From the NCBI RefSeq assembly GCF_001687625.2, contig NZ_CP016538.2, positions 2,758,501-2,822,500 on the forward strand: 64,000 bases of DNA. The letters run 5' to 3'. Both the position numbers and the translations under genes were made by a program. The notes below the pieces were generated by a model. That model made no database searches, had not been told where the DNA came from, and worked only from the letters and a program-made list of their open reading frames with translations. The stretch comes from Planococcus maritimus (GTDB lineage: Bacteria; Bacillota; Bacilli; Bacillales_A; Planococcaceae). This document shows, in pieces, positions 1 through 64,000 of the stretch (position 1 is its first letter; the number at the start of each line of letters is the position of its first letter).

Positions 1-9
1 ACCCATCAT

Positions 10-17
10 CCTCCTTT
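10..17 (-). promoter_or_regulatory. Ribosome binding site of a gene leaving the window
   Basis: The minus strand carries a full AAAGGAGG Shine-Dalgarno sequence that points out of the left edge. Two ATG triplets follow at 9-7 and 6-4, but both are too close for normal spacing, so the true start probably lies just outside. Only this site of the neighbouring minus-strand gene is visible, and its product cannot be named. Confidence 0.5.
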
Positions 18-160
18 AATCCGTACTTGTTATCTCAATACCCCAACCGCTCTCGCTTAAACGGAAGCCGCTGTTTCTTTTTTTAATATTCGAACGTTTA
101 GAAGCTTTTTATAGTGGTAAACATTGAGTAGCAACAAAAATGACGAGGAGTGAATCATTC

Positions 161-472
161 ATGGAAAACGTTGATAAAAAAGTCGAAGAGAAATTGAGCA
201 ATACCGATAACAAAAAGAAAGAACAAATTTTGGCTGAGTTTTCAACTTTCATCGACTATTTAGGCAATAAAGTCGAGATGGGCGAAAAAATGGGCTTGAG
301 CGAAGAACGCTTAGCACAATTGGCAACGAAAGTCGGCGATCATCTTTCTAAAAAAGAAGAACCGAAAAATAGCGAAGAGTACCTCTTGCAGCGCTTATGG
401 CAAGTAGGCGACAAAGAAGAGCAGCACATGCTCGCGCATATGCTAGTCAAATTGGCTAAAGACCAAAACTAA
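161..472 (+). CDS. DUF3243 family small protein
   Basis: A 103-residue, charged, soluble protein matching the DUF3243 family (YmfJ-like) of Bacillales, whose function I do not know. No signal peptide or membrane segment is visible and predicted helices dominate. The start at 161 is chosen because GAGGAG (145-150) sits ten bases upstream; an ATG at 140 in the same frame lies before that ribosome binding site and is unlikely. A TATAGT at 110-115 could be the -10 box. The gene is monocistronic and converges on an MFS gene, with a terminator directly after its stop. Confidence 0.8.
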   Translation: MENVDKKVEEKLSNTDNKKKEQILAEFSTFIDYLGNKVEMGEKMGLSEERLAQLATKVGDHLSKKEEPKNSEEYLLQRLWQVGDKEEQHMLAHMLVKLAKDQN

Positions 473-478
473 TCACAC

Positions 479-514
479 AAAAAGCCTGAGCTTAACCGCT
501 CAGGCTTTTTTTAT
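479..514. terminator. Bidirectional terminator, left copy flanking repeat A
   Basis: An 8-bp GCCTGAGC/GCTCAGGC stem with loop TTAACC sits between A and T tracts and can work on both strands. All 36 bases, loop included, recur identically at 750-785, on the other side of a 235-bp repeat. Confidence 0.9.
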
Positions 515-749
515 GTGTTGAAGAAGTCTATGGTTTGCACCCAATTATGAAAAAAGAGGATCTTTTTCCATTTTCAACAGTCAATGGCTTCTCCAAGTAT
601 TTGGAGAAGCGTTCGCTCGACTCCGGTGGACCAGCGAGACGACCGAGACCCCGCAAGGCGCAAAGCGACTGAGGAGGCTTGGGCGCGAGCCCACGGAAAG
701 CGAGCGATAAGCTTCGGAAAATACGACTTTCAACTTTCTCGATAACCTG
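515..749 (+). mobile_element. Terminator-nested repeat element, copy A
   Basis: A 235-bp non-coding element between two identical terminators. It starts with TTGAAGAAGTCTATGG and ends with CTTTCTCGATAACCTG. Inside, in order, are an A-tract/T-tract hairpin, a CTCCAA/TTGGAG hairpin with loop GTAT, the block GAAGCGTTCGCTCGACTCC, and a GC-rich part with a TGGGC-GCGA-GCCCA hairpin (a GNRA-type loop). The same order is found at 9619-9929 (inverted), 15189-15425 and 31021-31246, and as a half copy at 52029-52140. It has no credible gene. Calling it mobile is inferred from its dispersal and from the duplicated flanks. Confidence 0.7.
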
Positions 750-785
750 AAAAAGCCTGAGCTTAACCGCTCAGGCTTTTTTTAT
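750..785. terminator. Bidirectional terminator, right copy flanking repeat A
   Basis: Identical over 36 bases to 479-514. Read on the minus strand it ends the MFS gene, whose stop codon (784-782) lies inside this copy. Confidence 0.9.
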
Positions 786-2056
786 ATGTTCGCAACCGTT
801 CTTTTATCATATAAATGGAACATCCACAGGTAAACGAAACCGCTCAATACCGCAAAGCTGCCGAGAATGATAAATGTCCAACCAAATCCAAACCAGGCAG
901 TCATCGGAATCGAAATCGGCGCAATCATCCGCCCGATTGTATAGCGCAGGCTGGCCGCCGCAAAATACTGTCCGCGCATGGACTCCGGCGCCAGTTTAGA
1001 AATGAAACTTTGCTGAAGCCCGACTACCATCAATTCGGCAAATGTGAAAACTGCCATCGCTACGAAGAAAATCCAGAACCAGGAAGTCATCGGGAAAATC
1101 GCCATCGACAAGCCGAATAGTAAAGCAGAAAAGAAAAACACCCATTTTTCTGGAAACTTAGTCATCCAACGAGTGATAACCACTGTTAATAGAGCAACAA
1201 TCAAGCCGTTTTCTGCCAGTAAAATACCAAAAGACGTTTCCCCGGTCACGGACCATTCACGCCCTAAAAAATCGAGGATTGTTTGGCGATCGATCGTTTC
1301 CTTTAAATAAACTGGAATAACGAGATCCAATTGCATGAAAGTCTGCGCCCCCAAAATCCCCGCGATAACAAACAGTAAAAAGACACGGTCTTTTAAAATG
1401 ATGCCGTAATCTTTCACTTGCGTCAGCAGCGCGCCTCGCCAGCCAGTTGCATTGCCTTCTTTCCACTTCTCGAGAACTTCGGCCGATAAAGTCTCCTCTG
1501 TATAAAAGCGTAATAACAGCCCGAGCAGCACCGAAATGATGGCGACTGTTAAAAGTAGTTCAAAGCGGTACGAGAAAAACAATACTGCACCAAACAAAGG
1601 CCCGATAACAACAGCAATATTCAATGTTGTATAAAAGACCGCGAACACATCGCTCCGGTATTTTTCAGGAATGACATCGGCAATCATTGCTTGGCTCGCT
1701 GGCCAGTAAAGCGAGCCGCACATGCCAGCCAGTGTAAATGCCACGAAACTGAGCTCTGGTGAAGTGAGCCATGGCGAGTTTGCCAAAGCAAACAGCAAGA
1801 AGGCGAAACCTTGCGCTACAGCAGCAGATACCAGCATCCGCTTGCGCCCGAACCGGTCAGCAAAATAGCCGCCAAATAAATTGGCAGCCACGGAAAAGAT
1901 TTGGGAGATGATCAGCAACATCCCCGCCAGCCCTTTTCCGAATTCTTCCGCAAAATAAATCGCTAAGAACGGGAACACCATCCAAAAGCTTGTATTCATG
2001 AAAAACTCGCCCACTAGCCGGACTTTCAGGCTGCGGTTCCAATCCTTGATCTTCAT
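782..2056 (-). CDS. MFS transporter (drug/metabolite efflux type)
   Basis: A 424-residue major facilitator with about twelve hydrophobic segments. The loop motif after the second segment (GGYFADRFGRKRML, near residues 62-75) is the MFS motif A typical of proton-coupled exporters. Length is normal. GTGAGG stands about ten bases before the ATG at 2056. The gene begins 27 bp after the end of the helicase gene on the same strand, so the two are probably co-transcribed. The substrate cannot be read from the sequence; export of a small toxic compound is the usual role. Confidence 0.85.
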   Translation of the reverse strand: MKIKDWNRSLKVRLVGEFFMNTSFWMVFPFLAIYFAEEFGKGLAGMLLIISQIFSVAANLFGGYFADRFGRKRMLVSAAVAQGFAFLLFALANSPWLTSPELSFVAFTLAGMCGSLYWPASQAMIADVIPEKYRSDVFAVFYTTLNIAVVIGPLFGAVLFFSYRFELLLTVAIISVLLGLLLRFYTEETLSAEVLEKWKEGNATGWRGALLTQVKDYGIILKDRVFLLFVIAGILGAQTFMQLDLVIPVYLKETIDRQTILDFLGREWSVTGETSFGILLAENGLIVALLTVVITRWMTKFPEKWVFFFSALLFGLSMAIFPMTSWFWIFFVAMAVFTFAELMVVGLQQSFISKLAPESMRGQYFAAASLRYTIGRMIAPISIPMTAWFGFGWTFIILGSFAVLSGFVYLWMFHLYDKRTVANI

Positions 2057-2083
2057 CTATATTGCCTCACTTTTCTACCCTTC

Positions 2084-4213
2084 TTATATCAGTTCCAGCA
2101 ATTGATATTGCAGGCAAATTTCCAATAGAAATTCTTTATGGGCTTTGGCGAACTGGATGCCAACTTTTTCTTCATCCAACTCTGTGATCTGCCCGTTTCC
2201 AAAGACACGGTGACGAATGTTTGCACCTACCTGCAGTTCATCAATAGAACGGACCGCATCTGGATTGTCTGGTACGGCAATTTTCGTTTTCGGAGAACTT
2301 GGCGCGGAAGTTTTTGTTGCTTCCGTCTGCTTTGTTTTGGGCAAGGCAATGCGCCGGACTTCTTCTACAAAACGCGATTCCTGGTCATAGCTGAGCAATT
2401 CCAGATGGCGTTTCGCACGTGTCATCCCAACATAGAACAAACGCCGGGCTTCTTCTAGTAAAGCCGGGTCATCCGCATCTTCCTCTGTCGGAACAATCCC
2501 TTCGACCAAATCGATCAAATACACTCGGTCGAACTCCAATCCTTTTGAGCTGTGCATCGTAGACAAAGTCAGCATATCATCCGTTTTTTCAGTTTTCGCC
2601 TGCTTCGTCACTTCTTCTAGCTGTTTCAAACGTTTCGCAAAATCCATCATTGTCGGAAGCGGCTCGGCAATTTGCTCGAGCGTGCTGAGGATCTGCTGTA
2701 AATAATCGAGCTTCATGCCGAATTTCTCTGCACGGCTTTTGAGCATTTGATCATAGCCTATATCGCGGCGTATGGCTTTGATTACATTTAACGGCGGCAT
2801 GTCTTTCAGTGCGTCCACCGTTTTGCGCTGTTCTGCGATAATCCGCAACTGGTAATCCTTCATCGTGACAGCCAAAGTGATTTCCTCAAAAGCATGTTGC
2901 TTGCTCGGCTGCATACGACCGAGTTGCTTGAGCTGTGCGGCCGACCAGTAAGCATTGGTTTTCGAAGCGACTTTAGCGTATAAATCGATCCGCTCCGGGC
3001 GCAAACTGAAGCGCATAAAATTTAAGATGTCCTGAACAATCCAATGGCTGAAAAAGCGGTTGTCCGCATCTTTCATATAAAACGGGATACCAAGCCGATC
3101 CAGTTCATCCATCAATAAGGTCGACGAGGAGTTATTGCGGTATAAAATCGCCACATTGCCATAGTCCTCTAAATCCCCTAACTCTTTCAAGAGATATTTT
3201 AGCTGCGCTTCCTGTGAGGCGAGACGGCGAATGACAATCGGTCCGCCCTCTGGCCTGTCAGTGAACATATTTTTATCGTGGCGCAATTTATTCGTTTTGA
3301 TAAATCGATTCGCCGTACTGACAATCGTGCCGGATGAACGGTAATTGCGCTCCATTTTCATGATATAGGCGTCCGGGTACACTTGCCGGAATTTGAGCAG
3401 ATAGCTCGGTTCGGCTGCACGCCACGTATAAATGGACTGGTCATCATCTGCCACGACACACAAATTACGGTGTTTCTCAACTAATTTTTCAACGAGGGCA
3501 TGCTGAACCATTGAGGTGTCCTGGCTTTCGTCTGTCATCACATAATCCCAGCGCTGCTGGTATTTCAACAACAGTTTTCGGTCAGCGCTCAAGGCTTCGA
3601 ATGCGATAGTCAGCATATCATCGAAATCTACGAGCCTCGGTTCGTGGTTTTCTTTGAAATCTTCGTAAATCGACAAAATATCGATGGCGCCAGGAAAAGG
3701 TTCATCAAGTGTTTTCCATTTTCTCTTTTGCACCATTTTGTTTTTCACGAAACTGATAAATGAGACCAATTCCTCGAGTAGATCATCGGTAATCGGCTCA
3801 TCGTTTTCACGCGCGTATATCTCTCTCAAGAGGCGTTTCTTATTAAGGCGATTGGAATCACTTCCTTCGATCATCACATAATCGTCCGCTGACAAATAAT
3901 CTCTAGTAATTTGGAAGGCCAAACTGTGGATCGTTGAAAAATCCACCGGGGCTAGACCAGGAAAGAATCGGGCATAGCGTTCGAGCATATCGGTCGCTGA
4001 TGCTTTACTAAAGGTAATTGCTTTGATGCGTTTTGGCTGGATGGATTTTTCTTCGATTAAATAACCAATGCGCATAATCATAGTGGTTGTTTTGCCAGAG
4101 CCCGGACAGGCAAGAAGCAATAACGGTCCTTCTGTTTTGGTAACGGCTTTTTTCTGTATTTTATTCAGCTCGACACCGAGCTCTTGTTTTTTTCGTTCAA
4201 AAAAATCGCTCAT
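2084..4213 (-). CDS. UvrD/PcrA-like superfamily 1 DNA helicase
   Basis: A 709-residue ATP-dependent 3'-5' helicase of the UvrD/Rep group, resembling Bacillus YjcD. Visible motifs in order: Walker A ACPGSGKTTT near residues 35-45, Walker B DESQDTS, motif III DDDQSIYTWRA, motif IV NYRSS, motif V SSKGLEFDRVYL and motif VI RRLFYVGMTRAK. The last 50 residues form a small basic domain like the PcrA C-terminus that contacts RNA polymerase. The start at 4213 follows a clear AAAGGAG; an upstream in-frame ATG at 4249 has none. Likely role: DNA repair or clearing replication-transcription conflicts. It is followed directly by the MFS gene. Confidence 0.88.
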   Translation of the reverse strand: MSDFFERKKQELGVELNKIQKKAVTKTEGPLLLLACPGSGKTTTMIMRIGYLIEEKSIQPKRIKAITFSKASATDMLERYARFFPGLAPVDFSTIHSLAFQITRDYLSADDYVMIEGSDSNRLNKKRLLREIYARENDEPITDDLLEELVSFISFVKNKMVQKRKWKTLDEPFPGAIDILSIYEDFKENHEPRLVDFDDMLTIAFEALSADRKLLLKYQQRWDYVMTDESQDTSMVQHALVEKLVEKHRNLCVVADDDQSIYTWRAAEPSYLLKFRQVYPDAYIMKMERNYRSSGTIVSTANRFIKTNKLRHDKNMFTDRPEGGPIVIRRLASQEAQLKYLLKELGDLEDYGNVAILYRNNSSSTLLMDELDRLGIPFYMKDADNRFFSHWIVQDILNFMRFSLRPERIDLYAKVASKTNAYWSAAQLKQLGRMQPSKQHAFEEITLAVTMKDYQLRIIAEQRKTVDALKDMPPLNVIKAIRRDIGYDQMLKSRAEKFGMKLDYLQQILSTLEQIAEPLPTMMDFAKRLKQLEEVTKQAKTEKTDDMLTLSTMHSSKGLEFDRVYLIDLVEGIVPTEEDADDPALLEEARRLFYVGMTRAKRHLELLSYDQESRFVEEVRRIALPKTKQTEATKTSAPSSPKTKIAVPDNPDAVRSIDELQVGANIRHRVFGNGQITELDEEKVGIQFAKAHKEFLLEICLQYQLLELI

Positions 4214-4257
4214 GATAGACTCCTTTTTTACGTTAGCAATCTCTTTCATAATAGCAC

Positions 4258-4288
4258 AAAAGCAGGCCCTTTTAAGCGGCCTGCTTTT
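4258..4288 (-). terminator. Rho-independent terminator
   Basis: An 11-bp stem AAAAGCAGGCC/GGCCTGCTTTT directly follows the stop codon of the 57-aa gene on the minus strand. Confidence 0.85.
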
Positions 4289-4290
4289 GT

Positions 4291-4464
4291 TCAGATAAAA
4301 TTGCGTTCTTGCGGTTTGGCGGGGTCGCCTGTTGGGCGTTTGTCTTTTCTCATAGCCAAATCCTCGTGGATACGTTCTTTTTCATCCTGCTCTTTGCTCG
4401 TGCGATTGGCCCCGATTCTTCTCGGGTCAGATGATTGCAGGTCGTCTTGCTTGTGCTGATCCAT
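4291..4464 (-). CDS. Small hydrophilic protein, 57 aa, unknown function
   Basis: A short gene encoding a highly charged, probably disordered 57-residue protein beginning MDQHKQDDLQ and ending KPQERNFI. Support: AAAGGA eight bases or so before the ATG at 4464, a start only 15 bp after the ywbE stop, and a strong terminator immediately after its own stop. The arrangement suggests an operon with ywbE. There are no Cys residues, membrane segments or recognisable domain. The composition resembles small stress-associated hydrophilic proteins, but that is only a resemblance. Confidence 0.7.
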   Translation of the reverse strand: MDQHKQDDLQSSDPRRIGANRTSKEQDEKERIHEDLAMRKDKRPTGDPAKPQERNFI

Positions 4465-4479
4465 GCAAATCCCGTCCTT

Positions 4480-4680
4480 TCACTTGCAGCTAAGAATTTC
4501 GCAGACACGGCCAACTTGCCCGTCCTCAAGACGCACTTTAATGCCATGAGGATGCGTCGCTGAATTCGTCAGCAAATCCTTGACAACACCTTGCGTTTTT
4601 TTGCCTGTCCGTTGGTCTTTTTTCAAGATTACGTTCACTTCGAGCCCTGGCTTTACATCGCTTCTTTTCTTTCCGTCCAT
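4480..4680 (-). CDS. ywbE: YwbE family protein (DUF2196)
   Basis: A 66-residue protein with the compact all-beta YwbE pattern: repeated V-x-V-x-L/K stretches, a central NSATHPHG turn, and GQVGRVCEIL near the C-terminus. The biochemical function is unknown; the fold suggests an SH3/KOW-like nucleic acid or protein binder. The start at 4680 has GGAGG seven bases upstream; the ATG two codons earlier abuts that site and is rejected. It is first gene of a two-gene operon with the 57-aa protein. Confidence 0.8.
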   Translation of the reverse strand: MDGKKRSDVKPGLEVNVILKKDQRTGKKTQGVVKDLLTNSATHPHGIKVRLEDGQVGRVCEILSCK

Positions 4681-4704
4681 CTTCATCCCTCCAAGCTTGT
4701 TTCC

Positions 4705-4733
4705 ATTATAATCGAATTGTGATGCGCATACAA
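4705..4733 (-). promoter_or_regulatory. Sigma-A-type promoter of ywbE operon
   Basis: On the minus strand TTGTAT (4733-4728) is separated by 17 bp from a perfect TATAAT (4710-4705), placing the transcript start shortly before the ywbE ribosome binding site. Confidence 0.6.
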
Positions 4734-4760
4734 AAAAGCGGAGGAGCCCCTCCGCTTTTG
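4734..4760 (-). terminator. Rho-independent terminator
   Basis: A perfect stem GCGGAGG-AGCC-CCTCCGC flanked by A and T tracts follows the YflT-type gene on the minus strand. It touches the ywbE promoter. Confidence 0.85.
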
Positions 4761-4774
4761 ATGCTTGATGCTTA

Positions 4775-5491
4775 TCATTTGTCGCGATCTGTACGGTCTT
4801 TGCGATCAAACTCGTCTTCTTTAACTGTACGATTGTGCCCTGTCACGTCATCCGTGAAATTCGTTGTCGCACGATGGTCTGTCGCGTCTGCATTATCAGC
4901 CGAACGCTCTTCATTTTCAAGCCCGAAACCAGTGCCGCTGTCGCCGTCGACGCCGGCCGTTTCAGAACCCAAGGAATCACGCTCTGTATTGAATGCAACG
5001 TTGTTTTCCTCATTCGTATCGACTGTCAGACCGTCGCGTGCTACAGCTGAGTTATCGACTTTGATACCACTTGTCGTGCTATCGACTGCTTCTGAACTTA
5101 CGGCACTGCTGGCGTTGCTGTAGCTGTTGTTATCAGACGCTGCATCTCCTTCATAGTTCGCACCAAATTCATGGTCGACGAACAGCAGAATTTTGCCGTT
5201 TTGAACGTCATTGTAATAACGATCCGCTTCTGATTGATCTACACCCATATTCGAGAAGGCTTCACGCGTTGGTTCGTTGCCGGATAGGAAGCCCATGAAT
5301 TTATCCATCCAATTGCCTTCGGACGATTTATAATCCACATCTGTACGCCCACGAACCATAGAAATTTGGTCTTCGTTGCGCGCCATGACATACATGTCTT
5401 CCTCACGTGAGCCTTGCGCTTTCATGTCTTCGATCTTCTTCAGTACTTCCGTTTCTGTGTCGAATGTAGCCATGAATTTATCGTTAGCCAT
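4775..5491 (-). CDS. YflT-type general stress protein with long acidic tail
   Basis: A 238-residue cytoplasmic protein. Residues 1-110 match the YflT/Gsp17M heat-induced stress domain (TFDTETEVLKKIEDMKAQG near the N-terminus). The rest is low-complexity, acidic and rich in Asn, Ser, Asp and Thr, ending in Arg/Asp pairs, so it is probably disordered. The family's role is unknown, but in Bacillus members are sigma-B controlled. The start at 5491 follows GGAGG at eight bases; an ATG five codons earlier overlaps that site. A weak sigma-B-like promoter is visible at 5542-5566. The tail roughly doubles the family's usual length. Confidence 0.8.
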   Translation of the reverse strand: MANDKFMATFDTETEVLKKIEDMKAQGSREEDMYVMARNEDQISMVRGRTDVDYKSSEGNWMDKFMGFLSGNEPTREAFSNMGVDQSEADRYYNDVQNGKILLFVDHEFGANYEGDAASDNNSYSNASSAVSSEAVDSTTSGIKVDNSAVARDGLTVDTNEENNVAFNTERDSLGSETAGVDGDSGTGFGLENEERSADNADATDHRATTNFTDDVTGHNRTVKEDEFDRKDRTDRDK

Positions 5492-5541
5492 ATCAAATTC
5501 CTCCATTTTCCAAGAGGTCTTTTCATTTCGAAATGTCGAAA

Positions 5542-5566
5542 TTACCCCTCAGGTGTATTATCAAAG
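5542..5566 (-). promoter_or_regulatory. Possible sigma-B promoter or CstR-like half operator
   Basis: Minus strand: CTTTGA (5566-5561), 13 bp, GGGTAA (5547-5542), a 4/6 and 5/6 match to sigma-B GTTTAA-N13-GGGTAT. The same bases also resemble the cstB operator at 33185-33200, sharing CCTGAGGGGTA, so the assignment is ambiguous. Confidence 0.4.
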
Positions 5567-5615
5567 CTTTTCAGTTTGGACTATCGCAAAACTTTGCTTT
5601 CCCGCCAATTTATGA

Positions 5616-7664
5616 TTACACTTCACGATTCCAATGGCGGTGTGCCGCAATGGCCTCAACAAAATCGTCTGCAAAAGCTGTCATGGAATCTCCTGTGATA
5701 ACCCCTGGCTCTCCAGTGTAACCATTGGCATCCAACCATTTCTTGCCTTCATGCGTAGCGCCAATTGGCTTGAAGTGATTAAAGGCTTCCGTAACGTAAT
5801 AGGCGGCATTGCGCGCAAATTTTTTGCTGATTTCCGGGCCACCGACAGCGTAAATAGCATCAAATAACACCGGATCTGCCGTTGTGAAGGTATGGTCAAT
5901 CATGACTTGCTTGCCATTTCCGACTTCGAGTTTCCCTTGCTTCTCACTGATGATTTCGTATTGCAGCCCTTTTGATTCCAATTGATCCAATACTTCCATA
6001 ACTTCCTTGGAATTGAAATCAGGCGATACGATAACGCCTACTTTACGCGTTTTGGCCGTTTTGATGGTATTTTCCTGGCTTAACGCCGGCGATTTTTTAC
6101 TTGTATCCGTATTGCCGGTTTGAGGCGCTTTGACCCCGATATTTTCTGCAATTTCCTGTGCAAGTTTTAAGTTGACATTGGCGTACATGTCTACGACTTG
6201 CTGGCGGATGTCGATGCTGTCGCATTTACCTAGCTCGAAGCTGAATGCTGCAATAATGTGCTGTTGCTCTGCGTCGCTCATGCTGTTCCAGAACATGGTT
6301 GCTTGTGAGAAGTGATCTTTAAAGCTGTCGCTGCGCTTACGCACTTTGCGCCCTTCCACTTTCTCCTGGTAATGGGCATAGCCGCCGTCCTCTTCACTGA
6401 CAGGTGCTGGTGTATGGTTAGTGAATGAACTCTTCTGGTACGCAACTTTCCCTTTATTGATCGTCTGGCGGCCGTATCCATCGCGCTGGTTGTTATGGAA
6501 CGGACAAGCGGGACGATTAATTGGAAGCTCATGGAAATTTGGCCCGCCAAGGCGAATCAATTGCGTATCGGTATAGGAGAACAAGCGCCCTTGGAGCAAT
6601 GGATCGTTTGAGAAATCGATTCCTGGCACTACATGTCCTGGGTGGAATGCCACTTGCTCTGTTTCCGCAAACACGTTATCGACGTTGCGGTTCAAGGTCA
6701 TCTTGCCGACGATGTGGATTGGAATTTCTTCCTGCGGCCACATTTTCGTTGCATCCAACAGATCGAAATCAAATTTATGCTCATCTTCTTCTGCAACAAT
6801 CTGGACGCCTAGTTCATATTCTGGATAGTCTCCGTTTTCGATCGATTCATGCAGATCGGCGCGATGGAAATCCGGGTTTTTTCCGTTTATCTTCTGCGCT
6901 TCGTCCCATACGAGGGAATGAACGCCGAGCGTTGATTTCCAAGTGAATTTCACAAAATGTGATTTCCCTTCCGCATTTACGAAACGGAAGGCATGGACGC
7001 CGAACCCATCCATTGTCCGCAAGCTTCTCGGAATGGCGCGATCAGACATCGTCCACATGACCATATGTGCCGATTCCTGATTATTGGCGACAAAATCCCA
7101 AAATGTATCGTGGGCTGTCGCCGCTTGAGGAATTTCATTATGTGGCTCTGGCTTGATGGCATGCACCAAATCCGGGAACTTAATAGCATCTTGGATGAAA
7201 AATACCGGGATATTATTTCCGACTAGGTCATAATTTCCTTCCTCGGTATAAAATTTAGTTGAAAATCCGCGCGCATCACGGACGGTCTCTGCTGAACCAC
7301 GCGATCCGGCAACTGTAGAAAAGCGCACGAAGACTGGCGTTTTCTTGCCCTTTTTCGACAGGAATTTCGCTTTCGTCAAATGTTCCAACGATTCATACGC
7401 TTCAAATTCACCATGTGCTGCAAATCCACGTGCATGGACCACACGTTCTGGAATGCGCTCATGGTCGAAATGAGTCATTTTTTCGCGGAAATGAAAGTCT
7501 TCCATTAAAGTCGGCCCGCGTTCACCCGCTTTTAAGGAAAACTCATCCTCTGATAATTTCAAGCCTTGATTCGTCGTCAAATCCTTGCCGCTATCGTCTG
7601 AACGAAACTGCTCTAATTGTTCGTTCTTGCTGTTTTCATCGACTTTCTTCGAATCTTTTGCCAT
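5616..7664 (-). CDS. katE: Large-subunit catalase (HPII type)
   Basis: A 682-residue haem catalase converting hydrogen peroxide to water and oxygen. The N-terminal 500 residues are the catalase barrel: distal His in VVHARGFAAHG (near residue 75), Asn in the VGNNIPVFF segment, and proximal Tyr in RLFSYTDTQ (near 360). Residues about 545-680 are a DJ-1/PfpI-like flavodoxin-fold domain, so length and architecture match KatE rather than small catalases. GAGGAG precedes the ATG at 7664. The promoter at 7707-7731 fits sigma-B, as for Bacillus subtilis katE. No clear terminator follows. Confidence 0.95.
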   Translation of the reverse strand: MAKDSKKVDENSKNEQLEQFRSDDSGKDLTTNQGLKLSEDEFSLKAGERGPTLMEDFHFREKMTHFDHERIPERVVHARGFAAHGEFEAYESLEHLTKAKFLSKKGKKTPVFVRFSTVAGSRGSAETVRDARGFSTKFYTEEGNYDLVGNNIPVFFIQDAIKFPDLVHAIKPEPHNEIPQAATAHDTFWDFVANNQESAHMVMWTMSDRAIPRSLRTMDGFGVHAFRFVNAEGKSHFVKFTWKSTLGVHSLVWDEAQKINGKNPDFHRADLHESIENGDYPEYELGVQIVAEEDEHKFDFDLLDATKMWPQEEIPIHIVGKMTLNRNVDNVFAETEQVAFHPGHVVPGIDFSNDPLLQGRLFSYTDTQLIRLGGPNFHELPINRPACPFHNNQRDGYGRQTINKGKVAYQKSSFTNHTPAPVSEEDGGYAHYQEKVEGRKVRKRSDSFKDHFSQATMFWNSMSDAEQQHIIAAFSFELGKCDSIDIRQQVVDMYANVNLKLAQEIAENIGVKAPQTGNTDTSKKSPALSQENTIKTAKTRKVGVIVSPDFNSKEVMEVLDQLESKGLQYEIISEKQGKLEVGNGKQVMIDHTFTTADPVLFDAIYAVGGPEISKKFARNAAYYVTEAFNHFKPIGATHEGKKWLDANGYTGEPGVITGDSMTAFADDFVEAIAAHRHWNREV

Positions 7665-7706
7665 TTTTCCACTCCTCGTTTCTTTATGTATTGCCTTAGT
7701 CTTTCT

Positions 7707-7731
7707 GTACCCCCTCTCCTAGACTAAAAAC
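7707..7731 (-). promoter_or_regulatory. Sigma-B-type promoter of katE
   Basis: Minus strand: GTTTTT (7731-7726), 13-bp spacer, GGGTAC (7712-7707), matching the sigma-B consensus GTTTAA-N12-14-GGGTAT at the conserved positions. It lies 43 bp before the katE start. Confidence 0.75.
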
Positions 7732-7763
7732 AATAAAATGGAAAAAATTAAAACCTTGCGAAA

Positions 7764-7800
7764 AAGACCTTGCAGTGAAAGAGATTCACTGCAAGGTCTT
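7764..7800 (-). terminator. Rho-independent terminator of glsA
   Basis: A perfect 16-bp stem (AAGACCTTGCAGTGAA and its complement) with a 5-base loop, then a T run on the minus strand, 20 bp after the glsA stop. Confidence 0.9.
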
Positions 7801-7820
7801 GTCCGATTTTATTCTGTTTA

Positions 7821-8792
7821 TCAAAAAATGCTTAAATCCCACTCTTTTGAAATTTGGCGAAGCATCATTGTGCCGGCAGCGCTATTGCCTTGCACGTCGA
7901 TTGCCGGCCCGTAAACGCCAATGCCCGCCCCTGCGCGGAATTCATAAGTTTGCGAGTGGAGCTTTGGCGGAACAGCGGCCATGATACCGCCTGAAACACC
8001 ACTTTTCGCTGGAATGCCGACATGCGCCGCAAAATTGCCGGATGAATTGTACATGCCGCAAGTGACCATCAATACTTTCGTTACTTGCGCGATTTCTTCC
8101 GAGAAATGTTTGACTTTAGTGATTGGGTTATAGCCATCGTAAGCGAGGATCAAGCCAAGCAGCGCCAGGTCCTTCACAGAAATCTTGATCGCGCATTGGC
8201 TAATGTAGATGTCGAGCGCTTCTTCCACTTCAAGCTCAAGGAAATTCGCTTCTTTTAAGTAATACGCGAGTGCCCGGTTACGGTGTGATGTCGCCCATTC
8301 GGAATCGTAAACTTCCTTGTCGATTTCAATGGGATGGCCGAGCAGTTCTTCTAAGAATCCTTTTAAAAACTCAAATTTCTTTTGCCCGTTCCGGCCAGGT
8401 AGCAGCGAGGAAATCGTAATGGCTCCTGCGTTGATAAATGGATTGAACGGCTTGTTCGGCCGGTGAATTTCAAAGGGTACGATCGAATTGAACGCTTCGC
8501 CCGTCGGCTCGACATCCACCCGCTCTAAGACGAAGTCCAATCCATAATGACAGCTGAGTGCAACGAATGTCAGCGCCTTGGATATACTTTGCAATGTGAA
8601 CTCTTTGTCTGTATCTCCTGCACAATAATAATGGCCATCTTCGTCGATCATGCAAATCCCAAGTTTACCTGGGTCCACTTTCCCTAAGGCCGGTATGTAC
8701 TGGGCTGTGGTGCCCAGAACGGCATGCCCTCTGTTTTCTTTCACCCAAGCTTCAAGCTGCTCGGTGATGCGCGGATTATTTTGCACCGTCAT
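7821..8792 (-). CDS. glsA: Glutaminase
   Basis: A 323-residue serine-dependent glutaminase that hydrolyses glutamine to glutamate and ammonia. The beta-lactamase-like fold signature is present: catalytic S-x-x-K in FTLQSISKALTF (near residue 69), NPFINAGAI (near 117), YxSQC-like pattern in DIYISQCAIK, and a C-terminal GAGIGVYGP turn. Length is typical. GGAGGAGGG directly precedes the ATG at 8792. Monocistronic, with its own terminator; no regulatory element is obvious in the 113-bp upstream gap. Confidence 0.93.
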   Translation of the reverse strand: MTVQNNPRITEQLEAWVKENRGHAVLGTTAQYIPALGKVDPGKLGICMIDEDGHYYCAGDTDKEFTLQSISKALTFVALSCHYGLDFVLERVDVEPTGEAFNSIVPFEIHRPNKPFNPFINAGAITISSLLPGRNGQKKFEFLKGFLEELLGHPIEIDKEVYDSEWATSHRNRALAYYLKEANFLELEVEEALDIYISQCAIKISVKDLALLGLILAYDGYNPITKVKHFSEEIAQVTKVLMVTCGMYNSSGNFAAHVGIPAKSGVSGGIMAAVPPKLHSQTYEFRAGAGIGVYGPAIDVQGNSAAGTMMLRQISKEWDLSIF

Positions 8793-8876
8793 CCCTCCTC
8801 CAGTTCGTTTTTATTAATCATGACCGAAGCAGGACATGATTGTCAAAGCATGCGGAAAAGAAATCGTGCCGAAAGA

Positions 8877-8903
8877 AAAGCTCCCCCATAACGGAGGAGC
8901 TTT
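8877..8903 (-). terminator. Rho-independent terminator of mhqD
   Basis: A stem AAAGCTCC/GGAGCTTT with T run on the minus strand, two bases after the stop codon at 8906. Confidence 0.8.
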
Positions 8904-8905
8904 GT

Positions 8906-9511
8906 TCACCCTTTTTCATACCAAGCTTTGGCGGCAACCAATTCATCCATCGTCAGCTGATGTCCATTGTGTTCCCAATGCAGTTCAACTGCGGCTCCCG
9001 CTTTGCTCAGTAGTTTTTCGAGATCTTCCGATTCCACCTTCGGACAAATCGGGTCGTTCGTTCCTGCGGCGATAAAGACACGGGTTTCTTCAAGATTCGG
9101 CAATACCTTATCGCGGTCCGGCACCATCGGATGATGCAAGATGGCCGCTTTCAATGAATCTTCATATGAAAACAATAGGTTCGCGGCAATGTTCGCCCCG
9201 TTCGAATAACCGAGCGCAATAACATTGGTCCGGTCGAAGCCGTATTCTTCAGCTGCCTGGCCAATAAATGCATGCAGCTCCTCGGTACGTTCGCGCAAAT
9301 CTTCCATATCAAATACGCCCTCAGACAAGCGCTTGAAAAAACGCGGCATGCCATTTTCTGATACATTCCCACGGACACTTAATACGCCAGCTTCCGGATC
9401 GATATGCCCCGCTGCTGGCAGCAAATCCGTTTCTGTGCCCCCAGTTCCGTGCAGTAAAAGAAACGTCGGCTTGGATGCGTCCGCTGGTGGATTGTAAATA
9501 TGTTTCATCAT
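8906..9511 (-). CDS. mhqD: MhqD-like alpha/beta hydrolase
   Basis: A 201-residue carboxylesterase/phospholipase-family hydrolase. The triad is visible: nucleophile in GYSNGAN (near 103), Asp in GTNDPICP (near 153), His in EHNGHQLT (near 183); LLLHGTGG (near 20) supplies the oxyanion hole. Bacillus MhqD belongs to the MhqR regulon induced by quinones, diamide and catechol. An imperfect TTATCT...AGATAA inverted repeat at the start of the transcript (9533-9552) looks like an MhqR box, which supports the name. GGGAGG precedes two possible adjacent ATG codons (9511 or 9508). Its real substrate is unknown. Confidence 0.8.
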   Translation of the reverse strand: MMKHIYNPPADASKPTFLLLHGTGGTETDLLPAAGHIDPEAGVLSVRGNVSENGMPRFFKRLSEGVFDMEDLRERTEELHAFIGQAAEEYGFDRTNVIALGYSNGANIAANLLFSYEDSLKAAILHHPMVPDRDKVLPNLEETRVFIAAGTNDPICPKVESEDLEKLLSKAGAAVELHWEHNGHQLTMDELVAAKAWYEKG

Positions 9512-9532
9512 GAAAACAACCTCCCTAGTTAA

Positions 9533-9585
9533 TTATCTTTAATTCGAGATAATAAAATCATACCATATCCCACATACGCTTCCAA
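9533..9585 (-). promoter_or_regulatory. mhqD promoter with MhqR-type operator
   Basis: Minus strand: -35 TTGGAA (9585-9580), 17 bp, -10 TATGAT (9562-9557). The inverted repeat TTATCTCGAA/TTAAAGATAA (9552-9533, 8 of 10 positions paired) covers the expected transcript start. It resembles the published MhqR operator pattern TATCTCGAATTCGAGATA, recalled from memory. Confidence 0.65.
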
Positions 9586-9588
9586 GTT

Positions 9589-9618
9589 AAAAAGCCTGAG
9601 GAGAACCTCAGGCTTTTT
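9589..9618. terminator. Terminator copy flanking repeat B, mhqD side
   Basis: Stem AAAGCCTGAGG/CCTCAGGCTTT. It ends no obvious gene here, since mhqD starts from a promoter only 3 bp away. It is a near copy of 9930-9958, which follows hslO. Confidence 0.85.
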
Positions 9619-9929
9619 GCAGACTGTCACGAAAGTTAAGAAGTCGTATTTTTCGAAGCTTATCGCTCGCTTTCCGTGGGCTCGCGCCCAAGCCTCCTCA
9701 GCCGCTTTGCGTCTTGCGGGGTCTCGGTCGTCTCGCTGATCCACAGGAAAGATAAGGTCGACCTACGGGAGACCTTATCTTTGCGAAAGTAATGCGCAGC
9801 ATTATTGAGCAGAAGGGGTTACGAGCGAACGCTTCTTCAAATACTTAGAATCGTCTTTGATTATTGAATGTTGAAAAAAGTGGTCTCTTTCGTATTTGAT
9901 AACAAACTTTAGACTTTTTCAACCCTCTC
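9619..9929 (-). mobile_element. Terminator-nested repeat element, copy B (long form)
   Basis: An inverted copy of the element at 515-749, 311 bp long. The hslO side carries the TTGAAAAAGTCTA end and the mhqD side the AACTTTCGTGACAGTC end. It differs by about 75 extra bases after the GC-rich block, including a perfect 12-bp hairpin AAAGATAAGGTC/GACCTTATCTTT (9748-9782). A 71-codon open frame in the GC-rich block is judged spurious. The element occupies almost all of the 450-bp space between hslO and mhqD. Confidence 0.65.
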
Positions 9930-9958
9930 AAAGAGCCCGAGGAGAACCTCAGGCTTTT
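9930..9958 (-). terminator. Terminator of hslO, copy flanking repeat B
   Basis: Stem GCCCGAGG-AGAA-CCTCAGGC with T run, six bases after the hslO stop on the minus strand. It differs from 9589-9618 at two bases and one T. Confidence 0.85.
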
Positions 9959-9964
9959 GTGAAC

Positions 9965-10834
9965 TTAGGAGAGCATTTCCTGTAATTGGCCTTTCGAGAA
10001 AACGTAAGTCTCATTGCAGAAATGGCATTGTGCTTCTGCTTGCCCTTCTGTTTCAATGATGTCTTCGATTTCTGCCGGCCCTAGCCCTTGAATCGCGTTA
10101 TGGATACGCTCGCGGGAACATTGGCATTGGAAATTCACCGGCATTTTATCAAGTGCTTTGACATTTTCTTTCCCCAATACTTCATCCAGAATATCCTCAG
10201 GCGTCAAACCGGCACGCACCATATTGGAAATGGTCGGAATTTCGGTGAGGCGCTGTTCGAGCTGGTTGATCACTTTTTCGTCTGTACCTGGCATCAATTG
10301 GATTAAAAACCCGCCCGAAGCCAAGATGGTATTGTCTGGATTGACGATGACGCCGACACCTACGGAAGACGGTGTCTGTTCGGATGTTACGATATAGTGC
10401 GTGAAATCATCGCCCAATTCGCCGGAGACGATAGGCACTTGGCCAACGTAAGGATGCTGCAACCCGATATCTTTAGAGACAGTCAGTGTCCCTTCTGTCC
10501 CGACTGCCCGGCGGACATCAAGTTTGCCTTGTTCGTTCAGATCGAAATGGGTTTGTGGATTGGACACATACCCGCGCACTTCGCCTTTTGCGTTAGCGTC
10601 GACCAAGATCGTGCCAAGCGGGCCGCCTCCGTTGATTTTAATGGTCAGTTTTTCTTCACCTTTCAGCATCGCGCCAAGCATGACGCTCGCTGTCATCGAA
10701 CGGCCGAGTGCCGCGGATGCGGTCGGCCAGGTGTAATGGCGTCGTTGCGCCTCATTTACTGTTTCGGTCGTGCGCGCAGCAAAGGCACGGATTTGGCCGT
10801 CATACGCCAAAGCTTTCACTAAATAATCGTTCAT
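9965..10834 (-). CDS. hslO: Redox-regulated chaperone Hsp33
   Basis: A 289-residue cytosolic holdase activated by oxidative unfolding. The zinc centre is visible at the C-terminus as CQCS (near 236) and CHFC (near 269), giving the C-x-C...C-x-x-C set. The N-terminal domain has the family's [16 protein letters not shown] segment near residue 40. Length is standard. GAGAGGAAG precedes the ATG at 10834. ynzC lies 39 bp upstream on the same strand and may be co-transcribed. Its terminator is duplicated around repeat B. Confidence 0.95.
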
Positions 10835-10873
10835 TTATGTTCTTCCTCTCTCGAATCGTTTAAGTTTCTTCTC

Positions 10874-11083
10874 TTATTTCAAGTCTTTGATTTTGCTTGG
10901 CGTAACATCGGCACCAAGCGGATCAATGACCGTTACATTCGTTACTGTCGACTCGACTTGGCCACGGATTTCCTGGAGATACTCGCGGCGCAGTACTTGC
11001 TGCTCTCGGATTTCCTCATAGCTCAGTCCGTAATCGCGTTCTTTATGCGCCAGTTCATTAATGCGCGGCAAGATTTTGATCAT
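10874..11083 (-). CDS. ynzC: DUF896/YnzC family protein
   Basis: A 69-residue helical protein with the family core NELAHKERDYGLSYEEI and a tail ending KIKDLK. The YnzC fold is a short helical hairpin of unknown function; some Bacillus paralogs are SOS- or stress-linked. AAAGGAG stands ten bases before the ATG at 11083. The 145-bp upstream gap contains a degenerate TTATCTCGAA half site (11140-11149) that resembles the mhqD operator, but its partner half is poor. Confidence 0.85.
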   Translation of the reverse strand: MIKILPRINELAHKERDYGLSYEEIREQQVLRREYLQEIRGQVESTVTNVTVIDPLGADVTPSKIKDLK

Positions 11084-11189
11084 CTGAATCGCACTCCTTT
11101 CTGTGCGGACAGGGACATATCCACTTCCTTCATTTTATATTATCTCGAATTAAAAATAAATAAATGTGCCTGCAACTTATCCATCATCA

Positions 11190-11230
11190 AAAAAGCCTGC
11201 TGCCCTGAAAATTCTGGGCGGCAGGCTGTT
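11190..11230 (-). terminator. Rho-independent terminator of the SRAP-patatin-GNAT operon
   Basis: An imperfect long stem AGCCTGC-TGCCC/GGGC-GGCAGGCT with a T run on the minus strand, directly at the acetyltransferase stop. Confidence 0.8.
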
Positions 11231-11678
11231 ATCTGACCAGACGGAATTGAGTGCACGTCACGCCTGGTGCAACCTCAAAGATTTCTTCTTCCCGAAAACC
11301 GAACGATTCATACAGTTTTCGGGCCGGCACATTCGCGCTTCCGGTGCTGACGATAAATTCCATTTCCTTATGTTGCTCGAGAAGATGGCCGACCAAACTT
11401 CGGGCAATGCCTTGCCGAAACTGAAGCGGGTCCACTACAAGCCTATAAATATCAATGACATTGCCTTCTTTTTTATAGGAAATAAACCCTTTCAAATATG
11501 TTTCCTGATACCCGAGAAAAGTCTCTTCGCTTTGCTGGATTTCTTCAATCGTTTCGGAGAGATGGGGAATGTCATGGAACCCCATCAGTTCTGCTTCTAT
11601 CCGGTAAGCTGGCCGCTGGATCGACTGGATGTCGCGTGCGTTTTTTTCGTTTGTCTGATCTATTTGAGCAATCATCAC
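11229..11678 (-). CDS. GNAT family N-acetyltransferase
   Basis: A 149-residue GNAT protein. The acetyl-CoA loop appears as QFRQGIARSL (near 85, the R/Q-x-x-G-x-G/A pattern), followed by NVPARKLYESFGF (near 113), a common GNAT C-terminal segment. Its ATG overlaps the stop of the patatin gene by four bases (ATGA), so the two are translationally coupled. The substrate cannot be predicted. Confidence 0.85.
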   Translation of the reverse strand: MMIAQIDQTNEKNARDIQSIQRPAYRIEAELMGFHDIPHLSETIEEIQQSEETFLGYQETYLKGFISYKKEGNVIDIYRLVVDPLQFRQGIARSLVGHLLEQHKEMEFIVSTGSANVPARKLYESFGFREEEIFEVAPGVTCTQFRLVR

Positions 11679-12556
11679 AAACTCCTTTCTGCATTGACTA
11701 TCTGTTGTGCTTGAATGAACTTTCGAATCCGCGGCACCATCAACTCTGCATCCCGGTAACCCTGGACATATAAAGCTGCAAGCCGCTCCTGATCTCGCTC
11801 GATGCCACGCAGCTTATGCAAATTGCGCGGCCGGATAATCATCGCCTGTTCCTGCGCTTCAAGCGCCTCTATGTGCGCCAATGATTCATTGTAAACACGC
11901 TGCCGTTCTTCCAAAGCCCGTGCAAGCCCTGGATACTGGCGGGCGAAAGCAGGGGCCAGGCGCATAAGGGGTGTCTGGCGCTTCCTATAATGCCGCTCCC
12001 TTGTCATTATAACAATCGGCTTGGTCACGCCATCTGACAAAGCTTGCTTGATCGGCAGCGGATCGGCGAGGCTTCCGTCCATCAAAAAGCGTCCACCGAA
12101 TTCCACGGGGCGTGCCATGAACGGCAACGAACTGGATGCCCGAACCACTGCAAGCAGTTCGTCAGGAGGCAAGGGCTTACGATAGTAGATGGCTTCCCCC
12201 GTCATGCAATCAGTGGTCCCGACGACAAATTCTTCCGCCGCTTTATCGAATCTTTCATAATCAAATGGCACGAGCCGATTCGGAATGTCATCGAAAATCA
12301 AATTCATGCCGAACAATTCTCGGTTTTTCAGCAAATTTTTCATGGAAATATAATCGGGGTGTGTGACGTAATCAATCATCACTGTGCGGTTCCTGCCGCT
12401 TTGCCGCGACAGGTAGGAGACGGCATTGCACGCGCCGGCTGAGACCCCAATAACATACTCCATAAATAAGTTCTCTTCCATAAGCTTCTGCAGTACACCC
12501 GCTGTGTAGACGCCTCGCATGCCGCCGCCTTCCAAAATCAACCCGCTTTTCATCAT
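11675..12556 (-). CDS. Patatin-like phospholipase
   Basis: A 293-residue lipid acyl hydrolase with the Ser-Asp dyad: oxyanion loop EGGGMRG (near 9), nucleophile elbow GVSAG (near 38) and DGSLADP (near 161). It resembles bacterial YjjU-type patatins. No signal peptide is present, so it acts inside the cell or at the inner membrane face. GGGGAGGG precedes two adjacent ATG codons (12556, 12553). It is the middle gene of an operon with an SRAP gene 27 bp upstream and an overlapping acetyltransferase downstream. Confidence 0.85.
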   Translation of the reverse strand: MMKSGLILEGGGMRGVYTAGVLQKLMEENLFMEYVIGVSAGACNAVSYLSRQSGRNRTVMIDYVTHPDYISMKNLLKNRELFGMNLIFDDIPNRLVPFDYERFDKAAEEFVVGTTDCMTGEAIYYRKPLPPDELLAVVRASSSLPFMARPVEFGGRFLMDGSLADPLPIKQALSDGVTKPIVIMTRERHYRKRQTPLMRLAPAFARQYPGLARALEERQRVYNESLAHIEALEAQEQAMIIRPRNLHKLRGIERDQERLAALYVQGYRDAELMVPRIRKFIQAQQIVNAERSL

Positions 12557-12583
12557 GACCCTCCCCTTCTCTTGAAAGTGCGA

Positions 12584-13261
12584 TCATCCGATTTTCCGAA
12601 TCAATTCCTGTCCATTATTTTTTGGCGAATTGACTGCGCCTGATACCTCGTACGCTTCCAACTCCTCCTCTTGGTAAGGTTTAATGAGTTCGTTCAATAG
12701 CTCAGGATCTTGAATGTTCGGATCGAGCCAAACCTTCTCGTCCCCCTTCGACAAAATCACCGGCATCCGGTCATGGATCCCCGCCATCAACGCATTCGGC
12801 TGCGTTGTTAAAATCGTACAACTATGAACCACTTCCCCGTCCGGTGCTTCCCACGACTCCCAAAGCCCCGCAAACGCAAACAATTCGTCACTCTCCAAAT
12901 GGATGAGCATCGGCGTTTTGCCGCCCTCCGCTTTTTTCCATTCGTAAAATGCCGTTGCTGGGATCAAACAGCGCTTTTTCTTAAAAGCCGTTCGGAAACT
13001 TGGCTTTTCTGCCGCTGTCTCTGCTCGGGCGTTGATCATCTTGTAGCCGATTTTCTGATCTTTTGCCCAAGATGGGATAAGTCCCCAACGGAATGTCCCC
13101 AGCCGATTCTGCTTGCCGTCATTGATGACTGCAGCAATCTGCTGGGAAGGGGCCACATTGTAATTTTTTTCGTAAAGATCTTGCGCGAGGGCAGCTTCTT
13201 CTATATCAAAACGCTCAAGCAGCGCCTCGTAATCTGCATATAATGCAAACCTTCCGCACAC
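12584..13261 (-). CDS. SRAP family DNA-protein crosslink protein (YedK/HMCES type)
   Basis: A 225-residue protein that shields abasic sites in single-stranded DNA by a covalent link. The invariant Cys2 is present (MCGRFA), with Asn in NYNVAPSQ (near 34), Glu in PATAFYEWKK (near 103) and His in MAGIHDRMPVIL (near 160), the full set of active-site residues. The start codon is GTG at 13261, fixed because Cys must be residue 2 and GGGGGG lies upstream. Members are often SOS genes, but I see no LexA box here. It probably leads the operon with patatin and acetyltransferase genes. Confidence 0.92.
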   Translation of the reverse strand: MCGRFALYADYEALLERFDIEEAALAQDLYEKNYNVAPSQQIAAVINDGKQNRLGTFRWGLIPSWAKDQKIGYKMINARAETAAEKPSFRTAFKKKRCLIPATAFYEWKKAEGGKTPMLIHLESDELFAFAGLWESWEAPDGEVVHSCTILTTQPNALMAGIHDRMPVILSKGDEKVWLDPNIQDPELLNELIKPYQEEELEAYEVSGAVNSPKNNGQELIRKIG

Positions 13262-13426
13262 AGAAATTCCCCCCTTGCGTATAAGTGAATTGGTTTATTT
13301 TAAATATAACAGATTTTTCAAAATACTTCAGCAATCCATTGCTCTCCTCTTTAGTCGTGCCTCTTCAGCGTTCAAGCGAAAAGAATGTTATAATAGAAAG
13401 ACTATAAGGAAATGAGGAGGAATTGC

Positions 13427-13858
13427 ATGGCTACTGCGCGCGAAATGAATTTGGTCAATAAGGATCTTTTGGTTGAGGAATTGGGCCTCAAGCAATTCGG
13501 CAACTCGAATGTTTTTTACAATGAGGACTTTTTTGTCCTTTCTCCGTCTGTTCAACGCTATGAAAAAGGCTTTGACGTAAGTGAATACAATCTCTCAAAA
13601 TATGACCCAGAAAAGCATCAAGGGTTTGTTATCGTCCGCTATATGGATACGTTCTTAATGGCTAAACTTGAAAGTTTCACTGACAAGATGATGCCGCCTG
13701 AACTGCAATTGAAGAAAAAGAACGTGAAGCCGCATTGGAAGTTTACGGTTGTCGAAAACCCGGCCTATCATCTCGTGAATACCCAAAATAAGGAATTGCG
13801 CTATCGCCTGCAAGAACCTTCCCGTAAACAAATCCTCGCGTATTTCAATAAGCTATAA
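13427..13858 (+). CDS. Hypothetical protein, 143 aa
   Basis: I do not recognise this protein. It is soluble, mixed alpha/beta, rich in aromatic and Lys residues, without Cys, signal peptide or membrane segment. The start at 13427 has GAGGAGG six bases upstream; another in-frame ATG at 13412 precedes that site. A perfect TATAAT at 13389-13394 is a plausible -10 box, though no good -35 is seen. A strong terminator follows within six bases. It is monocistronic and divergent from the SRAP operon. Confidence 0.7.
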   Translation: MATAREMNLVNKDLLVEELGLKQFGNSNVFYNEDFFVLSPSVQRYEKGFDVSEYNLSKYDPEKHQGFVIVRYMDTFLMAKLESFTDKMMPPELQLKKKNVKPHWKFTVVENPAYHLVNTQNKELRYRLQEPSRKQILAYFNKL

Positions 13859-13863
13859 GGTTT

Positions 13864-13893
13864 AGCCCGCATTTTTCTTGCGGGCTTTTTTTT
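13864..13893 (+). terminator. Rho-independent terminator
   Basis: Stem AGCCCGC/GCGGGCT with a nine-base loop and nine T residues, just after the 143-aa gene. Confidence 0.9.
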
Positions 13894-13978
13894 TCGCCTT
13901 TTTCCACTGGGTATATTTGGTTCATGAGTGGTAGAATAAACCACATTAGCCTTTATGAAACGGAAGTGATTGGCGCCT

Positions 13979-15175
13979 ATGGAAAAACGCAAATACACGG
14001 TACGCGACCGCAATTTCTGGAAAATCATCGCCAGCTTGTTGCTGGCTTCATTGTTTATTTTCGCCAATATATATGCCGTTCAGCCTTTGCTGCCGGTATT
14101 TGTCGCCGATTTCGGGATATCGGTTTCCACTTCCAGCCTGTCTTTGTCGCTGACTATCGTCGGGTTGATTGTTGGCCTGATCGTTCTCGGGTTTTTTTCA
14201 GACCGCAACGGCCGGCGTTCCTATATCATCTGGTCGCTGGCCGGTTCTGCCATCCCATTTTTCATCTTGCCGTTTGTCGAATCCTTTAGCATTTTTCTCC
14301 TGCTGCGCTTGATTCAGGGCTTCGCACTGGCAGGAGTTCCTGCCGCTGCACTCGCTTATATCAGTGAAGAGATCGACCGTAAGAATATTGCTTATGCTAC
14401 TGCTTTATACATATCGAGCAATGCTCTTGGCGGCATGCTCGGACGCGTCCTGACCGGATTTTTGACCGATGCGCTTTCCTGGCAGCTGACATTTTTGGGA
14501 TTTGGCGCAACTGGCTTTGCTTTATTTATTGCTGTGTTTTTGCTACTGCCGCCCTCTCATCATTTTGAACCGAGCGAACTGAGCTTTTCAAAAGACATCG
14601 AAGGCTTTCTGTTCCATTTAAAAAACCCGTCATTGCTCGTGGTATTCGGGCTTGGGGCCATTCTCCAAATCGCCTTTACCGGAGTCTGGACGTATTTACC
14701 GTTCCATCTTGAAAAACCGCCCTTCTCCATGTCGCTGCAGGCGATTTCTTATCTATTCTTCGCTTATGGCATCGGGGTCATCGGTTCGCCGCTTGCTGGC
14801 CGCGTCGCCGAAGTGTTCGGCTTACGGCGTGTCCGCATCATCGGCGTGTTCATTTTTTCGGCTGGTATCTTAATGACACTCTCCCCAGTGCTATGGATGG
14901 TAGCCGTGGGTTTATGTGTGGCATGTCTCGGTTTTTTCACCGCCCACTCGCTGACTGCCGCTTCTGTCGGCCAGCAAGCTACGCACCATAAAGGCAGCGC
15001 CTCCAGCCTTTATCTTGTGTCTTACTATATTGGCGTCGCTGCCGGAAGTTCGTTGCTCAGCCCGATTTGGACTCGTTTCGGATGGAATACATTGATCTTG
15101 CTATGCGCCATCATGCCGGCCTGCTATGTATTGCTCGTCTCTTGGTACAGAAAAAGAGCCGCCTCAGTTATGTGA
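13979..15175 (+). CDS. MFS transporter (YybF/YgaY-like)
   Basis: A 398-residue twelve-segment major facilitator. Motif A variant GFFSDRNGRRS lies near residue 75 after the second segment. Similar proteins are Bacillus YybF-type exporters of unknown substrate. The start is uncertain: ATG at 13979 is used, but a TTG three codons earlier (13970) is possible, and GGAAG at 13962 sits awkwardly for both. The last codons overlap the terminator hairpin at 15150-15188, and the gene converges on the DASS carrier. Confidence 0.85.
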   Translation: MEKRKYTVRDRNFWKIIASLLLASLFIFANIYAVQPLLPVFVADFGISVSTSSLSLSLTIVGLIVGLIVLGFFSDRNGRRSYIIWSLAGSAIPFFILPFVESFSIFLLLRLIQGFALAGVPAAALAYISEEIDRKNIAYATALYISSNALGGMLGRVLTGFLTDALSWQLTFLGFGATGFALFIAVFLLLPPSHHFEPSELSFSKDIEGFLFHLKNPSLLVVFGLGAILQIAFTGVWTYLPFHLEKPPFSMSLQAISYLFFAYGIGVIGSPLAGRVAEVFGLRRVRIIGVFIFSAGILMTLSPVLWMVAVGLCVACLGFFTAHSLTAASVGQQATHHKGSASSLYLVSYYIGVAAGSSLLSPIWTRFGWNTLILLCAIMPACYVLLVSWYRKRAASVM

Positions 15176-15188
15176 GGCGGCTCTTTGC
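15150..15188. terminator. Terminator copy, left of repeat C
   Basis: Stem AGAGCCGCCTCA/TGAGGCGGCTCT overlapping the end of the MFS gene. Near copy of 15426-15463, with three substitutions and one A. Confidence 0.9.
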
Positions 15189-15425
15189 AGAGAGTTGAAG
15201 AAGTCTATGGTTCGCTCTCAACTATCAAAAAAAGTGTCTTTTTCTGTTTTCAACAGTCAATAACCTCTCTAAGTATTTGTAGAAGCGTTCGCTCGACTCC
15301 GGTGGATCAGCGAGACGACCGAGACCCCGCAAGACGCGAAGCGGCTGAGGAGGCTTGGGCGCGAGCCCACGGAAAGCGAGCGGTAAGCTTCGGAAAATAC
15401 GGCTTCTTAACTTTCTCGACAACCC
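15189..15425 (+). mobile_element. Terminator-nested repeat element, copy C
   Basis: A 237-bp copy, directly oriented like copy A, with the same ends (TTGAAGAAGTCTATGG and CTTTCTCGACAACCC) and the same internal order. The A-tract/T-tract hairpin is kept while its loop differs, which points to conserved structure. An open frame of 114 codons runs through it but has no ribosome binding site or independent support. Confidence 0.7.
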
Positions 15426-15463
15426 GAAAAGAGCCGCCCCAGTTGTCTGAGGCGGCTCTTTGC
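15426..15463. terminator. Terminator copy, right of repeat C; ends the DASS gene
   Basis: Stem GAGCCGCCCCA/TGAGGCGGCTC two bases after the DASS stop codon, read on the minus strand. Confidence 0.9.
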
Positions 15464-15465
15464 TT

Positions 15466-17109
15466 TTATTCAAGAAATTTTGCCGGCGTGCTCAATAAGT
15501 CGATACCCCAGACAAGCGGCAGGAAGTAATAGACAGCAAGGCCAACAAAAACAATCCCGAAGATGTTCAAAATAAACCCGGCTCTCGCCATATCAATAAT
15601 TTTTAAATAGCCCGAGCCGAAAACAACTGCATTCGGCGGTGTTGCGACCGGCAACATAAAGGCGCAGGATGCTGTGACAGCAGCTGTCACCATAAGCGCA
15701 TACGGGTGGATGCCGAGTGCTACCGCCAGCGAAGCCATAATCGGGAACATCATCGATGCTGTAGCGGTATTCGAAGTGATTTCTGTCAAAAACAAAACAA
15801 ACGCCGCCACAACAAGGACGATGATCAGCACATGGATGCCTTGCAGGCCGATCAATTGGCCGCCCACCCATTCAGAAAGACCAGATTGAGTAAAGCCTGC
15901 GGCAATCGCCAAACCGCCGCCAAAGAGCAGTAAGATGCCCCATGGCAATTTGACGGCCGTCGACCAGTCCAACAAATGATCGCCTTGACGATTTTTTGAC
16001 GGAATCGCGAATAATATCAAGGCAGCGATCAATCCAACCATGGCGTCGTTCAGGCCCGGTAAAAATTCCACTAGTAAGAACGAACGGGTAATCCATGAAA
16101 AAGCTGCTAATAGGAAAATCGCGAAAACGATTTTTTCTTCGTAGGAAGCCTTGCCCAACGCCGTCTTCTGTTCTTTGATGACGGCGCTGCCACCCGGCAA
16201 TTCCTTCAACTTCAATGGAAAGGCAATCTTGATCAAATAAAACCAAGCCACAAAAATAAAGATCCAGGCGAGCGGTACACCGAACAGCATCCATTCAGCA
16301 AACGTGATTTCGATGCCGTAAATTTCATTGACCGCACCGGCAAGCAAGGTATTCGGCGGCGTCCCAATCAAAGTCGCAATTCCGCCAAGAGACGCGGAAT
16401 AGGCGATGCCGAGCATGAGCGCTTTCCCGAAACTGAAATTCTCCCGGGAAGTGTCCATGGAATCATCGTGCTTCAGCGCTTCCGACACTTGATAAATAAT
16501 CGCCAGGCCGATCGGCACCATCATCATGGCTGTGGCCGTATTGGAAATCCACATCGACAAGAATCCGGTTGCCACCATAAATCCGAGTATGATCCGTTCG
16601 GTATTCGTGCCGATTAGGGAAATGATGGTCAAAGCGATACGTTTATGCAAATTCCATTTTTCCATCGTCAAGGCAATCATAAATCCGCCCATAAACAGGA
16701 AAATCGTATCATTCCCATAAGCGGACGTGGTCGCCCCCACATCCAAGCCTTCGGTTAAAGGAAACAACACAATCGGCAAAAGCGACGTCGCAGGAATCGG
16801 AATCGCTTCGGTGATCCACCACGTCGCGATCCAAATAGTGCTGGCAAGTACCGCTTTGGCATCCGGCGTCAAGCCTTCCGGGTTTACGAACAGCAAAGTT
16901 AAAGCAAACAGCAAAGGACCGAGAATCAGCCCAATCAGCTGCGGCTTGTTGTAGCTTTTCTTTTTGAAACGTTCATCGTATGTACCTGCATCTTCTGCAC
17001 GATCCGGGTCATCCCCTTGAGGAACCGAACCAGGCTTAGCGAAAAACCGCATCATATCCTTTACTTGGTCGTGCTTTTCCCACATCCAGCCCCACGTTGT
17101 CGAAAACAT
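15466..17109 (-). CDS. sdcS: Sodium-coupled dicarboxylate transporter (DASS family, SdcS-like)
   Basis: A 547-residue membrane carrier importing succinate, fumarate or malate with sodium. The two DASS sodium/substrate hairpin motifs are plain: SNTATAMMMVP (near 187) and SNTATASMMFP (near 461). About eleven membrane segments start at residue 55, after a hydrophilic cytoplasmic N-terminus. GGAGGG precedes the ATG at 17109. In the 235-bp upstream region no clear promoter or operator stands out. Confidence 0.9.
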   Translation of the reverse strand: MFSTTWGWMWEKHDQVKDMMRFFAKPGSVPQGDDPDRAEDAGTYDERFKKKSYNKPQLIGLILGPLLFALTLLFVNPEGLTPDAKAVLASTIWIATWWITEAIPIPATSLLPIVLFPLTEGLDVGATTSAYGNDTIFLFMGGFMIALTMEKWNLHKRIALTIISLIGTNTERIILGFMVATGFLSMWISNTATAMMMVPIGLAIIYQVSEALKHDDSMDTSRENFSFGKALMLGIAYSASLGGIATLIGTPPNTLLAGAVNEIYGIEITFAEWMLFGVPLAWIFIFVAWFYLIKIAFPLKLKELPGGSAVIKEQKTALGKASYEEKIVFAIFLLAAFSWITRSFLLVEFLPGLNDAMVGLIAALILFAIPSKNRQGDHLLDWSTAVKLPWGILLLFGGGLAIAAGFTQSGLSEWVGGQLIGLQGIHVLIIVLVVAAFVLFLTEITSNTATASMMFPIMASLAVALGIHPYALMVTAAVTASCAFMLPVATPPNAVVFGSGYLKIIDMARAGFILNIFGIVFVGLAVYYFLPLVWGIDLLSTPAKFLE

Positions 17110-17296
17110 ACTATCCCTCCATTTTACAGCAATGAATTTCTTGATTATTCCATTTCTCCCAGTGTATCCGTTTTCATTTTGCAGAACAAGCGCTGTCGGA
17201 CAAACTGATTCAAAAGCAGTCCTAGTTTTTTTACAAATGACCTTATTTCGAGTTGTTTCGTTCCAGCTACGGGGTCTTGCTAAAGTTTACGCAATA

Positions 17297-17333
17297 AAAG
17301 GAAGCTGCCTGTGATCCCCGCAGCTTCCTTTTC
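17297..17333 (-). terminator. Rho-independent terminator
   Basis: A 13-bp perfect stem AAAAGGAAGCTGC/GCAGCTTCCTTTT follows the 62-aa gene on the minus strand. Confidence 0.9.
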
Positions 17334-17344
17334 AATGAAATTTG

Positions 17345-17533
17345 TTATTTTTCTTCCGACTCGTCGATTGGATTCCGCTCGTCACCGACCCCGGTATCGC
17401 TGTGGCCGCTTTGCTTTCTCAGTTTCTCGCCATCTTCCTGCGATTCACGGTCGATTCCTTCAAACTCTTCACGTTTCCTGCGGTTCGTCTCTCTTGGCGG
17501 ATTAGCGTCTTTGGAAAATTCGTCTCTAGGCAT
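17345..17533 (-). CDS. Small hydrophilic stress protein candidate, 62 aa
   Basis: A 62-residue protein made almost entirely of charged and small residues (MPRDEFSKDA...NPIDESEEK), with no Cys and no hydrophobic core, so probably disordered. Support: GAGGAGG six bases before the ATG at 17533, a perfect terminator after it, and a promoter at 17568-17592 fitting sigma-B at nearly every conserved position. Function unknown; a hydrophilin-like protective role under stress is an inference from composition and promoter only. Confidence 0.75.
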   Translation of the reverse strand: MPRDEFSKDANPPRETNRRKREEFEGIDRESQEDGEKLRKQSGHSDTGVGDERNPIDESEEK

Positions 17534-17567
17534 GATGTTTCCTCCTCTTGAGCTATTTTCCTCTCCT

Positions 17568-17592
17568 ATTCCCTAAGAGAACTGCTTAAAAC
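17568..17592 (-). promoter_or_regulatory. Sigma-B-type promoter of the 62-aa protein
   Basis: Minus strand: GTTTTA (17592-17587), 13 bp, GGGAAT (17573-17568). It lies in the 62-bp gap between the YdjM-like gene and the 62-aa gene. Confidence 0.65.
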
Positions 17593-17595
17593 GTC

Positions 17596-18072
17596 TCAAG
17601 AAAAGGTGAACAGACTATACCCGAAATAAACGGACAATAGCGACAAAGCCGCAAATACGACATATTCCGTAAAGCTCCCCGTGGATGTTGTCAGCGGCAA
17701 GCGCACCGTCATGCGTAATGGAAACAAAAGTTTGATACCTCGTTTGGTCGCCATATCCAGCAGCAAATGGCTGACCATCCCAACAATGATTCCTGTCGCC
17801 AGTGCTTCATTCAACCCAACGGCTTCAAACAGCGCCATTGTCAAAAACAAAAAAACAAGGCTATGTGTAAACGTCCGGTGGCCAAAAAGAGCGCTGATGA
17901 TTTTCGATAAAAATGGCAATGCCCTGCCGATCGTGCTCGAACCATGGCAAATGTCCGGGATCAATGCACCGGCCACGCCGCCAATCAATAGAATAGCCGG
18001 TTCGTAAGGGGATATTTGCGCAAATGCCAGACTTGCTGCGATGCCGCCCGTGATGTGTGTTTTTCCTGTCAT
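17596..18072 (-). CDS. YdjM-like membrane-bound metal-dependent hydrolase (DUF457)
   Basis: A 158-residue integral membrane protein with four or five hydrophobic segments and the family's His/Asp motifs: GKTHITGG at the start, LIPDICHGSS (near 41), FGHRTFTHSL (near 63) and SHLLLDMATKRG (near 100). The family is thought to be zinc-dependent phospholipid-type hydrolases; the substrate is unknown. The start at 18072 follows AAAGGAG; an ATG at 18108 lies before that site and would overlap the divergent gene's control region. Confidence 0.82.
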   Translation of the reverse strand: MTGKTHITGGIAASLAFAQISPYEPAILLIGGVAGALIPDICHGSSTIGRALPFLSKIISALFGHRTFTHSLVFLFLTMALFEAVGLNEALATGIIVGMVSHLLLDMATKRGIKLLFPLRMTVRLPLTTSTGSFTEYVVFAALSLLSVYFGYSLFTFS

Positions 18073-18176
18073 AGCTGTTTGTGCTCCTTTATCAATAAAA
18101 TGGCTCATTGATTTCTATTATAACGTTTTTCGGGTATGCTGAAGACAAGGAAATCAGCAAAAAGGAGTCGTTTTTC

Positions 18177-18806
18177 ATGGGAATTCACCGTTTTTTTACC
18201 TCATTAAATGATTTGGAGCGAATCAATCGTGCACCAGGACGCTTTAAATTCGAAGAGCATAATGTTGCTGCGCATTCTTGGAAAGTCAGCCAGTATGCCA
18301 TGTTCTTCGCCACTATCGAAGAACGCGAAGGCCATCCTGTTGATTGGAAATCGCTTTACGAGCGGACCATCAACCACGATTTTGCGGAAGTCTTCATTGG
18401 CGACATCAAAACCCCTGTGAAATACGCTTCACCAGAACTAAAGGAAATCCTCGCAAAAGTCGAGGAAGGCATGATGGAGAAATTTATCCTGAAAGAAATT
18501 CCGGAAGAATTCCAGGAAGTGTTTTTTGACCGCATGAAAGAAGGCAAAGACGAATCGCTTGAAGGCCGTCTATTGGAATTCGCCGATAAGCTCGACCAAT
18601 TCTACGAAGCTTTCGCTGAATTGAAGCGCGGCAATACCGATAAGGAATTTCTGAAAATGTACCGGATTGCGCTCAGCAAACTTCTCGACCTTCCGCTTAC
18701 AGCAAGCGTCGACTATTTCCGTAACGTCATCCTCGATGACATCATGACGGAAGACACAGCTATCGACATTCGTAAAATCACCAAGCGCGTACTCGAAGCC
18801 CATTAA
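18177..18806 (+). CDS. HD-domain 5'-nucleotidase (YfbR-like)
   Basis: A 209-residue metal-dependent phosphohydrolase. HD-superfamily ligands are visible: His in EEHNVAAHSWKV (near 30), the HD pair in TINHDFAEVFIGD (near 64), and Asp in LEFADKLDQF (near 142). YfbR-type enzymes remove phosphate from deoxynucleoside monophosphates, limiting dNTP pools; assignment to that substrate is by family only. The start at 18177 follows AAAAGGAG at ten bases. It is divergent from the YdjM-like gene, sharing about 100 bp of control region. Confidence 0.85.
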   Translation: MGIHRFFTSLNDLERINRAPGRFKFEEHNVAAHSWKVSQYAMFFATIEEREGHPVDWKSLYERTINHDFAEVFIGDIKTPVKYASPELKEILAKVEEGMMEKFILKEIPEEFQEVFFDRMKEGKDESLEGRLLEFADKLDQFYEAFAELKRGNTDKEFLKMYRIALSKLLDLPLTASVDYFRNVILDDIMTEDTAIDIRKITKRVLEAH

Positions 18807-18860
18807 TGAGTTTTTTGGGCAGAGTTCGCTGACTTGTGATAAATTAGAAGAAACTATCTC

Positions 18861-18893
18861 GGAGGTGAATCCCTTATTTAAGGGAATTTATTG
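18861..18893 (+). promoter_or_regulatory. Shine-Dalgarno and TTG start separated by a hairpin
   Basis: GGAGGTG (18861-18867) is 23 bases from the TTG at 18891, far too distant for normal initiation. The gap holds a TCCCTT-ATTT-AAGGGA hairpin (18870-18885). If it folds, the effective distance falls to about eight or nine bases. An in-frame TAA at 18879 excludes any earlier start in this frame. Confidence 0.6.
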
Positions 18894-20207
18894 GACCCCA
18901 TACTTTTATTGAATTTAGCTCTTCTCGTTTTACTCATTGCATTAACCGCATTTTTCGTCGGTGCCGAATTTGCCGTCGTCAAAGTCCGCATGTCACGCAT
19001 CGAACAATTGATCGAAGAAGGCAATAAACAAGCCGTCACGGTCAAAAAAGTCGTCAGCGACCTGGACTATTATTTGTCCGCCTGCCAGCTCGGCATTACA
19101 GTGACCGCCCTTGGCCTTGGTTGGCTCGGGGAACCGACAGTCGAGCGCCTTCTTCATCCGCTGTTCGACTGGTTCGGTGTTCCTTCAGCCGTGTCGACGA
19201 TCGTCTCGTTTGCCTTTGCTTTTGCACTGGTGACATTCTTACACGTCGTTATCGGGGAATTGGCCCCGAAATCGCTGGCTCTGCAATTCGCGGAACGCAT
19301 GACCTTATCGCTGGCCCCTGCGCTTTATATTTTCGGCAAAATCATGTATCCGTTCATCTTTGTATTGAATGGCTCTGCCCGCTTGTTGCTCCGCATGTTC
19401 GGAGTCGAACCCGCAGGTGAACAGCAAGCCCATTCAGAAGAAGAACTGAAAATCATCATGGCACAGAGTTTCCAGAGCGGCGAGATCAACCAGACGGAAC
19501 TGTCCTATATGCAGAACATCTTTGCCTTTGATGAGCGCAGCGCCAAGGATGTCATGATCCCGCGTACGCAAATGGTCGCTTTTCCAGACGATTTATCTAC
19601 GGATGAATTGCTCGCGGAACTACGGGAGCATCGCTTTACGCGCTACCCGATTGCACGCGATGGCGACAAAGACGATTTGGTTGGCTTTATCAATGCCAAA
19701 GAAGTGTTGACCCATTATGCGATTAACCAAGATGTTCAAATGACGCAACTTATCCATGACCTGCCGTATTTTCACGAGACCACGCCTTTGCAGATGGCAC
19801 TCGTAAAAATGCAGAAAGACCGTACCCACATCGCATTAGTCATCGACGAATATGGCGGCACGTCTGGGTTAATCACGATGGAAGATATCCTCGAAGAAAT
19901 TGTCGGGGAAATCCGTGATGAGTTCGATGAAGAAGAAGAAGCTGAAATCGTAAGAGAAAGCGACACTCGCTATGTAGTAAATGGCCGTGTCCTGTTGAAG
20001 GATTTAGAAGAGCGGTTCAGCTTGAAATTTGCAGACAGCGACGAAATCGACACCATTGCCGGTTGGATGCAGCATCAGCTTATTGAAGCCGAAGCTGGGG
20101 ATGTATTCGAAAAAGGCGGCTACCAATGGGAAATTGTCGCCATGGAAAACCACCACATCCTAAAAATCGCTTTCGAGAAAATCGAAGAATCGGAAATCGA
20201 CGCATAA
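18891..20207 (+). CDS. CNNM/CorC family divalent metal transporter
   Basis: A 438-residue membrane protein related to Bacillus YhdP and Staphylococcus MpfA, which export magnesium. Order of domains: DUF21/CNNM membrane part (residues 1-190, segments near 5, 60, 95 and 135), a CBS pair (about 205-330; [27 protein letters not shown]), and a CorC_HlyC domain (about 345-430). The start is a TTG at 18891; the nearest Shine-Dalgarno lies 23 bases upstream across a hairpin. Monocistronic, with an imperfect terminator after the stop. Confidence 0.9.
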
Positions 20208-20233
20208 AAGGGCTGCCCACGGGCTGCTCTTTT
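20206..20233 (+). terminator. Imperfect rho-independent terminator
   Basis: AAAAGGGC-t-GCCC pairs with GGGC-t-GCTCTTTT across one mismatch and one G-T pair, followed by nine T residues. Confidence 0.65.
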
Positions 20234-20252
20234 TTTTTGGAAAAATAAGCAA

Positions 20253-20297
20253 TTGACCGTTAGCCTTTCTTTCTATACGATAAGAACAAATGTTCTT
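20253..20297 (+). promoter_or_regulatory. yolD-like gene promoter with LexA (SOS) box
   Basis: -35 TTGACC (20253-20258), 17 bp, -10 TACGAT (20276-20281). The sequence GAACAAATGTTC (20284-20295) fits the Gram-positive SOS box GAAC-RNRY-GTTC exactly and covers the transcript start. Confidence 0.8.
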
Positions 20298-20321
20298 ATT
20301 CTTAAGAAAGGAGTGGTTGAG

Positions 20322-20681
20322 ATGAAAAAGAATCAGCATTTGACCGTTAAAGGGAATGTAATGGACAGAGGGCAATTAAAATGGGGGGCGCTGATGCTGC
20401 CGGAGCATGTCCGCATGCTGCGGGAATGGCGGGACGATGAACCTGCTAAGCATAAGCCTCATCTCGATGAAGAAGAACTCGGTTTGCTGCAGGAAGAAAT
20501 CGGCCTTGCTCACCAGCGGCAATGCCTGGCAGAACTGCGCTATTGGAGCGATGGGCTCGCTACCCTATCAGGCGTCGTTGTTTCGATCGACCTGTTTAGC
20601 CGAACTGTACAAGTTTTGACCGCAACTGAAGCTGTCCGGATTGGATTTGACGACCTTCTTGGCATTCGTCTCATCGATTGA
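20322..20681 (+). CDS. YolD-like family protein, SOS-controlled
   Basis: A 119-residue protein with the YolD pattern: DRGQLKWGALMLPEHVRML near residue 15 and a C-terminal beta segment with FDDLLGIRLID. Bacillus YolD proteins are encoded beside Y-family polymerases (UvrX, YqjW) and are viewed as their accessory factors. Here no polymerase gene is adjacent, so the gene is an orphan. The start at 20322 follows AAAGGAG at nine bases. A LexA box lies over the promoter start. Confidence 0.85.
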   Translation: MKKNQHLTVKGNVMDRGQLKWGALMLPEHVRMLREWRDDEPAKHKPHLDEEELGLLQEEIGLAHQRQCLAELRYWSDGLATLSGVVVSIDLFSRTVQVLTATEAVRIGFDDLLGIRLID

Positions 20682-20790
20682 AGCGATCTGCAGGGCTGCA
20701 AAATGGATATTTTTCTTTTTTAAGGTTAATGCCTGGCCGTACAGGGCATATACATAATAACTTTACAAAAGAAAATGGAGGTACGAAGTT

Positions 20791-21681
20791 ATGAGCAAAG
20801 TGACGTCTTACGCCAAAGAACTTGGTCAAGAATTTAAAAAAGATCACGCGACGACACTTGCGGCAGCCCAAGCTTATTATTATCTACTAGCAATTGTCCC
20901 CTTATTGATTTTACTGCTGGCCATTCTGCCATATTTGCAGATTGACCCGCAGCGGGCTGTCGATTTTATCGGCACTATCCTTCCAGGCGAAGTCGCCAAT
21001 ACATTTGAAGACACCATTGTCAGTGTGATCACGACACCATCTGGTGGCCTATTGACTTTCGGTATTCTCGGTACGCTTTGGTCTGCATCAAACGCAATGA
21101 CCGCTTTCATGGAAGCGACCAACCAAGCCTACGATGTAGAAGAAACCCGTTCTTTCTTCGTGAAAAAAGGATTGGCGATCATCTTGACGCTGTTCATGCT
21201 GATTGCGGTTATCGTTGCACTCGTTCTACCCATCTTTGGCGGTACAATCATCAATGTCATCAGTGAGTTCCTGAGCCTGCCTGAGCAGACGGAAATCATT
21301 TTCCAAGTTCTTCGTTGGGTCATCTCCATTGTTGTCATGAGCTTGGTGCTGGCGATGCTTTATAAATTCGCGCCAAACAAGAACTTCCCGTTCAAGGAAG
21401 TCATCATCGGCGCCGTTATCGCTACTGTTTTGTGGCAACTGGTATCCATTGGCTTTTCGTTCTATGTATCGAATTTCGGAAGCTATTCGGCCACATACGG
21501 CAGCCTCGGCGGATTAATCATCTTGATGTTGTGGTTCTTCCTAACAGGCTTGATCTTGGTCGTCGGAGCTGAAATCAATGCGATTTTGCATCGTCATCGG
21601 CATGCCAAGAGCGATTCGGAAGAAAGCAAATTGCAAACCGCTGAATCCGGTAATACAGAATCCTCAATGAACAAATATTAA
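20791..21681 (+). CDS. YihY/UPF0761 family membrane protein
   Basis: A 296-residue protein with six membrane segments and the family's conserved GGLLTFGILGTLWSASNAM (near 82) and YGSLGGLIILMLWFFLTGL (near 230). Once called ribonuclease BN, members are now treated as membrane proteins of unknown role, perhaps transporters. The N-terminal LAAAQAYYYLLAIVPLL segment is also characteristic. GGAGGTACG precedes the ATG at 20791. The C-terminal 25 residues are hydrophilic and Ser/Glu-rich. Confidence 0.88.
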   Translation: MSKVTSYAKELGQEFKKDHATTLAAAQAYYYLLAIVPLLILLLAILPYLQIDPQRAVDFIGTILPGEVANTFEDTIVSVITTPSGGLLTFGILGTLWSASNAMTAFMEATNQAYDVEETRSFFVKKGLAIILTLFMLIAVIVALVLPIFGGTIINVISEFLSLPEQTEIIFQVLRWVISIVVMSLVLAMLYKFAPNKNFPFKEVIIGAVIATVLWQLVSIGFSFYVSNFGSYSATYGSLGGLIILMLWFFLTGLILVVGAEINAILHRHRHAKSDSEESKLQTAESGNTESSMNKY

Positions 21682-21685
21682 GGCC

Positions 21686-21720
21686 AAAAGCCATCCGCTT
21701 GAATTAGCGGATGGCTTTTT
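21686..21720. terminator. Bidirectional terminator
   Basis: A perfect AAAAGCCATCCGCT/AGCGGATGGCTTTT stem between convergent genes. It is a single copy with no repeat inserted, useful as a comparison for the duplicated terminators elsewhere. Confidence 0.9.
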
Positions 21721-22690
21721 ACGTCTTGCTATAGGTTGTCCCCATACCAGGACGATGCGCAAGGAAATTTCGGAATGCGAATCCTTCCACTTGTGCTTCC
21801 GAATAACGTTTTTGCAAGGCCTCGATTAAATTTGGATAAGCCGATGCGTCTTCAAGTTTCGCGACATGAGCGGAAATGCCATCAAAATCGGAGCCCAAGC
21901 CGATGTGGCGTTCTCCACCGAGCCCACAAAGATGATCGATATGGCGCAGTAAATCCTCGATCGTCGCCTGCTGGCTTGCGGGATTGATGAATTCCGGACA
22001 GAACACGACATCAATCAATCCATTACGTAAAAACATGGCTTCGATTTGCTCATCATCCAGATTCCGGGGATGGTCGCATAATTTCCGTGCATTAGAATGA
22101 CTGGCTATTGGGTAATCGGCCAGTTCCATCACTTCCCAAAATGCTGCACGCGACAAATGGGACACATCCGTGAAAACTTGGTGTTCGTTGTTCAACTCCA
22201 CCACTTGCTTGCCAAGCATCGTCAATCCTCCACCTCTAGGCTCCCCGACACCGTCGGCACAAAGGTTGGCAAAATTCCACGTCAACCCAAGCGATAGGAC
22301 GCCGAGCCTGTAAAGATGGCGCAGCTTCATAAGGTCATTCCCAAAAGCATCTGCTCCTTCAAGCGTAAGCACAGCTCCGATCTCATCCGGGCCCAGCGTG
22401 TCGATGTCTTCCCAATTGCGAATGTGTTTCACGAGCGGCTGCCCAATCACTTCGCTGTAAAACACATCGACTTGCTCCAAACAATGCTGCCATTTTTCAT
22501 TGTCCGGCAGTTCCGGGTGTACGAAGACTGCGAAAAACTGCACTTTGACGCCACCTTGCTGCAAGCGCAGGAAATTGGTGTCGAGTTCTGCCCCGTCGAG
22601 AAAGCGTAACGCTTTTCCTTGAAACAATTCATTGCGCTTTGCCACTTGAAGCTTCAATAGGGCATCGCAATGTGTATCGATGATATGCAC
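21719..22690 (-). CDS. Membrane dipeptidase-type peptidase (M19)
   Basis: A 323-residue zinc dipeptidase of the renal dipeptidase family. Metal ligands are visible: HCD in DTHCDALLKL (near 6), Glu in TLEGADAF (near 114), His in VFTDVSHLS (near 172) and ASHSNARKLCDHPRN (near 197), and Asp in GLGSDFDG (near 266). The start is GTG at 22690, one base overlapping the stop of the upstream amidotransferase gene, with GAAGGGG spaced correctly. No signal peptide, so it acts in the cytoplasm. The pairing suggests breakdown of a gamma-glutamyl or dipeptide compound. Confidence 0.88.
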   Translation of the reverse strand: MHIIDTHCDALLKLQVAKRNELFQGKALRFLDGAELDTNFLRLQQGGVKVQFFAVFVHPELPDNEKWQHCLEQVDVFYSEVIGQPLVKHIRNWEDIDTLGPDEIGAVLTLEGADAFGNDLMKLRHLYRLGVLSLGLTWNFANLCADGVGEPRGGGLTMLGKQVVELNNEHQVFTDVSHLSRAAFWEVMELADYPIASHSNARKLCDHPRNLDDEQIEAMFLRNGLIDVVFCPEFINPASQQATIEDLLRHIDHLCGLGGERHIGLGSDFDGISAHVAKLEDASAYPNLIEALQKRYSEAQVEGFAFRNFLAHRPGMGTTYSKT

Positions 22691-23412
22691 TACTCATCCC
22701 CTTCTTCCGTACAAGCACGCACAAAACCTTCAAAAATGCGCAGAGATGCTGTGTCTCCTGCACGCGCCATATTTTCTGGATGCCATTGCAACCCAAGTGC
22801 GAAACCATGCGCTTTGCTTTCAATTGCTTCTATGACTCCATCACTCGCGATTCCGGACACAAGATAATGATCTGGTACGTGGCGGTTCGATTGATGGTGG
22901 CGGCTATTGACCTTGAGCTTCAGAGAATCCGTTAGCCGGTGCAATAACGAACCGGCCTTAACCTCGACGAAATGAGAGCCGTGCTCTCTTGGTGCCCGCT
23001 GCTGGTGTTGCAGCAAGTTACCAGACAGTTGAGATGGCGTATCCTGATACATATCTCCGCCCGCTGCGATATTCAAAATTTGCGCGCCTCGGCAAATCGC
23101 CAACACCGGCTTGTTTTTTGCCAATACTTTTTCCAGCAACTCCAGTTCAAATCGGTCGCGTGATGGGATGATGGCGCCAAGACCTGGATGCGGTTCTTCA
23201 CCGAATAAAGTCGGGTCAATATCCCAGCCGCCCGCCAGGAACAAGCCATCGATGTGCTCGGCGAGTTCTTCCAGTTCTTCCTGCCCTTCAATATACGGCA
23301 ACATGATCGGCAAGCCACCCGCACGCACAACAGCCTCTGTATCCGCAAGCTCTACATTATACTCGTCTTTCCCTAATTCTTTCGATGCGGTAATGCCGAT
23401 AATCGGTCTCAT
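22690..23412 (-). CDS. Gamma-glutamyl-gamma-aminobutyrate hydrolase-like amidotransferase (C26)
   Basis: A 240-residue class I glutamine amidotransferase-like hydrolase (PuuD family). The nucleophile is in AICRGAQILN (Cys near 107), and the His/Glu pair in LGLQWHPEN (near 212). LAGGWDIDP (near 59) is the family oxyanion segment. Such enzymes cleave gamma-glutamyl amides. AGGAG precedes the ATG at 23412. It is transcribed with the M19 dipeptidase, an arrangement consistent with scavenging of gamma-glutamyl peptides; the real substrate is not shown by the sequence. Confidence 0.87.
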   Translation of the reverse strand: MRPIIGITASKELGKDEYNVELADTEAVVRAGGLPIMLPYIEGQEELEELAEHIDGLFLAGGWDIDPTLFGEEPHPGLGAIIPSRDRFELELLEKVLAKNKPVLAICRGAQILNIAAGGDMYQDTPSQLSGNLLQHQQRAPREHGSHFVEVKAGSLLHRLTDSLKLKVNSRHHQSNRHVPDHYLVSGIASDGVIEAIESKAHGFALGLQWHPENMARAGDTASLRIFEGFVRACTEEGDE

Positions 23413-23522
23413 GCCTTCACTCCTAAATTATTCGAATTCTCAATACATTCACCATACAGAAGTTGTTGCTGGATGAACAGAGTCATTTCATTCTCGCTAT
23501 CAAAATGGCGAAAGCTTACCCA

Positions 23523-25028
23523 TTACTCGGCCCGGTATCCAGCAATCGCTTCAGCAATCGCATTTTCCACAGGCGTTACATTGGTGAGATCGTTGTTTAG
23601 GATGATGGCAAAGATCAGCCGTTCTCCGTCTCGTGTCGTTGCATATCCTGCAAGAGATGAGACCGAGGACAAGCTTCCCGTTTTCGCCTGGACACTGCCT
23701 TCTGCCGCGGTCCCTTTCATGCGGTAGCGCAACGTCCCGCCGACCAGTCGTTCCGAAGCCCCTGCGATCGGCAAAGAGTCGAGAAAAGTAGCAAACCAGG
23801 GTGCGTCCTGTGCTCCTGCCAATAGCTGTGAAATCTCATTCGCTGGAATTAAATTGACATGAGACATGCCGGATGCGTCACGCAGATGAATCGTGCTTGT
23901 ATCGACCCCCAGCTTTTCAGCCGTTGCCTCCATCACTGCAAGTCCTGACTCCCAGCTACCATCTCCGTTCACCACACGGCCCATTTGTTTCGCTAACGCT
24001 TCGCCGTGACCGTTATTGCTGAGTTTCATAAAGGGAATTGATAGTTCTGTAAGTGTCATCGATTGATGTTCCAATAGCATATCGCTGCCTTCAGGGGTGA
24101 TGCCCATTTTTGTTTCGGAATTGCCGATCAGCTCGATGCCTTCATTGCCCAGCGTTTTTTCGAACAGGCTGAGTGCATAGCCGGATGGTTCGTCGACAGC
24201 TATCCACTCACGGGTCCGTGTCCCCTGTTCTGGGATATTGCCTTCGACGATGATTTCATTTGTGCCGTGATCTCGAGTGATGCGAAGCGTTTTCGGTTCC
24301 CCGGCAGCTACCGTTTGGGCTTTATTGGTGATGGTCATGTAGTCTGTTTCCGGAGTTAAGCTGACCTTTACCGCCGCTCCTGCTGCTATGCCAGCATTCG
24401 CTTCTACAATGATCGATCCCGCGTCGTAATCAGTGTTCGGCGAAGCAGTCAACGCGGATACTTGTGCTCCGACATAATATACTTCGTTTTTCCAGGTCAT
24501 GTCTTCTGATAAGCGCTCATCGTCAAACCAGCTATCGTCACCGATCAAATCGCCTTTTACCTTATGTATACCTTGTGCTTTCAGTTCTTTCGCAAAGCGT
24601 TCAAAATCTTCCTCAAGCAATGTGGGGTCGCCTTTGCCTTTCAAGTAAAGATTGCCTTGCAGCATTTTGCCCTTCAGTTTTCCATCTGTATGGATTTCTG
24701 TCGAAAATCGGTGATCTTCTCCTAAAGTTTCAAGTGCTGCTGCCAAAGTAAACAGCTTCATATTAGAAGCTGGCTTCAAGCGGATGTCGCCGAAATGATC
24801 GTAGATTCGTTCTCCGCTGTCCGCTTTTCGGATGCTGACGCCAGCCAGCGCACCCTCCAAACTTTCATCTTGGAGAATGTCGTTCACTTGTGCTGTCAAT
24901 CCTGCATAATCCCCGTCTGCCCCTGCCATCTTTACATCACTCCCCATTTTCAATGGCGATGCCGCCAAAGCCCCTGCTACTAGGAACAACCCTGCTGTTC
25001 TCCATCGGTTCCGTTTCATCTTCACCAT
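23523..25028 (-). CDS. dacB: D-alanyl-D-alanine carboxypeptidase/endopeptidase (PBP4, S13)
   Basis: A 501-residue penicillin-binding protein of the PBP4a class. Active-site motifs: S-x-x-K in KPASNMKLFT (near 89), S-x-N in MKLSNNGHG (near 333) and KTG in VQAKTGSLS (near 440). An N-terminal signal sequence with a basic start and a hydrophobic stretch (LFLVAGALAASPL) directs it outside, where it trims peptidoglycan peptides. The insert typical of S13 enzymes lies between the first two motifs. The start at 25028 follows GGAGGGG at ten bases; the upstream GTG/ATG options lie before that site. Symbol by function class, not verified. Confidence 0.88.
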   Translation of the reverse strand: MVKMKRNRWRTAGLFLVAGALAASPLKMGSDVKMAGADGDYAGLTAQVNDILQDESLEGALAGVSIRKADSGERIYDHFGDIRLKPASNMKLFTLAAALETLGEDHRFSTEIHTDGKLKGKMLQGNLYLKGKGDPTLLEEDFERFAKELKAQGIHKVKGDLIGDDSWFDDERLSEDMTWKNEVYYVGAQVSALTASPNTDYDAGSIIVEANAGIAAGAAVKVSLTPETDYMTITNKAQTVAAGEPKTLRITRDHGTNEIIVEGNIPEQGTRTREWIAVDEPSGYALSLFEKTLGNEGIELIGNSETKMGITPEGSDMLLEHQSMTLTELSIPFMKLSNNGHGEALAKQMGRVVNGDGSWESGLAVMEATAEKLGVDTSTIHLRDASGMSHVNLIPANEISQLLAGAQDAPWFATFLDSLPIAGASERLVGGTLRYRMKGTAAEGSVQAKTGSLSSVSSLAGYATTRDGERLIFAIILNNDLTNVTPVENAIAEAIAGYRAE

Positions 25029-25209
25029 GTCGTCTTCCCCTCCACTTGTTTTACAAAAATGTACCACAAAGGAAGTATGAATTTTCTGATAGAAAGATAA
25101 TCAGAACTAATGACTTACTACTATTTTATATTACTAGTAAAAAAATCCAAATCAAATCTTCATTTTTCTTCAAATTCTTTCTCTTCACGTTCTTTCCGCC
25201 TAGCCAAAC

Positions 25210-25245
25210 GAAAAAACCGCACTGGCAAATTGCCAGTGCGGTTTC
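25210..25245 (-). terminator. Rho-independent terminator of the rbs operon
   Basis: A perfect 14-bp AAACCGCACTGGCA/TGCCAGTGCGGTTT stem with a T run on the minus strand, just after rbsB. Confidence 0.92.
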
Positions 25246-25252
25246 TGCTTTA

Positions 25253-26176
25253 TTAAGGCTGGATCAATTCCAATTCTACTGGAATCGATGCTTCGACTTC
25301 TTCGCCGTCCAAGTGCTGGACCGCTGTTTCGACTGCCATTTCACCGATCAATTCGGGTTTTTGGGCAATAGTTCCGTCCAGGCGGCCTTCTTCAACTGCA
25401 GCAACCGCATCGTTTGTGGCGTCAAATCCAACAACCGCAACATCTTTACCTGCAGCTTCAATTGCTTCAAGCGCGCCAAGGGCCATTTCATCGTTGTGCG
25501 CAAACACTCCCGTTACATCAGGGTTAGCTTGCAGGATGTTTTCCATGACCGACAAGCCTTCTGCACGGTTGAAGTTCGCCGTTTGCTTCGCTACAACGTC
25601 CAAGCTCTCTGTTGCAACTTTGTTGAATCCTTCTCCGCGCTCGCGTGCTGCAGAAGATCCTGGCACTCCTTCAAGTTCCGCGACTTGTGCATTGTCGCCA
25701 ACAAGTGATAGCAAGTATTCACCGGCCATTTCGCCACCCGCTACGTTATCCGAAGCGATGTGGGAAACCACTTCTCCGCCTTCTGCGCTGCGGTCAACAG
25801 TGATCACTGGGATATTGGCATTGTTTGCAGATTCCACTGCAGAAGCTACCGCTTCCGAGTCAACTGGGTTGATCAGAATCATGTCTACGCCTTGCTGGAT
25901 CAAGTCCTCTACATCACTCGCCTGTTTCGATGCATCGTCTTGCGCATCGACTACCGATAAACTTGCGCCCAGTTCAGAAGCTTTAGCTTCTGCGCCTTCG
26001 CTCAAAGTGACGAAGAACGGGTTGTTCAATGTCGAGATTGAGAAGCCGATTGTGTAATCGCCACTCGCTTCTTCGCCGCCTGTTGTATCTTCTGAATCCG
26101 AACCTGGTGCTTCCATCGAACACGCAGCCAAAACCATCATTGCCAAAAGGACGAACATCAATAGCATTTTCTTCAT
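25253..26176 (-). CDS. rbsB: Ribose ABC transporter substrate-binding lipoprotein
   Basis: A 307-residue periplasmic-binding-protein-like lipoprotein that captures D-ribose. The signal ends in a lipobox MVLAAC (Cys near 18), followed by an acidic linker rich in Gly, Glu and Ser. The sugar-binding fold shows GFSISTLNNPFFV, ILINPVDSEAV, FAHNDEMALGALEA and AVVGFDATNDA. The start at 26176 follows AAGGAG at eight bases; a GTG three codons earlier overlaps it. Last gene of rbsRKDACB. Confidence 0.94.
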   Translation of the reverse strand: MKKMLLMFVLLAMMVLAACSMEAPGSDSEDTTGGEEASGDYTIGFSISTLNNPFFVTLSEGAEAKASELGASLSVVDAQDDASKQASDVEDLIQQGVDMILINPVDSEAVASAVESANNANIPVITVDRSAEGGEVVSHIASDNVAGGEMAGEYLLSLVGDNAQVAELEGVPGSSAARERGEGFNKVATESLDVVAKQTANFNRAEGLSVMENILQANPDVTGVFAHNDEMALGALEAIEAAGKDVAVVGFDATNDAVAAVEEGRLDGTIAQKPELIGEMAVETAVQHLDGEEVEASIPVELELIQP

Positions 26177-26188
26177 TTCTACCACTCC

Positions 26189-27133
26189 TTATGTTGTTTT
26201 TTTACGGTCTAGCAGTACTGCAAGCAATATAACGGCACCCTTCACCACTTGCTGGAAGAAGGAGGAAACCCCAATTAAATTCAAGCCATTGTTCAAGACA
26301 CCGATGATCAAAGCTCCGATCAATGTGCCGACGATCCAGCCACGGCCGCCAGTTAAACTTGTTCCGCCGAGTACGACGGCTGCGATGGCATCGAGTTCAA
26401 ACATCTGCCCCGCTGTCGGCTGAGCTGAATTCAAACGTGAAGTCAAGATCAGTGAAGCCAGTGCAGCCAGCGCCCCGACTAAGGAATATACGTAAATCTT
26501 AATACGGTCAGCATTGATACCGGACAATACGGAAGCTTCTTCGTTGCCACCGACTGCGTAAACACGTCGGCCAAATGTCGTTTTCTTCAAAATGAAATAT
26601 AAAATTCCGAAACTGACAAGCATCGTGACAACCGGAATCGGAATGCCAAGGAAATAACCTTTTCCAAGCATTTGGAAAGCCATGCTGTCACCAAGCCCAG
26701 AAATCGGGCGGCCTTCTGTGTAGACGAGCGTCAATCCCCGATAAATGGTCATTGTCGCGAGCGTTGCAATAAATGGTGCCACTTTGCCTTTCGCAATGAT
26801 GACACCGTTGATAGCGCCAAGAACTGCCCCAAGGAACAAACCCAAGAGCATCGCAAGGATTGGGTCAACCCCTGAAGCCATCATGCCGGCCGTTACAGCC
26901 CCCGTCAGCGCCAAAATCGATCCAACCGACAAGTCGATCCCACCGGTCAAGATGACGAAGGTCATGCCGAAGGCGATCAAGGCATTGATCGACACTTGCC
27001 GGAGGACGTTCAAGATATTGCTCATGGATAGAAAACTCGGATTTATTGCGGTAATGATGATAATGATCAAAATCAACCCGATAAACGGTGCGATTTTTTG
27101 GAACAAGCTTGTATTAGCGGATTTCAGCTTCAA
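26189..27133 (-). CDS. rbsC: Ribose ABC transporter permease
   Basis: A 314-residue integral membrane permease with about ten segments and the RbsC signatures ILTGGIDLSVGSILAL (near 70) and LGGTSLTGGRG near 255. The likely start is TTG at 27133, spaced eight bases from GGAGG inside the end of rbsA; a GTG at 27142 overlaps the Shine-Dalgarno itself. The 20-bp overlap with rbsA suggests translational coupling. Confidence 0.93.
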   Translation of the reverse strand: MKLKSANTSLFQKIAPFIGLILIIIIITAINPSFLSMSNILNVLRQVSINALIAFGMTFVILTGGIDLSVGSILALTGAVTAGMMASGVDPILAMLLGLFLGAVLGAINGVIIAKGKVAPFIATLATMTIYRGLTLVYTEGRPISGLGDSMAFQMLGKGYFLGIPIPVVTMLVSFGILYFILKKTTFGRRVYAVGGNEEASVLSGINADRIKIYVYSLVGALAALASLILTSRLNSAQPTAGQMFELDAIAAVVLGGTSLTGGRGWIVGTLIGALIIGVLNNGLNLIGVSSFFQQVVKGAVILLAVLLDRKKTT

Positions 27134-28625
27134 GTTTCCCACCTCCTGTTGCGTAATGCATAATCGTTTCTTGCGTCATTTCCTGTTTTGGCACATCTGC
27201 CGTTAATTTGCCTTCGTGCATGACCAGTACGCGGTCAGCCATACCGATTACTTCTGGCAGTTCGGATGAAATCATCAAGATGGCAACGCCACGAGCTGCC
27301 AATTCATTAATAATCGAATAAATTTCTTTTTTGGCGCCGACATCAACTCCGCGCGTTGGCTCATCGAGTATGAGCACATCTGGTTCGATGCCAAGCCACT
27401 TCGCGATAACGACTTTTTGCTGGTTGCCGCCGCTTAGTGATTTTGCTGCCTGATTAGGTCCTGCTGTCCGGATGCCCAGACGTTTCACCATCCGGTCGTA
27501 AAGGCCGCGTTCTTTGTCTTTTGACAACAAGCCCTTTTTTGAAATAGAGTTAAAGTTTGCCATGCTGATATTTTCTTCTATAGTGAAATCAACAATCAGG
27601 CCTTCGGTTTTGCGGTCTTCTGTCACATAGCCGATGCCAAGTTCTTTCGCTTTTTGAGGATTGTCGATCTTCACGAGCTTGCCATCAAGTTCCACCGTTC
27701 CTGAATCCGCTTTCTTGTAACCAAATAAAGACTGCGCTACTTCTGTGCGCCCTGCCCCCATCAAACCAGCAATTGAGACAATTTCTCCTTTGTGAATATC
27801 AAAGGAGACGTCTTCAAAGCATCCTTTGCGAGACAAGCCTTTAACCGCTAATTTCACTTCTCCGAGCGCCGAGCTGCGTTCCGGGAAACGATCGCCGAGT
27901 TCACGGCCAACCATCAACTGGACAATTTCTTCGAAGCTCGTTTCGCTGATCTTGCGTTCGCCGACAAATTCGCCGTCCCGCAAGATGGTGATGCGGTCAC
28001 AAAGTGAAAAAATTTCTTCCATGCGGTGGGAGATGTAGACGAAAGATACGCTGCGCTTTTGCAGCTCGCGAATCGTCACGAATAAAGTTTCAATTTCCCG
28101 GTCCGTCAACGCCGCGGTCGGTTCATCCATAATGATCATTTCCGCTTCCATCGACAAAGCCTTACCGATTTCCACTAATTGTTGCTGGCCTACTGACAAC
28201 GTACTCGCTGGAAGGGATGGGTCGATATCGAGTCCTAAATCCCCTAAGATTTTTTTCGTTTTGCGTTCCATCTCTTTTGTCTTCAAAATCCCTGTACGCC
28301 CGACCGTTTCTTCGCGGCCGAGAAACAGGTTATCCGCTATCGACAAATGCGGCAGGATATTCAATTCCTGGTGGATAACGGCGATGCCTTTCGCTTCCGC
28401 TTGCTTCGGTGAAGTAAATTGGACTTGCTCGCCTTTCACTTCTACTGTTCCTGAGTCTCGTGTATAGATGCCGGACATGATTTTCATCAAGGTCGATTTA
28501 CCGGCGCCGTTCTCACCCATCAAGGCATGAATTTCACCTTTTTGCAGTGAGAAATGGACGTTTTTCAAGACGGCATTGCCGCTGAATGATTTACAAATAT
28601 CGGTCATATTGATCATCTCGGTCAT
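27114..28625 (-). CDS. rbsA: Ribose ABC transporter ATP-binding protein
   Basis: A 503-residue protein with two fused ABC domains. First: GENGAGKSTLMK (near 38), LSVGQQQL and DEPTAAL. Second: a degenerate P-loop GLMGAGRTEVAQ (near 285), LSGGNQQK and DEPTRGVDVG. This one-good, one-degenerate pattern is normal for RbsA. The start at 28625 has AGGTGA five bases upstream; an ATG at 28643 overlaps the rbsD stop as TAATG but has no ribosome binding site, so it is a possible alternative. Length matches the Escherichia coli protein. Confidence 0.94.
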   Translation of the reverse strand: MTEMINMTDICKSFSGNAVLKNVHFSLQKGEIHALMGENGAGKSTLMKIMSGIYTRDSGTVEVKGEQVQFTSPKQAEAKGIAVIHQELNILPHLSIADNLFLGREETVGRTGILKTKEMERKTKKILGDLGLDIDPSLPASTLSVGQQQLVEIGKALSMEAEMIIMDEPTAALTDREIETLFVTIRELQKRSVSFVYISHRMEEIFSLCDRITILRDGEFVGERKISETSFEEIVQLMVGRELGDRFPERSSALGEVKLAVKGLSRKGCFEDVSFDIHKGEIVSIAGLMGAGRTEVAQSLFGYKKADSGTVELDGKLVKIDNPQKAKELGIGYVTEDRKTEGLIVDFTIEENISMANFNSISKKGLLSKDKERGLYDRMVKRLGIRTAGPNQAAKSLSGGNQQKVVIAKWLGIEPDVLILDEPTRGVDVGAKKEIYSIINELAARGVAILMISSELPEVIGMADRVLVMHEGKLTADVPKQEMTQETIMHYATGGGKLEAEIR

Positions 28626-28642
28626 TTCGTTCACCTGCCCCA

Positions 28643-29029
28643 TTAAAAGATGACGCCCGACTGAAGAATGACATTCGCATAAGGGCTTGCTTCCCCCGTG
28701 CGGATGATCAGTTTGGCGTTATGGCTCATCGCCTTTAGTTCTTCGTGGCTTATGTATCGGCAATCCAGTTGCTCTTGCATGTCAGCTTCCAAGTCTTTAT
28801 TGTGGTCGCTTATTTCTTGGGCAATATAGGCCGCTTCTGCTTCAAAGTCTTCAAGCACGGCATCCAGCACCGTTTGAAAAGACGGCTCTCCAATGCGGTA
28901 CGAAAGATCGACGCATGGCACATGCTCCGGCACCGGCAACCCGCAATCTGCAATGACAAGCAAGTCCGTATGACCGAATTTTGCCAAGTGCCCGGCAATA
29001 TCGCGATTGATTATGCCTTGTTTTTTCAT
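28643..29029 (-). CDS. rbsD: D-ribose pyranase
   Basis: A 128-residue enzyme interconverting the pyranose and furanose forms of ribose ahead of RbsK. Family features: N-terminal KKQGIINRDIAGHLAKFGHTD with the catalytic His near 20, an ADCGLPVP segment, and the C-terminal TGEASPYANVIL with conserved Tyr/Asn. Its ATG overlaps the rbsK stop by four bases and GGAGG precedes it. Confidence 0.94.
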   Translation of the reverse strand: MKKQGIINRDIAGHLAKFGHTDLLVIADCGLPVPEHVPCVDLSYRIGEPSFQTVLDAVLEDFEAEAAYIAQEISDHNKDLEADMQEQLDCRYISHEELKAMSHNAKLIIRTGEASPYANVILQSGVIF

Positions 29030-29904
29030 TGTACTGCCTCCATCCGGGAAACGACTTCCTGGCGGTTCGGCATGCCGCCTTGTGCGCCGAATTTTTCTAC
29101 TGATAAAGAGGCTGCGGCGTTGGCGAAACGTACGGCTTCTTTGAAATCGCTGCCCTCTGATAATGCCACTGCCAATGCACCGTTAAATGTATCTCCAGCA
29201 CCTGTCGTATCGATTGCCGTTGTCGGAAACCCTTCGACCGTGACGTGTTTATCGCCGTCAAAATAGCGTGCCCCATTTTTGCCGAGTGTCACAACCATGC
29301 GGTTTGGATAGCGTTCCAGCTCCAGTTCCCAGTTCGTGCCGAACAACTCTTCAGCTTCGGTTTCATTCGGTGTTAAAAAGTCTGCCTGTTTCATCGCTTC
29401 AGTGAATCCGGCGGCTGGTGCTGGATTCAAGATAGCCGGAACGCCGAGCTCCTTAGCGACTTGCAATGTGTATTCCACTACCGAAATCGGCAACTCCAAT
29501 TGCAAAATGACCATCGAACTCTTTTTTATCGTAGCTTTTTGGGCATCGATGTCGGCATTCGCCAACTCATGATTAGCGCCTGGTACGACGATGATTCGAT
29601 TATCGCCTTCCGATAGCAGGATATTGGCGATGCCGCTCACCCCATCGGTTTTTTTTACGCCTCGTGTATCGATTTGTTCTTTTTCCAAGCCATCAAGAAG
29701 CTGAATTCCGAATGCATCGTTGCCGACTGCGCCGACCATGTGGACTTGATCACCAAGCCTTGCTGCGGCGACTGCCTGGTTGGCGCCTTTTCCGCCAGGG
29801 ACTGTCGTATATAAATTACCTAACACCGTTTCGCCTTGCTTCGGGAATCGGTCCGTCCCGACCACAAGATCCATATTGATGCTCCCTATTACTGTAATCA
29901 TCAT
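29026..29904 (-). CDS. rbsK: Ribokinase
   Basis: A 292-residue PfkB-family kinase phosphorylating ribose to ribose-5-phosphate. Motifs: GSINMDLV at the start, PGGKGANQAVAAARLG (near 37), and DTTGAGDTFNGAL (near 240) with the catalytic Asp and the anion hole. The ATG overlaps the rbsR stop (GAATGATG) and follows AAGGAG. Confidence 0.95.
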   Translation of the reverse strand: MMITVIGSINMDLVVGTDRFPKQGETVLGNLYTTVPGGKGANQAVAAARLGDQVHMVGAVGNDAFGIQLLDGLEKEQIDTRGVKKTDGVSGIANILLSEGDNRIIVVPGANHELANADIDAQKATIKKSSMVILQLELPISVVEYTLQVAKELGVPAILNPAPAAGFTEAMKQADFLTPNETEAEELFGTNWELELERYPNRMVVTLGKNGARYFDGDKHVTVEGFPTTAIDTTGAGDTFNGALAVALSEGSDFKEAVRFANAAASLSVEKFGAQGGMPNRQEVVSRMEAVQ

Positions 29905-30881
29905 TCCACACTCCTTGTTGTACCGCGTAAGACGAGCTTGACCGGTATCTCGTAGAAGCTTTCCTCTACCGGTTTGTTCTCGATTCGCTTGATCAAAACG
30001 CGTGTTGCAATGGCGCCCATTTTGTAGACATCCTGCGCGACCGTCGAAAGCCCTGGCGACAGCATTTCACCCATTGCAATGCCATCAAAGCCGACAATCT
30101 GCAAATCATCCGGCACGTTTCTGCCGAGCAGGACCGCCGCTTTCAGAGCACCGGCTGCCGATACGTCACTTGAAGCGAAAATACCGTCGATCGCCGGATC
30201 GCTCTGTAATTCTTGTTGGACAATTTTTTGCGAATCGGCATAATGGAACGGGCAAGTGACAACTCGGTAATCGACACCCGCTTTTTCGATTGCTTCCATA
30301 AATCCGGCATAGCGGTCATTCGCGGGATTCAGCGCTTCCGGCCCTCTCAGGAACAAGATGTTTTGACAGCCACGCTCGAGTAGCGCATTCGTCCCAAGCA
30401 TTGCGCCTTCTTTGTTATTCGATGAGACAACTGGGATCTTTTCATTGATCTCCCGGTCCAATGCCACAATCGGAAGCTTCGTATTGGCATAATGCGGAGC
30501 GTCCAGCTGATTGGAGGTGACAATGAAACCTGCAATGTATTTTTTCTTTAAGGTTTCGATATAATTTTTCTCTTTTTTGGGATCTTCATCAGAGTTGCAT
30601 AAAATTACCGTGTAACCGTAGCTCAATGCTACATCTTCCACAGCACGCGCGAGTTCCGGAAAGAAAGGGTTCGTGATATCCGGCAAAATGAGCCCAATCA
30701 AATTGGAACGTTTCGTGTTCAAAGAACGGGCCACCGGATTCAATTCATATTCCAATTCCTCGACCGCTTCTGTCACCGCCTTGGCAGCATCAGCACTGAC
30801 ATAGCCGCTGCCATTCATAAAACGTGAAACCGTCGCAACGGAAACGCCTGCTTTTTTCGCTACATCTCTGATCGTTGTCAT
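29901..30881 (-). CDS. rbsR: LacI-family ribose operon repressor
   Basis: A 326-residue repressor heading the rbs operon. The N-terminal helix-turn-helix and hinge helix are clear: TTIRDVAKKAGVSVATVSRF at the start, then ARSLNTKRSNLIGLILPDI near 57-75. The C-terminal sugar-binding domain includes DGIFASSDVSAAGA and IVGFDGIAMG. Autoregulation is likely, because an 18-bp perfect palindrome covers its own transcript start (30905-30922). Confidence 0.93.
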   Translation of the reverse strand: MTTIRDVAKKAGVSVATVSRFMNGSGYVSADAAKAVTEAVEELEYELNPVARSLNTKRSNLIGLILPDITNPFFPELARAVEDVALSYGYTVILCNSDEDPKKEKNYIETLKKKYIAGFIVTSNQLDAPHYANTKLPIVALDREINEKIPVVSSNNKEGAMLGTNALLERGCQNILFLRGPEALNPANDRYAGFMEAIEKAGVDYRVVTCPFHYADSQKIVQQELQSDPAIDGIFASSDVSAAGALKAAVLLGRNVPDDLQIVGFDGIAMGEMLSPGLSTVAQDVYKMGAIATRVLIKRIENKPVEESFYEIPVKLVLRGTTRSVE

Positions 30882-30904
30882 CGTTTTTCTCCGTTCTCAG
30901 GTTT

Positions 30905-30952
30905 TGTGTAACCGGTTACACATACTATAAGACTTCCTTTTCCTGTTGTCAA
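30905..30952 (-). promoter_or_regulatory. rbs promoter with RbsR/cre operator
   Basis: Minus strand: perfect -35 TTGACA (30952-30947), 17 bp, -10 TATAGT (30929-30924). TGTGTAACCGGTTACACA (30905-30922) is a perfect palindrome at the transcript start. Its inner 14 bases also satisfy the CcpA cre consensus TGWNANCGNTNWCA at every position. Confidence 0.88.
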
Positions 30953-30991
30953 CGCGCTTTTTCATTTCATCCTGCGTGAGTGCCCGTAAAA

Positions 30992-31020
30992 AAACACCCC
31001 GACAATGATGTCGGGGTGTT
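30992..31020. terminator. Terminator copy, left of repeat D
   Basis: Stem AACACCCCGACA/TGTCGGGGTGTT. No gene ends here: rbsR starts upstream on the minus strand. It is a near copy of 31247-31275. Confidence 0.9.
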
Positions 31021-31246
31021 GAAGAAGTCTATTAATCCATTACGAATTAGAATGAAGTCGTTTTTCTACATTCAATAATCAATGATCTTTCTAAGTATTT
31101 GGAGAAGCGTTCGCTCGACTCCTGCGGGATCAGCGGGTTTGAGAGACCCCGCAGGAACGAAGTGACGAGGAGGCTCGATTCCCGCCCCGAGGAAAGCGAG
31201 CGATAAGCTTTGGAAAATACGATTTCTTACCTTTCTCGACAAACTG
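31021..31246 (+). mobile_element. Terminator-nested repeat element, copy D
   Basis: A 226-bp copy directly oriented with A and C. The ends and the CTAAGTATTTGGAGAAGCG block are conserved. The GC-rich core differs: CCTGCGGG pairs with CCCGCAGG, giving a hairpin not seen in A or C. This core resembles repeats common in Bacillaceae intergenic regions (from memory). Confidence 0.7.
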
Positions 31247-31275
31247 AAACACCCCGACAATGGTGTCGGGGTGTT
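31247..31275 (-). terminator. Terminator of the cstB operon, right of repeat D
   Basis: Stem AACACCCCGACA/TGTCGGGGTGTT five bases after the rhodanese-like stop codon; one base differs from 30992-31020. Confidence 0.92.
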
Positions 31276-31280
31276 CAGAA

Positions 31281-31649
31281 TCAATATGCCAGCGTACGCT
31301 CGCCGCAATCTTCCTCGGTTAAGCTGTAGCTGATAATGTTTTTGCCTTTTTTCCGCAACAGGCGGACAGCCATATTCTTTTCCATTTCATCAGATGCGAC
31401 AATATGGATCGGGCGGTCCGGTATTTCTTCGTAGCTGCGGATGAAATAAGCGATCGGGAGTTCGAATGCGCCTTCAATAGGATCTTTATAGGAAATATTA
31501 TAAGCTCTCACATCCAGCACGAGAATATCGCTATTTCCTTTCAACTCGTCTGCACAGCCGTGCTCGACGCCTTTGGCCGTGACATAACGTTTATAGAAAC
31601 TGTTGGAGCCGGCAAGCAGCAATAGCGCAATCGGAATAGCTATACTCAT
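31281..31649 (-). CDS. Membrane-anchored rhodanese-like protein lacking the catalytic Cys
   Basis: A 122-residue protein with an N-terminal membrane anchor (IAIPIALLLLAG) and a rhodanese fold (ILVLDVRAYN near 46, EGAFELPIAYF near 64). Where active rhodaneses have Cys in the loop after the central strand, this protein has IHIVASDEMEKN, so it should not transfer sulfur by the normal route. The start at 31649 is the ATG; a TTG twelve codons earlier precedes the AAGGGAAAG site. It follows the CstB-like gene by 78 bp and probably shares its transcript, suggesting a binding or scaffold role in sulfide handling. Confidence 0.75.
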   Translation of the reverse strand: MSIAIPIALLLLAGSNSFYKRYVTAKGVEHGCADELKGNSDILVLDVRAYNISYKDPIEGAFELPIAYFIRSYEEIPDRPIHIVASDEMEKNMAVRLLRKKGKNIISYSLTEEDCGERTLAY

Positions 31650-31727
31650 TGTTTCAATCTTTCCCTTCTGGATTGAGTTTTTCAAAGGAATATCGCCAAA
31701 GTCAAAGCTTTAGCGCTTGTCTCCCTA

Positions 31728-33140
31728 TTATTGTTTCACGGCTGCGACATCTTGTTGCCATTTGTTGTAGCCGCCTGTCATATTCACTAAATTGTCGATG
31801 CCGTTCGCTTTTAAGACACTCGCTGCGATAGCGGAGCGGGCACCGGCCTGGCATTGGACGATGATTGTTTTGTCTGTATCGATTTCATCCAAGCGGTTTT
31901 TCAAGGTACCGACCATAATGTGCCGAGCGTTATCGATATGCCCTTCGTCAAACTCTGTTTGATTGCGGACATCGAGCACATAAGCTTGGCCTTTTTCGGC
32001 CATTTCTTGCGCTTCGATTGGCGACACATTGTCGTAAGAAGCCAAGTTTTCTGCTTGTGACACGATATTTTCCGCTTCTGCAAATCCGTAAACTTCATCA
32101 ATCCCCACCGAACGCAGGGCAGTCAAGGCTTCATCAAGCTTTGCTGTATCCAGCAACACATAGAGCGGCTTGTCGTAATCAACAATCCAGCCTGCCCAGT
32201 TCGCGAAGGATTTATTGAACGGAATGTTAATGGTCCCTTGAATATGGCCTTTACTATAGGCATCTGCCGGGCGCATATCGAGGACTTGCTTGCCTTCTGC
32301 AAGAAGTGCTTCGATAGCTGTTGCTGATGCGATTTCTTTCGGTTCCGGCAAGTCTTTGATCAATTGCGGCCCGACTTTATTGACCGATTTCATCACCGCG
32401 AAATAATACGGCGGTTCCGGCTGGCCTTCGAGCAAAGCCTTCTTGAAGGCAGCTTCATCGTCAAACTGCATCGCCCAGTTAAAGGCTTTTTCATAACCGA
32501 CCGTTGTCGATGGAACTGCGCCAAGTGATTTACCGCAAGCGGAACCGGCACCATGCGCTGGCCAAACTTGCAGATAATCCGCAAGCGCCTTAAAGCGTTC
32601 GAGTGATTTGTACATCTGGCTTGCACCTGCTTCAGAAGTACCTTGAACACCTGCTGCTTTTTCGAGCAAGTCCGGGCGCCCGACATCACCGACAAAGACG
32701 AAGTCACCTGTAAAAATGCCCATTGGTTTGTCCGCAGCGCCACCTTTATCCGTCAGCAGGAAGGAAATGCTCTCCGGGGTATGGCCTGGCGTATGCATCA
32801 CGTCGAAAACTAGATTGCCAATCATAAACTGGTCGCCGTCTTTTACTAATTGATGGCTGATTTCATCCAGGTTCTGATATTTCCAATCGGCATCGCCTTC
32901 ATCCGAAATATAAAGCTTCGTGCCGAAACGATCATTCAGTTCACGTGAACCGGATACAAAGTCAGCATGGATATGCGTCTCAAGTGCGCCGACAATAGTC
33001 AAATTCTCTTTTTCCGCCAGTTCTTCGTAGGCTGCAACATCGCGCATCGGGTCAACGACTACGGCTTCGCCTGTTTTCTGGCACCCTACCACATAAGATG
33101 CGTGAGCTAATTTTTCGTCATAGAAATATCGTAATAACAT
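31728..33140 (-). CDS. cstB: CstB-like persulfide dioxygenase-sulfurtransferase
   Basis: A 470-residue three-domain enzyme. Residues 1-245 are a metallo-beta-lactamase fold with iron ligands in THIHADFVSG (near 56), HTPGHT (near 116) and the WPAHGAGSACG loop. Residues about 255-355 are a rhodanese domain without Cys (LYVLLDTAKLD), and about 365-465 an active one with IVQCQAGARSA. This matches Staphylococcus CstB, which oxidises persulfide to thiosulfate. Its promoter carries a CsoR/CstR-type inverted repeat in the spacer, so induction by persulfides is likely. Good AAAGGAG before the ATG at 33140. Confidence 0.88.
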   Translation of the reverse strand: MLLRYFYDEKLAHASYVVGCQKTGEAVVVDPMRDVAAYEELAEKENLTIVGALETHIHADFVSGSRELNDRFGTKLYISDEGDADWKYQNLDEISHQLVKDGDQFMIGNLVFDVMHTPGHTPESISFLLTDKGGAADKPMGIFTGDFVFVGDVGRPDLLEKAAGVQGTSEAGASQMYKSLERFKALADYLQVWPAHGAGSACGKSLGAVPSTTVGYEKAFNWAMQFDDEAAFKKALLEGQPEPPYYFAVMKSVNKVGPQLIKDLPEPKEIASATAIEALLAEGKQVLDMRPADAYSKGHIQGTINIPFNKSFANWAGWIVDYDKPLYVLLDTAKLDEALTALRSVGIDEVYGFAEAENIVSQAENLASYDNVSPIEAQEMAEKGQAYVLDVRNQTEFDEGHIDNARHIMVGTLKNRLDEIDTDKTIIVQCQAGARSAIAASVLKANGIDNLVNMTGGYNKWQQDVAAVKQ

Positions 33141-33181
33141 GGAATCAATCTCCTTTTGCTTGTTGTCGTTTTCTTAACCTT

Positions 33182-33210
33182 AATATACCCCTCAGGGTAT
33201 TAACTGTAAA
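33182..33210 (-). promoter_or_regulatory. cstB promoter with CstR-type operator in the spacer
   Basis: Minus strand: -35 TTTACA (33210-33205), 17 bp, -10 TATATT (33187-33182). The inverted repeat ATACCC-TGAG-GGGTAT (33200-33185) fills the spacer and overlaps the -10, the layout expected of a CsoR-family repressor. The regulator gene is not in the window. Confidence 0.8.
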
Positions 33211-33242
33211 CCTATCTGCTTGCCATTTCTTTCGTTAATATA

Positions 33243-33283
33243 AAAAGCCCGAAGAACGCAGCAACTGCGCACTTCGGGCTTAA
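33243..33283 (-). terminator. Rho-independent terminator of the acyl-CoA operon
   Basis: Stem AAGCCCGAAG/CTTCGGGCTT with inner GCGCAGTTGC-type pairing, eight bases after the enoyl-CoA hydratase stop. Confidence 0.85.
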
Positions 33284-33290
33284 GGTCATT

Positions 33291-34109
33291 TCATGTTTTT
33301 TCTTTGAAGAAATCAGGCAGTTCGCTCGCTTTCATCGGAAACTCGGCTTTGCGCTTGTCGACAAAAGCTTGTATGCCCTCGTCCGCATCCGCGTTATGTC
33401 CTGCCCAATGAAGAAACTTCGATTCTGTGATATGTGATTCATAAGGATGATCTGCCCCAAGCATTTTCCATAGTAATTGTCTCGTGAAGCTATTTGAGGT
33501 GGCGGCGGTATTATCCACGATCCCGCGGGCAATTTCGTAGGCTTTTTCAAGCGGATCGTCCGACTCGTATTGCATAAGCCCAGCATCCACCGCTTCAGCC
33601 GTTGGAATATAGCGGCCCGTCAATGTCCATTCGAGCGCTTTGCCGATCCCGACGATACGCGGCAAAAACCAGCCTGAGGAAGCTTCCGGACCGATGCCAC
33701 GGCGTCCAAAGACAAAACCGATTTTCGCATCCTTTTTGACGATGCGAATATCCATCGGCAAAGTCATCGTCAGGCCGATGCCCACCGCGGGGCCATTAAT
33801 TGCAGCAATGATCGGTTTTTTCACTTCATAGATTTGATTACTGACTTGTCCGCCAAGGTCCCGGTAGTCCTCTGCGCTTTGTTCAGAAGCGAAGGTCGAA
33901 CCGCCTTCGGACAAATCCATGCCAGCACAAAACGCTCGTCCTGCTCCAGTAACTACGATGACACGTACATCATCGTCCGCATCGACGTTGCGATAGAAGT
34001 CCAAAAGCTCTGCATTCATTTGTTCTGTGTAAGCATTCATTTTATTTGGGCGATTTAAAGTCAATGTAAGGATTCCGTCCGATAAATCGGTTTTAATGGT
34101 TTCGTACAA
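33291..34109 (-). CDS. Enoyl-CoA hydratase/isomerase
   Basis: A 272-residue crotonase-fold enzyme. The oxyanion segments are AFCAGMDLSEGG (near 57) and INGPAVGIGLTMTLPMD (near 105). One catalytic position normally Glu lies in GFVFGRRGIGPEASSGW, so hydratase rather than hydrolase activity is plausible but not certain. The start is best placed at TTG 34109, nine bases after AAGGAG; the ATG at 34130 has no such site. It overlaps the monooxygenase gene by 17 bp, as last gene of the operon. Confidence 0.85.
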   Translation of the reverse strand: MYETIKTDLSDGILTLTLNRPNKMNAYTEQMNAELLDFYRNVDADDDVRVIVVTGAGRAFCAGMDLSEGGSTFASEQSAEDYRDLGGQVSNQIYEVKKPIIAAINGPAVGIGLTMTLPMDIRIVKKDAKIGFVFGRRGIGPEASSGWFLPRIVGIGKALEWTLTGRYIPTAEAVDAGLMQYESDDPLEKAYEIARGIVDNTAATSNSFTRQLLWKMLGADHPYESHITESKFLHWAGHNADADEGIQAFVDKRKAEFPMKASELPDFFKEKT

Positions 34110-34995
34110 GCGCGCCCACTCCTTCAGCATACTCTTGTTCGAGCTGCTCGACTACTTGCTTCACCGTCTCGCGCTTCGTCACCGTCGTGACCCCATGTCC
34201 CGCCGACCAAATATCACGCCACGCCTTGGCGTTGACGAGATGGGACAAGTCGACTTCCTTTTTAGGCTTGAGGGTTTTGGGATCGATGCCTTGTTTTTCG
34301 AGACTCGGCACTAGGACGTTCACCGGAACACCGCTGAATGAATCGGTGTAAAGAATGTCTTCGATCGAGGAATCGATGACCATCTGCTTATACTCTTCCG
34401 GTGCGCTGCTTTCTTCAACCGCTAAAAAGCGTGTACCCATATAGGCATAATCTGCTCCCATCAACAAAGCCGCTGCCACGTCTTGTCCGGTCGATAAAGA
34501 ACCCGATAGAATGATTGTGCCGTCAAAAAACTCCTTGACCGCCGCGATAAAAGCGAAAGGATTGAGTGTGCCGCCGTGCCCACCCGCTCCTGCGCACACC
34601 AAAATCAATCCATCGACACCGCTTTGCGCAGCTTTTTTGGCGTGCCTGGCATTTGCTACATCGGAGTAAACCAGACCGCCGTAAGCGTGAACGATTTCAA
34701 GCACTTCTGCAGGAGAGCCGAGCGAAGTAATAACGATCGGCGGCTGATGCTCACGAATCAACTCAACATCTTCGTCGTAACGTTTGTTCGACCCCCGATG
34801 GCTGATGAAATTGACCGCCCACGGAATATCGCCAAGTGCTTCTTTCACTTCAACGAGCCATTTCGCGCATTCTTCGGCAGGACGCGCATTCAATAATGGA
34901 AATGAACCGATGGCGCCCGCCCGACCCGATTCAATCACCATTTGAGGTGTCGATACAAGAAACATCGGCGCCACGATAACCGGCAGTTTAGGCAT
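34093..34995 (-). CDS. Nitronate monooxygenase family flavoprotein
   Basis: A 300-residue FMN TIM-barrel protein of the 2-nitropropane dioxygenase/enoyl-reductase-like family. Features: VIVAPMFLVSTP at the start, VCAGAGGHGGTLN (near 145, phosphate binding), SGSLSTGQDVAAALLMGADYAYMGTRFL (in two parts near 185-205). In acyl-CoA operons such proteins may detoxify nitronates or act on unsaturated intermediates; the sequence does not decide. ATG at 34995 overlaps the thiolase stop; a TTG at 35001 is an alternative. Confidence 0.82.
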   Translation of the reverse strand: MPKLPVIVAPMFLVSTPQMVIESGRAGAIGSFPLLNARPAEECAKWLVEVKEALGDIPWAVNFISHRGSNKRYDEDVELIREHQPPIVITSLGSPAEVLEIVHAYGGLVYSDVANARHAKKAAQSGVDGLILVCAGAGGHGGTLNPFAFIAAVKEFFDGTIILSGSLSTGQDVAAALLMGADYAYMGTRFLAVEESSAPEEYKQMVIDSSIEDILYTDSFSGVPVNVLVPSLEKQGIDPKTLKPKKEVDLSHLVNAKAWRDIWSAGHGVTTVTKRETVKQVVEQLEQEYAEGVGALVRNH

Positions 34996-36169
34996 GTTCA
35001 ATCACCACCGCAATCCCTTGTCCCCCGCCAATGCATAGACTCGCCACTGCATATTTGCCGCCGCGGCGCTTCAATTCATAAGCTGCCGATAGCAAGACAC
35101 GCGCTCCACTCGCGCCGACCGGATGCCCCAGTGCAATCGCCCCGCCGTTGACGTTTACTTTCGAACGGTCCAGCCCGAGCTCTTTTTCCACCGCCAAATA
35201 CTGCGCGGCGAACGCTTCATTCACTTCGACTAAATCCATGTCGTCAATCGTCAGATCCGCTTTTTCGAGTGCCCGGCGGATGGCCGGAACCGGGCCGATG
35301 CCCATGATGGTTGGGTCGACGCCTGCCACATGCCAAGACATGATGCGGGCAACAGGCGACAAGCCATGCTTGTTGACTGCATCTTCTCCTGCCACGACAA
35401 GAGACGCCGCCCCATCATTAATGCCTGAAGCATTGCCTGCTGTTACAGAGCCGTCTTTTTTAAACGATGGGCGCAGTTTCGACAAGCCCTCTGCATTAGC
35501 ATCCGGTTTGATGTGTTCATCTTTATCGACCAAAACTGTGCCTTTGCGCGTTTTCACTTCGACACCGACGATTTCTTCATCAAACTGTCCGCCCGTTGCC
35601 GCTTTTGCCGCCCGTTGATTTGATTCGACCGCAAACGCATCTTGTGCTTCACGGGAAATATCGTATTGCTCCGCCAGTTTCTCGGCGGTCATTCCCATGC
35701 CGCTTCCCGTATATTGATCGGTCAGCGTCGCAAGAAGCATATCTTCAAATTGCATTGGCCCCATCTTCGCTTTACTGAAACGCTGCGTGAAATTCGCATA
35801 AGGCGACATCGACATATTCTCCGCGCCGCCGGCCAAGACAATATCCGCTTCTCCGAGCAGGATGTGCTGCGCTGCAGAAACGACTGCCTGTGCTCCAGAT
35901 CCGCATAGACGGTTCAAGGTCAAAGCCGGCACTTCCTGAGGGACGCCAGCATTTAAGCCGATGTGGCGGGCGAGATACGCCGCGTTGGTATTCGACTGGA
36001 TGACGTTTCCGTAAATGACATGATCCACATTTTCCGCTTTAACGTTCGCGCGTTTCAACGCCTCTACCGCTGTCGCTGTGCCAAGCTCTGTCGCATCCGT
36101 ATTGGCAAAGCCCCCGCCGAATGCACCGAATGCTGTTCTGGCACCATCTACTAGATATACTTGTTTCAT
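34988..36169 (-). CDS. Acetyl-CoA acetyltransferase (thiolase)
   Basis: A 393-residue thiolase that splits 3-ketoacyl-CoA or condenses acetyl-CoA. The acyl-accepting Cys is in LNRLCGSGAQAV (near 88), His in GGAIALGHPVGASG (near 348), and the second Cys in ASLCIGGGQG (near 378). Length is typical of type II thiolases. GGAG precedes the ATG at 36169, and a cre-like site stands 28 bp upstream. Followed by overlapping monooxygenase and hydratase genes. Confidence 0.93.
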   Translation of the reverse strand: MKQVYLVDGARTAFGAFGGGFANTDATELGTATAVEALKRANVKAENVDHVIYGNVIQSNTNAAYLARHIGLNAGVPQEVPALTLNRLCGSGAQAVVSAAQHILLGEADIVLAGGAENMSMSPYANFTQRFSKAKMGPMQFEDMLLATLTDQYTGSGMGMTAEKLAEQYDISREAQDAFAVESNQRAAKAATGGQFDEEIVGVEVKTRKGTVLVDKDEHIKPDANAEGLSKLRPSFKKDGSVTAGNASGINDGAASLVVAGEDAVNKHGLSPVARIMSWHVAGVDPTIMGIGPVPAIRRALEKADLTIDDMDLVEVNEAFAAQYLAVEKELGLDRSKVNVNGGAIALGHPVGASGARVLLSAAYELKRRGGKYAVASLCIGGGQGIAVVIEHA

Positions 36170-36196
36170 TTTCCTAGCTCCTTTTCTCGCCCCAAT

Positions 36197-36210
36197 TGAA
36201 AGGGCTTACA
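36197..36210 (-). promoter_or_regulatory. cre-like site upstream of thiolase
   Basis: Minus strand TGTAAGCCCTTTCA matches the CcpA consensus TGWNANCGNTNWCA at all but one position. It sits in the 134-bp gap before the thiolase gene, where a second internal promoter may lie. Confidence 0.5.
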
Positions 36211-36303
36211 TATTTTCACGCGATGACCAGGAGATCAATCTCCCATCTTGCCGCATCGTTCAGCAAGCATATTCATGAAATTTTTCAGTGACGCAATAGC
36301 TGG

Positions 36304-36663
36304 TTATATTAGTTCAAAGCTCCCCATAAGTTTACCTGTTCCTGAAGCGTCTTTAATTTGCAATTCCCCGGTAGTATCCGTCGTCAGCATGCCTTCGATG
36401 ACGAACGCTTCACCTGCGTGAGCCATGCCGATAAAACGCACGGTGAATTTCGCCAATTTCCTGTCTGGCAGCCACTCTTCTATCGCCTCTGCTGCCCAGC
36501 CCATCAATAACATGCCATGGGCGATCGGTTCCTTGAGGCCTTTTTGGCGCGCCACTTTCGGTACTGTGTGAATTTCGTTAAAATCGCCGGATGCACCTGA
36601 ATAGCGCACCATATCGATCGGTGCGAGTGCGTCTTTATGAATGTTCGGCAATTTCTGCGCCAT
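36304..36663 (-). CDS. MaoC-like (R)-hydratase
   Basis: A 119-residue hot-dog protein with the hydratase motif YSGASGDFNEIH (near 20-31), including catalytic Asp and His, and PIAHGMLLMGW (near 46). It hydrates enoyl-CoA in the R configuration or dehydrates the 3-hydroxy form. It overlaps the upstream FAS1-like dehydratase gene by 29 bp, and the two probably form a heterodimer, as split MaoC pairs do. Confidence 0.87.
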   Translation of the reverse strand: MAQKLPNIHKDALAPIDMVRYSGASGDFNEIHTVPKVARQKGLKEPIAHGMLLMGWAAEAIEEWLPDRKLAKFTVRFIGMAHAGEAFVIEGMLTTDTTGELQIKDASGTGKLMGSFELI

Positions 36664-37087
36664 GCTGTTCCCGCCTTTCGATTAAGGTTGCCCGCCCGAT
36701 ACGGACCACTTCACAGTTTTGGTTGCGGTAGGTTGTTTCAAACTGGTAAAAACGCTTGTCTTTCTTATCAAATTGGTCAGTCAGCACGGCTTTCGCTGTA
36801 ATGACATCCCCGCTGATAATATCCTCTCCATATTCGAAACTTTGCTCGCCGTGCAGCATATCATTCGGGTCTAATCCCCATTGACTGAACAATTGGTAAA
36901 AGTCTCGTTCATTCCAGAAATCGATGACTGTCGTGTATGTAGGTGGGGCGGGGATATCCCGGTATCCCGCATCCAATGCTGCTTGCCTGTCAAAATAAAC
37001 CGGATTCTGCAAGCCGAGTGCCCGTGCAAATTCCCGTACCTTGCCGGCTTCTACGCGAAACGGCGCGTAGTGAAATTCTTGCTCCAT
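36635..37087 (-). CDS. FAS1-like dehydratase / MaoC N-terminal domain protein
   Basis: A 150-residue hot-dog subunit of the type that pairs with a small MaoC hydratase. Features: FARALGLQNPVYFD (near 20), APPTYTTVIDFW (near 48) and LHGEQSFEYGEDIISGD (near 78). It lacks the D-x-x-x-H active motif, which its partner supplies. SD-like GGAGGG precedes the ATG at 37087. The two genes lie between the kinase and thiolase genes, fitting hydration steps in fatty-acid breakdown. Confidence 0.85.
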   Translation of the reverse strand: MEQEFHYAPFRVEAGKVREFARALGLQNPVYFDRQAALDAGYRDIPAPPTYTTVIDFWNERDFYQLFSQWGLDPNDMLHGEQSFEYGEDIISGDVITAKAVLTDQFDKKDKRFYQFETTYRNQNCEVVRIGRATLIERREQHGAEIAEHS

Positions 37088-37131
37088 TGCTTTTCCCTCC
37101 TCTTTTTACACTTCCATTAGCAAGACGCCTG

Positions 37132-38184
37132 CTATAGTACTTCGCCCCTGCGCGTCCGGTTGGCCATATCTATTAGATTCGCGACCGCTTTGTTTAAATG
37201 GCGGAAACGTTCATCTTCGATTTCGCCATTTTTCCAGCGGTAATAGATTTGTTGCAAAATCCCGGCCAATTTGTAAAACCCGAACGCTAGGTAATAGTTG
37301 ATATTCGATACATCGCGTCCGCTTTGCTTTGCATACTCTTCCACGAACTCCTTGCGGCTGTAAAAGCCCGGTTGACTCGAGATGACGTGGATGCCGATAT
37401 CCGCATCTTCCGCTTGTCCCCAATAGGCTAAAGTCGATCCGACATCGCTGAGCGGATCGCCGATTGTCGACAATTCCCAATCGAGAACGCCTGTTGCAAG
37501 GCCCGGACTTTCTTCATCAATCACCATATTGTTTAACTTAAAATCATTATGGACGATCGTCGTTTCCCCGTTAACCGGAATATTCTCCGTGAGCCAGCGT
37601 TCCAGCTCTTCAAGCCCGGCGATATCATCAGTTTTGGAGTGATGGTGGCGCTTGATCCACCCTTTTACTTGGCGCTCCATGAAGCCCTCGGGTTTGCCCA
37701 TCTCAGCAAGTCCGGCTTTTTTGTAATCGATCGCCTGTAACTGAACCAATGTTGAAATAACATTCTTGGAGATGACTGGCCCTACTTGTTCCGAGCTTCC
37801 AAATACTTCAGGGAGTTCTTGATCGATGACGAGTCCCTGTTTTTTCTCCATCACGTAAAAATGCTTATCCATCACTTCAGGATCTTCGCAATACACATAA
37901 GGTTCGGGTGCCAATGGGAAAACCGGATGCACTTTTTCGAGCATCTTGAATTCGCGCTCCATATCATGCGCTTTCGGGGGAATCTCCCCAAAAGGCGGGC
38001 GTCTCAAGACCCCTTCCCAGTCTCCAATTTCCAGCAAATACGTAAGGTTCGAATAGCCTTCTGAAAATTGACGGACGGTCATTTCGCCTTCTGGCAAATT
38101 CGGCATTGCAGTTCTTAAGAAATTTTCGACTTTTTGCCAATCTACTTTCTGTGTTTTTTTCGCATTCGGTATTGCGTCACTCAT
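37132..38184 (-). CDS. APH-fold acyl-CoA phosphotransferase (ACAD10/11 kinase-like)
   Basis: A 350-residue aminoglycoside-phosphotransferase-fold kinase. Motifs: an N-lobe QFSEGYSNLTYLLEIG (near 41), catalytic loop IVHNDFKLNNM (near 210) and metal-binding VLDWELSTIGDPLSDVG (near 235). These lines are characteristic of the kinase half of mammalian ACAD10/ACAD11, which phosphorylates 4-hydroxyacyl-CoA. The neighbouring acyl-CoA dehydrogenase gene carries the other half, so the two look like a split ACAD11. The start at 38184 follows GGAGAG; an ATG at 38256 lies upstream of it. Confidence 0.85.
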   Translation of the reverse strand: MSDAIPNAKKTQKVDWQKVENFLRTAMPNLPEGEMTVRQFSEGYSNLTYLLEIGDWEGVLRRPPFGEIPPKAHDMEREFKMLEKVHPVFPLAPEPYVYCEDPEVMDKHFYVMEKKQGLVIDQELPEVFGSSEQVGPVISKNVISTLVQLQAIDYKKAGLAEMGKPEGFMERQVKGWIKRHHHSKTDDIAGLEELERWLTENIPVNGETTIVHNDFKLNNMVIDEESPGLATGVLDWELSTIGDPLSDVGSTLAYWGQAEDADIGIHVISSQPGFYSRKEFVEEYAKQSGRDVSNINYYLAFGFYKLAGILQQIYYRWKNGEIEDERFRHLNKAVANLIDMANRTRRGEVL

Positions 38185-38321
38185 AGTAAATCTCTCCAAG
38201 TCATTCGTATTTGATAATCCTTTGATCGGTTTGTTGCGGAGCTTACTGGCCAGCACATATCTTATCGATCAATGTGCCGCTTAATATTTGAAAAACTATC
38301 GATATTTATGCGCTAGTGAAT

Positions 38322-39548
38322 TTACTGTCGCAATTCATTCGCTTTCAACTGTTCACGTAATTCCATTCGCCCAACGTCGCGTAAATGGACTTGGTCTGGA
38401 CCGTCGACAAGGCGAAGCGTCCGTGCATTTGCGTAATGTTCGGCAAGCGGGAAATCTTCTGTCAGTCCGGCACCGCCAAATACTTGCATCGCGCGATCAA
38501 TCACATTGATCGAGACACGGGGGACAGCAATCTTGATCATGGCGATTTCCTTTCGCGCCGCTTTTGCGCCGTGTTCGTCAATCTTATGGGCAGCGTTCAA
38601 AGTCAATAGTCGCGCCTGTTCGATTTCGATGCGGCTCTCAGCAATGATTTCCTTGATGACATCTTTTTCCGCTAGTGTTGAGCCGAAAGCAACTCGGCTT
38701 TCCGCTCGTCTGCACAAGAGTTCAAGTGCACGTTCAGCAGCCCCGATAGCCCGCATGCAGTGGTGGATACGACCCGGTCCAAGACGGCCTTGTGCAATCT
38801 CGAACCCTCGTCCTTCTCCGAGCAGCATATTGCTCGCTGGGACGCGGACATTTTCGTAATGAACTTCTGCATGCCCTTGCGGCGCATCATCATATCCAAA
38901 CACAGTGAGCGGGCGGACTATTTTGACACCTGGCGTATCGAATGGCACGAGAATCATCGATTGCTGCTTATGCTTTTCGGCATCAGGATCGGTTTTCCCC
39001 ATAACGATTGCAATGCTGCAGCGCGGATCCATGGCTCCTGTCGTCCACCATTTTCTGGCGTTGATCACGTATTCATCGCCGTCACGTACAATGCTGCTTT
39101 GAATATTGGTGGCATCGGATGAAGCGACATCGGGTTCTGTCATGGAAAAACACGAGCGAATGTCGCCATTCAATAAAGGCTCAAGCCATTGTTTTTTCTG
39201 TTCATCCGTGCCGTATTTCACGAACACTTCCATATTGCCGGTATCCGGCGCGTTGCAATTGAAAATTTCCGGAGCAATCAGAGAGCGCCCCATGATTTCA
39301 CACAGGTGGGAATACTCGTAATTCGATAAACCAGCTCCATATTCCGGATGATCTAAAAATAAGTTCCATAAGCCTTGCGCTTTCGCTTTTTGCTTTAGCT
39401 CTTCAATAATCGGTGGAATTGTCCAGCGGTCGCTTGCGTTTTCTTTGTATTCCTTTACGGACTGTTCAGCTGCGTAAACGTAGTCATCCATGAATTTCAG
39501 CAGTTCTTGGCGTAATTGTTCCGCTTTTGGCGATAATTCCTTAAGCAT
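38322..39548 (-). CDS. Acyl-CoA dehydrogenase (ACAD10/11-like)
   Basis: A 408-residue FAD enzyme. FAD and substrate segments: [14 protein letters not shown] (near 130), [12 protein letters not shown] (near 165), [13 protein letters not shown] (near 252) and [16 protein letters not shown] (near 355). The [10 protein letters not shown] line is the mark of the ACAD10/11 subgroup rather than ordinary short-chain dehydrogenases. First gene of the seven-gene operon, with the kinase gene 137 bp downstream. Upstream lies a 330-bp AT-rich control region with a cre-like site and a long inverted repeat. Confidence 0.9.
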
Positions 39549-39880
39549 TTGATCGGCCTCCTATTTCTTTTAACGTATTTTTCGATATCTTTCTGGACAC
39601 ATAACTGTCCAGCTTTCCAGTAGAGAAATTGTTCGGTCAATTTGAAGTGGATAGTTCTGTGATAACTACATTGATATCTTGACTAGGGACTATTCCATTA
39701 TTTCTATGACTAATAATAAAAACTCTGTTCCAAAAGAGTAAAAGCGCTTACATATTATTTCAAAAAAACAAAACACCTGAACCTTTAGTAAACTATATTC
39801 AAAAAAAGTATATCTTTTCCTTTTTTGAATTACAAGTTTACTTTTAAATTATTTCAAATATTCTTTTTATTAATTATCAC
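39549..39880 (-). promoter_or_regulatory. Control region of the acyl-CoA operon
   Basis: A strongly AT-rich 330-bp gap. TAAAAGCGCTTACA (39739-39752) matches the cre consensus except at one base. At 39787-39842 an inverted repeat has arms AGTAAACT plus ATTCAAAAAA and their complements, with a 2/4-base internal loop and a 14-base centre. No small gene is visible. A promoter surely lies here, but several AT-rich candidates make the exact site undecidable by eye. Confidence 0.5.
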
Positions 39881-39913
39881 AAAAAAACTTCTGCCCAGGA
39901 TCGGACAGAAGTT
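39881..39913 (-). terminator. Rho-independent terminator of yeeN
   Basis: Stem AACTTCTG-CC/GG-CAGAAGTT with a seven-T tract on the minus strand, 20 bp after the yeeN stop. Confidence 0.85.
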
Positions 39914-39932
39914 GGGGATTGTATGAACGTTC

Positions 39933-40649
39933 TTAAGCTAAATCGACATTATGGTAAACTTGCTGAACGTCTTCAAGGTCTTCGATAGCATCGACCATCT
40001 TTTCGAATTGCGCTTGGTCTTCTTCTGACAACGGCAACTCGTTTTGCGGCAGCATCGTTAATTCAGCGACTGTGAAGTCCGTTACGCCGTCTGCTTTAAA
40101 TGCTTCTTGCACTAAGTGGAATTGATCCGGTTCTGCATAGACGATGACCGTGTCTTCTTCTTCGAGGATGTCGCGCACGTCGATATCCGCTTCCATCAAC
40201 AATTCAAGCGCCTCATCAGCCGTTTTGCCTTCTACGCCAATCACCGCCGTATGGTCGAACATATAGGCTACCGATCCGCTGACGCCCATATTGCCGCCAT
40301 TTTTACCGAATGCTGCACGCACGTCCGACGCGGTGCGGTTAACGTTGTTGGTCAAAGTATCGACGATGACCATCGAGCCGTTCGGTCCGAATCCTTCGTA
40401 ACGCAACTCGTCGTAGTTCTCTTCCGATCCGCCTTTGGCTTTTTCGACGGCACGGTCGATGATGGCTCTCGGCACGTTATAAGTTTTGGCGCGTTCGAGT
40501 ACGACTTTCAAGGCTTGGTTCGATTCCGGATCCGGTTCGCCCTGCTTGGCAGCTACATATATTTCACGGCCGAATTTTGCATAGATCCGGCTAGTGTTGG
40601 CATCTTTGGAAGCTTTTTTCTCTTTAATATTATTCCATTTGCGTCCCAT
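39933..40649 (-). CDS. yeeN: YebC/PmpR family protein YeeN
   Basis: A 238-residue TACO1/YebC-family protein. N-terminal [20 protein letters not shown], then [12 protein letters not shown] (near 38), [11 protein letters not shown] (near 88) and [17 protein letters not shown] (near 114) match Bacillus YeeN closely. Members were long called DNA-binding regulators, and recent work links the family to ribosome rescue at proline-rich stretches. Monocistronic with its own terminator. Confidence 0.92.
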
Positions 40650-40785
40650 TGTTATTCCTTCTTTCTGAAATTACTTACGATGAAGAACATCATTTCACTC
40701 TATTATAATACAACACCTTCCGCTCTATCGACCTTCAGCCTAAAAAAACAGTCTTCCCATCGCCTATTTTCACTTTTTCCCGTTA

Positions 40786-40845
40786 AAAATCGCCTTGGCT
40801 TTACCGGCTGTCAACAGTTCTAGCAGGTCAGTCAAGGCGATTTCG
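40786..40845 (-). terminator. Possible long-loop terminator after nos
   Basis: AAATCGCCTTG pairs perfectly with CAAGGCGATTT around a 35-base loop, with a T run on the minus strand. The loop is unusually long, and the minus strand here also reads as plausible codons, so the role is uncertain. Confidence 0.5.
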
Positions 40846-40848
40846 TCT

Positions 40849-41946
40849 TCATTTAACGTACGGGGCCGGCTGATAAAAATAATTCGGTTTAACTATGTCA
40901 TTTTTATACGGCTTGTGGAAAATATGCGTTGTGGCCGGCGACACTGGCGGGATCAGCCACGCCCAATTACCGGTGACTTTGCGCCCTTCCCGTTCTTCGA
41001 TTTTTTCGAAATTCTTGAATTGCTTGGCGGCAGTATGATGGTCGACAATCGTCACTCCTGCACTGGCAAATGACTCAAGCACCGCCACATTTAATTCAAT
41101 GAGCGCTTTATCTTTCCACAGTGTCCGTTGCGAACTCGTGTTGAGCCCCATAATGTTTGCCATTTGGGGCAACAAGTTATAGCGGTCTTCATCCGCTAGA
41201 TTGCGTGCGCCGATTTCCGTTCCCATATACCAACCATTGAAAGGCGCCATGGCGTATTCAATACCCCCAATTTCGAGTTTCATATCGGAGATGAGCGGCA
41301 CCGCATACCATTTCACCCCGAGCTCCGCCATTTCTGGCCAATCCGGATGACTAATTGAGACTTCAGGCTTAGCATCAGCCGGCAGCTCAAACCATTTGGG
41401 CTCTTTGCCGGCTTCGCCAATCACCACGGGCAACAGGTCGAAATCACTGCCCGCACCTCGCCATCCAAGCGCTTCGCATTGTTTGGTAAATGCTAGAGAC
41501 GAGGAATCACCGATGATGCGGCCGTCCCGTTCATACCCTGCATAGCGTAATAATTGATGGTTCCAGATACGCATCCCGCTTTTGTCGGACTGCTTGAAAA
41601 TTGTAATAGCCGGGCGGATTTGCCCTCCGTTGAATGCAAAGCGCAAATGGCGGACGATGGCCGAAAATACATGTTCTTCCGTTTCCGCTTCGCGCTCATC
41701 AAAAATCTCCAGTGTTTGCCAAAACAAGCGCCCGATGCAGCGATTGTTATTGCGCCACGCCATGCGCGCCCCGTGCTGTAATTCTTCTATTGTATGCAAA
41801 TAGCTGCCGGTAGTGTCGATTTGCTGTTCAATCTCGTCTACACGGCGGCGGATTTCTTGTTCACTTTTTCCCAGTTCCAAATAGCAAGTTTCGATGAAAT
41901 GCGCAGCCTCTTCCATCAGAAGAGCCTGTTCTGCAAGCTTTTCCAT
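40849..41946 (-). CDS. nos: Bacterial nitric oxide synthase oxygenase
   Basis: A 365-residue NOS oxygenase without reductase domain, as in Bacillus and Staphylococcus; general cell reductases supply electrons. It makes NO and citrulline from arginine. Haem-ligand Cys is in NNNRCIGRLFW (near 67), the arginine-binding Glu region in WYMGTEIGARN (near 245), and the pterin/dimer region in HHTAAKQF and GNWAWLIPP near the end. The start at 41946 follows AAAGGAG; an ATG at 41976 precedes that site. Divergent from the HAD gene. Confidence 0.95.
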   Translation of the reverse strand: MEKLAEQALLMEEAAHFIETCYLELGKSEQEIRRRVDEIEQQIDTTGSYLHTIEELQHGARMAWRNNNRCIGRLFWQTLEIFDEREAETEEHVFSAIVRHLRFAFNGGQIRPAITIFKQSDKSGMRIWNHQLLRYAGYERDGRIIGDSSSLAFTKQCEALGWRGAGSDFDLLPVVIGEAGKEPKWFELPADAKPEVSISHPDWPEMAELGVKWYAVPLISDMKLEIGGIEYAMAPFNGWYMGTEIGARNLADEDRYNLLPQMANIMGLNTSSQRTLWKDKALIELNVAVLESFASAGVTIVDHHTAAKQFKNFEKIEEREGRKVTGNWAWLIPPVSPATTHIFHKPYKNDIVKPNYFYQPAPYVK

Positions 41947-42071
41947 AGTTTCACTCCTTTCCGTACATCGTACCACCGGAACTGGCCGGCAGTCGCCAGA
42001 TTTGTGACAACTCTTTGATTTTCAACTACGCTTTAGTACACTAATAGAAAACATTGAGGGGGCAGCTTAAT

Positions 42072-42872
42072 ATGGTGAAAGCAATTTTCTTTGATTTGGA
42101 TGACACGTTATTGTGGGATCAGCAAAGCGTAAAAGAAGCCTTCCGCGAAACATGCGAATGGGCAGACGGGCAGACGGACGCTGATTGCAGCGGGTTAGAA
42201 CAAGCCGTTCGGGAAGAAGCACGTAAATTGTACGCGGAATATCCGACATATGCCTTTACGCAAATGATCGGCATCAATCCGTTCGAAGGCCTGTGGGGGC
42301 GTTTTGATGATTCGGGTGATGATTTTCAACAACTTAAAGCTATCGCCCCGGCCTATCAGCAAGAAGCATGGACGCTCGGGCTGAAACGCCTCGGCATCGA
42401 TAACCCAGCATTAGGGAAACAGCTCGCTGAGTATTTCCCGGAAGCCAGAAAACGCCACCCCATTCTCTACGAAGATAGCTTAGAAGTACTCGAGCAATTG
42501 ACAGGCCGCTTCGACTTATTGTTGTTGACTAACGGGTCGCCAAGCCTTCAGCAAATCAAGCTCGACATCACCCCGGAAATCGCACCGTATTTCGACCATA
42601 TCCTAGTATCTGGCGCTTTCGGGCGTGGCAAGCCTGACGCCTCCATTTTCGAATATGCCTTAGCGAAGGTCGGCTGCGCCCCAGAAGATGTATTGATGGT
42701 CGGCGATAATCCGCTGACCGATATTCTCGGCGCTGAGCGTGCCGGCATTCCGTCCGTCTGGTTGAACCGAGAGCAGAAAGCTGCTCATGAGACAGTAGCC
42801 GCTACACACGAAATTAACAACCTGAAAGAACTATTGCCGTTGCTCGACAAACTAGAAACCACCTCTTCATAA
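42072..42872 (+). CDS. HAD-superfamily phosphatase, candidate phosphoserine phosphatase
   Basis: A 266-residue HAD subclass IA hydrolase. Motif I FFDLDDTLLW (nucleophile Asp near 8), motif II LLTNGSPS (near 158), motif III Lys in GKPDASIF (near 195), motif IV GDNPLTDILGA (near 219). Bacillus YsaA-like members are linked to phosphoserine dephosphorylation. The gene converges on serA and a serC-like aminotransferase, so it may supply the last step of serine synthesis; this is inference. The start at 42072 follows GAGGGGG. Confidence 0.82.
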   Translation: MVKAIFFDLDDTLLWDQQSVKEAFRETCEWADGQTDADCSGLEQAVREEARKLYAEYPTYAFTQMIGINPFEGLWGRFDDSGDDFQQLKAIAPAYQQEAWTLGLKRLGIDNPALGKQLAEYFPEARKRHPILYEDSLEVLEQLTGRFDLLLLTNGSPSLQQIKLDITPEIAPYFDHILVSGAFGRGKPDASIFEYALAKVGCAPEDVLMVGDNPLTDILGAERAGIPSVWLNREQKAAHETVAATHEINNLKELLPLLDKLETTSS

Positions 42873-42873
42873 G

Positions 42874-42916
42874 AAAAGCGCCTGTTCCGATTGAGTCGGA
42901 ACGGGCGCTTTTTTTA
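42874..42916. terminator. Bidirectional terminator
   Basis: Stem AAAAGCGCCTGTTCCGA/TCGGAACGGGCGCTTTT with one G-T pair between convergent HAD and serA genes; single copy, no repeat inserted. Confidence 0.92.
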
Positions 42917-44500
42917 CAAATCGATCGCCGTGACGCTTTCGATTTCTTCAAGTTTTTTTAATCCTTCTAAATCTTCCGGATCGGCATGCTTATCGATCGA
43001 CAGCATCATGATGGCATCGCCACCGACGTTCGAACGCCCAACCTGCATCGTCGCGATATTGATGTCTTCTGCCCCAAGTAAGGTGCCGACGCGTCCAATA
43101 ACTCCCGGACGGTCATTATGGCGAATGAACAATAAGTGGCCATTCGGCAAGAAGTCGACGATGTAATCGTCCACTTTGACGATACGTGCACCTTGGCCGT
43201 TCAAGAGCGTTCCGGATGCTTTCCGCGTACCGCTCTGCGTTTTCACTTCTACCGTAATGAGGTTTGTAAAGCCGCGTGATTCGGTCGATTTATGCTCGTT
43301 GACATGGATGCCTTTTTGGTTGGCGATATACATCGCGTTGACGTCGTTGACATGCTTGCCGAGATGGCGCTTAAGCATCCCTTTAAGCATATTGCGCGTC
43401 AACGGGCCGACTTCGAGATTGGCGAGCTCTCCTGAATAATAGACGTTTACTTCTTCCGCCGTTTCGCCGGTCAGATCGGTAAGGAATGTGCCGATGCGCT
43501 CTGCCAAATCGAAATACGGCTCGATACGCTTCATGATTTCTTTCGGTACAGACGGCAAGTTGACGGAATTGCGGACGGTGCCATATTTGACGAAGCTGAC
43601 GACGTCTTGGCTGACGTCGACTGCGACGCTTTCTTGCGCTTCGAATGTGCTTGCACCGAGGTGAGGCGTTGCGATGATTTCCGGCAATTCCAGCAAGCGG
43701 AAATCGACCATCGGCTCTTGTTCAAACACGTCGAGTGCGGCACCCGCCACTTTGCCGGACTTCACGGCGTTGTACAAAGCGCTTTCGTCGATGATGCCGC
43801 CGCGTGCACAGTTGATGATCTGGACGCCGTCTTTCATGACATTGAAAGCTTCTGCATTGATTAAATGCTTTGTTTCTTTCAACAGCGGCGTATGGACTGT
43901 GACAAAGTCAGCCACTTTCAAGACATCTTCTACGGAACCAAAGTCAACGCCGAGCTTTTCCGCTTTTTCAGCAGTCAAAAACGGGTCATAAGCAATGATG
44001 TTCATGCGTTGTCCCTTGGCACGAGCTGCGACTTCCTGTCCGATGCGGCCGAAGCCGACGACACCAAGCGTCTTGTTTTTCAGTTCGACGCCGACATAGG
44101 ATTTGCGGTCCCATTTGCCGAGCTTCAAGGAATTATAAGCTTGTGGAATTTTGCGCGCCATGCCCATGAGCATCGCCATTGTATGTTCAGCAGCGGAATT
44201 GGTATTGCCATCCGGTGCGTTAACGACGATAATGCCGTGCTCGGTTGCCGCTGCCAAATCGATGTTATCGACCCCGACACCTGCACGCCCGATAATTTTC
44301 AAGTTGGACGCTTTTTCGATCAGCTCACGCGTCACTTGCGTCTGGCTCCGGACCAGCAACGCGTCGAACCCGTCAATCCGTTCAGCAAGTTCAGTTTCAG
44401 TTAAATTGGTCTCCATAACAATATTGATGCCGTCTGCATGGCGCAGTGGATATACGCCTTCTTCTGATAGTGGGTCACTGATCAATACGTGAAATGTCAT
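42914..44500 (-). CDS. serA: D-3-phosphoglycerate dehydrogenase
   Basis: A 528-residue enzyme for the first step of serine synthesis. NAD-binding [18 protein letters not shown] (near 147), catalytic Arg in [10 protein letters not shown] (near 233), Glu in FEQEP and His in TPHLGAST (near 280) are present. Residues about 320-450 form the intervening domain and 455-528 an ACT domain for serine feedback ([11 protein letters not shown]). The stop of the upstream aminotransferase and this ATG overlap as TAATG, so the pair is coupled and lies under the serine T-box. Confidence 0.95.
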
Positions 44501-45657
44501 TACTTATCCTTCCCTTCCAAAAAAACTTGCTGCGCGGCTGCGATGCCTGCGCCCAGTGTGATGTCTTGCCCAATCTTTTTCAAAACGATTTCCGATGCAG
44601 CGAGCGCTTGCAGCACTTCTGATGGAGAGCAGTAGCCCATATGCCCAATGCGGAAAATGCTTTTCGCGAGATGCTGCTGACCGCCGGCAAACTCAATGGC
44701 AAAGTCCTCTTTCAGTACTTTGCGGAATTGTTCTGCGTCAAAATGTTCTGGATAAACAGCTGTCACAGTCGGCGAAGCATCCTCATCGCTCGTAAGCAAA
44801 CGGACATCAAGCGCTTTGAAAGCCGCACGTGTCATATCGCGCATCAAACGGTGTCGGCGGTAAACGTTCTCCAGACCTTCTTCTTCCAATAAATTCAGCA
44901 CTTGCTGTAGGCCGTATAGAATGGAGATAGCCGGCGTGAACGGCGTCGTGTCTTTTTCGATGCTGTCGCGGTGCTTTTTAAGATCTAAATAAAAGCGGGG
45001 TTGCGGATTCGCTTCGATTTTCTCCCATGCCCGCTTGCTCGCGGCGATAAATGCGAGCCCCGCTGGCAGCATGAATGCTTTTTGAGAACCCGTAACGACA
45101 ATATCGACGCCCCATTTATCCATTTCCGTTTCTGTCCCCGCTACGCATGACACACCATCGACGACAATCAAGGCGTCCGATACTTGTTTCACTGTTTCGG
45201 CCAGCTCTTGAACAGGGTTCAAGACGCCCGTTGAAGTTTCACAAAACGTTGAGAAAATGACACGGATTTCCGGATGTTCACCGAGGAAATTTTTGACGGC
45301 TTCCGGATCCACTGCTTGGCCCCATTCCACATTGAAAACATGTGTCGCGATTCCGTAGGCCTGGCAGATTTTAGCGAAACGGTCTCCAAATGCTCCAGTG
45401 ACAAGAACCAATACTTCGTCGCCGGGCGCCACCGTATTGACCACTGCGCTTTCGAGTGCGGAAGTTCCGCTGCCCGTTAAAATCATCACTTCTTCATTGG
45501 TGCCAAATACTTTTTTCAATTTCGGGCGGATATCTCTGATCAAAGAATACGTACTTTCCCCGCGGTGGCCGATCATCGGCTGTGCCATGGCACGCCCTAC
45601 GCTCGGTGGAATCGGTGTCGGTCCTGGAATTCGCAAAATTTGTTGATCTGTCAGCAT
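44500..45657 (-). CDS. Class V aminotransferase, likely phosphoserine aminotransferase
   Basis: A 385-residue PLP enzyme of the alanine-glyoxylate/serine-pyruvate aminotransferase family. N-terminal LRIPGPTPIPPSV, TGSGTSALE (near 59, cofactor phosphate), VVDGVSC (near 171) and Lys in VTGSQKAFMLPAG (near 192). It is not a standard SerC, but it is coupled to serA and preceded by a serine-specific T-box, so it probably converts 3-phosphohydroxypyruvate to phosphoserine. The start at 45657 follows AAAGGGG at eight bases; earlier in-frame codons overlap the site or the leader. Confidence 0.85.
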   Translation of the reverse strand: MLTDQQILRIPGPTPIPPSVGRAMAQPMIGHRGESTYSLIRDIRPKLKKVFGTNEEVMILTGSGTSALESAVVNTVAPGDEVLVLVTGAFGDRFAKICQAYGIATHVFNVEWGQAVDPEAVKNFLGEHPEIRVIFSTFCETSTGVLNPVQELAETVKQVSDALIVVDGVSCVAGTETEMDKWGVDIVVTGSQKAFMLPAGLAFIAASKRAWEKIEANPQPRFYLDLKKHRDSIEKDTTPFTPAISILYGLQQVLNLLEEEGLENVYRRHRLMRDMTRAAFKALDVRLLTSDEDASPTVTAVYPEHFDAEQFRKVLKEDFAIEFAGGQQHLAKSIFRIGHMGYCSPSEVLQALAASEIVLKKIGQDITLGAGIAAAQQVFLEGKDK

Positions 45658-45707
45658 GATCATGTCCCCTTTCGATTGGAAAAAATTATTCTGGAAATTT
45701 GGATACA

Positions 45708-45978
45708 AAAAAGACTCTTCTCCCCACATCCAAGATGCAAGGGGCGAAGAGTCTCTAATCGCGGTACCACCCTAATTCACTGCCCCTTGTGCAGGCAGCC
45801 TCATTAATATCATGCATAACGGGCATGAAGCGGATGGGCCTACTGAAGTTTCAGCACATCTATTCGGGAGTGCTGCCGCATGCCGGAACCACTGATTCGC
45901 ACCACCCATCAGCTCTCTTTTGGATCCCTCTGCATACGGCCTATCTCCGTCGCAATAGTTAGTCGATATAATTGAATT
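45708..45978 (-). ncRNA. T-box riboswitch, serine-type specifier
   Basis: The minus strand carries the T-box core GGGTGGTACCGCG (45772-45760) and, after it, a terminator with AAGACTCTTC/GAAGAGTCTT arms (45710-45754). Stem I can be drawn: GCCGTATGC pairs with GCATGCGGC, and an upper hairpin CTGAT...ATCAG has loop GGGTGGTGCGA. The internal loop just below GCATGCGGC reads AGC followed by A, the position of the specifier, giving a serine codon. It precedes an aminotransferase-serA operon, which fits. Confidence 0.9.
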
Positions 45979-45984
45979 GAGTTC

Positions 45985-46013
45985 ATCATATATACGAAAA
46001 AAGCTATTGTCAA
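45985..46013 (-). promoter_or_regulatory. Promoter of the T-box serine operon
   Basis: Minus strand: perfect -35 TTGACA (46013-46008), 17 bp, -10 TATGAT (45990-45985), just before the T-box leader. Confidence 0.85.
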
Positions 46014-46151
46014 TATATAAAAAATATTTAGATTTCTTTGCAAGCGTTTCCAATGGCGCTAGCTCTGCAAGCATTGAGATTTAAAAAAATCCTGTCCCCG
46101 CCACTCTATTCAGAGAATTCCGCATTCCAGGGTAATTCAATTGTAATAGCC

Positions 46152-46248
46152 TTGACATGTCAACAAAGCGTATTTTGCGTATAATGAATGGAGCTTCCCT
46201 TTTCCGTCTTAGCATTTCCCAGGAATAATGTTCTGAACAAATGGGTAA
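46152..46248 (+). promoter_or_regulatory. csbB upstream region with palindrome and promoter-like boxes
   Basis: TTGACATGTCAA (46152-46163) is a perfect 12-bp palindrome containing a -35-like TTGACA; TATAAT follows at 46180-46185 with a 22-bp gap, too long for plain sigma-A use. Further on, GAATAA-N14-GGGTAA (46223-46248) weakly resembles sigma-B. The true start is not settled. Confidence 0.4.
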
Positions 46249-46298
46249 ATGGATTTTCAGGGAAGATTACGAATGCCCATTGAAAGGAGAACACTATC

Positions 46299-47237
46299 AT
46301 GAAGCTGATCTCTATTATTGTGCCGGCTTACAATGAAGAAGCGAACATCGCTTCGATGTACAAGACTTTGGTGCAAGAACTTGAGCCGCTTCCTTATCTG
46401 TATGAAATCATGTTTATCAATGACGGCAGCAGTGACGGAACTTTAGATGAAATACTCAAACTCGCCAATGAACACGAAACCGTAAAATACATTTCGCTGT
46501 CACGCAATTTCGGCAAAGAATCTGCCATGTTCGCAGGGATGAAGCGTATCAAGGGAGATGCTGTCATCTTGATGGACAGCGATATGCAGCACCCTCCCAC
46601 TTTAATCTGCGAAATGATCCAAGGCTATGAGGATGGCTTCCATCAAGTGGTCGCCAAACGTTCGCGCACGGGCGATTCAAAACTGCGCAGCGCCTTATCG
46701 TCCCTCTATTATAAAATAGTTAATTCAGTAACAGACGTCAGTTTCGAAGACGGCGAAGGCGATTTTCGATTGCTGACACGCAAAGCCATCAATTCAATTC
46801 TGGCACTCAGTGAAAGCAACCGCTTTTCCAAAGGCATCTACTCTTGGATCGGTCTCAGTAAAAAAACCATCAGCTATGAAAACGTCGTGCGTGCAGAAGG
46901 CGATTCCAAATGGTCTTTCGCAAGCCTCGTCAACTACGGCATCGACGGAATCATTTCGTTCAATATGAAACCATTGCGTATCTGCTTTTACACCGGATTT
47001 CTCGTATTGTTCCTGTCCTTGCTCTATATCGCTTTTACGTTCTATGAGATCATGGCGCGCGGAGTCATCGCGCCTGGTTATTTCACGACCATCACGGCGA
47101 TCCTGCTACTTGGCGGCATTCAATTGATCAGCCTCGGCGTCATCGGAGAATACGTCGGCAGGATCTATAACGAGACCAAACAACGGCCGCATTTCTTGGT
47201 CGAGATGAGCAATGTGGATGAATACGATGAATCTTAA
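46299..47237 (+). CDS. csbB: CsbB-like undecaprenyl-phosphate glycosyltransferase (GT2)
   Basis: A 312-residue GT2 enzyme with a cytoplasmic catalytic domain (IIVPAYNEEANI at the start, FINDGSSDGT near 40, DSDMQHPP near 91, then GDFRLLTRKAI near 157) and two C-terminal membrane segments (about 232-255 and 268-290). It loads a sugar, GlcNAc in Bacillus CsbB, onto bactoprenyl phosphate. The next two genes encode a GtrA flippase and a YfhO transferase, the known partners. AAAGGAG precedes the ATG at 46299. In Bacillus csbB is sigma-B dependent. Confidence 0.88.
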   Translation: MKLISIIVPAYNEEANIASMYKTLVQELEPLPYLYEIMFINDGSSDGTLDEILKLANEHETVKYISLSRNFGKESAMFAGMKRIKGDAVILMDSDMQHPPTLICEMIQGYEDGFHQVVAKRSRTGDSKLRSALSSLYYKIVNSVTDVSFEDGEGDFRLLTRKAINSILALSESNRFSKGIYSWIGLSKKTISYENVVRAEGDSKWSFASLVNYGIDGIISFNMKPLRICFYTGFLVLFLSLLYIAFTFYEIMARGVIAPGYFTTITAILLLGGIQLISLGVIGEYVGRIYNETKQRPHFLVEMSNVDEYDES

Positions 47238-47622
47238 ACGCTTGAATACGGAGTTCACACGCTTTGTTTTCGTTGGGGTCGTCAACACGCTCAGCTATTA
47301 CTCCATCTACTTGTTTTTGCATAATGTGCTCGACTGGGCCTATATGCTATCCCATATTATCGGGTTTTTGATCAGCTTGAATATTTCCTTTTTCTTAAAC
47401 ACTTACGTAACGTATCGTGTGAAACCAACTTTGAAGAAGTATTTGTATTTCCCGCTGACGCAAGTCGTCAATATGTCGGTTTCTACATTCCTGATTTTCA
47501 TATTTGTGGAATTTCTTCATATCAACAGCAATATTGCACCGTTCGCCGCAGTGATTTTTACCATTCCCGTGACGTTTATCGTCTCCGGAAAAATTCTTAA
47601 AGCGCCGGCGCAATCCAAATAA
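47227..47622 (+). CDS. GtrA/GtcA family lipid-linked sugar flippase
   Basis: A 131-residue protein with four membrane segments and the GtrA-type start FTRFVFVGVVNTLSYYSIYL and SFFLNTYVTYRVK (near 57). It is thought to move bactoprenyl-phosphate sugar across the membrane. The start is inside the end of csbB (11-bp overlap), so translation is coupled; an in-frame ATG at 47218 is an alternative. No strong Shine-Dalgarno is seen. YfhO follows after 19 bp. Confidence 0.85.
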   Translation: MNLKRLNTEFTRFVFVGVVNTLSYYSIYLFLHNVLDWAYMLSHIIGFLISLNISFFLNTYVTYRVKPTLKKYLYFPLTQVVNMSVSTFLIFIFVEFLHINSNIAPFAAVIFTIPVTFIVSGKILKAPAQSK

Positions 47623-47641
47623 TTATAAAGACGGTGGCATT

Positions 47642-50257
47642 ATGCGTTCTTTTCGTCCCTATCTTCTACTAACAGTTGCATTTCTAGCCATGGCCATTAT
47701 TGGCCATGGCGTCTTTCTGTTTCAATGGACCCAAAATCAATACATGGCGGGGCCGAACGATGGCCTAGCCCAGATGATGCCATTTAAGCATTTGCTGTAC
47801 GACCACTATACGCAAGGTGAGTTTTTCTATTCCTTCGATTTCGGTCTTGGCGCTGGCATATTCAGCGAGCTATCGTATTATTTTTCCACATCATTCGTTT
47901 ACCTCTCGACACTCATTATCGTTTATTTGCTTGAGTCCCTTAAGTTGATAGGAGTTCCCGACGTTCTCTTTTGGGCCAATGCTTCGGTCTTTATCAGCAT
48001 CGCTAGGCTAACCATCGTATTGATCGCCACTTACACTTTGTTCCGCTATATGCGCATCACGCGCTTATCAGCAGTTGTCGGGGCAAGCATTTATGGACTG
48101 TCCGGAATGTACTTCCGCCATGCAGCTTTTTGGGAGTTTTTCGCAGATGCCTTCATTTGGTTGCCCTTGTTAATTTTCGGGGCAGAGAAAATTTTCCGTG
48201 AACAGAAGCCCGGTTGGTTTATGTTCGCCGTTGCGATCGCGATGATCGACAATTTCTATTTTGCTTATATCAACTTTCTCCTGACTGGCATTTACATTGT
48301 ATTCCGCCTGTTCATTCCGCTCGAGAAGACAGAAACGAAGTGGAAGCAAGCCATTCTATGGTTCTTGATGGCCGGATCGCTCGGCGCTGGCATATCCATG
48401 GTATCTTTCATCCCTTCTGTCTATGCATTCTTGAACAATCATCGCCCAGCATTCCAGCAAGATATTCTATGGTTCGAGGAAACGGAAAACCTCCTGTTCA
48501 TGAGCCGTTACATCCTGTTACCGGCGTTGTTTATGCTATTTTTATTCATTCCATCCCTGTATAAGCTCCATCGCTTCAGGCTTTTCGCATTGCTCGGCCT
48601 CCTGGCGATGGTGCTGTATCACAGTCCGATGGCCGGCAGTATTTTCAACGGCTTTTCTGCACCTCAGCACCGCTGGGAATATTTTTTATCGCTTATGGCT
48701 GCAGGTGCTATTGCCAGCGGCTTGGATCATTTCCATAAGCTGAAATTGAAAGAAATAGTCGCCACTTCAATCATGACTGCTCTCTTTTACTGGTGGTTCG
48801 CCTGGAGAGATGAAGCGCTTGAGTTCACTACGCTGTATCCGCGCCTGGCACTGATAGGCCTCGTAGTGAGCTTAGCAGCCGTTTTAGCAGCACCTGTCAT
48901 CCGACAGCATTGGCAAAAACCATTGCTCGCTGCGGTTCTGCTTGTTTTGGTATTGGCCACCGCTAATAGCTACCAAAGCGAAAAACTGCTGGAAAACGCC
49001 GATATCGAGGATGTCGATGAAGATCTGATTACCGGGGATGATTACGATGACGCCGAAGTCCGCGCGTTGATCGACGAAATTCAGGAACGCGAAACGAGCG
49101 AGATGTACCGCATCGATTGGATGGAAGGCGTGCGCAATAATACGCCGATTGTCCAGGACTTCCAGGGACTCAGCGCTTATTCCAGCATTCTGAACAAGAA
49201 TTTGCTGTATTTTTACTTATACGATTTGGAGATTGATATGCAGCGCGAAAGTGTCAGCCGTTATGCAACACTTGGCAACCGCAGCAATCTCCATAGCCTA
49301 TTGCAGGGCAATTATGCGATTCGGGAAAAAGACGACCCGAATGTGCCGTTCGGCTTCCGTAAGTTCGCCGCGACCGAGAATTTCATCGCCTATCAAAATC
49401 GCTATCCGCTGCCTTTTGCACGACCCGCTTTCCAAGTGTATCAAGAATCCCAGCTCGCCGATGAGCCCCCTTTACTGCGCGAACACGCCATGCTCAGCGG
49501 AATCGTTTTGGATGAAACAACAGAAACTGAGCCTCTTCCCGATCGCTTTCCCGGGAAAGCAGATTACGAAATCGAGGAAGTGGGCTCGAGCTATGAGGAA
49601 GGCTTACTCGACATTGCCGAGGAATCTGGCGGTCTGGATTTGCTGCTCGATGAAGTTCCAGAAGAAGGCGATTTGTATATCTCCTTCCATTTGGAAAACA
49701 CCGCAGCGGACCAAGGATTCCCACTCGAAATCAACGAATACCGGACGACCCGCAAGTCCAATCAATCGATCTACAAGACCTTCGTCGATGACTTGACGAT
49801 TCGAATCGAGGCAGCCCAAAAAATCGAAATCCGCCTTCCCGAAGGAACGTACAAACTCACCGATATCGAAATTGTGAAAGAGCCTTATGTACTCTTAAGA
49901 GAGCAAAATGCTTTGGCGGACCGCACCAGCGACTTGAAGATCGATGGCAGCAAAGTGGACGTGACGTACGATAACCAAGAAGGAGCTCCGTTCCTGAATT
50001 TGTCGATTCCTTATGAAAGAGGTTGGCAGGCGACCATCAACGGTGAACCGGTCGATGTGCTGAAAGCCAATTATGCGTTTTTAGCGGTGCCTCTTGGAGA
50101 CGGCATGAACGACATTGAATTGCGTTACCGCCCGCCGTTCTTTTTGCCTTCCCTGTTCATTAGTCTGTTATCGCTCGCTACCGGCTTGTTCTGGCTTCGT
50201 CGCCGCAAAAGAAACGAGCTTCACAAGTATGCGCCAAAAGACTCTATGCCGAATTGA
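47642..50257 (+). CDS. yfhO: YfhO family membrane glycosyltransferase
   Basis: An 871-residue membrane protein. About twelve segments fill residues 1-440, starting with a GT-C-like pattern: an outward loop after segment one carries NDGLAQMMPF (near 38), and HAAFWEFFADAFIWLPL (near 158) is conserved. Residues about 445-835 form an extracytoplasmic domain and a last segment lies near 840-860. In Bacillus, YfhO uses the CsbB product to decorate lipoteichoic acid with GlcNAc outside the cell. The weak GGTGG before the ATG suggests coupling to gtrA. Confidence 0.85.
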   Translation: MRSFRPYLLLTVAFLAMAIIGHGVFLFQWTQNQYMAGPNDGLAQMMPFKHLLYDHYTQGEFFYSFDFGLGAGIFSELSYYFSTSFVYLSTLIIVYLLESLKLIGVPDVLFWANASVFISIARLTIVLIATYTLFRYMRITRLSAVVGASIYGLSGMYFRHAAFWEFFADAFIWLPLLIFGAEKIFREQKPGWFMFAVAIAMIDNFYFAYINFLLTGIYIVFRLFIPLEKTETKWKQAILWFLMAGSLGAGISMVSFIPSVYAFLNNHRPAFQQDILWFEETENLLFMSRYILLPALFMLFLFIPSLYKLHRFRLFALLGLLAMVLYHSPMAGSIFNGFSAPQHRWEYFLSLMAAGAIASGLDHFHKLKLKEIVATSIMTALFYWWFAWRDEALEFTTLYPRLALIGLVVSLAAVLAAPVIRQHWQKPLLAAVLLVLVLATANSYQSEKLLENADIEDVDEDLITGDDYDDAEVRALIDEIQERETSEMYRIDWMEGVRNNTPIVQDFQGLSAYSSILNKNLLYFYLYDLEIDMQRESVSRYATLGNRSNLHSLLQGNYAIREKDDPNVPFGFRKFAATENFIAYQNRYPLPFARPAFQVYQESQLADEPPLLREHAMLSGIVLDETTETEPLPDRFPGKADYEIEEVGSSYEEGLLDIAEESGGLDLLLDEVPEEGDLYISFHLENTAADQGFPLEINEYRTTRKSNQSIYKTFVDDLTIRIEAAQKIEIRLPEGTYKLTDIEIVKEPYVLLREQNALADRTSDLKIDGSKVDVTYDNQEGAPFLNLSIPYERGWQATINGEPVDVLKANYAFLAVPLGDGMNDIELRYRPPFFLPSLFISLLSLATGLFWLRRRKRNELHKYAPKDSMPN

Positions 50258-50327
50258 TGGGTTTAACTCTCCTCCTAACTGTGTAAGGAATGGTAATAAC
50301 AATTTTTAGGAGGAAGGAGTAGATTTG

Positions 50328-50963
50328 ATGAGATCATGGTTGGCGCTTGTGCTTTTAGGCCTTTTGCTGTTGCTCGCGGCATGTGGAGACGACACGACAG
50401 AACCTCCGACAGAAACGGACGGAGCCGAAATGCAAGAAGAGGAAGTAGCTGAACAAGAAGGTGAGCCGCAGGATGGTTCTGGAGGCGATGCGGAAGGAGC
50501 TAGCGAAGTTCAATTATTGACAGTTGAATTCCTCAATGCAGACGGTGATGCTACCGGCACTGCTGAATTGACGGAAGAGGACAACGGAGTCATGGTCACA
50601 TTGGATGTAGAGGGATTAGAAGCTGGCATGCATGGTATTCATTTCCATGAAGAAGGCATGTGTGAAGCACCTGATTTCGAATCAGCTGGCGGGCATTTCA
50701 ATCCGACTGGCACAAGCCATGGACTTGATAGTCAGGACGGTCCTCACGCAGGCGACCTGCCTAATATCGAAGTAGCTGATGATGGCACTTCCACGGACGA
50801 ATTGACAGCAGAAAATGTTACGTTGCAAATCGGCGAGGATCACTCACTGTTAAAAGAAGGTGGAACGGCACTCGTCATCCATGCTTCAGAAGATGACGGA
50901 CAGACCGATCCTTCCGGTGATTCCGGTGAACGCGTCGCTTGCGGCGTCGTAACAGCAGAATAA
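50328..50963 (+). CDS. sodC: Lipoprotein Cu/Zn superoxide dismutase
   Basis: A 211-residue secreted lipoprotein. The signal LLLLLAACG has the lipobox Cys near 20, followed by an acidic linker of about 45 residues. The SOD fold retains all metal ligands: GIHFHEEG (two His), GGHFNP (bridging His), TSHG and HAGDLPN (His and Asp for zinc), and LVIHASEDD (last copper His); the disulfide pair is in EGMCEAP and RVACGVV. Bacillus YojM is reported to lack a copper ligand, so this copy is more likely active. The start at 50328 is the ATG eight bases after AAGGAG. Confidence 0.88.
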   Translation: MRSWLALVLLGLLLLLAACGDDTTEPPTETDGAEMQEEEVAEQEGEPQDGSGGDAEGASEVQLLTVEFLNADGDATGTAELTEEDNGVMVTLDVEGLEAGMHGIHFHEEGMCEAPDFESAGGHFNPTGTSHGLDSQDGPHAGDLPNIEVADDGTSTDELTAENVTLQIGEDHSLLKEGGTALVIHASEDDGQTDPSGDSGERVACGVVTAE

Positions 50964-50968
50964 AGACT

Positions 50969-51002
50969 AAAACAGCCAGTGAAATTTTGCTGGCTGTTTT
51001 TT
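50969..51002 (+). terminator. Rho-independent terminator of sodC
   Basis: Stem AAAACAGCCAG/CTGGCTGTTTT with a ten-base loop and T run, five bases after the stop. Confidence 0.9.
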
Positions 51003-51047
51003 GATTGTGCCAGTGAAATTTATCCTCCGGGCAAAAGATTTCCTGGC

Positions 51048-51072
51048 GTTTAACCGGAATTGAAACGGGAAT
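51048..51072 (+). promoter_or_regulatory. Sigma-B-type promoter of the SDR gene
   Basis: Perfect -35 GTTTAA (51048-51053), 13 bp, -10 GGGAAT (51067-51072, 5/6). It lies 36 bp before the start codon. Confidence 0.75.
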
Positions 51073-51107
51073 AACTACCCTATATTCATACCGAGGAGGA
51101 CGTTTGC

Positions 51108-51983
51108 ATGTCAAAAGATAAATATGAAAAGATCCATGACCAAATCGATCCGCAAGAGCAAGACCACCAACCCGGGGTGGAAAGCGAAATGTCCCCGGAG
51201 CCGATATACGATGATGAAGATTATCAAGGGGCGGGCAAGCTCACAGGTAAAGTCGCCTTGATCACCGGAGGCGACAGCGGAATCGGGCGCGCCGTTGCGA
51301 TCGCTTACGCCAAGGAAGGCGCAACTATCGCGATCGCCTATTTGAATGAACACGGAGACGCAGATCAAACACTCGAAGCCGTGAAAGCTTACGGTGCAGA
51401 AGCGCAGAAATTCGCTACGGATGTGAGCCAAGTGGAAAACTGCCACCAGTTAATCGTCGATGTCATCGCTGAGTTCGGGCAATTAAATATACTCGTCAAC
51501 AATGCGGGCAAGCAATTTCCAACAGAAGATTTTCTCGATATCAGCCCGCAGCAATTGCATGAAACCTTCGAGACGAATATTTACAGCATGTTTTATTTAT
51601 CCCAAGCCGCCATGCCGCATCTCTCTAAAGGAGACAGCATCATCAACACCTCATCCGTGACGGCTTATCGTGGCTCGCCGGCACTCATCGACTATTCATC
51701 GACGAAAGGCGCAATTACCAGCTTCACGCGCTCATTGGCTGCCAATGTCAGCGAACAGGGCATACGCGTCAACTCAGTCGCCCCTGGCCCGATCTGGACG
51801 CCGCTAATCCCTGCCACATTCGACGCTGAAAAATCTGGAAAACAAGGCGAAAGCACACCACTAGAACGCCGAGGGCAGCCGGCTGAACTGGCGCCGGCAT
51901 ATGTGTACCTGGCTTCTACAGACTCCACATATGTGACCGGACAAGCCATCCACGTAAACGGTGGAGATTTCATCACTTCTTAA
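51108..51983 (+). CDS. General stress short-chain dehydrogenase (YdaD/YhdF-like)
   Basis: A 291-residue SDR oxidoreductase with an N-terminal hydrophilic extension of about 45 residues typical of the YdaD/YhdF/YhxC group. NAD(P) motif TGGDSGIGRAVA (near 54), NNAGKQF (near 128) and the Tyr-Lys pair in DYSSTKGA (near 191) are present. The group is sigma-B controlled in Bacillus and the promoter here agrees. The physiological substrate is unknown. GAGGAGG precedes the ATG. A terminator follows, then the truncated repeat E. Confidence 0.88.
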   Translation: MSKDKYEKIHDQIDPQEQDHQPGVESEMSPEPIYDDEDYQGAGKLTGKVALITGGDSGIGRAVAIAYAKEGATIAIAYLNEHGDADQTLEAVKAYGAEAQKFATDVSQVENCHQLIVDVIAEFGQLNILVNNAGKQFPTEDFLDISPQQLHETFETNIYSMFYLSQAAMPHLSKGDSIINTSSVTAYRGSPALIDYSSTKGAITSFTRSLAANVSEQGIRVNSVAPGPIWTPLIPATFDAEKSGKQGESTPLERRGQPAELAPAYVYLASTDSTYVTGQAIHVNGGDFITS

Positions 51984-51997
51984 TATTCGATACAAAG

Positions 51998-52028
51998 AAA
52001 GCCGGCCATACAAAATGGCCGGCTTTTC
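51998..52028 (+). terminator. Terminator of the SDR gene, beside truncated repeat E
   Basis: Stem AAAGCCGGCCAT/ATGGCCGGCTTT. Unlike the other repeat loci, no second copy is present on the far side. Confidence 0.9.
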
Positions 52029-52140
52029 TATAGTATTGAAGAAGTCTATGGTTCGCTCTCAACTACCAAAAAAGAATGTCTTTTTCTAGTTTCAACAGTC
52101 AAATGACCTCTCTAAGTGTTTGGAGAAGTTCTCGCTCGAC
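52029..52140 (+). repeat. Truncated copy E of the terminator-nested repeat
   Basis: The first half of the element, from TTGAAGAAGTCTATGG to TTCTCGCTCGAC, is over 85% like copy C by eye. It breaks off eight bases before the ytvA stop codon. The GC-rich half and the expected second terminator are missing, so ytvA lacks a visible terminator. Confidence 0.75.
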
Positions 52141-52148
52141 AGCATATT

Positions 52149-52922
52149 CTACTCGTTAATGTCAGCTAAAGCCTTCTCAATGCTCGAATAGGTCTTCAAC
52201 ATATTATTCCGGTCTAAGTCCCGCACCAGTTCAGTTGCCGCTTGAGGCGTGACTCCCGTGATGTACATATGGCTTCCCATGATGCGGAGCGCTTCACAAA
52301 TCTGGGTGAACCAATGGAGCGGAGATTCCTCGTTCCATGTCAATCCTGTAATGTCGAGAAGCGCATGTTCAATCCGATGCTCGCTGACGTATTCGCATAA
52401 CTTCACTTTCAATGCCTCAAAACGCTGCAAGCTCATCGTACCGACCAGTGCTACTGTGGCAACGTTCGGCTGAATCGATAAAATTGGCAACATCAACCGC
52501 TCTATTTCGCTTTCGTGTGCCGTGATCGCTTGTTCTTGCATTTGTTCGACCGTGATGTCTGTTTGAGTACCGATAAAATAGAGCTTCTCTTTCACAAAGA
52601 CCGGAGCAATTGCCAGGCGGTTCCAAAACGGCGTCCCGTCTTTTCGGTAATTACGCAAAATTACGGTCGTTTTCTCTTGATTCTTGATGGCTTGACGAAG
52701 TTGATCGACCGCCTCAGGATCTGTCTCTGAGCCTTGTAAAAAGCGGCAGTTTTGACCGAAAAGTTCTTCTTTGGCATAGCCGGTCATTTCCGTGAATGTC
52801 TGATTCGCATAAATGATTGGATTGTCTTCTTTCGCAGGATCCGTGACGATGGTGCCGACTTGACTGCCATCTAGCATCGCTTCTAGCAGTTGAATCTGTG
52901 TATCCACTTCCATTTTTTCCAT
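52149..52922 (-). CDS. ytvA: LOV-STAS blue-light photoreceptor (YtvA)
   Basis: A 257-residue stressosome-type sensor. Residues 10-125 are a LOV/PAS domain with the photoactive Cys in GQNCRFLQG (near 57) and the flavin-binding NYRKDGTPFWN (near 92). A coiled linker follows, and residues about 145-257 are a STAS domain (HALLDITGLTW near 190). In Bacillus subtilis YtvA switches on sigma-B in blue light. Here it lies between two genes with sigma-B-type promoters. AGGTGA precedes the ATG at 52922; the ATG three codons later is possible. Confidence 0.93.
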   Translation of the reverse strand: MEKMEVDTQIQLLEAMLDGSQVGTIVTDPAKEDNPIIYANQTFTEMTGYAKEELFGQNCRFLQGSETDPEAVDQLRQAIKNQEKTTVILRNYRKDGTPFWNRLAIAPVFVKEKLYFIGTQTDITVEQMQEQAITAHESEIERLMLPILSIQPNVATVALVGTMSLQRFEALKVKLCEYVSEHRIEHALLDITGLTWNEESPLHWFTQICEALRIMGSHMYITGVTPQAATELVRDLDRNNMLKTYSSIEKALADINE

Positions 52923-53001
52923 ATAAATTAGTTCACCTCAAATTTTTCCTTATATTATTTTAGCACAGCTTGGCATACAGCTAAAACCAGGAACTCCCGA
53001 A

Positions 53002-53026
53002 GTTTCAGGAACCGGTCAAAGGGTAC
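53002..53026 (+). promoter_or_regulatory. Sigma-B-type promoter of the DJ-1 gene
   Basis: -35 GTTTCA (53002-53007), 13 bp, -10 GGGTAC (53021-53026), 43 bp before the start codon; a close match to sigma-B. Confidence 0.75.
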
Positions 53027-53069
53027 ATGTACATCAAGAGCTTTCTAATGAAATGGAGAGGATACCCAA

Positions 53070-53774
53070 ATGGCAAAAGTATTGGCAGTATTATCAAGCG
53101 GCTATTCCAATGAAGAACATAATTACGTAACCGGCTGGTGGGCTGAAGAATTATTCGAGCCCTTATCGGAACTTGAAAAAGCAGGACATTCCGTGGGATT
53201 GGCTTCGATTAACGGCGGCAAACCAGTTGTCGACCCGCTAAGCCTCGATTCCGCTTATGATCCAGCGGGCAAATACAAAGAATTATATGATTCTGGTCTT
53301 GCAGACAAAACGACGCCGGTCGTCGATGTCAGGGCAAGCGATTACGACGCCATCATGATTGTCGGCGGCCATGGCGCCATGTTCGACTTGGCACACGACG
53401 AAAATCTTCACGCCATCATTAACGTTGTCCATGAAACAGGCGGTATCGTTTCCGCTGTCTGTCACGGACCGGCTCCGCTCGTTTTCACGAAAACCAAAAA
53501 CGGTAAGCCTTTATTGCAAGGCTTAAAAGTGACAGGATATCCGAATGATATGGAACCAGAGGAAGTTGATGCGTTATTGCCGTTCAGCCTTGAAGATGAA
53601 ATGGCAAAGATTGCACAATACGATAAAGGCCAAGGACAAGACGAATACTTTGTTTGGGGAAGCGATCGCCTCCTGACTGGTCGCGATCCCGGTTCTTCAC
53701 AAGCATTCGGCCGCGAATTGGCGAAAAAACTTACCGAATTAGAAGAGCATCAGCTCGATAAAAATTTAAACTGA
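53070..53774 (+). CDS. DJ-1/PfpI family protein (Hsp31/glyoxalase III-like)
   Basis: A 234-residue class I glutamine amidotransferase-like protein. The reactive Cys is in SAVCHGPAP (near 131), with acidic partner in NYVTGWWAEEL (Glu near 27) and GGHGAMFDL (near 92) upstream. This arrangement fits the Hsp31/YDR533C group that detoxifies methylglyoxal or refolds proteins. GGAGAGG precedes the ATG at 53070. The sigma-B-type promoter upstream suggests a stress role. A small membrane protein gene follows after 58 bp and may be co-transcribed. Confidence 0.87.
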   Translation: MAKVLAVLSSGYSNEEHNYVTGWWAEELFEPLSELEKAGHSVGLASINGGKPVVDPLSLDSAYDPAGKYKELYDSGLADKTTPVVDVRASDYDAIMIVGGHGAMFDLAHDENLHAIINVVHETGGIVSAVCHGPAPLVFTKTKNGKPLLQGLKVTGYPNDMEPEEVDALLPFSLEDEMAKIAQYDKGQGQDEYFVWGSDRLLTGRDPGSSQAFGRELAKKLTELEEHQLDKNLN

Positions 53775-53832
53775 ACACGGGTTTGAGCCTATCAACTGCA
53801 CAACGATAGCTATTATTGGAGGAGGAATTAGA

Positions 53833-54060
53833 ATGGATAACAATAACAATCAGACGGATAAAGACAGGGAGCAGGAATACATGAAAACAAGCGAGCAGGA
53901 ACTTAACAACAAGCCCCCTACAGAAAAAAAGGGATTGGAAGAGCCAAAGAAAACGGGCTATCCGCCTTTGCAACTGGGCTTGATCGTTTTTGGGATCGCC
54001 GTTCTCGTGATTGTCGGATTTGCCATTGGGTTTGACTGGTTCGGCCTATTCGGTAATTAA
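53833..54060 (+). CDS. Small single-pass membrane protein, 75 aa
   Basis: A 75-residue protein of unknown function. Residues 1-45 are hydrophilic and rich in Asn, Glu, Lys; residues 48-68 form one membrane segment (LGLIVFGIAVLVIVGFAIGF), and the C-terminus is FGLFGN. Positive-inside rules favour a cytoplasmic N-terminus. GGAGGAGG precedes the ATG at 53833 and a bidirectional terminator follows the stop. It may be expressed from the sigma-B-type promoter of the DJ-1 gene. Confidence 0.75.
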   Translation: MDNNNNQTDKDREQEYMKTSEQELNNKPPTEKKGLEEPKKTGYPPLQLGLIVFGIAVLVIVGFAIGFDWFGLFGN

Positions 54061-54077
54061 TTTTTCCTTTTTCACAT

Positions 54078-54112
54078 AAAAAAGGCGGACAGGGTTTACT
54101 GTCCGCCTTTTT
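54078..54112. terminator. Bidirectional terminator
   Basis: Stem AAAAAGGCGGACAG/CTGTCCGCCTTTTT between the convergent 75-aa and htrA genes; single copy. Confidence 0.92.
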
Positions 54113-54122
54113 GTTTGTCCAT

Positions 54123-55295
54123 TTAAATCTGTTCGCTCAACTGGACTTCAAATGTTTTTAATTCGCCATCGCGGTATGCTTTCACCGTCACGGTCCCTTC
54201 TTGTTCCACTTCTGTATACAGGTATTGTCGAAGTTCCAAGACAGAAGAAATTGCTTGGCCGTTCAATTCGACGATGGTATCTTTCGCTTCAATCCCTGCT
54301 TTTTCTGCACTTGAGCCTTCCTGTACCGATTGGACCACAATGCCATCTTCCACCGTCTCCGGCAAGTTCAATTCTGCATTTTTGATCTCTGCAGGAATCT
54401 GCTCGAGCTCAAGCAACGCGACGCCTAGAGACGGCCGAGACACTTCTCCTTCTCCTTCAAGTTCGGAAATGATTGGGATCGCCGAATTGATCGGAATGGC
54501 CAGGCCGATTCCTTCCACTGCATCTTGTGCGATTTTCATCGAGTTGATGCCGATGACTTGGCCTTGGGCATTCAATAATGCGCCGCCGCTATTGCCGGGA
54601 TTGATTGCGGCATCGGTTTGAAGCACTTCGGACTGCCAATCTTCCTGGCCGTCTTGATTGACATCAATTGGAATCGAGCGTTCTGTCCCTGAGATGACCC
54701 CCGTTGTCACCGACCCTGAAAATTGTAGGCCAAGTGGGTTGCCGATTGCTATGACTGGCTCACCAGATTTCAGTACCGAAGAGTCGCCAAACTCTGCGAC
54801 CGTTTCAATCTGTGCACCTGGTACTTTCAGAACAGCTAGATCGGTCCAGACGTCTGAACCGAGCACTTCCGCTTCGAGTTCCTCGCCATTCGCCAAAGTC
54901 ACAACGACTTCTTTAGCGTCTTCTACAACGTGGTGGTTTGTAACGATGAACGCATCGTCCCCTTGTTTTTTATAAATGACACCGGATCCCGCGCCTGCTT
55001 CTTGTGTTGATGTTTGGGCAAATGGATTATTGCCCGCTTGCAGGTTGGATACGCCAACCACTGCTTCTGCCGTAGCGTCAACGGTTTCGGTGACGTCTGT
55101 CGTGACAACCGCCGATTCGCTTTGCAGCTCGCTGCTTTGGATACCCGCAGTCGCAGATTCGGTTTCACCTGAATCCGTCCCGGTGATCATCGTGCCAACT
55201 AGCAACGCGCCCGCCAAGACACCTCCGAAACTGGAAGCCATATAGCGTTTCCACGAACTTTTTTGCTTAGCCGGTGCCGTATTGTAATAGCCCAT
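54123..55295 (-). CDS. htrA: HtrA/DegP-like membrane-anchored serine protease
   Basis: A 390-residue quality-control protease facing outward. A basic N-terminus and one membrane segment (SFGGVLAGALLVGTMI, near 22-38) anchor it. The trypsin-like triad is His in VTNHHVVED (near 121), Asp in DVWTDLAVL (near 151) and Ser in NPGNSGGALL (near 235), followed by a PDZ domain at about 290-385. In Bacillus htrA genes answer secretion stress through CssRS. Here a two-component operon lies directly upstream and a tandem repeat that could bind its regulator lies at the promoter. Confidence 0.92.
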   Translation of the reverse strand: MGYYNTAPAKQKSSWKRYMASSFGGVLAGALLVGTMITGTDSGETESATAGIQSSELQSESAVVTTDVTETVDATAEAVVGVSNLQAGNNPFAQTSTQEAGAGSGVIYKKQGDDAFIVTNHHVVEDAKEVVVTLANGEELEAEVLGSDVWTDLAVLKVPGAQIETVAEFGDSSVLKSGEPVIAIGNPLGLQFSGSVTTGVISGTERSIPIDVNQDGQEDWQSEVLQTDAAINPGNSGGALLNAQGQVIGINSMKIAQDAVEGIGLAIPINSAIPIISELEGEGEVSRPSLGVALLELEQIPAEIKNAELNLPETVEDGIVVQSVQEGSSAEKAGIEAKDTIVELNGQAISSVLELRQYLYTEVEQEGTVTVKAYRDGELKTFEVQLSEQI

Positions 55296-55354
55296 TATAT
55301 TTCCATCCCCTTTAATAATTAGTTGTTGTTTGCCTTCAGGCTGTTGATATTCTT

Positions 55355-55405
55355 ATCATACAAAGCAGATATGAAAAAAGTATGACCAAACATGCAACAG
55401 ACATG
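55355..55405 (-). promoter_or_regulatory. htrA promoter with tandem regulator-like repeats
   Basis: Minus strand: CATGTCTG (55405-55398) and CATGTTTG (55394-55387) are direct repeats with 11-bp period. They lie directly upstream of a poor -35 (ATACTT) with -10 TATGAT (55360-55355). This is the layout of an OmpR-family activated promoter. Confidence 0.5.
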
Positions 55406-55431
55406 TAAAGTTTTTGAGCTGGGAAGACGCT

Positions 55432-55463
55432 AAAAAGCCTGCCGGAGCAACCGGCAGGCTTTC
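55432..55463 (-). terminator. Rho-independent terminator of the two-component operon
   Basis: Stem AAAGCCTGCCGG-AGCAA-CCGGCAGGCTTT with a five-A/T tract, eleven bases after the kinase stop. Confidence 0.92.
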
Positions 55464-55473
55464 GATTTTCTAT

Positions 55474-56886
55474 TTATTTTTCTGATTGTTTATGAGGTAA
55501 GCGGATGGTGAATTTGGTTCCCTTGCCTTTTTCACTTTCTACCGATATTTCTCCCTCGTGCAAGTTGACTAGCTGGCGGACGATGGAAAGGCCGAGTCCA
55601 AATTGGCCGCTTCCACGGGACATGTCCGCTTTATAAAAGCGGCGCCATATCATCTCCAGTTCATCAACTTCGATGCCATCTCCGGTATCTTCTACTTCCA
55701 GCACAGATACGCCGGATTCTGCGTAGGCACGCAGGTAGATATCACCGTTTTCAGTAAATTGGATACTGTTTTTGACGATGTTCACCAGGATTTGGATTAA
55801 TCGGTCCATATCCCCGTAGATCAGCTCATCCGGCTCCGTTTCAATCAACAGGCGATCGCCTTTCTCGGCTGCTTGCAATTGCAGCTGTTCTTGGATAATT
55901 TCCAAAAGCTCGGCTGCTTCGATTTCTTCTTTCATCAGCGTCACTTGATTCGATCGGATTTTCTCGTAATCCAGATTTTCATTGACGAGGCGCATCAGCC
56001 GCTTGGTCTCATCGCTCACCAGGCGAATGCCTTTTTCGCGCTGCTGTTCTTCGATCATGCCACTCTTCAAACCTTCAATGATGCCGGCAATGGTCGTCAA
56101 AGGCGTTCTCATTTCATGCGATACATCTGCCATGAAGCGACGCCTACGGTTTTCGAGCTGTTCGATCTCTTCGTTCGAACGCTGCAGCTTATCCGCCATG
56201 ACATTAAAATCATGGGCCAGGTCCCCAAATTCATCAAAATTCGATTCTGGCAAATTGACTTGGTAATGTCCTTCGCTGATCATCGACGCCGCTTTTTGCA
56301 TGCGCTGTAGCCGCGTCACGTGAATTTTAGCCAACAGCAGGCTCAGCAGCAAAGCGAACGGCAAAGCAATGGCAATAACGACAATGAGTGTGCGGTTCAA
56401 ATCCGCCACCATTTCACGGATCCCGCTTACAGGAGAAGCCAATAACACCCCACCAGCAAGCGTATTGCCCTCAACATAAGGCAGCGCAACGAAAGTCATC
56501 GATCGTTCAAAACGTTCGACATCCCGATAAACAGTGAGAGTTTCTCCGCGCTCAATGACATTCCACTCTTCAGTCGTCAGTTCGACCGATGGAAAATTGC
56601 CATTGATCGGATACAGGATCCGGCTTTGCTGGTCGAAGACGATAAAGTTGATGTTTTGCGCTTCGAGCACCGTTACATAGGATTGCAAGTCTGTCCCTGG
56701 GCGTGCTTGTTCCAATTCCTCGAGAATTTGTTCGCCGTAACGCTCCAATTCTTCCGCTTTGTCCGAATACGCGACCCGCTCTCCATAAAAAATGAACAGC
56801 GTGCTTAAAATGGCTACCGCAAACAGCAAAACGCCCATATGGCTTGCGATCAATTGATAGAAATACTTAACCCGCAAGTTCTTCAA
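55474..56886 (-). CDS. Sensor histidine kinase
   Basis: A 470-residue membrane kinase. Two membrane segments (about 14-32 and 168-188) bound an extracytoplasmic sensor of about 130 residues. Then HAMP (near 190-240), a coiled stretch, the phosphoacceptor His in ADVSHEMRTPLTT (near 256), N-box NIVKNSIQF (near 365), G1 EVEDTGDGIE (near 400) and G2 GQFGLGLSIV (near 425). It overlaps the response regulator gene by 20 bp. The signal is unknown; the neighbouring htrA suggests envelope or secretion stress, as for CssS, but the sequence does not prove it. Confidence 0.9.
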   Translation of the reverse strand: MKNLRVKYFYQLIASHMGVLLFAVAILSTLFIFYGERVAYSDKAEELERYGEQILEELEQARPGTDLQSYVTVLEAQNINFIVFDQQSRILYPINGNFPSVELTTEEWNVIERGETLTVYRDVERFERSMTFVALPYVEGNTLAGGVLLASPVSGIREMVADLNRTLIVVIAIALPFALLLSLLLAKIHVTRLQRMQKAASMISEGHYQVNLPESNFDEFGDLAHDFNVMADKLQRSNEEIEQLENRRRRFMADVSHEMRTPLTTIAGIIEGLKSGMIEEQQREKGIRLVSDETKRLMRLVNENLDYEKIRSNQVTLMKEEIEAAELLEIIQEQLQLQAAEKGDRLLIETEPDELIYGDMDRLIQILVNIVKNSIQFTENGDIYLRAYAESGVSVLEVEDTGDGIEVDELEMIWRRFYKADMSRGSGQFGLGLSIVRQLVNLHEGEISVESEKGKGTKFTIRLPHKQSEK

Positions 56887-57547
56887 ATTTATAGCCCACT
56901 CCCCATACTGTATGGAAGAGCTGGTCGCCTTCCGGAATTTTCTTGCGCAGCCGTTTAATGTGGACGTCTACCGTCCGTTCGTCGCCGTAAAATTGGTAGC
57001 CCCACACTTGTTCGAGCAATTGCTCGCGGCTGAACACTTGCTTGGGATGCTGCAGGAAAAAGACCAGCAGATCGAATTCCTTCGGCGTGAGGTTGTCAAT
57101 CGCTTGCCCGTCTTTTACGACTTCGCGCGTTTCTTTCCTGACATGAAAATGGGCTGTGCGGATGCCGTCATCGGACGCTTCGCCTTTTCGCGCCCTTCTG
57201 GTCACCGCTTTGATGCGCGCCATCAAGGTCAAGGGGCTGAAAGGCTTGGTCACATAATCATCTGCGCCCATTTCAAAGCCAATCACTTGGTCGGATTCAC
57301 TGTCTTTTGCTGTCAGCATGATAATCGGCACCTCGCTTCCCGTCTCACGGATTTTCCGGCATAAAGCGATGCCTTCCATTCCCGGCAGCATCCAGTCCAG
57401 GATCAACAAGTCGAATTCCCCTTCTTGAAATTTGCGATATCCTTCGAGTCCATCTCCAGCAAATTCCCCTTCAAGCCCTTCTTTCGAAAAAAACAATTCC
57501 AGCATTGAACTAACACTCGGGTTATCTTCTACTACTAAGATTTTCAT
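56867..57547 (-). CDS. OmpR/PhoB-family response regulator
   Basis: A 226-residue regulator. The receiver domain has acidic pocket VVEDN (near 6-8), phosphoacceptor Asp in LLILDWMLPG (near 51), Thr in MLTAKDS (near 79) and Lys in VTKPFSP (near 101). The winged-helix output domain (about 130-222) includes LTPKEFDLL and ERTVDVHIKRLRKKI. It is transcribed with the kinase that follows and may act on the htrA promoter. No SD oddity: GGAGGTGG precedes the ATG at 57547. Confidence 0.92.
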   Translation of the reverse strand: MKILVVEDNPSVSSMLELFFSKEGLEGEFAGDGLEGYRKFQEGEFDLLILDWMLPGMEGIALCRKIRETGSEVPIIMLTAKDSESDQVIGFEMGADDYVTKPFSPLTLMARIKAVTRRARKGEASDDGIRTAHFHVRKETREVVKDGQAIDNLTPKEFDLLVFFLQHPKQVFSREQLLEQVWGYQFYGDERTVDVHIKRLRKKIPEGDQLFHTVWGVGYKFEELAG

Positions 57548-57589
57548 ATTCCCACCTCCTGATGGCCGTTCAAGGTATGTGAAAACTCA

Positions 57590-57615
57590 AAAGCCGCCCT
57601 GAAGTTGGGGACGGC
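57590..57615 (-). terminator. Terminator of the GTPase gene
   Basis: Stem AGCCG-CCC/GGG-GA-CGGC with a TTTTGAGTTTT tail on the minus strand, just after the GTPase stop. It also marks the space before the response regulator. Confidence 0.65.
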
Positions 57616-57623
57616 CGCATGGT

Positions 57624-58637
57624 TTAAGCATTCTTTTCTTTCTTTTTCAGCTTATCGTAAAGGCTGCCGATCATTTCATAATCAATGGCCATATTGTTTT
57701 CGTATGCATATTTCACTCCGTAGCCCAGCGCCAACGTCATAGAACTCGCGACCGTTCCACCAATGATGGAGCCTGCACCCGGGACGAATTTCAATGCTTG
57801 GCGATAAAGCGTATGTCCGATCGTCTGCGTTGCCGTAATGACGATCATGTCTTTCGCAGCTTTTTTCGTCAATGGTTTATCGTATAGATTCGACAATTTG
57901 ACGATGAGTCCGACCTGCAATGTCGTTAGCGGCAGCACATCTGACCCCGGAATTGGAGATGCGCCGATGATTCCTGCTGAAACTCCGGCTCCGACGATCC
58001 AACGCGTAGCGGCAGATGATTTCCCTTTCATGCTTTTGGCGAAGAGCAGGTCTTTCCCCTTCTTTTCCAGCAACAACAAAATTTCCTTTTTTAGCAAATC
58101 CAAATTCTCTTCCGTTTTCGAAGACACTGGGATTACTTTGTATTTATTGTTCGTATGGCCTTTGATAAATTTAATGATTGAGGGAATGTCTTCTGCTGCA
58201 TCGATTTTATTCAAGACGATGAGAATGTCTTTATTATGCTTTTCAATTTCGGCGAATTTTTGTTTTTCGCTATCTGAAAAGACCGTACCGGCAGCGTTTA
58301 GGAAAAACAGCACGACGTCTGATTGTTGGACGAATTCCAAGGTCTTTTTCGGATTTTCGTCATTCGGGTCGTTAAGTCCAGGCGTATCCATAAACTTGAT
58401 GTTCTCTAAGCCACGAATATTATAAGGGTCCACGCTGACCGTTTCCCCAGGCATTGGATTGGTGCTGGCAATATCCTCACCGATGATTTTATTCACTGTC
58501 GTCGATTTACCGGCATTAACTTCACCAATCAATGAAATCAGCAAATCCTGTTCGAGCGTATCGCTCACCTTTTTCATCTCATCTTCAAACACTTTGTCCA
58601 TCGCACGCATGACTTCATCTTCGAATTCCTTAACCAT
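57624..58637 (-). CDS. Era-like GTPase with C-terminal membrane-associated domain
   Basis: A 337-residue protein. The G domain shows G1 GEVNAGKST (near 41), G3 DTPGLND (near 84) and G4 LNKIDA (near 142). After residue 205 comes a hydrophobic Gly/Ala-rich domain (VGAGVSAGIIGASPIPG, near 215, and FVPGAGSIIGGTVASS, near 290), resembling the DUF697-type tails of membrane-linked GTPases. The role is unknown; membrane or stress response functions are suggested for relatives. The start at 58637 follows GGAGGAG; an in-frame start at 58700 lies upstream of it. Confidence 0.82.
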   Translation of the reverse strand: MVKEFEDEVMRAMDKVFEDEMKKVSDTLEQDLLISLIGEVNAGKSTTVNKIIGEDIASTNPMPGETVSVDPYNIRGLENIKFMDTPGLNDPNDENPKKTLEFVQQSDVVLFFLNAAGTVFSDSEKQKFAEIEKHNKDILIVLNKIDAAEDIPSIIKFIKGHTNNKYKVIPVSSKTEENLDLLKKEILLLLEKKGKDLLFAKSMKGKSSAATRWIVGAGVSAGIIGASPIPGSDVLPLTTLQVGLIVKLSNLYDKPLTKKAAKDMIVITATQTIGHTLYRQALKFVPGAGSIIGGTVASSMTLALGYGVKYAYENNMAIDYEMIGSLYDKLKKKEKNA

Positions 58638-58784
58638 TGGCCCGACTCCTCCTTCAAGTTCCTTATCCTCATTATAATGGCTTCTAGTGTTTGCGACCAT
58701 TTTCAGCCACTCTCCACGCTCGCCACCAACTTCTTTTCATAGTAGCATAAAAGAAATCAGTAAATTCACAAGGAGTGTTTATCT

Positions 58785-59111
58785 ATGTGTGCTCGCCCAC
58801 AGGTCCTCGGGCTCGACGTCGATCCTGAAACCCGCTGCCGCCATTACCATTCGGAAAACGACCGGATCGCTATCCGCTTCTACTGCTGCGGAAATTATTT
58901 TTCTTGCTATGAATGCCATGAAGCAGCCGGCTGCAACAACCCTTCCGTCTGGCCGAAAGAGCAGTTCCGCGAAAAAGTGATTTTATGCGGGGCATGCGGG
59001 ACTGAACTGTCCATCCGCGAATACCTCGATTGCGCTTCTGCCTGTCCGCATTGCGCAGCCGCCTTCAATCCCGGCTGCAGCCTTCACAAGCACTTGTATT
59101 TTGAAGTTTGA
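58785..59111 (+). CDS. CHY zinc finger protein
   Basis: A 108-residue protein with the CHY zinc finger pattern: Cys/His pairs in TRCRHYHSE (near 18), YCCGNYFSCYECHE (near 33), ILCGACGTEL (near 66) and ACPHCAAAFNPGC (near 86), enough to hold three zinc ions. In yeast a relative (Hot13) acts in mitochondrial thiol exchange; bacterial members have no settled role, and redox or zinc handling is possible. AAGGAG stands ten bases before the ATG at 58785. Confidence 0.88.
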   Translation: MCARPQVLGLDVDPETRCRHYHSENDRIAIRFYCCGNYFSCYECHEAAGCNNPSVWPKEQFREKVILCGACGTELSIREYLDCASACPHCAAAFNPGCSLHKHLYFEV

Positions 59112-59146
59112 ATACTTTGCTGGCTTTCGATACGGGTAAAGTCGAT

Positions 59147-59662
59147 TCAAGCTTTTTTTATGACTTTCGTTCCGCTCAGCCAATCATAGAGTGTGCGTTT
59201 GTCTTTCGACAGAACAGCGGTCAACACGTATAAAAACAGCAGTCCGTAAATTCCTGCGCCCAACCACATCCATATGGCAGGGATGTTCCCTTCTCCATTC
59301 CCAACTAAACGGTACACCAGAAAATGAGACAGTTCCCAAGGTGTAAATTTCAAGGCTATGCGAACGGCCGAACGCATCAGGTTAACTGCTTTTCCGTTGC
59401 TGTCGACTACTTGAATCTTCATTTTCACTTTGCCGAAGCTTCCGTTGAAATGTTTCGAATCGAAAACGGCAAAATACAGCGAAACCGGCACCGTGACTAG
59501 CAGAAAGCCAGCCAACTGCGCCACCGCTAGAGAGCCCTGAAATAAATCTTGAATATCCGGAACGACAAAGACCGCGACTAAGGCGAGCAGCACTAAATAA
59601 AGGCTTATCCACAAGTAATCCCATAGGAAAGCTCTTGCACGGATCCACACGCCTGCGGCCAT
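59147..59662 (-). CDS. RDD family membrane protein
   Basis: A 171-residue protein with four hydrophobic segments. The N-terminal RARAFLWDYLWISL carries the family's Arg and Asp, and LYDWLSGTKVI lies near the end with the last conserved Asp. Some RDD proteins are Na+/H+ antiporters, most are uncharacterised. AAAGG-type Shine-Dalgarno sequences precede the ATG at 59662. The gene converges on the CHY zinc finger gene. Confidence 0.85.
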   Translation of the reverse strand: MAAGVWIRARAFLWDYLWISLYLVLLALVAVFVVPDIQDLFQGSLAVAQLAGFLLVTVPVSLYFAVFDSKHFNGSFGKVKMKIQVVDSNGKAVNLMRSAVRIALKFTPWELSHFLVYRLVGNGEGNIPAIWMWLGAGIYGLLFLYVLTAVLSKDKRTLYDWLSGTKVIKKA

Positions 59663-59727
59663 CTTCCCCGCCCCCTTTTCCTTTCTTAGTGTTATTCTTC
59701 AACTTATGCATTGTTCCTTTATGGTAC

Positions 59728-59783
59728 AAAAACCCCCCTTCCAGAAACCGTTGACTAATGGTTTCCGAAAAGGGGGCTTTTCA
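59728..59783 (-). terminator. Rho-independent terminator of the GNAT gene
   Basis: A long two-part stem: CCCCCTT with AAGGGGG outside and AGAAACC with GGTTTC inside, ending in a T tract on the minus strand. It overlaps the stop codon. Confidence 0.85.
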
Positions 59784-60260
59784 TTTCACTTTCAAGCACA
59801 TCGCGAATTGCTCGCCTTTTTTTCCCATGACTCTTCTGCCAGTATCTTCAAACCCCGCTTTTTGATAGAGCTTTTGCGCGGCGAGGTTGCGCGCATTGAC
59901 GCCAAGCACGATTTCGTCAAAAGCTGCGAACTCGTGTTGCAAGAAAGCAGGCAAGGCTTCAAGAGAACCTGTTGCGATGCCGCGTCCTTGAAATTTCGGG
60001 TTGACGGAATAGCCGCGCAGTAGCAAAGCTTTCGGGTTATCGGAATAACGTTTTCGGTCTTCTGATTCATCCAGCTCGAAAAAACCGGCCACTTCGCCGC
60101 GCGCGCGAATGACGACCAAATGCTTCTCAGGATTCCCTTCATCTCGCTTGATCAAATCTTGCGGCATCATGGTGAATTCCTGTTGATCCATAGGAAGTTC
60201 ATAAGAGACATTTGTTTTTTGAGTATAGCTATGCAAGCTCACTTCACTTTTTCTGATCAC
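59781..60260 (-). CDS. GNAT family N-acetyltransferase
   Basis: A 159-residue GNAT enzyme. The acetyl-CoA motif is VNPKFQGRGIATGSL (near 91, Q-x-x-G-x-A/G), followed by NARNLAAQKLYQKAGF (near 122). Length and motifs resemble RimJ/YjgM-like acetyltransferases; the substrate is unknown. The start codon is GTG at 60260 with AGGGGG ten bases upstream. Its stop lies inside the terminator hairpin. Confidence 0.86.
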   Translation of the reverse strand: MIRKSEVSLHSYTQKTNVSYELPMDQQEFTMMPQDLIKRDEGNPEKHLVVIRARGEVAGFFELDESEDRKRYSDNPKALLLRGYSVNPKFQGRGIATGSLEALPAFLQHEFAAFDEIVLGVNARNLAAQKLYQKAGFEDTGRRVMGKKGEQFAMCLKVK

Positions 60261-60283
60261 AAAAATCGGTCCCCCTAAACGAG

Positions 60284-61111
60284 TTATTCATTCTCTAGCG
60301 TTACGACTACGACTTCGGGAAAATTGAAAATACGCAGCGGAAACCCGCTATTTCCAAGCCCACGGCTCAACACAAGCTGCGTGTCGCTTGATTCGAAGAT
60401 GCCTTCTGTCATGCTTGGGAACCAGCCTTGCCCTGGGGCGATCAAGCCACCAAGCCCAGGTATCCGAATCTGGCCGCCGTGTGCGTGTCCAGCAAAAACT
60501 ACATCGATGCCTTCGCTCGCATAAGTCTCCAAATGTTCCGGCCGATGGGCAAGCATTAAAGTGAAAGCGTCGGTAAGCCCCGCTTCTGCAATGCTGTTGC
60601 GTGTGAATTCCGCTTCATGCAGATTGACATCCATCAACGGATCGTCGATGCCTGCAATTTGGATCGCTTCTCCATCTTCTTCCCATATAACAGAACGATT
60701 GCGCAGCACTTGGACGCCGCGTTCTTCGAGAGCCGGAACGATTTCATCCTCCAACTTATTGGAAGACACTTCGTGATTGCCGATGACATAATAGACTTCG
60801 CTCATCTCTACAAGCCCGTCGACAGCCTTCATGCTTCTCTCCAAATCGTAGCGGTCGCTGTCGATTAAATCTCCGGTAATGAAAATGACGTCCGGATTCG
60901 CCTCTTCGACTTTGTCCACTAGCGCTTGTTGGCCGTCTCCAAACTCAGCATTGTGAAGATCCGATACCTGGACAATGCGCTTGCCAGCAAATGCATCTGG
61001 CACTTTTTCCGATTCGACCGTATATTCGGTCGTGACGATCCAGTTATTATTAACCCAAGCAAAACCTATCAGAAACAATGCCACAAAGATCCATGCAATT
61101 AGTTTTTTCAT
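60284..61111 (-). CDS. Membrane-anchored metallophosphoesterase (YkuE-like)
   Basis: A 275-residue calcineurin-type phosphoesterase. An N-terminal signal anchor (LIAWIFVALFLIGFAWV) places the domain outside. Metal ligands: VSDLHNAEFG (near 49), FITGDLID (near 77), VIGNHEVS (near 108), LMLAHRPEH (near 188) and FAGHAHGGQIR (near 208). Bacillus YkuE is related. GAGGA precedes the ATG at 61111. The natural substrate is not known. Confidence 0.9.
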   Translation of the reverse strand: MKKLIAWIFVALFLIGFAWVNNNWIVTTEYTVESEKVPDAFAGKRIVQVSDLHNAEFGDGQQALVDKVEEANPDVIFITGDLIDSDRYDLERSMKAVDGLVEMSEVYYVIGNHEVSSNKLEDEIVPALEERGVQVLRNRSVIWEEDGEAIQIAGIDDPLMDVNLHEAEFTRNSIAEAGLTDAFTLMLAHRPEHLETYASEGIDVVFAGHAHGGQIRIPGLGGLIAPGQGWFPSMTEGIFESSDTQLVLSRGLGNSGFPLRIFNFPEVVVVTLENE

Positions 61112-61290
61112 GTTCTATTCCTCAATTCATTAGATGGCCTGTGCATGCAATAGATTTGCACAAGTCTCATTTCAGCAGCTGATTGCACCTATATTAAAGG
61201 AGTACATCGAATAATAAAGCCGCTTTAGCAGGAAAGTTATCCCTTATGCCGCCAAATCCTGTTCTTATTCTAACAGCATTCCCCCAAAAG

Positions 61291-61321
61291 AAAAGCAATC
61301 AGCTAACGCAGCTGATTGCTT
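61291..61321 (-). terminator. Rho-independent terminator of the ABC module
   Basis: Perfect 12-bp stem AAGCAATCAGCT/AGCTGATTGCTT with loop AACGC and T run on the minus strand. Confidence 0.92.
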
Positions 61322-62107
61322 CTAAACTTTCGTTTTTGCACGGTTTTTCTTCGCGAACCAAATACCCATTGCCGCAAGGACTATTAAGCAGACAAGCGAG
61401 ATGACGAAAGTCCAGCTTATCGCGACTGCATCTGGTCCGATATCCAGGAATGACGCCGCATAATTTGGAAGCCGAAACGGCGACCAGTCCCACTGGCTGC
61501 CAAACAGGCTATGGACAAGCTGCAAAATCAATAATGCTGCAAGGGTCAATCCAGCAGCTAAGCCCCCATTTGGCATAGAGGCACTCGCGAATAACACCAA
61601 AGTCACGACCAGCACTATCCAGACACTATATGTCGCCGCAAATGCCAGGAAGTCACCGAATGGTACCGCTGAAAAGAGCACTGCCGTATAATAATACCCC
61701 GCTAAAAAGCCAGCCCATACGCTGAGTAACGCTACAATGGAAGCTACCAGCCATTTACTAAGAAAATAGGAAGTATACGATAGCGGCCGTACATATAAAA
61801 GCGTCGCCGTTCCGTTCCTGCGCTCGCCAGCAATGCTGCCCATATAAGCGAGAACGAGGACGAGCATGCCGATCAATTGGAATTGTCCCATGACTGCCAC
61901 CATCAATTGTTCAGGTTCAGGATCCGGCAGTTCGATGACGGCGCCTTCTGGCAATCCGCCTGTTGCATCGAGAATTTGAGGAAGATAATAATTCGACAAC
62001 GGCTCTGTGACACCCAATAGGATAAAGACCACAGGAATCCAAAACAATTTGTAATTGCGCAGATTCTCACGCCATTCTTTTAATAAGAGTGCTGAGAATT
62101 GTTTCAT
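61322..62107 (-). CDS. ABC transporter permease (YxlG-like, ABC-2 type)
   Basis: A 261-residue permease with six hydrophobic segments starting near residue 22, and the ABC-2 sequence SIAGERRNGTATLLYVRPLSY near 88-108, the coupling region. The ATG overlaps the ATPase stop by four bases. Order and sizes match Bacillus yxlG of the sigY operon; the exported substrate is unknown. Confidence 0.85.
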   Translation of the reverse strand: MKQFSALLLKEWRENLRNYKLFWIPVVFILLGVTEPLSNYYLPQILDATGGLPEGAVIELPDPEPEQLMVAVMGQFQLIGMLVLVLAYMGSIAGERRNGTATLLYVRPLSYTSYFLSKWLVASIVALLSVWAGFLAGYYYTAVLFSAVPFGDFLAFAATYSVWIVLVVTLVLFASASMPNGGLAAGLTLAALLILQLVHSLFGSQWDWSPFRLPNYAASFLDIGPDAVAISWTFVISLVCLIVLAAMGIWFAKKNRAKTKV

Positions 62108-62985
62108 TTTCCTGCCACCACCTTCAAGAAAATATCTTCTAGGCTGGCAGTCTCATGTTCGACCCCGATAACAGGGAAACTCTTCACCGATAAAAATCGG
62201 AAGACATCCTGTATGGCCGGCCCTTCCGCTTTCACCGGAATAACAGCTGCTGTGCCTTTAACCGAAGTTGGCCAAGGCGCTTCACGCATAAACCATTCCG
62301 CAGCGTCAGTGTTTTCGAAGCGCACACGAATATGCGGGTCCTCATAACGGCGGCGCACTTGGCTAAGGGAACCTTGTTCCACTAATCGGCCATTTTTCAA
62401 AAATAAGAGTTGATCGGTCATTTCTTCGGCATCATTTAAAATATGAGTAGAATAAAGAACCGTTGTTTGCCCGAGTAACGACTTTAATAACTCCATCACT
62501 TCTCTTCGCCCAGTTGGATCCAAGGAAGAAATCGGTTCATCTAAAAGCAACACACTCGGCTGGTGGACAATCGCTTGTGCCAGTCCGAGCCGTTGCTTCA
62601 TGCCTCCTGAAAACCCACCGATCTTTTTATGGGCCACTTGGTGAAGACCGACAAACCCTAGCGTCCGTTCAGATTGCTGGCGGGCTTTCTTGGCATCGAC
62701 GCCGCTTAGCTTAGCGGCCATTTCCGTAAACTCCAAAGCACTCAGCCATGGAAAAAAACGCGGATATTGCGGCAAAAAGCCAATCGTTAAATTTTTCTTG
62801 CGCTGGATCTCCCCGTCCGTTGCTTCCAACAGCCCTGCAAGCATCGACAGCGTCGTTGTCTTTCCTGCACCGTTTGGCCCAATCAATGCCGTCGCACTGC
62901 CCTCTGCCAATTCAAAACTTATCCCATCAACTGCCTGTTCGTTTCCAAAACGCTTTGACAACGACTTAACTTCCAATAGGTTCAA
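62104..62985 (-). CDS. ABC transporter ATP-binding protein (YxlF-like)
   Basis: A 293-residue ATPase: Walker A IGPNGAGKTTTLS (near 37), signature FSGGMKQRLGLA (near 130), Walker B LLLDEPISSLDP (near 151) and switch His in STHILND (near 185). The start is TTG at 62985, eight bases after GGGAGG; the upstream gene's TGA stop overlaps it as TTGA. Frame continues further upstream without a better start. Confidence 0.88.
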   Translation of the reverse strand: MNLLEVKSLSKRFGNEQAVDGISFELAEGSATALIGPNGAGKTTTLSMLAGLLEATDGEIQRKKNLTIGFLPQYPRFFPWLSALEFTEMAAKLSGVDAKKARQQSERTLGFVGLHQVAHKKIGGFSGGMKQRLGLAQAIVHQPSVLLLDEPISSLDPTGRREVMELLKSLLGQTTVLYSTHILNDAEEMTDQLLFLKNGRLVEQGSLSQVRRRYEDPHIRVRFENTDAAEWFMREAPWPTSVKGTAAVIPVKAEGPAIQDVFRFLSVKSFPVIGVEHETASLEDIFLKVVAGK

Positions 62986-63176
62986 TAATTTCGCCTCCCT
63001 ATCACAAAGTATAGAATCGGCCCGATCAGATTCAGCAAGACAATGATCGCCGCCCACATCCATTTCGGTCCATTGGGATTTGGATTTCTAATCAAATCCA
63101 CTATTGCGAAGATCATCAAGGCGATTTGCAACACCAAAATGGGCAGCACTAATAGAATGGTGCGTTCATCCAGCAT
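62982..63176 (-). CDS. PLDc_N domain small membrane protein (YxlE-like)
   Basis: A 64-residue protein with two membrane segments and the PLDc_N pattern: a first segment near 8-29, a polar DLIRNPNPNGPKWMWAA stretch, and LLNLIGPILYFVIGRR at the end. Bacillus YxlE is a negative factor for sigma-Y and lies before yxlFG, as here. The start at 63176 follows GGGGAGG at nine bases. No sigma factor gene is present next to it. Confidence 0.82.
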   Translation of the reverse strand: MLDERTILLVLPILVLQIALMIFAIVDLIRNPNPNGPKWMWAAIIVLLNLIGPILYFVIGRRNY

Positions 63177-63253
63177 GTTCGTATTCCTCCCCTGCACTTC
63201 TTGTTCCTCTACTGTTATTTCGCTCCATAGCCCTGCTCTCCCTGCTTATGCAT

Positions 63254-63536
63254 TAAAAAAGGGGCAGTCCCTTTTCGTCTTCTAAAGAAAAGGCTGATGT
63301 CCATTTCGACGGACGCTTTCCGCGGGCACGGCCTTAGCCGCTTCCCTCGCTCCGCTCAGTCCAGGGTCTTCGGCTCGCGTCGCTCCTTCGCTTAGCTCAG
63401 TCACTGCTCCCGCTGGAGTCGCCGTCTCCATTCCCATCAGCCGGTTTAAAAAGAAAAAATGAAAAACAGACGGAGAAAGAGAAATTCTTTTTCTCCATCT
63501 GTTTTATTTTAGGGGATTGTGGGACAGCCCCTTGAA
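63254..63536. repeat. Intergenic repeat F, bounded by inverted terminal sequences
   Basis: The 371-bp space between the YxlE-like gene and msrA holds a GC-rich block (about 63302-63435: GACGCTTTCCGCGGGC ... CCCGCTGGAGTCGCC) resembling a repeat widespread in Bacillaceae intergenic regions, recalled from memory. Its ends AAGGGGCAGTCCC and GGGACAGCCCCTT are inverted repeats with one mismatch. It is related in style to copies A-E but has a different core and inverted rather than direct flanks. Confidence 0.6.
63463..63505 (-). terminator. Terminator of msrA
   Basis: A long stem AAAACAGA-x-GGAGAAA.../...TTTCTCC-x-TCTGTTTT with one mismatch and T tract on the minus strand, inside the repeat F region. 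Confidence 0.8.
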
Positions 63537-63547
63537 TATTCAGTGAA

Positions 63548-64000
63548 TCACCATTTCAGCTCTAGTAAGACTTGCCGAAGAAGTGCTCGATATTTATCAG
63601 CAATCGGCCATTCACCGATCTCTTCTAGCAATTGTTGGCGGCTGCCGAAGCCTTTGACAAATCCGTTCAGCCGCGCAGCAAAAGTCGACCTAGTCAATAA
63701 GCTGGCATCAGGATAAAGTTCAGCCAATTGATCGAGCGCTTTAGGATAGCGCTTCAAATAATATTTCTGGTGGCGCTCCTCCGCTTCGGTAAATCCATCG
63801 AACGGCCGGATTTCGGTTTCAACCGGTTCGTTCAACTGCTGTTCCTTTTCTTTTTTCAACTTCTCAAGGCTGAGCCGTTGTGCTTCCGATTGCCAAAATA
63901 TCAAGGAAATGTATTGACGCTCTTTATAAGCATCACGATTCGGGTAATGGCTGCGCCAAAATTCCCTGACGATTTCTTCAAAGTGAATTTGTCCGGGATC
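63548..64000 (-). CDS. msrA: Peptide-methionine (S)-S-oxide reductase, 3' part
   Basis: The visible 150 C-terminal residues start DPGQIHFEEIVREFW, followed by ERQYISLIFW and FTEAEERHQKYYLKR, the conserved lines of the MsrA fold after its catalytic Cys. The open frame runs out of the right edge, so the start and active-site Cys are outside the window. The C-terminal tail of about 60 residues (ARLNGFVKGFGSRQ) is characteristic of the longer Bacillales form. It repairs oxidised methionine in proteins. Confidence 0.85.
   Translation of the reverse strand, partial: DPGQIHFEEIVREFWRSHYPNRDAYKERQYISLIFWQSEAQRLSLEKLKKEKEQQLNEPVETEIRPFDGFTEAEERHQKYYLKRYPKALDQLAELYPDASLLTRSTFAARLNGFVKGFGSRQQLLEEIGEWPIADKYRALLRQVLLELKW

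Follow-up and report, generated by a model that had tools for sequence, protein, structure and literature searches.

A probable IS1182-family MITE in Planococcus maritimus that duplicates its target hairpin

A short element that recurs in a 64-kb stretch of the Planococcus maritimus genome (the window, i.e., the whole stretch of DNA analysed) is in our view a MITE belonging to an insertion sequence (IS) of the IS1182 family, and one that duplicates the hairpin at which it inserts. We give this reading a probability of about 0.88. Judged from sequence comparisons, the element was shown to insert at palindromes, which here are mostly terminator-like hairpins situated at the ends of genes: one hairpin was present before insertion, and after insertion there was a hairpin on both sides.

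Copies 1 to 4 of the window were each found between two copies of one hairpin, at essentially the same coordinates as those given in the original prediction. Copy 1 (515 to 749, + strand), whose left end is without the outermost CAGA, lies between a terminator hairpin with its tail at 479 to 514 and a second copy of this segment at 750 to 785. This is a target-site duplication in which, as had been reported for this site, 36 of 36 positions agree. Copy 2 (9620 to 9929, - strand) is in the reverse orientation and lies between a terminator hairpin copy at 9589 to 9618 and a diverged one at 9930 to 9959. It has an internal insertion and measures 310 bp, about 70 bp more than the approximately 239 bp of the other copies. 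The added stretch of about 70 bp contains an inverted repeat of its own. Copy 3 (15188 to 15426, + strand) is bordered by terminator hairpins at 15152 to 15187 and 15427 to 15462, and the hairpin of this site is single in five element-free relatives, three of which were aligned. In copy 4 (31021 to 31246, + strand), the left end is shortened; the left hairpin (30992 to 31020) is joined to the element where the outermost CAGAG is missing, and the right hairpin occupies 31247 to 31275. Copy 5 (52029 to 52140, + strand) is truncated, with its right half missing, and a terminator hairpin (51998 to 52027) adjoins it on the intact side only. The bounds given by BLAST for copies 1 to 4 start at 511, 9620, 15188 and 31012, respectively. 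Other features that had been attributed to these copies needed some adjustment. The same order of hairpins is indeed common to all copies once copy 2 is inverted; as read, copy 2 departs from it, being opposite in orientation and longer. Common ends are present, and the true ends lie further out than had been thought (CAGAG...CCTG). The description of the flanking repeats as complete rho-independent terminators holds strictly for some of them, whereas in others the T run is short, partly outside the repeat or absent.

When the copies were compared genome-wide, the element ends were found to be CAGAGTGTTGAAG... and ...CTTTCTCGACAACCTG, which form an imperfect terminal inverted repeat (CAGAGTGTTGAAGAAGT versus CAGGTTGTCGAGAAAGT) of the kind that MITEs have. 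The same comparison corrected the span of the element outward, to CAGAGTGTTGAAGAAGTC... at one end and ...ACTTTCTCGACAACCTG at the other. As is also typical of MITEs, the element is short (about 239 bp), gene-less and multicopy, with 40 scored matches among 93 first-look candidates. No catalogued RNA family was found for it in an Rfam search of the window at gathering scores. The sole match in the window was a T-box leader at 45737 to 45962 on the - strand.

The history of the target sites was read from related genomes, into which four loci (L003, L004, L005 and L017) were traced with one gene-side flank each. The results showed that 17 of the 20 orthologous sites were element-free with one target hairpin and that 3 of the 20 were occupied. 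At none of the empty orthologous sites of the four loci was the target hairpin present twice. Because the empty sites have one hairpin, its duplication dates from the insertion of the element; together with the repeats in the flanks, the empty sites thus provide the target-site duplication at insertion that is expected of a MITE. This outcome supports the original prediction, according to which the terminator is the target and is duplicated at insertion, and for which a comparison of empty sites in related strains had been proposed. The alternative named beside it, that the element carries a hairpin with it, is disfavoured by the correspondence between the hairpin of an occupied site and that of the empty orthologous site.

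Some of these sites have features of their own. At the L004 site, the single hairpin of two relatives (G043 and G014) was confirmed by eye and is imperfect; a second, unrelated hairpin is located downstream both in the P. maritimus genome and in the relatives, and G018 has an element core about 550 bp farther along. In G036, the L017 site has a single hairpin with a different stem. The nearest relative was G015, with a flank identity of 96 to 97% at three of the loci and of 91% at the remaining one; the ancestral state is seen in its empty L003, L004 and L005 sites. The occupied sites were those of G015 and G018 at L017 and of G001 at L003; in G015, only the right hairpin copy was detected by our script. 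At the L003 terminator, G001 has an element of a different subtype (L172) between two hairpin copies. It looks like an independent insertion on the same terminator, which suggests that some terminators are targeted repeatedly.

The flanking repeats were scored across the genome, a single contig of 3.28 Mb, in 42 copies (40 scored out of the 93 candidates plus two diverged window copies). The alignment of the left and right flanks of each copy was compared with that of 1560 mismatched flank pairs from different loci, among which the maximum score was 18. Both ends were recognised in 40 of the 42 copies. A flanking direct repeat with a score of at least 17 was found in 33 of the 42 copies examined (of 93 candidates), compared with 2 of the 1560 mismatched pairs, and the check that had been suggested, namely, what fraction of genomic copies has paired terminators, thus came out in favour of the prediction. 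In 31 of the 33 passing copies, the repeat abuts both element ends within 2 nt; L026 and L094 pass on score with a repeat that does not abut both ends. The abutting repeat folds as a hairpin, with the stem starting no more than 3 nt from both repeat ends, in 30 of these 31 copies, the exception being L006. Repeat lengths range from 20 to 41 bp (median, 30 bp), and the stem sequence differs from locus to locus. A run of at least four T's was present inside the duplicated segment in 19 of the 31 MITE copies, as read from the repeat list, and the rest had a shorter run or none. In window copy 4, the repeat detected is only part of the hairpin because the element end is missing there.

No repeat was detected at the threshold in 9 of the 42 copies. 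The score was below 17 despite the presence of two ends in L008, L020, L022, L024, L093, L095 and L096. Inspection by eye revealed two diverged hairpins in L020 and L095 and one clear hairpin retained in L008, L022, L024 and L096; the hairpin of L093 is degenerate. L030 and L090 have no recognisable end pair. Among 29 element loci taken from other genomes, two putative ends were present in 21; 9 passed the strict rule, and many of the remaining loci are core-only matches.

The link to the IS1182 family was drawn from autonomous elements with similar ends. The transposase halves of L033 and L057 had NF033551 (IS1182) as their best NCBIfam match, with E values of 3e-60 to 2.8e-73. Each half alone reached 204.5 to 247.5 bits, under the 270-bit cut-off of NF033551, the gene being read in two frames; DUF772 and DDE_Tnp_1_6 were over their cut-offs in the L033 and L057 transposases. 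Another IS, L101 of genome G001, has the ends CAGGCTGTCGAGAAAC and CAGAGTGTTGAGAAAC and is flanked by a perfect hairpin duplication of 36 bp. Its ends match the two unequal ends of the MITE at 14 to 15 of the first 15 bases and at 11 of the first 11 bases; after these 11 bases, the CAGAGTGTTGA end of the MITE differs from the L101 end. L101 is thus an autonomous partner that shares both ends with the MITE, over 11 to 15 bases. For a comparison of the cores, seven MITEs were prepared and three were scored. The 5' non-coding end of L101 aligned with the MITE core with z scores of 9.9 to 13.3 against dinucleotide shuffles (three MITEs), and with z scores of 9.1 to 11.6 when the terminal 18 nt were left out (three MITEs). 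The corresponding end of L057 is nearly the same as that of L101 by eye. In both L057 and L033, one end matches the MITE well and the other in part. No internal alignment with the MITE was found for the 5' end of L033 (z, -0.3 to 3.1). In L103, which comes from another genus, one end aligned moderately (z, 7.5 to 8.0) and the other did not (z, 0.0 to 1.2). Given that L101 shares both ends and the GC-rich core with the MITE, the latter is best read, on sequence grounds, as an internally deleted relative of an IS of the L101/L057 type. L033, L101, L103 and other IS1182 elements of the family have in common with the MITE the ends CAG-NN-TGT-N-GA-(C/G)AAA and the abutting hairpin duplications; the autonomous elements of the genus and family differ from it in that they carry a transposase.

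PF13751, the IS1182-type DDE domain, gave matches in 18 of 46 genomes from the genus, a set of 46 that includes the P. maritimus genome (G000). In G000 itself, no IS1182 transposase was found with either PF13751 or the L057 transposase half, and a partner in the same genome, as looked for in a MITE, was accordingly missing. Because neither search found a transposase there, we infer that mobilisation of the MITE in trans would lie in the past. Other DDE_Tnp_1_6 lineages of the genus (e.g., L031/L032, L035 to L038, and L041 to L043) had neither CAG..TGT ends nor a hairpin repeat and were not counted as support.

The transposase gene is read in two frames in L057 (approximately 2268 to 2290), L033 (approximately 2265 to 2285) and L101. 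ORF1 (190 to 196 amino acids) stops just past the conserved GGAAAAAAGC, a sequence through which the -1 frame continues uninterrupted into ORF2. A programmed -1 frameshift at A-AAA-AAG is possible in L057 and in two IS with ORF2 proteins that share 92% and 76% identity with that of L057.

Hairpin duplications were also found around the IS. Among 60 loci with an IS1182-type domain, 27 had both ends according to a loose pattern, and these were reduced to 25 by counting two repeated loci once (L057 is the same as L100, and L033 is the same as L102); L199 and L200 appear to be L057 and L033 again. The 33 loci without a recognised end pair are other lineages, contig ends and remnants. An abutting hairpin duplication of 19 to 52 bp was present in 20 of the 25 IS loci, a count to be read with the mismatched-pair control covering the MITE set only. 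The partner IS therefore displays at these 20 loci the palindrome targeting that has been reported for some IS1182 members. The remaining five IS loci (L057, L106, L114, L116 and L117) have a hairpin at each end, with two different sequences. L202, from Vibrio, has a 22-bp hairpin duplication, and in L201, from Pseudomonas, the hairpins of the two ends are different. The unequal hairpins of L106, L114, L116, L117, L057 and L201 are probably products of recombination between copies, and IS copies of this kind could help to map rearrangements. A run of four T's at the 3' end of the segment was absent from 18 of the 20 IS duplications. It therefore seems that the IS target the inverted repeat rather than termination itself. 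Duplication lengths are listed as variable for the IS1182 family in ISfinder. The accessible text of one report gives a 4-bp direct repeat for ISPse1, an IS1182-family element of Paracoccus, so the family is not uniform (PMC3281130).

The geometry of the duplications was determined by an axis test on the reconstructed pre-insertion sites of 31 MITE copies and 19 IS copies, with L101 and the five unequal-hairpin loci left out. The midpoint of the duplication lay no more than 1 nt from the palindrome axis in 29 of the 31 MITE copies (all except L015 and window copy 4) and in 19 of the 19 IS copies. Both cuts were located within 2 nt of the stem feet in 26 of the 31 MITE copies and in 12 of the 19 IS copies, and hairpin length was correlated with duplication length (r of 0.73 for the MITEs and 0.65 for the IS). 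Since the duplications vary from 19 to 52 bp, they are not the product of a fixed stagger. We are moderately inclined to the explanation that the DDE transposase measures its target by structure. An extruded hairpin or cruciform would undergo strand transfer at each of its two feet; the duplication would thereby be the hairpin itself (19 to 52 bp), without a fixed stagger, and the same family would duplicate the hairpin or remove it, as in IS1272, depending on the foot attacked. Gap filling would copy the stem-loop, and in this way the duplication length would follow the hairpin. In the accessible part of PMC5678879, stem-loop duplication corresponds to pathway (b) of the model presented, where it is drawn as a possibility beside the hairpin-replacing pathway of IS1272.

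Several IS duplications (L104, L105, L113 and others) end symmetrically inside a longer palindrome. The stem foot is therefore not always the cut point, and these stops, which the foot rule does not explain, leave room for a reading that differs from the preferred one only in how the palindrome is read: a dimer would bind two half-sites of a linear palindrome and cut symmetrically with flexible spacing, no extruded hairpin being involved. However, fixed half-site binding does not easily account for duplications of 19 to 52 bp whose stem sequences differ, and both cuts fall at the stem feet in the 26 MITE copies mentioned above; we consider this reading possible but rather doubtful. A single-stranded DNA route similar to that of IS200/IS605, in which hairpins on one replication strand would be entered and the second copy would arise by replication repair, appears very improbable. 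Hairpins form easily in single strands, IS200/IS605 and REP-type elements use hairpins, and, as single-stranded DNA, the element has a better fold than shuffled versions of it (z, -3.7). Nevertheless, its ends are terminal inverted repeats common to DDE-bearing IS1182 elements, its duplications are symmetric about the palindrome axis, and its 40 copies are found on both strands (7 on + and 7 on - in one contig half and 15 on + and 11 on - in the other, the contig start being assumed to be the origin). It is hardly conceivable that the paired terminators are older than the element, or owe their continued similarity to gene conversion, with the element merely having settled between them, for even if terminators of one locus could recombine, and some pairs are diverged and others identical, the 17 element-free orthologous sites have one hairpin, including three in G015, where the flanks are 96 to 97% identical. 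With insertion at the feet of the hairpin, the reading that we prefer, the terminator would be doubled rather than broken, which would cost the neighbouring genes little and allow copies to accumulate.

The element query matched all 46 genomes of the genus, some of the matches listed being weak and core-only. In an even draw across the order, 117 of 200 genomes matched, and among the matches listed all were in the same family. Full-length matches were confined to part of the genus, and those outside the genus were almost wholly to the GC-rich core, again among the matches listed. This core (element positions of approximately 90 to 211) matches far more genomes than the element ends do, and its wider reach may reflect a separate role or other MITE lineages with the same core. 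Named relatives found via the transposase include Planococcus and Planomicrobium. The plasmid collection contained no match to the element.

A transposon that reads shape and doubles its terminator could be almost harmless to its host, and this would help to explain the dozens of copies in one chromosome. The 51 natural insertions with a clean hairpin duplication (31 of the MITE and 20 of the IS), with matched empty sites at four loci, form a set suited to examining whether extruded cruciforms are attacked by a DDE transposase. Together with the hairpin-deleting IS1272, they make a natural pair for finding what decides between duplication and loss of the hairpin.

Several known systems resemble the element in part. 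Group IIC introns also prefer positions beside intrinsic terminators; in contrast to the MITE, they are retroelements with an RNA fold and are not known to duplicate the hairpin. IS1272 and TnSha1 of staphylococci belong, like the MITE, to the IS1182 family, have ends of about 16 bp, and use inverted-repeat targets without a sequence consensus. According to the accessible text of the two papers on them, they insert in hairpins, several of which are confirmed terminators, and delete them wholly or partly, and palindrome targeting by some IS1182 members is cited there from a review (PMC4923244, PMC5678879). In IS1272, as described in these texts, the hairpin is deleted or replaced without duplication, whereas here the target hairpin is kept and duplicated (PMC5678879, PMC4923244). 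In Methanosarcina acetivorans, the IS1182-family MITEs that are related to ISMac2 are similarly short derivatives (160 and 169 bp, in 14 and 7 copies), but their direct repeats are 4 and 0 bp, with the table columns taken as the sizes of the inverted and direct repeats, and hairpin duplication is not mentioned in the part of the source that was available (PMC3852290). In the sections available of a review of prokaryotic MITEs, IS1182 is not named in the main text (PMC10969869). A MITE duplicating terminators, or a survey of hairpin-set duplications, was not found in the open-licence literature searched, to the extent that its texts were accessible (including PMC4438569). The claim that the element is unlike known elements was therefore only partly right, as hairpin-targeting IS1182 elements are in print, as far as the accessible text of the reports goes (PMC4923244, PMC5678879). 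Hairpin targeting by the IS1182 family was already known; what is new is the MITE family, together with the evidence that the duplication is determined by the hairpin instead of by a fixed stagger.
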